21,990 nt of DNA. It comes from a virus. Within the stretch, counting starts at the first letter, position 1; every line of letters starts with the position of its first letter. Location: positions 1 to 21,990 of the IMG/VR virus record IMGVR_UViG_3300027851_000137; one strand, written 5' to 3'. The notes under the pieces are model-generated. The model was not told the origin of the DNA and ran no database searches. It worked only from the letters and a program-made list of their open reading frames with translations. This document shows positions 1 to 21,990 of this stretch, piece by piece. The position numbers were made by a program, and so were the translations under genes.

Positions 1-65
1 GCGCGGGGGTCGGTGCGGGCGAGGTTGCGGACCGCGTCGTCGGTGAGCGACGTGAAGATGGTCAT
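1..65 (-). CDS. Partial gene, N-terminal 21 codons, unknown product
   Basis: The start ATG is at 65-63 on the minus strand. It is preceded by an AGAGGAAG Shine-Dalgarno and overlaps the stop of the upstream 66-residue gene as ATGA. The visible protein begins MTIFTSLTDDAVRNLARTDP and runs off the left edge. It is the last visible member of the leftward operon. Too little is present to assign a family; the start is supported by SD and coupling only. Confidence 0.6.
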   Translation of the reverse strand, partial: MTIFTSLTDDAVRNLARTDPR

Positions 66-262
66 GACTTCCTCTTTGTTATGAAACACCGCTGCCTCGT
101 CATGTATTCCCCGAACGCCACTCGCTGCGCACCCTTGTAGGTGAGAGCTATACCGCTCACATCGTCGCACGACCAACGATACAGCACCCATAGGAATCTA
201 CGGAAGGTCAGCTTGGCTGGTTTTAATTCGCCGTTGAGAGTTAAGTCATATTCGACACTCAT
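62..262 (-). CDS. Small hypothetical phage protein, 66 aa
   Basis: The product is MSVEYDLTLNGELKPAKLTF… and ends in a basic tail (ITKRKS). The start at 262 was preferred over an upstream in-frame start because an AAAGGAA Shine-Dalgarno lies just before it and because it forms an ATGA overlap with the stop of the Lar-like gene. Its own stop overlaps the next start in the same way, so translation is probably coupled across all three. It is rich in aromatic residues (FRRFLWVLYRW, residues 20-30) and has no signal peptide. No family was recognised; its job can only be inferred as accessory or early from the operon. Confidence 0.6.
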   Translation of the reverse strand: MSVEYDLTLNGELKPAKLTFRRFLWVLYRWSCDDVSGIALTYKGAQRVAFGEYMTRQRCFITKRKS

Positions 263-624
263 GTCGTTTCCTTTGCGATGCGCTCCAGCAGTTCGTCGAT
301 GTCGCGTTCGCATCGTGATGGATATCCTCCGTCAGTGCTCACGATGATCTTCTTGGCGCGTAGCATTGACTGCACTGCTTCCCTTAGTAGATCACGCAAC
401 CGCACGTTGTCAGCGTCGGTGGCGCGGGTGTTCCAGTCCTGGAATGGAATAGCTGGAATATCCTTCGGTTCGTTCCAGTGAAAGCGCTCCAGGGCAATCC
501 GCCCTCTACCCAGAAAGCAATCGCGCTTGTGCCGAACGATAAGCGTGTCGCAGTTCAGTTGCCTCTCTATCTCGGCTGCGCCACCGCAGAAAGGGCAGGG
601 GCGCGCCTTGATTTCGTCACTCAT
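259..624 (-). CDS. Lar-like zinc-finger protein (restriction alleviation family)
   Basis: A 121-residue protein. Seen: a zinc-knuckle start RPCPFCGG at residues 8-15 (Cys10, Cys13), possible further ligands Cys25, His32 and Cys36, and a WNTRA motif at residues 64-68. A CPFCGG start followed by a WN-R-A block is the hallmark of the Lar family (restriction alleviation protein of Rac prophage and many phage homologues), where Lar moderates host type I restriction and modification. The C-terminal half (residues 70-121) is helical, charged and not part of the core motif. An AAGGAG Shine-Dalgarno precedes the start, which overlaps the stop of the GTG-started gene upstream. Family membership is fairly secure; anti-restriction activity is inferred, since many Lar-like phage proteins are untested. 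Confidence 0.7.
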   Translation of the reverse strand: MSDEIKARPCPFCGGAAEIERQLNCDTLIVRHKRDCFLGRGRIALERFHWNEPKDIPAIPFQDWNTRATDADNVRLRDLLREAVQSMLRAKKIIVSTDGGYPSRCERDIDELLERIAKETT

Positions 625-800
625 CGGACGGCTCCTTTCTCGTCATTCCACGTGAACGTCGTGTTGCCCGTGGCTGGATCTACGACCCACGTTGCCGCCC
701 CATTCTTGACGGCGCTCTCGATCGCTGTTATCACCCCACCGTGATGATAATTCAGATGATCGATAAACGCCTTCGCCAGCTGTTCGAGATTGTATTTCAC
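621..800 (-). CDS. Small hypothetical protein, 59 aa, GTG start
   Basis: This gene fills the gap between the RHH gene and the Lar-like gene. It starts with GTG at 800-798, which forms a GTGA overlap with the RHH stop, has an AGAGGTG Shine-Dalgarno just upstream, and ends in a TGA overlapping the Lar-like ATG. The product starts MKYNLEQLAKAFIDHLNYHH and includes TWVVDPATGNTTFTW (residues 37-51), which looks like a beta hairpin. No family was recognised. Both flanking overlaps and the SD make the reading frame convincing despite its size. Confidence 0.65.
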   Translation of the reverse strand: MKYNLEQLAKAFIDHLNYHHGGVITAIESAVKNGAATWVVDPATGNTTFTWNDEKGAVR

Positions 801-1141
801 AGCGCACCTCTTTGTAGCCGCATGGCAATGTCGGTGAGTTTCTGCGCAAACCCGGGACCCATGTCCATCGTCGTGACCTCAATCCCCGTCGCACGCTTCA
901 CTTTGCGCATGCTGTTGGCGATACCGAGGAGGAATCGCGCATCTTCTTCTCGCCTCTCCTGTGTCGACGCGCCGGCGAACGCCAGCCGACGAATCGTGTA
1001 GGCCAACGGCACCTCCTGCCGGTTGGCGATATCGTCGATCCTGATGAACTCTTCATCGGTCAGGCTCACCTTGATCACATGGACGCGGGGGTTGGCAGCC
1101 GGCGGGCGGCCGAGCTTCTTGGGTGGGGCGGGGTCAGTCAT
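797..1141 (-). CDS. Ribbon-helix-helix (MobC/CopG-like) DNA-binding protein
   Basis: A 114-residue protein. After a basic, proline-rich tail (KKLGRPPAANPR) comes HVIKVSLTDEEFIRIDDIAN (about residues 21-40), then a helix ending in YTIRRLAF. This is the pattern of an RHH fold: one DNA-contacting strand followed by two helices. MobC-like relaxosome proteins and phage RHH regulators share it. The C-terminal region (residues 57-114) is helical and probably for oligomerisation. A GGAAG stretch lies about 12 bases before the ATG, a weak SD. No relaxase is visible, so a regulator is more likely than a mobilisation protein. Confidence 0.6.
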   Translation of the reverse strand: MTDPAPPKKLGRPPAANPRVHVIKVSLTDEEFIRIDDIANRQEVPLAYTIRRLAFAGASTQERREEDARFLLGIANSMRKVKRATGIEVTTMDMGPGFAQKLTDIAMRLQRGAL

Positions 1142-1142
1142 G

Positions 1143-1295
1143 TTATTTGTGCTTCCGGTTGAGCGGGCCGCAGCGACGGCGGCGAGGTGATTTCGGGAAT
1201 GCGCGGACGTTCGATCGAGGCATGTACGTCGGCAGTTCTTTCATCCATGAAGCTGCAACGGCGCTCAGTTCGAACATCAAGAGCGGTCTAATCAT
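1143..1295 (-). CDS. Small basic hypothetical protein, 50 aa
   Basis: The start at 1295 has GGAG about nine bases upstream and overlaps the end of the small membrane protein gene by eight bases. The product begins MIRPLLMFELSAVAASWMKE and ends in a strongly basic tail (PKSPRRRRCGPLNRKHK, residues 34-50) that could bind nucleic acid or membrane phosphate. It ends two bases before the next start. No family recognised; the coding call rests on packing and SD, so it is moderate. Confidence 0.45.
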   Translation of the reverse strand: MIRPLLMFELSAVAASWMKELPTYMPRSNVRAFPKSPRRRRCGPLNRKHK

Positions 1296-1389
1296 CGAAA
1301 TCGTCTCCGTATCCGCAGTTGTCTTTAAAGAGGCGGTAGCCGATGTAGACAACTGCGAGGGTGATGAATATCCAATGCCACATCGTCAT
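1288..1389 (-). CDS. Single-pass membrane microprotein, 33 aa
   Basis: The product MTMWHWIFITLAVVYIGYRL… has one hydrophobic helix (residues 3-19) followed by an acidic tail (GYGDDFDD). The start at 1389 has an AAGGGAAG Shine-Dalgarno and forms an ATGA overlap with the stop of the upstream membrane protein gene, so the two are probably translated together. The pair could form a small membrane complex, for example in superinfection exclusion, but no homologue is recognised. Confidence 0.55.
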   Translation of the reverse strand: MTMWHWIFITLAVVYIGYRLFKDNCGYGDDFDD

Positions 1390-1604
1390 GGCTTCCCTTT
1401 CATTCTCATGATAATAATGAGCAGGAACAGGGCGCACGACGTCTGAGGTTCTTTGATGAACAAGCAGACAAAGCCGACAACACCGAGCACGGCGATTAGG
1501 AGCGCCGTCACGAACGCGGAGAGAGCGTCGATGAGACGCGTTGTTTTCACAACAGACGGCGGCAATGTCACTCGTTCTGTCCAATGATCAGGTGTCTTGC
1601 TCAT
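1386..1604 (-). CDS. Small membrane protein, 72 aa
   Basis: Product MSKTPDHWTERVTLPPSVVK… has a hydrophilic N-terminus of about 22 residues. A long hydrophobic stretch follows (ALSAFVTALLIAVLGVVGF, about residues 27-45, extending to about 50), then a second one (SCALFLLIIIM, about residues 57-67), giving one or two membrane passes. The start at 1604 was chosen over an upstream in-frame start because of a GGAGTT Shine-Dalgarno and an ATGA overlap with the preceding stop. Next to a second membrane microprotein, it suggests an inner-membrane function, but no family is recognised. Confidence 0.6.
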   Translation of the reverse strand: MSKTPDHWTERVTLPPSVVKTTRLIDALSAFVTALLIAVLGVVGFVCLFIKEPQTSCALFLLIIIMRMKGKP

Positions 1605-2158
1605 GGAATGAACTCCGTCGGAATAAGGTCGCTGCCCGGCCACGCCGACTCCCGCGCAGCCACTGGAAGCACCCTGGAGATATCACAGTCGACGCGGGCT
1701 GCGGCGATGTCGCACATCCGACCCCATTCGAATTCCCACCGAGGACGTCCGCGGTTCTGCGTGCGATCGTCCTCGATCGACATGTCGGCCCCGTGGATCT
1801 CGATGCGTCCATTCGGGCCGGCGAGGCGGCAGGAGAGCGCGAGCGCGGCGACAATCGAGGTGTTGCATTCGATCGGGAGATAGGCGTCACATGGGAGCTT
1901 CAGCTCCTCCCATGCCACGTTGAGCACCGGAGCGATGAGGTTCATCTCGCTGAGCACGAAGGATGGCGCGCAGTAGCCCACACGCGGCACGGTGCGGATC
2001 TGCGGGTACACCGCCCGGTCGCCTCCTACCACCCAATCCGGGTTTGCGACTTTATCGCTCGCCCGGTTCACGGTGACAACGGCGATGGTGTCGAAGTCGA
2101 GCATGGCGGGCCAGGTCTTCAGCAGGCTGGGGCCATCGGAGGCGATGAGGACGCGCAT
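1601..2158 (-). CDS. DUF115/MptE-like Rossmann-type protein
   Basis: A 185-residue protein. Seen: GPSL at residues 9-12, a hydrophobic strand followed by VNRAS (about 29-33), PDWVVGGD (about 40-47), a CNTSIVAALALSCRLAG helix (about 98-114), and the strand RIEIHGADM (about 117-125). The order GPSL, VNRA, P-D-x-x-V-x-x-D, and later strand-G-x-D is that of the DUF115/MptE-like fold, which includes 6-hydroxymethylpterin pyrophosphokinase and motility-associated glycosylation (Maf) proteins. This version is short. The role is unknown: nucleotide- or sugar-nucleotide-dependent transfer, perhaps for DNA or surface modification, is inference. A CAGGAG Shine-Dalgarno precedes the ATG, which overlaps the upstream stop by one base (TAATG). 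Confidence 0.5.
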   Translation of the reverse strand: MRVLIASDGPSLLKTWPAMLDFDTIAVVTVNRASDKVANPDWVVGGDRAVYPQIRTVPRVGYCAPSFVLSEMNLIAPVLNVAWEELKLPCDAYLPIECNTSIVAALALSCRLAGPNGRIEIHGADMSIEDDRTQNRGRPRWEFEWGRMCDIAAARVDCDISRVLPVAARESAWPGSDLIPTEFIP

Positions 2159-2421
2159 TAGATACTCCTGCGATAAACGTGAAGAATAAACGATCCGTTG
2201 TTGAACATGGCCGTTCCAATATAAGCGAAGCCGTCTGGGACACTGTCGCCCGTGACGATGGCAACTAATCGAACAAGAGGCTTCGGACGGGTATCGTCAT
2301 GAACTTCGGCCCACACAGTTAATTGCCCATTCTGATTCGCGACGTGCCTGATGACAGCATCTCTCGGAATGTCGATCCGAGCGCAGTCGACGAACTGGTA
2401 CTTAAGAATGCGAACGGTCAC
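2158..2421 (-). CDS. DUF7352-like phage protein
   Basis: An 87-residue product starting at GTG (2421-2419) in a GTGA overlap with the upstream stop, with AAAGG upstream. Seen: ILKYQF near the N-terminus, IDIPRDAVIRHVANQNGQL (about residues 16-34), LTVWAEV (34-40), and FAYIGTAMF followed by FILHVY at the end. This series of short strands (a Y-x-(L/F) opening, 'IP..A.I..V..QNG...W..V', 'YIGT', 'HVY') matches the small all-beta DUF7352 proteins common in phages. Function is unknown. The domain is complete in length. Confidence 0.65.
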   Translation of the reverse strand: MTVRILKYQFVDCARIDIPRDAVIRHVANQNGQLTVWAEVHDDTRPKPLVRLVAIVTGDSVPDGFAYIGTAMFNNGSFILHVYRRSI

Positions 2422-3437
2422 GGGCTGACCTTTGCGATCAGCTTACCGCAGAACCACGAGAACGGGCCGGTAATTCCACGATAGGAGCCGTTGAAACTAA
2501 TATCGCACGTCCGCCCGATGTCCAACGGTGTGGGTTCCCGATCACCCTTGCCGACGGCGGTACGCGCCACACGCACGATGCCTTTGCCCGGCTCGGTGAT
2601 CTCGATCAGTCCGCCCTCTTCGTCCTTCCACACCTCTCCCGTCACTCCAAAGGGAGTGGGAGCAGGAGGTGAACCGGTCGTAAGAATTTCGACGATATCG
2701 GAGGGATGAAGAGAAAGGGAAGTCCAATTATGTCCAGTGATCGTTGTTAAGGTATGGCTCCAAATGAGCGGATAAAATTCATCGACCTGTTTATTGACCA
2801 ACGTCACCGTCCGCCCGTCCCGCGTCTTCGCCGTTGCGCCAATGTAGAGATGCGAGAGATCGAGTTTCTTCTCCTTCGGCTTGATGCGATAATCTGCACA
2901 AGGAGCGTCGAAGTGGAGTTGCTTCGATTCATAATCAGTCCATTCACTGCACGTTAAAAACTGAATCGTCTCTCCATTCTTCTCAGCCTCGATCAACTTC
3001 CGCACCCATTCGGGATGCGCATCGGTCACGGGAATCGGCTCGGTGCCAGGGACGGACATGCCGAAAACGACGTCAGGGAGGGACGCAGACTTGTGCGTTG
3101 TCGCATGGCCGATAGTGAAGCCACCTCCTTTTATACGCAAAGCTCCTCGTGCGTCTCGCCACACCGTCTCGCCGAAACGCACCTCAGTGTCTGAAACGGA
3201 AGTCATCTGCGACACATCGATGACTTTCACGATGTCCTTGGGGTCACATGCGGCCGTGTAGCCGCCGTCGTTCCGGTATGAGTCGCGATGCCCATCTTCG
3301 TCGCGTGTCCAGAACGAATAGAGCGTTCCTCCGGTTCGCAGTGTATTGTCCAGGGTCACAATACGTCCGTCGCGACGGAGCAGAGGCTGGCCATGGCTGC
3401 ATGCGGATAGGTTGATGCGAGGGTAGGGGTTGGACAT
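2418..3437 (-). CDS. Repeat-containing phage hypothetical protein, 339 aa
   Basis: Start 3437 has a CAGGAG Shine-Dalgarno six bases upstream. The frame stays open another 58 codons to 3611, so a 397-residue form is possible. The protein repeats one module: near the N-terminus 'DGRIVTLDNTL…DPKDIVKVID' and in the middle 'DGRTVTLVNKQ…HPSDIVEILTT'. A second theme also occurs twice (ETVWRDARGALRI and GEVWKDEEGGLIEI). Between them lies HPEWVRKLIEAEKNGETIQF followed by DYRIKP, a segment common in phage proteins of unknown function. No enzyme motif, signal or membrane span was seen. It may be a small beta-barrel scaffold or binding protein made by duplication. Confidence 0.65.
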   Translation of the reverse strand: MSNPYPRINLSACSHGQPLLRRDGRIVTLDNTLRTGGTLYSFWTRDEDGHRDSYRNDGGYTAACDPKDIVKVIDVSQMTSVSDTEVRFGETVWRDARGALRIKGGGFTIGHATTHKSASLPDVVFGMSVPGTEPIPVTDAHPEWVRKLIEAEKNGETIQFLTCSEWTDYESKQLHFDAPCADYRIKPKEKKLDLSHLYIGATAKTRDGRTVTLVNKQVDEFYPLIWSHTLTTITGHNWTSLSLHPSDIVEILTTGSPPAPTPFGVTGEVWKDEEGGLIEITEPGKGIVRVARTAVGKGDREPTPLDIGRTCDISFNGSYRGITGPFSWFCGKLIAKVSP

Positions 3438-3607
3438 CGGAGACTCCTGCGGATATGGGAGAGGATCGGGAAAAACGGAAACGGGTTGAAGCAGATGAGG
3501 GGTAAGAAAGGCCGATGGGATTTCGCAATGGCGAGCGAAAGTTCGGAGTAGACATTGTTGCCAAATTTTAAACGGGATCTCGTCTCGTCCGTCGTGAGTG
3601 AGGATTT

Positions 3608-3793
3608 TCATTGCCCGCCCTTCGGCACGCTCGCCTCGCGGATCATGCTGCTCTCGACGATCCCGCGCACGATGGCGGTAATGGTCTTCGCCCGCTCACG
3701 AGCGAGGCGCTCCAGCCATCGGTATTGCTTGGCGGTGAAGTAGACCTTCGTCTGGCGCATGCTGACGGGAGGCTTGATATGTGGATGTACCAT
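3608..3793 (-). CDS. Ribbon-helix-helix regulator, first gene of left operon
   Basis: A 61-residue protein. Seen: MRQTKVYFTAKQYRWLERLA (residues 12-31), then RERAKTITAIVRGIVESSM. This is a compact Arc/CopG-type RHH: strand (TKVYFT), helix, turn, helix ending in IVRGIVE. It begins the leftward operon, and three phased repeats lie immediately before its start, so it probably represses its own promoter. There is no Shine-Dalgarno before ATG 3793 or the alternative ATG at 3760 (residue 12). The promoter geometry puts transcription start two or three bases before ATG 3793, so translation may be nearly leaderless. The stop overlaps the open upstream extension of the next gene. Confidence 0.65.
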   Translation of the reverse strand: MVHPHIKPPVSMRQTKVYFTAKQYRWLERLARERAKTITAIVRGIVESSMIREASVPKGGQ

Positions 3794-3794
3794 G

Positions 3795-3825
3795 ATGGGG
3801 ACAGAATGGGGACAAAATGGGGACA
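3795..3825. repeat. Three phased 9-bp direct repeats (candidate operator)
   Basis: Three perfect copies of ATGGGGACA lie at 3795-3803, 3806-3814 and 3817-3825, spaced exactly 11 bp apart, which is about one helical turn. They cover the candidate -10 to -35 region of the leftward promoter and sit beside an RHH gene. RHH proteins typically bind arrays of short repeats on one face of the helix. Operator function is inference; the repeats are directly seen. Confidence 0.7.
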
Positions 3826-3830
3826 GTCAA
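3803..3830 (-). promoter_or_regulatory. Candidate leftward promoter of the RHH operon
   Basis: On the minus strand TTGACT (3830-3825) is followed after 16 bases by CATTCT (3808-3803). The -35 is good and the -10 is poor (3 of 6). Transcription start would fall near 3796, only two or three bases before the RHH ATG at 3793. The three 9-bp repeats overlie the promoter, which fits repression. Confidence 0.4.
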
Positions 3831-3845
3831 GAGAGACCTTGCCCG

Positions 3846-3874
3846 TTGACCTCTGCCGCCCCTCGGCATAGCCT
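3846..3874 (+). promoter_or_regulatory. Weak candidate rightward promoter for the primase gene
   Basis: TTGACC (3846-3851) and TAGCCT (3869-3874) are separated by 17 bases, ahead of the primase-helicase. The -10 matches the consensus at only three of six positions, so this is a suggestion. It would leave a leader of about 90 bases containing the 3900-3925 hairpin. Confidence 0.25.
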
Positions 3875-3884
3875 TGGCGTCCTA

Positions 3885-3925
3885 CCACAAAACGAAAGAC
3901 CCTCGGAGGTATCCGCCTCCGAGGG
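3885..3925 (-). terminator. Leftward intrinsic-terminator-like hairpin
   Basis: A perfect 10-bp stem (3900-3909 with 3916-3925; arms CCCTCGGAGG and CCTCCGAGGG) has a six-base loop. On the minus strand it is followed by TCTTTCGTTTTGTGG, a typical interrupted U tract. On the plus strand no U tract follows. It would stop leftward transcripts coming antisense from the primase gene before they enter the early operon, or act as a hairpin in the primase leader. Confidence 0.5.
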
Positions 3926-3968
3926 GTTCGTAGCCGTGCCAGCGGCTGGCCCACCAAGAAAGTGCAGC

Positions 3969-6383
3969 ATGAATCCCACGGTCCTCGACGCAAGTGTCTC
4001 CTACCACGCCGCCGGCCTCTCGGTTGTCCCTTGCTCAGCCTCGACCAAGCGACCGTTGGTCGGAGACTGGGAGCAATATCAAAAGATCCAGATCGATCGC
4101 CCCAGTCTCACACACGGCGTCCAGTCGTCGGGGGCCGTCGGCATCATCACCGGGTATGGAGACGTCGAGGCCATCGACTTCGACTTGAAGGGGTTCGCAT
4201 GGCGGGCATGGCGCGATTTGGTGCTTGAGGAAGACCCCGACCTCCTGCAACGGTGCTACGTCGAGCGGTCGCCCTCGGGCGGCTGGCACGTGGTTTACCG
4301 CTGCTCCGAGATTGAAGGGAACGTGAAGCTGGCCTCATACCGATTCCCCATCACGCAGGCGGGGGCCGGGCTGCTGCGGCGGCACGATCGCGACCTCCCC
4401 TATGTGGCGGAGGCAGGCGAGAAAGCCGGTGCGCTGATCGTCAAGCCCGGCGGCTCGACCAAGGGCTACGAGGTGCGCAAGGGCGTCTGCACCCTAGTGC
4501 CGATCGAGACGCGTGGGAAGGGTGGGTTCCTCGTCGTCGCGCCGACTCTGGGGTATGTGAAACAGTGGGGGGCGTTAGACGCCCTGCCCGTGTTGACACC
4601 GGGCGAACGCGCCGTGCTGATCGGTGCGGCACGGGCTATCGGCGACCGCGTCGAGGTGGTAGCTGAGGCGAAGGCGTCGCGGGGTGTAGTGGCCGGCGAG
4701 GAGCACAGGCCGGACGAATACGACGATGAGAACGACGATCGGATCGGCACCCATTTCAATAAGGTGGGCGACTACGCGGCGCTGCTGGAGGCGCACGGCT
4801 GGACGAAGCACGGAAAGGTTCGGGGACCTAATGAATATTGGGTGAGGCCGGGGAAGGATCGCCGCGACGGATGGTCGGCGTCCTGGCACACTGAGCAGCG
4901 GCTGTTCTACGTCTTCACCTCCTCGACCGTGCTGCGGATGTCGTGTGCGAAAGAGGAGCAGATGGCCGATGGGCAGGGCCATGCCTATAGTTATTTCAAG
5001 CTGTACGCCGAGCTGGAACACGACGGGGATTACAAGGCGGCGACGAAGCGGCTGATCAAGGACAATCCCGAGGTGGCGCGGGAATTGGAGATGAAAGGGT
5101 TGATGGCGGTGATCGCGGAGGAGAGCGTCGACGCGGAGGAGGCCGAGGCCATTAAGCAACAGATCGAGATGGACGCCGGCCGGCCAGCGATGTCGATCAA
5201 CCCGCCGCAGTTCCGCGTCTACATGGCGATTCGCATGTTCATGCGGAAGCGGAAGCTGACCTTCGACGCGTTGGAGAATATTCGCTGCAACGGCGAGCTG
5301 CACAGCATGGACATCAATCAGCTCGGGCTGGAGATCCTAACGAACATGCGCAATGAGCATGTGCCGTCCGCCGATGCCGTGCGCGACACCCTGCAAGTGC
5401 TGCGCGGGCGCGACGCACGTCGGCGGCGGGCTGAGATCGTGAAGGCGATGTGTGGGAAGCCGTCGACCGCTGAAGGGGAGCGCGAGCTGGAGAAGTTACT
5501 AGGGGCCGTCTCCGATGCATGGACGGAGACGGACAAGATAGCGTTGAAGCTGTTGATGTGGAATACGAAGGTTAAGCAGACCGGGGGATACGGTGAATCG
5601 CATCACTGCGTCGTGTTCTATAACCCGCATCAGGAAGCGGGGAAGTCAGTCATGGCGCGTAAATTCATATCGCCGTGGGGTGAATTATCAGTCGGCAAGT
5701 TCTCCATTAAATTCATTACCGACGAGCGCTGCACGCCAATGCTGTCGAAGCTGGCTATAGGCAATGTCGACGAGATGGCGGGCATGGACAAGGCCGACAT
5801 TGACGAAGTGAAAGGGACGATCACAGCGGCTCGGGCCATGTATCGCCCGATGCGAACGAACGATGCCGTTGAAGTTCCCATGATGATGTCGTTCGTCGCT
5901 ACCAGCAATAATCCTGTAAGCGAGTTGGTCCGCGATACATCAGGTAATCGACGGTTCTATGAGCTGAAGACGAAGCACACGTTGGACTGGGATGTCATTA
6001 ATAACATTGATTATGGGCTTGTATGGCAGGCAGTCTCCGAGAGCGATCGGTGCCCGGCATTTGACAACCGAGCCGGGCTACGGGCTGTGAATGCGAAGAC
6101 CGCTTATAAGGACAGCGTCGAGCAGTGGCTGGAATATGAGGACGACAACGCCGTCAACGGGGTGTGGGGAGAAAATAGCGTCGACCGTATTAATCCGGCT
6201 GACGGGGTTAAATATGAGGTGCTGTATGCTCGCTACGCGGCTTGGTGCCGGACATTTGAAATGCGCCCATTGGCGGGTAATAGGCTGGGCGGGAGACTAA
6301 CCGGGTTTTCCATGGGCTGGGAGATGCGCAAACCCCATGGACAGCCCCGGCGGTATTATCGGAACACGCTCGACGACCTTTGA
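3969..6383 (+). CDS. Prim-pol primase fused to VapE/SF3-like helicase
   Basis: An 804-residue replication protein. The N-terminal archaeo-eukaryotic prim-pol domain (about residues 5-220) shows SYHAAGLSVVPCS, the metal-binding AIDFDL (Asp70, Asp72), GGWHVVY with His107, and ETRGKGGFLVVAPT (180-193). The C-terminal helicase-like ATPase has a P-loop NPHQEAGKS (552-560; Lys559), Walker B LAIGNVDE (595-602) and an arginine-finger-like SGNRRFY (658-664), as in VirE/VapE proteins. It should unwind and prime phage DNA. The P-loop lacks the usual first glycine (Pro553 there). ATG 3969 was chosen because the domain begins right after it; an upstream in-frame extension to 3759 runs through control DNA. 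The SD (AAGAAAG) is weak. The middle, about 230-520, is a helical linker. Confidence 0.85.
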   Translation: MNPTVLDASVSYHAAGLSVVPCSASTKRPLVGDWEQYQKIQIDRPSLTHGVQSSGAVGIITGYGDVEAIDFDLKGFAWRAWRDLVLEEDPDLLQRCYVERSPSGGWHVVYRCSEIEGNVKLASYRFPITQAGAGLLRRHDRDLPYVAEAGEKAGALIVKPGGSTKGYEVRKGVCTLVPIETRGKGGFLVVAPTLGYVKQWGALDALPVLTPGERAVLIGAARAIGDRVEVVAEAKASRGVVAGEEHRPDEYDDENDDRIGTHFNKVGDYAALLEAHGWTKHGKVRGPNEYWVRPGKDRRDGWSASWHTEQRLFYVFTSSTVLRMSCAKEEQMADGQGHAYSYFKLYAELEHDGDYKAATKRLIKDNPEVARELEMKGLMAVIAEESVDAEEAEAIKQQIEMDAGRPAMSINPPQFRVYMAIRMFMRKRKLTFDALENIRCNGELHSMDINQLGLEILTNMRNEHVPSADAVRDTLQVLRGRDARRRRAEIVKAMCGKPSTAEGERELEKLLGAVSDAWTETDKIALKLLMWNTKVKQTGGYGESHHCVVFYNPHQEAGKSVMARKFISPWGELSVGKFSIKFITDERCTPMLSKLAIGNVDEMAGMDKADIDEVKGTITAARAMYRPMRTNDAVEVPMMMSFVATSNNPVSELVRDTSGNRRFYELKTKHTLDWDVINNIDYGLVWQAVSESDRCPAFDNRAGLRAVNAKTAYKDSVEQWLEYEDDNAVNGVWGENSVDRINPADGVKYEVLYARYAAWCRTFEMRPLAGNRLGGRLTGFSMGWEMRKPHGQPRRYYRNTLDDL

Positions 6384-6392
6384 ACCGGATAG

Positions 6393-6414
6393 CCCCGCGT
6401 GCGCCCCGCGTGCG
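6393..6414. repeat. 11-bp perfect tandem duplication
   Basis: CCCCGCGTGCG occurs twice in direct succession (6393-6403, 6404-6414), ten bases after the primase stop. It could be a slippage duplication or a protein-binding site. No further copy was noticed. Confidence 0.8.
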
Positions 6415-6459
6415 AGGAAATTCCAAAACTATACAAAATCACCGCAAGAACCGCTATTC

Positions 6460-6477
6460 CCGAGTGAACCGAGTGAA
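6460..6477. repeat. 9-bp perfect tandem duplication
   Basis: CCGAGTGAA occurs twice in direct succession (6460-6468, 6469-6477), ten bases before the AAGGAG Shine-Dalgarno of the G-tract microgene. Confidence 0.8.
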
Positions 6478-6500
6478 ATACTACTATAAGGAGATAGACA

Positions 6501-6563
6501 ATGGATGCAGTGAGGGGGGGGGGGGGGCTCGGCACACGGTTCTTGACCCTACCGGGGGTCTGA
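6501..6563 (+). CDS. Candidate microgene interrupted by a 14-G tract
   Basis: An AAGGAG Shine-Dalgarno (6488-6493) lies seven bases before ATG 6501, an ideal signal. The frame as written gives 20 codons: MDAVR, four glycines encoded by the G run (6514-6527), then LGTRFLTLPGV. One extra G would give 27 codons ending TGGLKWVFRD; one fewer would give 14. The G run may therefore switch the reading frame, or its length may be a sequencing error. No family recognised. It may also be a translated leader rather than a protein gene. Confidence 0.3.
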   Translation: MDAVRGGGGLGTRFLTLPGV

Positions 6564-6599
6564 AATGGGTGTTTCGGGATTAAAAACGACCCGGTAGGG
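6547..6599. repeat. 10-bp inverted repeat with 33-base loop
   Basis: CCCTACCGGG (6547-6556) and CCCGGTAGGG (6590-6599) are perfect complements. No U run follows on the plus strand; a G-rich stretch (GGTGGGGTAAGGG) follows instead, so this is probably not a simple intrinsic terminator. Confidence 0.65.
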
Positions 6600-6626
6600 G
6601 GTGGGGTAAGGGTATTTTGAGCCTTT

Positions 6627-6715
6627 TAATGATAATCGAACTATCATTAATGGGTTGAAAACAGGCTGTTATTGATCGGATAACTATCAATAGATTAAAA
6701 CGATGGGATTCAATG
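6627..6715. repeat. Cluster of related AT-rich inverted repeats
   Basis: TAATGATA…TATCATTA (6627-6634/6642-6649) and TATTGAT…ATCAATA (6670-6676/6686-6692) are perfect palindromic pairs that share the pattern TGAT, seven or so bases, CTATCA-TA. A shorter form, AATGA-GA-TCATT, follows near 6712. They resemble iterons or operators of one binding protein. They lie downstream of the replication gene. Confidence 0.6.
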
Positions 6716-6965
6716 AGATCATTAGGCAACCTAACTACTTTCTACCCTTTTTTAATCTCGGTCGGCCGATATTTAATTTATGCCGGTCCAGCTCGAACAT
6801 GGGAGCTGAGAAAAGGTCAAAAGTGATTTTGGGATATTGCAAGAACCTCGGAGGGTTATTGGGCAACCTGTAAATACCGACAAGGACATCCGAGGACAAC
6901 GACGGCATTTAATAAATACCCCTTACCCTAGGGAATGGAGATAGGGCCAGGGGATTGCGCCAGGA

Positions 6966-6997
6966 AACAAAAAACCCCGACCGACGGGCCGGGGTTT
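6966..6997 (-). terminator. Strong intrinsic terminator of the middle leftward operon
   Basis: Read on the minus strand, AAACCCCG…CGGGGTTT forms an 8-bp stem closed by a short GC loop, followed directly by TTTTTTGTTT. It lies 24 bases beyond the stop of the last gene of the operon (7021), which is where a terminator is expected. Confidence 0.85.
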
Positions 6998-7020
6998 GGC
7001 AATAAATGGCTTAAATCGGA

Positions 7021-7323
7021 TTAACGGCCAGCCAGCAACCGTTCCACATAAGCAGCGTGCGCCGCTTCCAGTGCTTCCGCGTGGTCTACCTCACACATGA
7101 CGGAATAATCAGATGGACGCATGTCGTCACCCATCCGCACCCTACCACCTGGGCCGGATCCACCGGGGGATCCCATGGGCCGAGCAGGTGCGTCATTGTT
7201 TTTCTCGACTATTTCAATCGGGAGCCCGGTAGATTTAGCAACCCTGCGCCAACCCTCCTTCCAATATGAAACGGAGCATGTGTTGCGGAATGCATGTAGC
7301 CGGTCTATTGTCACGGTTGGCAT
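7021..7323 (-). CDS. Hypothetical phage protein, 100 aa
   Basis: A strong TAGGAGG Shine-Dalgarno lies just upstream of ATG 7323. The product starts MPTVTIDRLHAFRNTCSVSY, with WKEGWRRVAKSTGLPIEIVE (about residues 21-40) that could be a helix-turn-helix-like helical pair. A Gly/Pro-rich linker (PMGSPGGSGPGG, about 49-60) and a helical C-terminus (EALEAAHAAYVERLLAGR) follow. It is the last gene before the terminator. No family recognised; the two-part build suggests a small N-terminal domain tethered to a C-terminal helix. Confidence 0.6.
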   Translation of the reverse strand: MPTVTIDRLHAFRNTCSVSYWKEGWRRVAKSTGLPIEIVEKNNDAPARPMGSPGGSGPGGRVRMGDDMRPSDYSVMCEVDHAEALEAAHAAYVERLLAGR

Positions 7324-7346
7324 GGCTTAAGCCTCCTAACGCTAAC

Positions 7347-7372
7347 CCCAAGCCAACTAGCGCTGGCTTGGG
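7347..7372. repeat. Intercistronic hairpin
   Basis: CCCAAGCCA (7347-7355) and TGGCTTGGG (7364-7372) form a perfect 9-bp stem with an eight-base loop between two genes of the leftward operon. No U run follows on the minus strand, so it may set mRNA stability or be a weak attenuator rather than a full terminator. Confidence 0.6.
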
Positions 7373-7399
7373 TGCGTAAGGGGATGTACCAACAATCAT

Positions 7400-7747
7400 T
7401 CAATCAAAATTCAATTCCAGCGTCGTGGGTTCTACATACACATGGTATTCGTATTTCTTAGCATCATCGGACAGCTTGCGCCAAGCAGGGAGTTTTTTCA
7501 TGTGGTCTAGGAATCCGGCCCCGTGTCCGTTTGCAGCGTATGCGAAGCACCTCCCCGCTTCAATAGCAGGCAAGGATGACATGTTTCGCATATTATTTTT
7601 GATAAATTCAATACACCATTGCTCAGCGAGAGTGCACGCCTCGTCACACCATGGCAGATAATCACACGTCCTCACCTCCTCGTCTGTGGCTTGGAATGCA
7701 GCAGTCTCCATGAATCCGTTCAGGAAGTCTTGCAGGTAGTTGTCCAT
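7400..7747 (-). CDS. Hypothetical acidic/aromatic phage protein, 115 aa
   Basis: The start at 7747 was chosen over an upstream in-frame ATG (7783) because AAAGGA lies about nine bases before it, and the upstream 12 codons fall in the intercistronic hairpin. The product begins MDNYLQDFLNGFMETAAFQA and is largely alpha-helical. It has four cysteines (CDYLPWCDEACTLAEQWC, about residues 28-45) that might bind metal, and ends in a strand-rich YEYHVYVEPTTLELNFD. No family was recognised. It is soluble, with no signal peptide. Confidence 0.6.
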   Translation of the reverse strand: MDNYLQDFLNGFMETAAFQATDEEVRTCDYLPWCDEACTLAEQWCIEFIKNNMRNMSSLPAIEAGRCFAYAANGHGAGFLDHMKKLPAWRKLSDDAKKYEYHVYVEPTTLELNFD

Positions 7748-7770
7748 GGTTGTTGTCCTTTGACGCTTAA

Positions 7771-7797
7771 ACCCTCCGACCACGACGGCCAGAGGGT
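7771..7797. repeat. Intercistronic hairpin before the 115-residue gene
   Basis: ACCCTC (7771-7776) pairs with GAGGGT (7792-7797), with further G-C pairs inside. It sits between the 129- and 115-residue genes, much as the 7347-7372 hairpin does one gene further on. On the minus strand it is followed by TTAAGCG rather than a U run. Confidence 0.45.
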
Positions 7798-7817
7798 GAT
7801 TGATTAGCGCTTACGGC

Positions 7818-8207
7818 TTAACCCTGCGCTTTCTCAAGAATGCCGGAAATCACGCTTTCCCCACCCATCGGCACCGTGTCGACGCAAGGGGCATCGGTTG
7901 CGCCAGATTTCACCTCCACTTCAATACCAGGGAAAGCCTCGGCCACATCCGACAGGCCGCGGATCAACTTGGATCGCGAGTAGGCGAGGGGGAGGAGGAT
8001 GGAGGCGGAGCACTTGCGCACCGCATTAACTTTCGATTCGGTTCGATGGAAGCCAAGCGGGGTCATTCCGGGGAGGGCAGGGATTTGGGGAGTTACGGGC
8101 ATGTGAGTTTCCTTGTTAAACAGGCGGTTGAGCAGAGGGGCCATCGGATCGGGGCCGAGATTCACACGATAGGCCGGCATGCCGTCAACTATCAATGTGG
8201 GAATCAT
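7818..8207 (-). CDS. Hypothetical phage protein, 129 aa
   Basis: ATG 8207 overlaps the stop of the preceding membrane microgene as ATGA, with AAAGGA upstream. The product begins MIPTLIVDGMPAYRVNLGPD, a beta-strand opening. A Pro-rich turn (MPVTPQIPALPGMTPLG, about residues 36-52) and a helix-rich second half with SRSKLIRGLSDVAEAFPGIE follow. It ends in acidic/small residues. No catalytic motif, membrane span or known family is recognised. Confidence 0.6.
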   Translation of the reverse strand: MIPTLIVDGMPAYRVNLGPDPMAPLLNRLFNKETHMPVTPQIPALPGMTPLGFHRTESKVNAVRKCSASILLPLAYSRSKLIRGLSDVAEAFPGIEVEVKSGATDAPCVDTVPMGGESVISGILEKAQG

Positions 8208-8287
8208 GGGATTAATCCTTTAACGATAGCCGTGGCGATCATCCCGAGGCAGAGGCCAAGGGAGAGGAAGACATAGGGAGGGATCAT
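8204..8287 (-). CDS. Membrane microprotein, 27 aa
   Basis: Product MIPPYVFLSLGLCLGMIATA… is almost entirely one hydrophobic helix. ATG 8287 forms an ATGA overlap with the stop of the preceding gene, and its own stop overlaps the next start in the same way. There is no strong Shine-Dalgarno, so translation is probably by coupling. A longer form from 8308 (MAHLHGH…) is possible. It is the only membrane protein seen in this operon. Confidence 0.45.
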   Translation of the reverse strand: MIPPYVFLSLGLCLGMIATAIVKGLIP

Positions 8288-8637
8288 ATGGCCGTGTAGA
8301 TGCGCCATGACACTGGCTGCAAGTGATCGATGCGCGTCGATTCCAATCCACGAGCAACCGGCTCCAACTGAGCGCGCTCGTGGATCTTCAGGTCTGGCCA
8401 AGCGGCAGAGAAAGCGGAGGAAATGGCAGCCGCCTGCATATCATAACCGCCACCTTTGGCGTGCCCCTCCACCATCCTATGGCCGTAGATGTGCAGCCAG
8501 CAACGGTACATGTGACCCGAAGGAGTTTCACGACCCTTGACCACGATCTTACCGACAGCGATGCCTGACGCATCGACGATCACACGCGCAGACAGTAGGG
8601 CGGTCGCAGCGTCGTAGCGTTCACGAGCCAATGTCAT
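8284..8637 (-). CDS. Conserved-looking phage protein of unknown function, 117 aa
   Basis: TAAGGAAT lies before ATG 8637. Seen: an N-terminal helix (MTLARERYDAATALLSARVI), a beta segment (GKIVVKGRE), YRCWLHIYGHRMVEG (about residues 44-58), then HAKGGGYDMQAAAISSAFSA (about 59-78). A strand-rich core followed by 'G.A.GGGYD…AA…A' recurs in small phage proteins of unknown role, but I cannot name the family. His and Gly residues there could form a ligand site. Coding is well supported by SD and length. Confidence 0.65.
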   Translation of the reverse strand: MTLARERYDAATALLSARVIVDASGIAVGKIVVKGRETPSGHMYRCWLHIYGHRMVEGHAKGGGYDMQAAAISSAFSAAWPDLKIHERAQLEPVARGLESTRIDHLQPVSWRIYTAI

Positions 8638-8647
8638 GTGATATTCC

Positions 8648-8737
8648 TTAGATTGCGAAAGCGTAGGGGATGCCGCACGCCTTCAGCGAGGTGATGAGGT
8701 CGGCCGGAGCGGACAGGGGGAGGAGGATGCAGATCAT
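8648..8737 (-). CDS. Microprotein, 29 aa
   Basis: Product MICILLPLSAPADLITSLKA… ends CGIPYAFAI. ATG 8737 has AAGG about eight bases upstream, and the stop (8648-8650) overlaps the Shine-Dalgarno of the next gene, as expected in a packed operon. It is too short for family assignment. It may be a real microprotein or a remnant. Confidence 0.4.
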   Translation of the reverse strand: MICILLPLSAPADLITSLKACGIPYAFAI

Positions 8738-8795
8738 GGATTAGACCTTGTGGAAGCGTCCGGTATCAGCCCCGGACGTTACGGGCGTGCGGTGC

Positions 8796-9029
8796 TCACC
8801 ATTCAGCCAGAGAGAGGTTACCTACGCCGATGATCATAACGCTATAAATTTCAGATGCATCAGTCATGAGCTTAACGGCCTCACTAGCGGCCCAAGCAGC
8901 TCGCTCGCTGAAGTCTACCCCTGGTGCGCTAAGGCAGAGAATGTGCGGGATGCCTTTGTATTCCGTGATCAATACTTCACGGATGACGTTACAATGGTCG
9001 AGTTTGCAGAGGGTTCCGGTGATGGCCAT
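8796..9029 (-). CDS. Hypothetical protein, 77 aa, possibly frameshifted at its 3' end
   Basis: ATG 9029 has a strong AAGGAG Shine-Dalgarno; an upstream in-frame TTG (9083) was rejected for lack of one. The product begins MAITGTLCKLDHCNVIREVL, has Cys/His residues that could bind metal (Cys8, His12, Cys13), and ends GVGNLSLAEW. Just before the stop the minus strand has CTCTCTCT. Adding one CT unit would continue the frame for about 20 more codons (WLNGEHRTPVTSGADTGRFH…) to a TAA at 8743-8741, three bases before the next start. The downstream frame looks protein-like, so a frameshift or sequence error is plausible. Confidence 0.6.
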   Translation of the reverse strand: MAITGTLCKLDHCNVIREVLITEYKGIPHILCLSAPGVDFSERAAWAASEAVKLMTDASEIYSVMIIGVGNLSLAEW

Positions 9030-9079
9030 GGCTGGCTCCTTGTAGGTTGAATGCATTATACAGATCGGGGAATCAGACT

Positions 9080-9241
9080 TCAAACAATACTCGAAAGGGT
9101 TTTCCGGTTGCGCTTAAACCATGAGCGATGCGCCAGTGTTCCGCGCGCAGCATGGCGACGCCAGAGCAAGCGTAGCTCGCCCATGAGCGGCATGAAATCC
9201 GCCTGCAACGGGAGCACGTTGCATTGCCTCTCGATAGTCAT
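9080..9241 (-). CDS. Small basic hypothetical protein, 53 aa
   Basis: ATG 9241 overlaps the stop of the first gene of the operon (ATGA) and is preceded by GAGGTG. Product MTIERQCNVLPLQADFMPLM… has a basic second half (LLWRRHAARGTLAHRSWFKR, about residues 25-44) and could bind nucleic acid. No family recognised. Confidence 0.5.
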   Translation of the reverse strand: MTIERQCNVLPLQADFMPLMGELRLLWRRHAARGTLAHRSWFKRNRKTLSSIV

Positions 9242-9384
9242 GCAACACCTCGCGCTTTCCGCTCGCGTCGTGCTGCAGCGCACATGCGCTTCCAGGCTGT
9301 GACCCGAGCATCACATGTTGCTTTGTTGTCTTTGTAATATTGGCGCTTGTAGGCAGCTAGCGCTGCTTTGGATTTGAATGGCAT
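9238..9384 (-). CDS. Small highly basic protein, 48 aa, probably leaderless
   Basis: Product MPFKSKAALAAYKRQYYKDN… is Lys/Arg-rich and ends in RRERKARGVA. The tyrosine-lysine pattern AYKRQYYKDNKA resembles the lead-in of short phage proteins near HNH-type nucleases, but no HNH motif is present. The start at 9384 lies just six bases after a perfect TATAAT, and no Shine-Dalgarno fits in between, so the mRNA should begin at or next to the ATG. A 5'-extended reading to 9420 would overlap the promoter and is unlikely. First gene of the operon; nucleic-acid binding is inferred from charge. Confidence 0.6.
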   Translation of the reverse strand: MPFKSKAALAAYKRQYYKDNKATCDARVTAWKRMCAAARRERKARGVA

Positions 9385-9390
9385 ATCTGT

Positions 9391-9420
9391 ATTATATCCA
9401 CATGCGCTCTCATATGTCAA
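9391..9420 (-). promoter_or_regulatory. Consensus promoter of the middle leftward operon
   Basis: On the minus strand TTGACA (9420-9415) and TATAAT (9396-9391) both match the sigma-70 consensus six of six, with an 18-base spacer. It reads into nine packed genes and ends at the 6966-6997 terminator. This is the strongest promoter in the window by sequence and suggests an early, host-polymerase operon. Confidence 0.85.
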
Positions 9421-9731
9421 TCATTTATTAATCAGTCATTGATGGTATTAATCAGCATTAATCAGTTAATTCATATTATTAAATCATATGTTGCGTGCAT
9501 TAATCGTTGAATTAATTCGATAAATGCATTTCTATTTGCGTTCGATTTAAGCCATTATTCCAGGCTCCCCCGCCGCCAAGAAGGGTCCTACTAATTCGCG
9601 TAAATCCCTGGCGGTCGCGCCGCGCATCATCGAATTAATGTGCAAACGATAATTAAATATCATTTAGGTTCTCATCTAGTTCTCAATAAGGGAATAATTG
9701 ATTTCAGACAAGTCCCCAATAGGATCCTGGA
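9421..9731. other. Divergent control region, AT-rich with a GC-rich block
   Basis: No gene is visible. The left part (9427-9506) is AT-rich and carries three ATTAATCAG repeats plus a related ATTAATCG. The 9563-9640 block is GC-rich (CTCCCCCGCCGCC, later GGCGGTCGCGCCGCGC) with CCGCCA/TGGCGG arms at 9573-9578/9609-9614. AT-rich DNA then returns up to the TerS gene. No clear rightward promoter was identified. This is the likely switch region for late genes and, being upstream of TerS, a possible packaging site. Confidence 0.5.
9427..9506. repeat. Helically phased ATTAATCAG repeats
   Basis: ATTAATCAG occurs at 9427-9435, 9447-9455 and 9457-9465, i.e. 20 and 10 bases apart, and ATTAATCG at 9499-9506. 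Phasing by multiples of about one helical turn beside a strong promoter suggests a regulator's binding array. Confidence 0.6.
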
Positions 9732-10208
9732 ATGATGATAAGTCTTGACACACCAGCTAATAAGAAATCCTCACTCAAGCCGCGCATTCGTGCGCCAAAT
9801 AAGAAGATGAGGGGGATGAATAAAGTCCTCGGAGAGACCCCGAAGAAACATCCAGGGGTTACGTTGGAAATTCCAGAAAAGGAGTCAGGGGCCTTCGACG
9901 AAGGGACGTTCTTTTACAATAAACAGCAAAAGGAAAAATACTTAGCGGAGAAGGCGAAGGTCGACGCTGAGACCAAGAGACTCGAACATGCGGTCCTCCG
10001 AGGAAAGCTCGTCAAGCTCGACGTCGCTCAGGCGATGCTGGAGAAAGAGCACACGAGATGGTTAAACGCCATAGAGGACTGGAGACAGGCAATCGCAAAA
10101 AAGATCGGCAGGCTCGGCGTGCCAGTGGAGACGCAGGAAGCCATCAACGATATGATATTAAAAGAGGTGACCAGCATGCGTTCGAAGCGGGCGGTAGCCA
10201 ATGGATGA
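9732..10208 (+). CDS. Terminase small subunit (Nu1-like)
   Basis: A 158-residue protein directly before the large terminase, overlapping it by eight bases. The C-terminal two thirds (about residues 60-135: KQQKEKYLAEKAKVDAETKR, then LEHAVLRGKLVKLDVAQAML) match the helical 'A…E…L.…A.L.G.LV…V' pattern of Nu1/Nu1-like subunits, which recognise the packaging site and load TerL. The N-terminus is Lys/Arg/Pro-rich and lacks the clear winged helix of lambda Nu1, so DNA recognition may differ. Start ATG 9732 (a second ATG follows immediately) has AGGA upstream. Family call rests on context plus this pattern. Confidence 0.7.
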   Translation: MMISLDTPANKKSSLKPRIRAPNKKMRGMNKVLGETPKKHPGVTLEIPEKESGAFDEGTFFYNKQQKEKYLAEKAKVDAETKRLEHAVLRGKLVKLDVAQAMLEKEHTRWLNAIEDWRQAIAKKIGRLGVPVETQEAINDMILKEVTSMRSKRAVANG

Positions 10209-12291
10209 ATATGACGACGTCCCTGATGTCACAGGGGACATAGAAGAGGTCGCCGCAAACGCTCGCGCCATGATCGCGCCGCCGGCCGACGTGTCGAGTT
10301 ATCGAACGGTGGCTGGTGAAATTAAATTCCCCGACGGCCCGAAGGTCGGACAGACATACGACCCTGATCTCGACCCGGTACACGCAGCCATTATTCAAGT
10401 CCTCGAAGCGAATGAATTCACCCGCTATGTTTTAGTGGGAGCCGTGCAGACCGGCAAGTCGCTTATTCTCCTGCTGATGATGCTGCGCGTAGTGTGCGGA
10501 TTAAAGCAGTCCCTCGTCTATTCACAGCCGACCATGCCGAAAATAGCCGAGGCGTGGACAGGGAAGATGCTACCGATTATCAATAGCTCGACCTATAACA
10601 CCTGGCTTCCTGCTAAAGGTAGCGGTAGCAAAGGCGGACAGACTGTTCCGTTTGTGCTTTTTCGAGATCCGAAATCGAATTCCCGAGCGGGCATGTTTTA
10701 TTTTATCCCTGGTGGCGGTAAATCAGAAGCTGCACAGGCAGGCACGACAGCACCGTGGATTTTCAACGACGAGGTTGACTCCTATAGGACCCGTCATCGC
10801 ATCGAATTAATTGCCAAGCGTGCCGACTCGTTCGGCCGCCACGCTCGCCGCATTTACACATCGACGGTTAAATCAGACGACGCCTCGATCATTCTCGGCA
10901 TGTACGACGAGAGCACACGGTCGCGGCTGTATTTCAAGTGCCCGCACTGCAACAAATGGGAGCCGCTGGAGTGGGAGAATGTTGTTTACGATAATACTGA
11001 CGAGATCACAGCCATGCAGAGCGTTCGATACGTCTGCCCGAAATGCTTTGTTCGCTGGACGGAAAACGATCGAGCGTTGGCGCATCAGCACTGGCGCGTC
11101 GTTCACTTCGGTCAGCGGGTAAACGAAAAAGGCGAAGTCGTCGGTGACGTCCCTCGGGTCATGACATTTGGTCTTATTTGGAGCGGGCTTGACAGCACGA
11201 TTCGAGCGATGTCGATCATGGCCAGTGAACATTATCGTGCGACAAAGGCCCTCGACAACGGCGACCATGGCCCGATGCGTTCGTTCTGGCGAGATCAACT
11301 GTGCCGCATGTACAGCGGCGAGATGCTTGAACTCGAACTGGCGACGGCACTGACATGGCAGAAGCTCCATCAGCGCACGATTCGTGAGAAGTGGGGTCCG
11401 TATCGGACCATCACCGATCGCGACAGTGAAAATCCCGACGCCTTCTTGTATTCTCGCCACGTGTGCGAGCCGCCCGTCGAGGCGTCACATTCGGTGGTGA
11501 CGGTCGACGTCCAAGGCAATCGCGTGTATTGGATGATTCGAGCGTTCAACATGGACAAGACGTCGTGGATCGTCGCTTATGGATATGATTATTCCCGCAT
11601 GGATCACGACAATCATAACGAACAAGAATTGCATGCTCTTCTCGATCGCGTCGCAGCGTTCGCGCAATCGTATATGGGTAACACCACGTTCGTTCTCGGG
11701 GCTGTCGACATCGGTGATAATACAGATCAGGTGCGTCGGTGGATCGACGGTCGCGGCGCACCGTGGCGAGCAATGAAGGGACACACGAACAACATGAAGG
11801 CTGAACCGGGTGACGTTGAGGGGCTGGCCTACTGGCGTGAAGGCGTCATCCTCATGCAGGCAGATAACGCTCGTGATATGTTTCATGCGAGTTTCCGTCG
11901 ACCGCTCGACGCCATGGGCACAACGCACATCGCTAGTGGCCTAGGTGTCCAGGATGTCGCTATTTTCAAACATCTTGTGAGTGAGCAGACCGCGATCGAT
12001 CCTGATACGAAAAAGCGGATTGTCGAACGCAACGCCGGTCGCAACGACTGGCTCGACTGTGCGAAGATGTCGGAGGTGTTGATCTATGGATTTATTCAGG
12101 ATCAGCGGGCCTATGAAGTGAAAACCCCGATGCCCGTTCGAAGCGAGTCCGCAGCCGTTCGCGAACGCGGAAGCGACGGCCCGGTGAGGATCGGCAATTC
12201 GCTGCGCACCATGCGTGAGCGAATGGATGCCGACGGAAGGCCTGGAATTTACCGCATAAATCGCCGTTCTTCTCGCTCATTCAGGGAGTGA
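10201..12291 (+). CDS. Terminase large subunit (lambda gpA family)
   Basis: A 696-residue packaging motor. ATPase domain: P-loop GAVQTGKS (residues 80-87), Walker B WIFNDE (186-191), and a zinc-ribbon-like CPHC (247-250) with CPKC (279-282), a feature of gpA-type terminases. Nuclease domain: TVDVQGN (Asp436) and AVDIGDNT (Asp503, Asp506) supply acidic metal ligands for cutting at the packaging site; the later WLDCAKM region completes the domain. With the small subunit it binds the prohead portal and pumps DNA. Length fits the family (lambda gpA 641). The frame is intact and overlaps TerS by eight bases, so they are translationally coupled. Confidence 0.9.
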   Translation: MDEYDDVPDVTGDIEEVAANARAMIAPPADVSSYRTVAGEIKFPDGPKVGQTYDPDLDPVHAAIIQVLEANEFTRYVLVGAVQTGKSLILLLMMLRVVCGLKQSLVYSQPTMPKIAEAWTGKMLPIINSSTYNTWLPAKGSGSKGGQTVPFVLFRDPKSNSRAGMFYFIPGGGKSEAAQAGTTAPWIFNDEVDSYRTRHRIELIAKRADSFGRHARRIYTSTVKSDDASIILGMYDESTRSRLYFKCPHCNKWEPLEWENVVYDNTDEITAMQSVRYVCPKCFVRWTENDRALAHQHWRVVHFGQRVNEKGEVVGDVPRVMTFGLIWSGLDSTIRAMSIMASEHYRATKALDNGDHGPMRSFWRDQLCRMYSGEMLELELATALTWQKLHQRTIREKWGPYRTITDRDSENPDAFLYSRHVCEPPVEASHSVVTVDVQGNRVYWMIRAFNMDKTSWIVAYGYDYSRMDHDNHNEQELHALLDRVAAFAQSYMGNTTFVLGAVDIGDNTDQVRRWIDGRGAPWRAMKGHTNNMKAEPGDVEGLAYWREGVILMQADNARDMFHASFRRPLDAMGTTHIASGLGVQDVAIFKHLVSEQTAIDPDTKKRIVERNAGRNDWLDCAKMSEVLIYGFIQDQRAYEVKTPMPVRSESAAVRERGSDGPVRIGNSLRTMRERMDADGRPGIYRINRRSSRSFRE

Positions 12292-12386
12292 ATTGAGGAC
12301 TTGTAAGAAAACCTGAACATCTCTGAGGTTTCAGTAGAACACCTGAGTCGCTCTCGTAGAGTCAACGGGTACTCGGGAGGAAAGAC

Positions 12387-12887
12387 TTGTCGGATCTGCG
12401 CGAAGTTCCCGGCTTCAACCGCTACTTAGCGGATTCGAAAGGGGTGTTGTACACCCGCAAAGGGAGGATCATCAGGGGCTGCAAAGATAAAGTCGGCTAT
12501 CTCGTGACGACCCTTCGCGACGATCAAGATAGAAAGCGAAATTTCTATATCCATAGGGCAGTGGCTCTTGCTTTCTTAGGTATTCCAGAGGAAGGGTTCG
12601 ACACCGTCGATCATATCGACGGGAATAAATCGAATAATAAAATAGAAAATCTCAGGTGGCTTTCTCTTTCTGAAAATGTCGTGCTCGGGATGTTAAGAAA
12701 TGGTCGCAGATTCAGCGACAATGAGATACGCGATATCCGTGAGATGGCCAAAGATGGGTTTGTGTACGCGATGATTGCTGAAAAATACAACGTCAGCGCC
12801 GATAGAATAATAACAGCGGTTTTCAATAATTACGATAAGGTGGGTGGCAAACCTGAGCGTCGTGGGCAGAAGAAAGGGCACAGATGA
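12387..12887 (+). CDS. HNH homing-type endonuclease (NUMOD4-like plus HNH)
   Basis: A 166-residue product starting at TTG 12387 behind GGGAGGAAAG. N-terminal EVPGFNRYLADSKGVLYTRK (residues 6-25) is NUMOD4-like. The nuclease core has His56 (YIHRAVALAF) and DHIDGNKSNNKIENLRW (75-91), the HNH_3 pattern of phage homing enzymes. Residues 108-146 (FSDNEIRDIREMAKDG…IAEKYNVS) form a helix-turn-helix-like DNA-binding end. It sits between terminase and the head genes behind a 95-base gap and has more AT-rich codons than its neighbours, as expected for an inserted selfish gene. A helper role in packaging, as for some terminase-linked HNH proteins, is an alternative. Confidence 0.85.
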   Translation: MSDLREVPGFNRYLADSKGVLYTRKGRIIRGCKDKVGYLVTTLRDDQDRKRNFYIHRAVALAFLGIPEEGFDTVDHIDGNKSNNKIENLRWLSLSENVVLGMLRNGRRFSDNEIRDIREMAKDGFVYAMIAEKYNVSADRIITAVFNNYDKVGGKPERRGQKKGHR

Positions 12888-13186
12888 GTACGGGTTTCGA
12901 AGACTTTATCAGGTACCGGGTAATCAACCCTCCGTTAGCCCTTGAGCGTCTATACATGCACATTCAAATTCTGCAGGAGCAGGCGTCCGGTGCGCGCACC
13001 CAAGCCGACGGCGTCGCCTACGATCCGCAGCCGCTCCTGATGCAGCTCGGTGCGGACAGCTTCCTGATGCGCGAAGCGAATCGACTCGAAGGCGTTGTGC
13101 ATGGTGTCGGGATTCCGCGCATGGTTCCAACTCGTCGCGTTGACGGCGGAACTGTTTCAGCCCCCGACACCGCATTCGGAGGCTGA
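12884..13186 (+). CDS. Small head protein, connector position (gpW-like place)
   Basis: A 100-residue product beginning MSTGFEDFIRYRVINPPLAL, overlapping the HNH gene end by four bases with AAAGGG upstream. It lies between terminase and portal, where lambda-like phages carry gpW, the head-tail connector. Sequence similarity to gpW is not obvious: an N-terminal helical half (ALERLYMHIQILQEQASG) precedes a Gly/Pro/Val-rich tail. Function is inferred only from position; it could equally be a portal partner. Confidence 0.5.
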   Translation: MSTGFEDFIRYRVINPPLALERLYMHIQILQEQASGARTQADGVAYDPQPLLMQLGADSFLMREANRLEGVVHGVGIPRMVPTRRVDGGTVSAPDTAFGG

Positions 13187-13189
13187 CGC

Positions 13190-14890
13190 ATGGCCCGCTC
13201 GAAGCTTCGTCCGAAGGTCAAGGCCAGCAAGCAGAAGGCAGCCCGAGCTGTCTCCGCTCCGCGAACGACGGTGAAGGTGACGAAGGTCCTCGGCCCGCTC
13301 GCGGCCACTGCGAACAACTTTTACAATCGGATCCATCAGATCGTCGCAGTGCAGAAGCAGGCGGTCCAGGCTCGGCGCGGCAGCTACCGTGCGGCGATGA
13401 ATCCGCGCAGTCGCCTCCAGACGCCGTATGGAGGCAGCGGCGATCAGCACGTCGACATGTGGTCACGCCGCATGATGCGTGAGCTGTCGCGTGACATGGA
13501 TCGCAACGCCGACACGTTCGGTGTTCTCCATGACGCCTTCGCCGCCGCCATCATCGGAGATGGCGTCAAGTACCGCCCGACCACCGACAATCCGGAGTGG
13601 AATAAGCTCGCTGCGAAGAAGATGGACGAGTTGCTGAAGCGTGACCGCGGCGGCATCGACGTGCGCGGTATTCGTACCGGCTACCGCATCGGGTACGATC
13701 TGGTGCGCGCCTTCGCGGTTGACGGTGAGTCCGGTCTCCTGCAGCTCAGCGACTACACGGTGCAGGGCTTCGAGTCGGAGCAGATCACGAACGGCGGGAC
13801 GATGGCCGAGCGGGATGTCGACGGTGTTAAGTGCAACGTCGACGGCACCCTGACGAAGTTCCACATCGCTCCCTATGACAACATGGGCCGGCTCGACTTC
13901 GGAGCGGGCGACGACTACGACGCGGACACGGTGATCTGGAACGCGAACCGTTCGCGCTTCTCCCAGACCCGCGGCGTCCCGCTCATCGTCGGCGGCATCG
14001 ACGACTGGGAGCGTCTCGATTCGTTCCGAGAGTCGGAGATCATCGCGGCCGAGCAGGGCAGCCAGATCTACGGAGCGATTCAGCATCGCGAGGGAGATAT
14101 GGGTACGTCGCGCCCATTCTCCGGGAACGCGAACGATCCGAGTCAGACGATTCGCGGCGGCTTGAAAGATGGGAGCGGCGGCGAAGGTGTACAGGTGGAT
14201 TGGCAGCCGACTGTGGCTGGTGCGCTCCTCGATCTACCGGACGGCAAGGAATATGTTCCGGTCAATCCGCAGCGGCCGAATCCGAACGCTGTTCCGTTTA
14301 TGATGGAGTTGATTCGGCAGTTCTCGGCCAAGGCCGGGCTACCCTATGAATACGTCTACAATGACGTGCGCGGGCTGTCGTGGTCGGTGAATCGCGCATT
14401 GGTGCAGATGGCCCGCGACCGCATTTCGATCTGGCAGACACAGACGTTCGCGCCTGGCTTCTCGCGACTCTATGTGTGGCTGCTCCAGGGGCTGATCGAG
14501 CGTGGCGAGCTGGAGGAGATCGAGGGATGGAACGCACATGAGCTGCAGTGGTCGCGCATCTCCTGGCCTGACGAAGGCGCCGAATATGACGCGCAGTCAA
14601 CCGGCCTGCTCAAGGGGCTGACGACTCGTCATCGCGTTCACGGGCCGCTCTGGCGTGACATTCTGGAGGAGCGCGCTACCGAGCTGACGTTCGCCTCGGA
14701 ACTCGCCATGAAGCACAACGCGAAATTTCCCGACTTCCAGGTCACCCCGCAATTCTTCCTCGGGTTCGAGGGTGAGATCAGCAAGACGGAGACCGACAAT
14801 ACGTCTGAGACCACAGTCGACGGGCAGAAGGTTGCTTCGAAGAACAAGAACGCGGCCCGCGTTGCCGCCATGCGAAAGGCTTCCCGATGA
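13190..14890 (+). CDS. Portal protein (lambda gpB-type)
   Basis: A 566-residue protein, GGAGG upstream of ATG 13190. Order fits the lambda-type portal family: basic N-terminus, RRGSYRAAMNPRSRLQ (about residues 62-77), the helix WSRRMMRELSRDMDRNAD followed by an AAIIGDGVKYRP turn, a central beta/clip region (GGIDDWERLDSFRESEIIAA, about 264-283), and PYEYVYNDVRGLSWSVNRAL (about 385-404), a late signature of the family. As a dodecamer it forms the DNA entry ring of the head and docks terminase. Length matches lambda gpB (533). Its stop overlaps the protease start by four bases. Confidence 0.85.
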   Translation: MARSKLRPKVKASKQKAARAVSAPRTTVKVTKVLGPLAATANNFYNRIHQIVAVQKQAVQARRGSYRAAMNPRSRLQTPYGGSGDQHVDMWSRRMMRELSRDMDRNADTFGVLHDAFAAAIIGDGVKYRPTTDNPEWNKLAAKKMDELLKRDRGGIDVRGIRTGYRIGYDLVRAFAVDGESGLLQLSDYTVQGFESEQITNGGTMAERDVDGVKCNVDGTLTKFHIAPYDNMGRLDFGAGDDYDADTVIWNANRSRFSQTRGVPLIVGGIDDWERLDSFRESEIIAAEQGSQIYGAIQHREGDMGTSRPFSGNANDPSQTIRGGLKDGSGGEGVQVDWQPTVAGALLDLPDGKEYVPVNPQRPNPNAVPFMMELIRQFSAKAGLPYEYVYNDVRGLSWSVNRALVQMARDRISIWQTQTFAPGFSRLYVWLLQGLIERGELEEIEGWNAHELQWSRISWPDEGAEYDAQSTGLLKGLTTRHRVHGPLWRDILEERATELTFASELAMKHNAKFPDFQVTPQFFLGFEGEISKTETDNTSETTVDGQKVASKNKNAARVAAMRKASR

Positions 14891-15936
14891 CCCCTCACCT
14901 TCGTGCGAGCGCGACGCTCGTGGCAGAGAGCACGAGTATGCTTCCCGGCACGCAGAGCGCCGAGAAAGACGGGACTTGGCGTCTCAATTCCGGTTCAGAA
15001 ATGATCGTCGAGATCGAGGGGCTGAATAACGGCAAGCCCTGCAGGCTCGTTCTCGATCTGGAAAGCTGCCGCCCAAAGAACAAGAAGATTCACGCGCTTT
15101 TCGATCACAACAAGAAGCTGATCATCGGGTACTGGGACAATTTCCAGACCAACAGCGACGGCATCAACGCCGATTTCCATCTGATGAAGACGGAGAACGA
15201 TGTCGAAGCTGCTGCGCTCCCCGAGGTCGTCAAGACCGGCTGCATGATCCGTAACGGCGTCCCTATTCAGGTCTCCGTCGGCGCTGCCGCGGGAGACAAT
15301 GGGAGCTGGGATCTGGTCGAAGGCAAAGTCCAGTGCAACGGTCGCGAATACGACGGCGCTGGCGAACTTCCTCTCATCATTCTTCGTGGTGGAGAACTCG
15401 ACGAGTCCTCCATTGTCACGTTCGGCGCCGACGATCAGACGGGTCGTCTCGCCGCATCACAGAAACCCGTCATCAAGAAAAAGGAGACCCTCATGAGCGA
15501 TTTGCTCAAGGTTCTGCTCGGCAAGACCGCCGAGAAGCATCATGGTCTCGTCGCTCGGTGCGTTGCCGAGGGTCTCGACGAGTCCGCAACTCTCATCAAG
15601 GTCCACGCGGCCGACGACGCGGCGAAGGACGAAACCATCAAGGCTCAGGCGCAGCAGATCGAAGAGCTGACCGCTAAGCTCAACGACTACGCCCAGAAGG
15701 GCCAGGAGGAGCAGGAGAAGGAGACCGCCGATCGTCTCGCGCTCGCCGCTTCCAAGGGCAGTCAGAAGGGCATCCGCTTCGGCGGCGAGGCCGAGGGCAC
15801 GAAGAAGGTCGAGGCCGCGCAGGTCACGACCATGACGCAGGCGATCAAGGTGACCGCCGCGAAGCACACCAATCTGAAGGGCTTCGCCCTTCGCCGTCAG
15901 GCGCGTCAGGACTTCCCTGATGCCGAGGAGAAGTAA
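14887..15936 (+). CDS. Prohead serine protease with C-terminal scaffold region
   Basis: A 349-residue protein. The N-terminal domain has KKIHALFDHNK with His69 and His74, PIQVSVGA with Ser130 (residues 126-133) and SIVTFGAD (175-182), the layout of herpesvirus/U35-like prohead proteases; Ser130 and one of the histidines are the likely catalytic pair. The C-terminal part, from about residue 203, is helical and charged with a coiled-coil segment (IKAQAQQIEELTAKLNDYAQ). It begins with an internal start (15493) that would give scaffold alone. The protease should cut scaffold and capsid inside the prohead. Starts at ATG 14887 overlapping the portal stop. Confidence 0.75.
   Translation: MTPHLRASATLVAESTSMLPGTQSAEKDGTWRLNSGSEMIVEIEGLNNGKPCRLVLDLESCRPKNKKIHALFDHNKKLIIGYWDNFQTNSDGINADFHLMKTENDVEAAALPEVVKTGCMIRNGVPIQVSVGAAAGDNGSWDLVEGKVQCNGREYDGAGELPLIILRGGELDESSIVTFGADDQTGRLAASQKPVIKKKETLMSDLLKVLLGKTAEKHHGLVARCVAEGLDESATLIKVHAADDAAKDETIKAQAQQIEELTAKLNDYAQKGQEEQEKETADRLALAASKGSQKGIRFGGEAEGTKKVEAAQVTTMTQAIKVTAAKHTNLKGFALRRQARQDFPDAEEK
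15493..15936 (+). CDS. Nested in-frame scaffold protein, 147 aa
   Basis: ATG 15493 (codon 203 of the protease frame) has an AAGGAG Shine-Dalgarno six bases upstream, a better signal than at many gene starts here. The product MSDLLKVLLGKTAEKHHGLV… is mostly helix and coiled coil, rich in Lys/Glu/Ala, as scaffolds are. Lambda uses this design: Nu3 scaffold is translated from inside the gpC protease gene. The internal start explains how scaffold could be made in excess over protease. Translation from it is inferred from sequence. Confidence 0.65.
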   Translation: MSDLLKVLLGKTAEKHHGLVARCVAEGLDESATLIKVHAADDAAKDETIKAQAQQIEELTAKLNDYAQKGQEEQEKETADRLALAASKGSQKGIRFGGEAEGTKKVEAAQVTTMTQAIKVTAAKHTNLKGFALRRQARQDFPDAEEK

Positions 15937-15938
15937 TC

Positions 15939-16283
15939 ATGAGCGTCCAGGTCAACAATCCCGCCATCACTGTCGTCGCGGGTGAAGCCCTCGCCGCCCG
16001 TCGTCTGGTGAAGGCCGACGGCACCTACGCTGATCTCGGGACCACCCGCGATTATGTCGGCATCACCCAGGAACCCCGCGCTAGCGGCGAGCAGACCCCT
16101 GTTCGTCTCACCAGCGCCGGGACGGCGATCATGGTGGCTTCGGCCGCTGTGACCACGCAGACGGTCGTGTACAAGGCCAACGACGGCAAGGTCTCGAACG
16201 TCTCGACCGGCTCGATCCGTGTCGGCATCGCGCTGGAGGCTGCCTCCGGTGACGGCGTCGAATTCCAGGTCCTGCCGGACTAA
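15939..16283 (+). CDS. Capsid decoration protein (DUF2190-like)
   Basis: A 114-residue product with GAGGAG upstream, just before the major capsid gene. Small all-beta make-up: VNNPAITVVAGEALAARRLV (residues 5-24), DYVGITQEP (about 38-46), AGTAIMVASAAV (about 60-71), and a final RVGIALEAASGDGVEFQV. The motif series 'G.A…R.V…..G.T…A..G..V.V…G.A.V….A' fits DUF2190/capsid-cement proteins, which bind capsid threefold or centre sites and stabilise the filled head. Lambda gpD is the functional analogue. Confidence 0.75.
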   Translation: MSVQVNNPAITVVAGEALAARRLVKADGTYADLGTTRDYVGITQEPRASGEQTPVRLTSAGTAIMVASAAVTTQTVVYKANDGKVSNVSTGSIRVGIALEAASGDGVEFQVLPD

Positions 16284-16309
16284 CCCTCAACAATCACTGA
16301 AAGACAGCC

Positions 16310-17329
16310 ATGATCAATACTGGAACCGCAACGCCGCGCCTGGATCTCCTCGGCCCCATCCTGCAGGAAGGGATGCCCGAGGAGGCCTATGTCGCCAATC
16401 GCATTCTGCCGACCCTTGTCGTGCAGAAGCGCAAGGGTGCCATCCCTTCCTTCCTCTTCAACGATGCGCAGGCGCTGACCATCAAGCACGCGCCGAAGAC
16501 CGGATTCGCACAGATCCAGTCGAAGCTCGGTCAGGAAGACTATTCCTGTGAAGAGGCCGGCATCGAGGAGATGCTCTCGAAGGAGGATTACGAAATCCTC
16601 GGCCGCGACTACGCCCAGGAGACCATCGTCCGCAAGCTGGTGCATGTCGTGCTGCGTGCGCGTGACTATGCGCTGTCGCAGGCGATGTTCTCGGCCGCTG
16701 GCGAGACCACCTTCGCGGCGAACCTCGTCACGGCCTCGGCAGTGTGGTCGGGCGGCGACGCCTCGACCGGCAAGCCGCTGGACAATGTGATGGAGGCGAA
16801 GATGAAGATCGCCAAGTCGACCGGCACGATCGCGAATGCGATGGTGATCGGCTACGAGGGCTATCTGAATCTCTGCAAGAACGCCCAGATCCGCACGGCT
16901 GTTCGTGCGAACTTCGGCTTCGGCAGCGACAAGGGGGCCGACGCTGTCGCCCTGGAGCTGAAGACCAAGGACCTCGCCGCGCTCTTCGGCCTCGAAGAGA
17001 TCATCGTCGCTCCCGGCGTCTACGACACCGCACAGGAAGGCGCGACGCAGTCGCTGTCGTTCCTGTGGCCCGCGACCTACGCCATGGTCTTCCGCAAGTC
17101 GAAGAGCGGGACCGACGTCCGCGAGGTCGGCCTCGGCCGCACCTTCGTGTACGATCTGGCCTCGACCTTCAACGAGCTGACGACCATGAACGCGCTGGAC
17201 ACCCTGCGCGGCCTCATGATCGAACAGTACCCACGCGTTGATGTCGACGCCGATGTGCTGCGCGTGCGCGAGTACATCGATATGCAGGTGCTGCTGCCGA
17301 AGGCGGCGAGCCTGCTGAAGTCGCTGTGA
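16310..17329 (+). CDS. Major capsid protein (HK97 fold)
   Basis: A 339-residue protein, near the length of lambda gpE (341), in the expected place after decoration. An N-terminal EEAYVANRILPTLVVQKRKG opening is followed by a long helical spine (CEEAGIEEMLSKEDYEILGR, then ETIVRKLVHVVLRARDYALS), then beta-rich domains ending KSGTDVREVGLGRTFVYDLA. This is typical of major capsid proteins with the HK97 fold, without an N-terminal prodomain. The nearest SD before ATG 16310 is only GAAAG. The high-usage codons (CTC, GTC, AAG) agree with high expression. Confidence 0.75.
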   Translation: MINTGTATPRLDLLGPILQEGMPEEAYVANRILPTLVVQKRKGAIPSFLFNDAQALTIKHAPKTGFAQIQSKLGQEDYSCEEAGIEEMLSKEDYEILGRDYAQETIVRKLVHVVLRARDYALSQAMFSAAGETTFAANLVTASAVWSGGDASTGKPLDNVMEAKMKIAKSTGTIANAMVIGYEGYLNLCKNAQIRTAVRANFGFGSDKGADAVALELKTKDLAALFGLEEIIVAPGVYDTAQEGATQSLSFLWPATYAMVFRKSKSGTDVREVGLGRTFVYDLASTFNELTTMNALDTLRGLMIEQYPRVDVDADVLRVREYIDMQVLLPKAASLLKSL

Positions 17330-17332
17330 TCG

Positions 17333-17381
17333 ATGGTTGATAGGGTGGGGTGGCCTGAGAGCACCCCTCCCGTTCAACCAT
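17333..17381. terminator. Hairpin after the major capsid gene
   Basis: ATGGTTGA (17333-17340) pairs with TCAACCAT (17374-17381) and the inner GGGTGGGGTG with CACCCCTCCC. This gives a long, strong stem four bases after the capsid stop. No U run follows, so it may act by pausing or 3'-end protection, lowering tail-fibre expression relative to capsid. Confidence 0.5.
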
Positions 17382-17397
17382 CCTCACAGGGGCTTGC

Positions 17398-17814
17398 ATG
17401 AGCATTGTCCGTGCGCGAACAAAATCATACGGGCCAGCCCTTCTCGACATCCAAATCGAGCAGGGTGCCGACTTCTATCTCCCCTTCGAGCTGAGTCGCG
17501 GCGGCTCGCCATGGGATCTGACCAACTGCACACTGGAAGCACACTTCTCGCTAGCGTGGTCGCCAGGAGAGGCATGCGTCGATCTGGAGGTGATTGTCAA
17601 GGACGCACTGGCTGGAACGTGCAAAATCAAGTTCCCCGCTGCGTCGTCGCTCAACCTCGTTCTTCCATCCCCTCCGCGTAAGACCGTTGAGCCGTCGGTG
17701 TTCCAACTCGGCGGGTGGGTCTTCAACGTCACCGACCCATCAATAACTGACTGCCCAACCAAGCGCATGGCCGAAGGCATCGTGCAGATGGATCGTGACC
17801 CATGCCTGGCATAG
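17398..17814 (+). CDS. Phage protein preceding the tail fibre, 138 aa
   Basis: Product begins MSIVRARTKSYGPALLDIQI, then EQGADFYLPFELSRGGSPWD, LTNCTLEAHFSLAW and a final GGWVFNVTDPSITDCPTKRM. This fits a beta-sandwich protein often found just upstream of tail fibres in phages ('IEQGA.F…..D.TG.T….' followed by a Y/W-D-(L/V) strand). Function is not established; adsorption-apparatus assembly is a guess from position. It overlaps the fibre start by 13 bases, so the two are probably translated together. Confidence 0.55.
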   Translation: MSIVRARTKSYGPALLDIQIEQGADFYLPFELSRGGSPWDLTNCTLEAHFSLAWSPGEACVDLEVIVKDALAGTCKIKFPAASSLNLVLPSPPRKTVEPSVFQLGGWVFNVTDPSITDCPTKRMAEGIVQMDRDPCLA

Positions 17815-20567
17815 AAATCACCGTCCCTACGCAGCCCGAGATCACCATTGCGGTGACGGACGAAACCGTCGAACTGAATCTCGTCTACATCAGTGCCGAC
17901 CCAGCGTTCGTACATAACGACCTAAATGGACGCAGCACTGCCGATGCTCATCCTCAATCAGCCGTCACTGGGCTGGTGGCTGATCTCGCGCTGAAGGCTC
18001 CGCTGGCTTCCCCTGCGCTCACAGGGGTTCCGACTGCCCCCACTGCCGTTCCGAACACATCGACGACGCAAATAGCCACAACGGCATTCGCCAAGGCCGA
18101 GGCTGACGCGGCAGAAGCCGTGGCCATTGCGGCGAGCGACCCTGTCGGATCGGCTGCGGCGGCGCAAGCGTACGCCATTCAGCGTGCCAATCACACGGGG
18201 ACGCAGCTCGCAGCGACGATTTCAGATTTCGTAGCTGCAGCTCTCGCAGCGACAATTGCGGCTTACGATCCGGCAGGATCCGCGGCGGCGGCGCAAGCGT
18301 ATGCCGTACAACGGGCAAACCACACGGGCACACAGCTAGCTGCGACCATTAGTGACTTCGGTTCGGCTGCGTTGGCAGCGACGGCTGCAGCCTACGACCC
18401 CGCAGGATCAGCAGCGGCGGCACAGGCGGCCAGTCAACCCCTCGACGCCGATCTAACGGCCATCGCAGCCCTTACGACAACCGCCTACGGTCGCGGATTC
18501 CTGCCGCTCGCTGACGCCGCTGCCGCACTGACCTACATCGGCGCCCAGGTGGCCGGCAGCTACCAGCCGTCGGACGCGACCCTGACCGCCCTGGCTGGCA
18601 CCGTCTTCGGAGCCAACGGTCAGGTGCTGATTAGCACGGGTAGCGACTTCGCCTGGTCAGGCGCGTCCCTGACCTACGTCTCCTCCGTCCTCGCCGGCTC
18701 TGGCGGCACCGCCCCCAGCGCCCGTGCGGCGACGGAGTGGGCAACGGCAGGCGGCGTTGGTCGGTGGGGCACGCAGGTGCGGTGCGATGGCACGGCGGCG
18801 GATTCGATCCTGACGGCGGGCGGCGCTGGCATATCTGGCCATGTCGCCATCGGCGCCGCAGCATCGGTAAGCGCCGATTATCTGCTGACCGTGGCAGAGA
18901 ACTACACGGGCAGCGCTGCTGTATTCCGCGGTGTCCGGATCCAGTCCACCCACAGCACACCGGCAGCAGCCTCTGCATCCACCGGCCTTGATGTAATCCA
19001 CACGACCGCCGGCACGAACGGCATGGACCACATCGTCAGCGGCCAGTTTCGCGGCACGGCCGGCGGGACGGGCACGCTGACTTGGGCCTATGCCGTCCAT
19101 GGCAACATGGGCGTCGATGGGCGAACCGTTACGAATCTGGCGCAGCTGTACGCCTATAATGCGCCAGTGACATCGGGGACTGTCGCGAAGAAATACGGCT
19201 GCTTCGTTGAGCTGCAGACCGGCGGAACCGAGAATTGGGGCCTATACTCCGAGGACCGCAACAACGCGCTCGGCAAGGCCGGGGTCCAACTCAACATCGG
19301 TCAGAGCGGGACGAATTATCCATCTATCGGATATAATGTTTTGTACGGCGGCACTGGCGGCGCGTGGACCTCCCGCATCACCGATCGTTGCCATATGCTG
19401 GATTTCGGCGGGTCGGGGGCAACTGCATTCACATTTAAGTCGAGCGCCTCCGTAGCAGCTGGCGGCGCGATAACCTGGACAACGCTCGGAACGTGGACGA
19501 CGTCACTGCTCACCGTTAATACCGCCACAACGCTAACCGCTGCGCTGACGGCTACCAGCATCACCATGGCCGGCGCGCTGTCGGGCGTGACGACGCTGAC
19601 TAGCAGCGGCAATGCCGCCATTGCCCAGACCGCTGCTTCACTGGGCGTCACCGCCCGCCTGCGCGTCGATGCTCCGAACAGCAACACCGGACCTGCCCTG
19701 GCGATTGTGGCTGATTCAGTCGGTCGTGGATTTGGCCTGTACGGCGCAGGATACGTGGATGGCGTGTCCGGATCCGCGATGGTCATCAACACCACCGCCA
19801 GCGGTGCCGCGTGGTATGTGTTTACGACCGGCAACACAGTGGCCGGTGTTCTGGCGCTGCCGCAGTCCGCCGTCATCGGCACCACCGCCCTCGTCAGCAC
19901 CGAGCGCGCCCGTATCGCGGGCGGCACCGACGCGACCACGATCACACCCGGAGCGACGGACTTCCTGGTCGGCGGCGGTGGCGCGCACCTGGGCGGGAAT
20001 CTTAAGATCGCCGGAACGACGACGGTGGCGAATGGGTCGGCCGGCGCCCCCGGCCTGCGCTTGGCGTCTGACATTCACGGGCTGTATCGCGCTGGCTCCA
20101 CGACTCTCGGCATATCCGTCGCTGGAGTTGCCGCGCTAAATATCGGTGCGCCATCTGCTGGGTTTGGTGGCGGATTCCAGATCCAGTGCCCAGTTGACGG
20201 TGATGTCGGGTATATCTATCCGTCGCGCAACACAAGCAGCATAGACCTGTACGGCGGCACATCAGCCAGTACCGGCGCGCATGTTCGTGTCTACGGGGCC
20301 AGCCATGCGAGCAAGGCTAGCAACGTAGAAATCACCAACGGAAATACAGCCAGAATCACTATCGACGGGGCCGGCAACATCGTCTGCGGTAGCGCGGCGC
20401 TAGCCACGACTGCCACAGACGGGTTCCTGCACATCTCCTCGTCGGCCGGCGCACCGACAGGCGTTCCCACCGCATCAACTGGCCGCGTCCCCATCCATAT
20501 CGACACCACGAACATCCGCATCTACGCCTATATTGGCGGGGCGTGGAAGTACGCAGCCCTGATCTGA
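17802..20567 (+). CDS. Tail fibre / receptor-binding protein, 921 aa
   Basis: Near the N-terminus, LKAPLASPALTGVPTAPTAV followed by TSTTQIATTAFAKAEAD is a classic tail-fibre module. Three copies of a 43-residue unit start at residues 113, 156 and 199 (DP-GSAAAAQA opening; the first two continue RANHTGTQLAATISDF, the third is cut short). The rest is Gly/Ser/Thr/Ala-rich beta-repeat, with no intramolecular chaperone recognised, ending in NIRIYAYIGGAWKYAALI, a common fibre C-terminus. It should form a trimeric shaft and tip that bind the host surface. It follows the head genes directly with no tail-tube genes in between. Repeats in DNA are near-exact (129 bp). Confidence 0.8.
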   Translation: MPGIEITVPTQPEITIAVTDETVELNLVYISADPAFVHNDLNGRSTADAHPQSAVTGLVADLALKAPLASPALTGVPTAPTAVPNTSTTQIATTAFAKAEADAAEAVAIAASDPVGSAAAAQAYAIQRANHTGTQLAATISDFVAAALAATIAAYDPAGSAAAAQAYAVQRANHTGTQLAATISDFGSAALAATAAAYDPAGSAAAAQAASQPLDADLTAIAALTTTAYGRGFLPLADAAAALTYIGAQVAGSYQPSDATLTALAGTVFGANGQVLISTGSDFAWSGASLTYVSSVLAGSGGTAPSARAATEWATAGGVGRWGTQVRCDGTAADSILTAGGAGISGHVAIGAAASVSADYLLTVAENYTGSAAVFRGVRIQSTHSTPAAASASTGLDVIHTTAGTNGMDHIVSGQFRGTAGGTGTLTWAYAVHGNMGVDGRTVTNLAQLYAYNAPVTSGTVAKKYGCFVELQTGGTENWGLYSEDRNNALGKAGVQLNIGQSGTNYPSIGYNVLYGGTGGAWTSRITDRCHMLDFGGSGATAFTFKSSASVAAGGAITWTTLGTWTTSLLTVNTATTLTAALTATSITMAGALSGVTTLTSSGNAAIAQTAASLGVTARLRVDAPNSNTGPALAIVADSVGRGFGLYGAGYVDGVSGSAMVINTTASGAAWYVFTTGNTVAGVLALPQSAVIGTTALVSTERARIAGGTDATTITPGATDFLVGGGGAHLGGNLKIAGTTTVANGSAGAPGLRLASDIHGLYRAGSTTLGISVAGVAALNIGAPSAGFGGGFQIQCPVDGDVGYIYPSRNTSSIDLYGGTSASTGAHVRVYGASHASKASNVEITNGNTARITIDGAGNIVCGSAALATTATDGFLHISSSAGAPTGVPTASTGRVPIHIDTTNIRIYAYIGGAWKYAALI
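18138..18426. repeat. 129-bp tandem coding repeats in the fibre gene
   Basis: Units begin at 18138, 18267 and 18396, exactly 129 bases apart; the last is partial (…GSAAAAQAAS). They encode near-identical shaft modules that differ mostly at synonymous or small-residue positions. Such arrays recombine and can change shaft length. Confidence 0.8.
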
Positions 20568-20575
20568 GGACCCCC

Positions 20576-20932
20576 ATGGCCACCGTCACCATCCCCGCCC
20601 CCGCCACGCAGCAGGAAGTTCGCGTCGATACGCTGATCCTTCGCAACAACCTTAACGAGCACCTGCCCGAGTTCCCGGCGCTACCGACCGACGAACAGGT
20701 CATCGCCAAGTTCGGCGGATCGCAGATGGACCGCATGCTGGAGCCGCAGGACGCCACCGGCAAGCAGGTCGGCGAGCGCATCCGCGTCAGCCCGACCGCG
20801 CCATTGCCACTGGCAGACATCCTGACCCGCACCTATCAGCGGCCCGATGGCAGCACCTTCTCGGGTCGGCAAATGATGTGGGACATCCAGATCATGGCCG
20901 ACTTCCACAAGGCCGAGGGGCTGGCCCCGTAG
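20576..20932 (+). CDS. Hypothetical protein after the tail fibre, 118 aa
   Basis: Start ATG 20576 follows AGGA, 9 bases beyond the fibre stop; a start 33 bases upstream would overlap the fibre and is rejected. Product MATVTIPAPATQQEVRVDTL… has a helix LRNNLNEHLPEFPALPTDEQ and a C-terminal region ending QIMADFHKAEGLAP. No family recognised; position suggests a fibre-assembly or baseplate accessory. Confidence 0.6.
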   Translation: MATVTIPAPATQQEVRVDTLILRNNLNEHLPEFPALPTDEQVIAKFGGSQMDRMLEPQDATGKQVGERIRVSPTAPLPLADILTRTYQRPDGSTFSGRQMMWDIQIMADFHKAEGLAP

Positions 20933-20993
20933 AGTCATCTCCGAATAATATCGAAAATCAAAAACCCATCGTCATTGACGAGGAGATCAAGCC

Positions 20994-21368
20994 ATGAGCG
21001 ACAAGCCCGTCATCAATCTAACCAACGCTGCCGCGAATCGTCTCGCGCAGCTCGCAAATACGAACGGTCTGATTAAAATCCTCGACGATGTTTATCGCAT
21101 CGGGGCGTTCAACGAAGATCACTTCTGCGATATTCCGAAGTCGCCAACCCCTGTTCTATCGTCGGCGCCAATCGAAGAACAAATGGCGTGGATGGATGCG
21201 ATGAAAGCATGGGCGAAAGCGCCATTCCCGCCGATTATCACCACGCATAAGCGAGTCGACAGTATCAAGTTACTTTTGAAGTCTGCTGTTGAAAACGGAG
21301 TCATGGGCGGCAGCGGACCCGATCGTCTGCTCCTCGCCGCCTTCAACCTCAAGCCCTCAGACGAGTAA
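20994..21368 (+). CDS. Hypothetical protein, 124 aa
   Basis: A GAGGAG Shine-Dalgarno lies about eight bases before ATG 20994. Product MSDKPVINLTNAAANRLAQL… is mostly helical with a Pro-rich middle (FCDIPKSPTPVLSSAPIEEQ, about residues 44-63) and WAKAPFPPIITTHKRVDSIK. No enzyme or membrane motif recognised. It stands between the fibre genes and the likely lysis genes. Confidence 0.6.
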   Translation: MSDKPVINLTNAAANRLAQLANTNGLIKILDDVYRIGAFNEDHFCDIPKSPTPVLSSAPIEEQMAWMDAMKAWAKAPFPPIITTHKRVDSIKLLLKSAVENGVMGGSGPDRLLLAAFNLKPSDE

Positions 21369-21373
21369 GTCCC

Positions 21374-21850
21374 GTGGTAGACCCATTCATCGTCATCCTC
21401 GGAGCGGTCGCGGCTGCCGCTGCAGATCCTCTAACCACCCTCGATATCACTATCGTCAGCGCTATTGTGCTTGCTCTCGCAGCCGCTGTCACCTCGTTAT
21501 GGTTAGCGTTCAAAGCTCGCGCTGATCGTGTTGAGGCCGCACAGAAGGACCTCGTCGACAGGATCCGCAAGCTTGAAGAGGATCGGCTAACTGAGGTCAA
21601 GGAGTACGCTCGCAAGAGCGAAGAGACGAACAAGCGTGTGCTTGCCGTATTTGGCAACGTCGTCGACGCTCTTCGCAATCTCACCGAAACCATGAGCGAA
21701 TGGAATAAGCGTCCATGCATCGCCGATGCGGTCGACGCGCAGGGAAAGAAATTACATCCTACGCCAGTTCCGGAAGTGAAGACTGAGGTTCTTCTGAGAC
21801 ACGACGAGCGTGTTCGGAAACATCAGCAGGAAGAGAGCGCAGGACCGTGA
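21374..21850 (+). CDS. Membrane-anchored coiled-coil protein, candidate lysis component
   Basis: A 158-residue product starting at GTG 21374 with no clear SD. Two hydrophobic stretches (FIVILGAVAAAA at residues 5-16 and VSAIVLALAAAVTSLWLAF at about 29-47) precede a charged coiled coil (VEAAQKDLVDRIRKLEEDRL, about residues 53-72, continuing to 95). The stop overlaps the start of a lipoprotein gene. An inner-membrane coiled-coil protein next to a lipoprotein is the i-spanin/o-spanin layout of Rz/Rz1, which fuses inner and outer membranes during lysis. It could instead be a holin or XhlA-like anchor. No endolysin is visible. Confidence 0.5.
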   Translation: MVDPFIVILGAVAAAAADPLTTLDITIVSAIVLALAAAVTSLWLAFKARADRVEAAQKDLVDRIRKLEEDRLTEVKEYARKSEETNKRVLAVFGNVVDALRNLTETMSEWNKRPCIADAVDAQGKKLHPTPVPEVKTEVLLRHDERVRKHQQEESAGP

Positions 21851-21990
21851 TCAAGCTCGAATATTTTCTTGTCGTAATATTCGTGCTGGCGCTGTTCGGC
21901 TGCGGCGAGAAACCGCCGCCTCGCGATGTACAGCTTGAGAAGCCGAAAGCGGAGAAACCTATCGATTCGTCGCCAGTCGACAAGGCCAAG
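21847..21990 (+). CDS. Partial lipoprotein gene, candidate o-spanin
   Basis: A GTG start (21847) overlaps the preceding stop (GTGA). The 48 visible residues start MIKLEYFLVVIFVLALFGCG with a signal peptide and lipobox LFGC (Cys19), then a Pro/Lys-rich chain (PPPRDVQLEKPKAEKP). Small proline-rich lipoproteins following a membrane coiled-coil protein are typical of Rz1-type o-spanins. The gene is cut by the window edge; a longer different lipoprotein is possible. Confidence 0.6.
   Translation, partial: MIKLEYFLVVIFVLALFGCGEKPPPRDVQLEKPKAEKPIDSSPVDKAK

Follow-up and report, generated by a model that had tools for sequence, protein, structure and literature searches.

Arc of phage P22 binds two half-sites about one turn apart, and the operator of the lambda repressor cI spans its promoter region. 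Autoregulation by viral RHH proteins is a well-known mechanism and an unremarkable one. Such proteins often bind across the start site or the promoter of their own genes (PMC5569661). For instance, the sites of F55, an RHH protein of Sulfolobus virus SSV1, are tandem repeats with an 11-base consensus, and they lie in early promoters including its own (PMC5569661). One report on plasmid pMV158 describes copG as cotranscribed with the rep gene (PMC5717011). In addition, lambda cI is made from a naturally leaderless mRNA (PMC4965119).

The locus described here lies in the virus record IMGVR_UViG_3300027851_000137, a fragment of 21,990 bases that was analysed as a whole and is called the window below (Table 1). 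It resembles the F55 system in that a viral RHH protein goes together with tandem repeats, which have an 11-base consensus there and an 11-bp period here. However, F55 belongs to an archaeal virus, the repeat sequence differs, and binding at our locus is predicted. Furthermore, F55 sites occur in several early promoters, whereas none was found at other promoters in the window. The predicted fold of the 61-aa protein matches both CopG and Arc, and the protein shares with CopG the arrangement of a small RHH protein beside a replication gene. However, copG and rep are reported to be cotranscribed (PMC5717011), whereas the RHH and Rep genes are divergent here. In addition, the sites of CopG and Arc are palindromic or pseudopalindromic, whereas our array consists of direct repeats. 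Lambda cI is alike as a phage repressor with a leaderless mRNA and an operator across its promoter region, but it is a larger, two-domain helix-turn-helix protein, and the start site at our locus is a predicted one.

Table 1. Coordinates of the features at the RHH/Rep locus
Feature	Position	Strand	Basis
Array of 3 x ATGGGGACA, candidate operator	3795..3825		Exact matches, TRF score, shuffles
61-aa predicted RHH protein, first gene of leftward operon	3608..3793	-	ORF; Pfam; structure comparison
Candidate RHH promoter	3803..3830	-	-35 TTGACT 3830-3825, spacer 16, -10 CATTCT 3808-3803; 8/12 consensus positions
Candidate Rep promoter, TTGACC-17-TAGCCT	3846..3874	+	8/12 consensus positions; back to back with RHH promoter
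Conserved hairpin, downstream of Rep promoter and upstream of Rep start	3888..3930		Terminator scan, RNA fold, conservation in G001
Replication protein (Rep), Prim-Pol and VapE-like helicase domains	3969..6383	+	Pfam, PHROGs

The preliminary description reported three perfect repeats at an 11-bp period, and our analysis agreed with it. The copies of ATGGGGACA occupy 3795-3803, 3806-3814 and 3817-3825 on the plus strand, with GA and AA as linkers, and the 11-bp units differ from each other by one base only. In the direction of the leftward gene, the unit reads TGTCCCCAT. Tandem Repeats Finder detected the array with a score of 57. When the window was shuffled 100 times with a second-order Markov model, no shuffle had a triple of identical 9-mers at periods of 9-15. 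The window holds no exact copy outside the array. When one mismatch was allowed, only three more matches were found in 22 kb, and the total of six is the chance level for single copies. Thus, the signal of the array is its phasing, not the motif count. The first repeat had also been placed just past the start codon, which was correct: one base (3794) separates it from the RHH ATG (3793-3791, minus strand). Furthermore, the array overlaps the -10 and start region of the candidate RHH promoter. A coding-driven repeat was ruled out because the period of 11 is not a multiple of 3. A G-quadruplex was also considered and rejected, as there are just three G-runs; a search of the array for single-strand structure found none.

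The 61-aa protein is predicted to have the RHH fold, as had been proposed. Pfam returned only RHH_7, with an E-value of 0.06 that falls below the cut-off. The AlphaFold model built from three sequences has an extended segment and two helices; this model was used for the structure comparison, and an earlier two-sequence model was one long helix. When the model was compared with the PDB by Foldseek, the top matches were almost all RHH proteins, including Arc, ParG, AmrZ, CopASO, ORF56 and CopG. With so short a chain the E-values were poor (0.16 and above); the evidence is the consistency of the match list. The stop codon of the RHH gene overlaps the start of the next gene by 4 bases, which is operon-like. 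No relatives of the protein were found in IMG/VR by pattern search or among GenBank phages.

The same leftward operon includes a second possible RHH/MobC-like protein of 114 aa at 797-1141 (Pfam MobC_2, E-value 0.011, below the cut-off). The array could therefore serve as an operator for some other regulator, either a host repressor or a phage protein such as this one; it does lie in a promoter region, and its motif recurs in unrelated genomes. However, the nearest DNA-binding gene is that of the 61-aa RHH protein itself, 2 bp away, and the window has no further motif copy of the kind that would suit a global regulator. We regard this explanation as unlikely.

The TTGACT…CATTCT sequence claimed as a promoter under the array is present, and as a candidate promoter it is weaker than had been stated. 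Its -35 hexamer agrees with five of the six consensus positions and its -10 hexamer with three of six, A2 and T6 being kept, and at 8/12 overall it was not reported by the stricter 9-of-12 consensus scan. Among random 75-mers, about 0.3% had an equally good match that ended 5-12 bp from their end, so the placement of the match before the gene is suggestive. From the geometry of this weak promoter, the RHH transcript would start at about 3796, two or three bases before the ATG. At +1.5 kcal/mol, the Shine-Dalgarno energy of the RHH gene ranks last among 25 genes, whose values mostly fall between -3 and -10. An alternative start at codon 12 is also without a Shine-Dalgarno site (+0.1), and the counterpart gene in the relative G001 has one (-7.3). 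The absence of such a site fits a leaderless mRNA and is no proof of it. Thus, the near-leaderless start suggested in the preliminary description is compatible with the missing site, while the start position itself comes from promoter geometry.

Given its position, its phase and the adjacent RHH protein, the favoured explanation is that the array is an autoregulatory operator of the 61-aa protein. We infer the binding, the repression, the start site and the effect on Rep, and we give the operator reading a probability of about 0.45. The value stays there because the arrays linked to integrases show that the motif does not single out an RHH protein as its binder. RHH dimers would occupy the three 9-bp sites from the same side of the helix, the 11-bp period being about one turn. 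The bound protein would cover the -10 and start region of its own weak promoter, and as it accumulated it would turn the leftward early operon off. The mRNA would begin at the ATG, or two to three bases before it, and would be translated leaderless. In addition, two polymerases at the back-to-back RHH and Rep promoters would hinder each other, and repression of the RHH promoter may indirectly free the Rep promoter. In favour of the operator reading are the array over the gene's own candidate promoter, the predicted RHH fold, the Shine-Dalgarno energy, the gene layout in G001, the array in the unrelated phage G006 and the literature. Against it are the absence of the array from G001, the arrays linked to integrases and att repeats elsewhere, the poor -10 hexamer and the fact that the G006 protein is RHH by pattern only.

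It had also been proposed that the array acts as a switch linking the early operon to the replication gene; this would follow from promoter geometry and was not supported. The likely Rep promoter lies beyond the array, which is about 56-86 bp upstream of the predicted Rep transcript start, and thus direct occlusion of Rep is unlikely. There are 15 bp between the two -35 hexamers, so polymerase competition would be plausible. The only matches of the Rep protein were distant ones to phage primase/polymerases (Arthrobacter and Cellulophaga), with about 26-30% identity across 43% of the query, and a pattern search of IMG/VR found no relatives. On the minus strand, the hairpin before the Rep gene is stable and resembles a terminator, U-rich tail included; on the plus strand it is a leader hairpin. 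Its RNA fold z values are -3.0 in the window and -3.4 in G001. It would keep leftward read-through from reaching the RHH promoter. The 196-bp intergenic region showed no similarity to phages or plasmids, and neither Rfam elements nor tRNA were found in the window.

The three direct repeats precede a primase/helicase gene and have a conserved hairpin nearby, and they might also be iterons bound by the divergent Rep as part of a replication origin. However, no AT-rich stretch adjoins the array (GC about 59-62%), and there is an AT-rich stretch with repeats of its own at 9420-9545. Furthermore, the hairpin region of G001 lacks such repeats, although the Rep of G001 differs. This explanation is improbable, slightly more so than that of another regulator. 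As a separate observation, the region 9391-9545 includes a perfect TTGACA-18-TATAAT promoter (minus strand, 9420-9391) and, just upstream of it, ATTAATCAG repeats at about 10 bp (9427-9465) in AT-rich sequence. This is likely a main early promoter, accompanied by an operator array or origin of its own.

A search with the TerL protein found three relatives (59-72% identity), and a search with the capsid protein found two more. Among these, the early region is present only in G001 (38.5 kb); another relative, G004, carries a different replication module. G001 keeps the layout: a gene for a 57-aa RHH-like protein and a VapE-type Rep gene are divergent, the conserved hairpin lies between them, and where the Rep promoter aligns, the sequence reads TTGCGG-17-TAGTCT. 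The hairpin element TACCAC(A/C)AAACGAAA plus CCTCCG is conserved between 3888-3930 of the window and 7850-7895 of L020, while the Rep proteins are quite different. A scan of IMG/VR for the AAACGAAA hairpin element found only G001. However, the TGGGGACA array, which was expected next to the same gene in related phages, is absent from G001. The two RHH proteins are just 24% identical, without a BLASTP match, so a different operator site is expected in G001. Its RHH promoter region includes the near-palindrome TATGACAAGTTTTCATA, whose score was matched in 24 of 500 shuffles, a weak signal, and which could be the own operator of that gene; it is the sole candidate there. A TerL-based prophage search of bacterial genomes found none.

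Two further observations concern the rest of the window. An ORF like an HNH homing endonuclease (12387-12887) lies between the large terminase gene and the next gene, and the relatives L007, L008 and L009 are without one there. In addition, a 129-bp tandem repeat with 2.2 copies (18147-18428) lies within a 921-aa ORF (17802-20567), which is probably a tail fibre.

Similar arrays occur in other genomes. Exact three-copy arrays were found in four genomes of different phyla, outside larger genes, and an 8-mer version was found in six virus contigs. In G006, three copies of TGTCCCCA at 11 bp lie about 40 bp upstream of a gene for a 78-aa protein and have the orientation of the array in the window. 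This protein is RHH-like only by pattern, and no tyrosine or serine recombinase was found in this phage. G006, which is unrelated, thus lends support to the operator reading, but near-identical arrays elsewhere adjoin integrase genes and att repeats. When the motif pair was compared with a reversed control in 398 genomes, the query genome aside, it turned up in nine places and the control in two. In a second phylum, the pair was found in three places outside the query genome with no control hits; all of these places are within open frames, which may or may not be genes. IMG/VR has four matches to the exact 9-mer pair; none was accepted as a homologous operator, because three lie within coding frames of unrelated genes and the fourth immediately follows a gene in a Helicobacter-like prophage. 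A literature search by the motif letters gave incidental matches only. In a Selenomonadales genome (L030, 1775-2000), we also saw a GGGGACA array and, after it, a long series of GTTACA/GTGACA units spaced by about 10-12 bp.

The array could also be a recent neutral tandem duplication of the 11-bp unit, without function. The small difference between units, the lack of an array in G001 and the scatter of similar 11-bp tandem arrays through unrelated genomes are in line with this. However, the array lies exactly over the promoter of a gene for a DNA-binding protein, and the excess of the motif pair over its control (nine places versus two) speaks against a neutral origin. We consider neutral duplication about as unlikely as control by another regulator.

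Meanwhile, TGGGGACA pairs or triples at 11 bp were found near tyrosine-integrase genes in four records (L063, L065, G007 and G010). One genome has a pair of arrays 15.5 kb apart, together with a 73-bp direct repeat that overlaps a tRNA gene, and phage G010 has arrays near both ends, with a 17-bp terminal repeat. These arrays are probably arm-type sites of the integrases. More widely, TGGGGACA arrays spaced at 11 bp adjoin tyrosine-integrase genes in L061, L063, L065, L069, L070 and L071, and two of these also have duplicated att-like repeats. By this likeness, the repeats in the window might be arm-type sites of a tyrosine integrase within an attachment site, although the arm-type role of those other arrays is itself a deduction. 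However, no integrase or serine recombinase (PF00589 and PF00239) was found in G001 or in the window, which is a fragment, so that an integrase may lie outside it; no integrase, att repeat or tRNA was found near the array, nor any tRNA in the window as a whole, and the neighbours of the array are the RHH and Rep genes. Arm-type sites are a less likely explanation than iterons. Least likely, and quite speculative, is the idea that the TGGGGACA array with its 11-bp phase is a portable module, read by RHH repressors in integrase-less phages and by integrase arm domains at att sites, one kind of protein having taken over the sites of the other.

The arrays beside integrases and att repeats are a caution against assigning operators by proximity, and they are a lead to attachment sites. 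If the operator reading is true, the locus would provide a compact RHH repressor-operator pair that is easy to test, in a phage group that has no characterised regulators. Furthermore, it would combine an operator made from direct repeats rather than a palindrome with a leaderless repressor mRNA.
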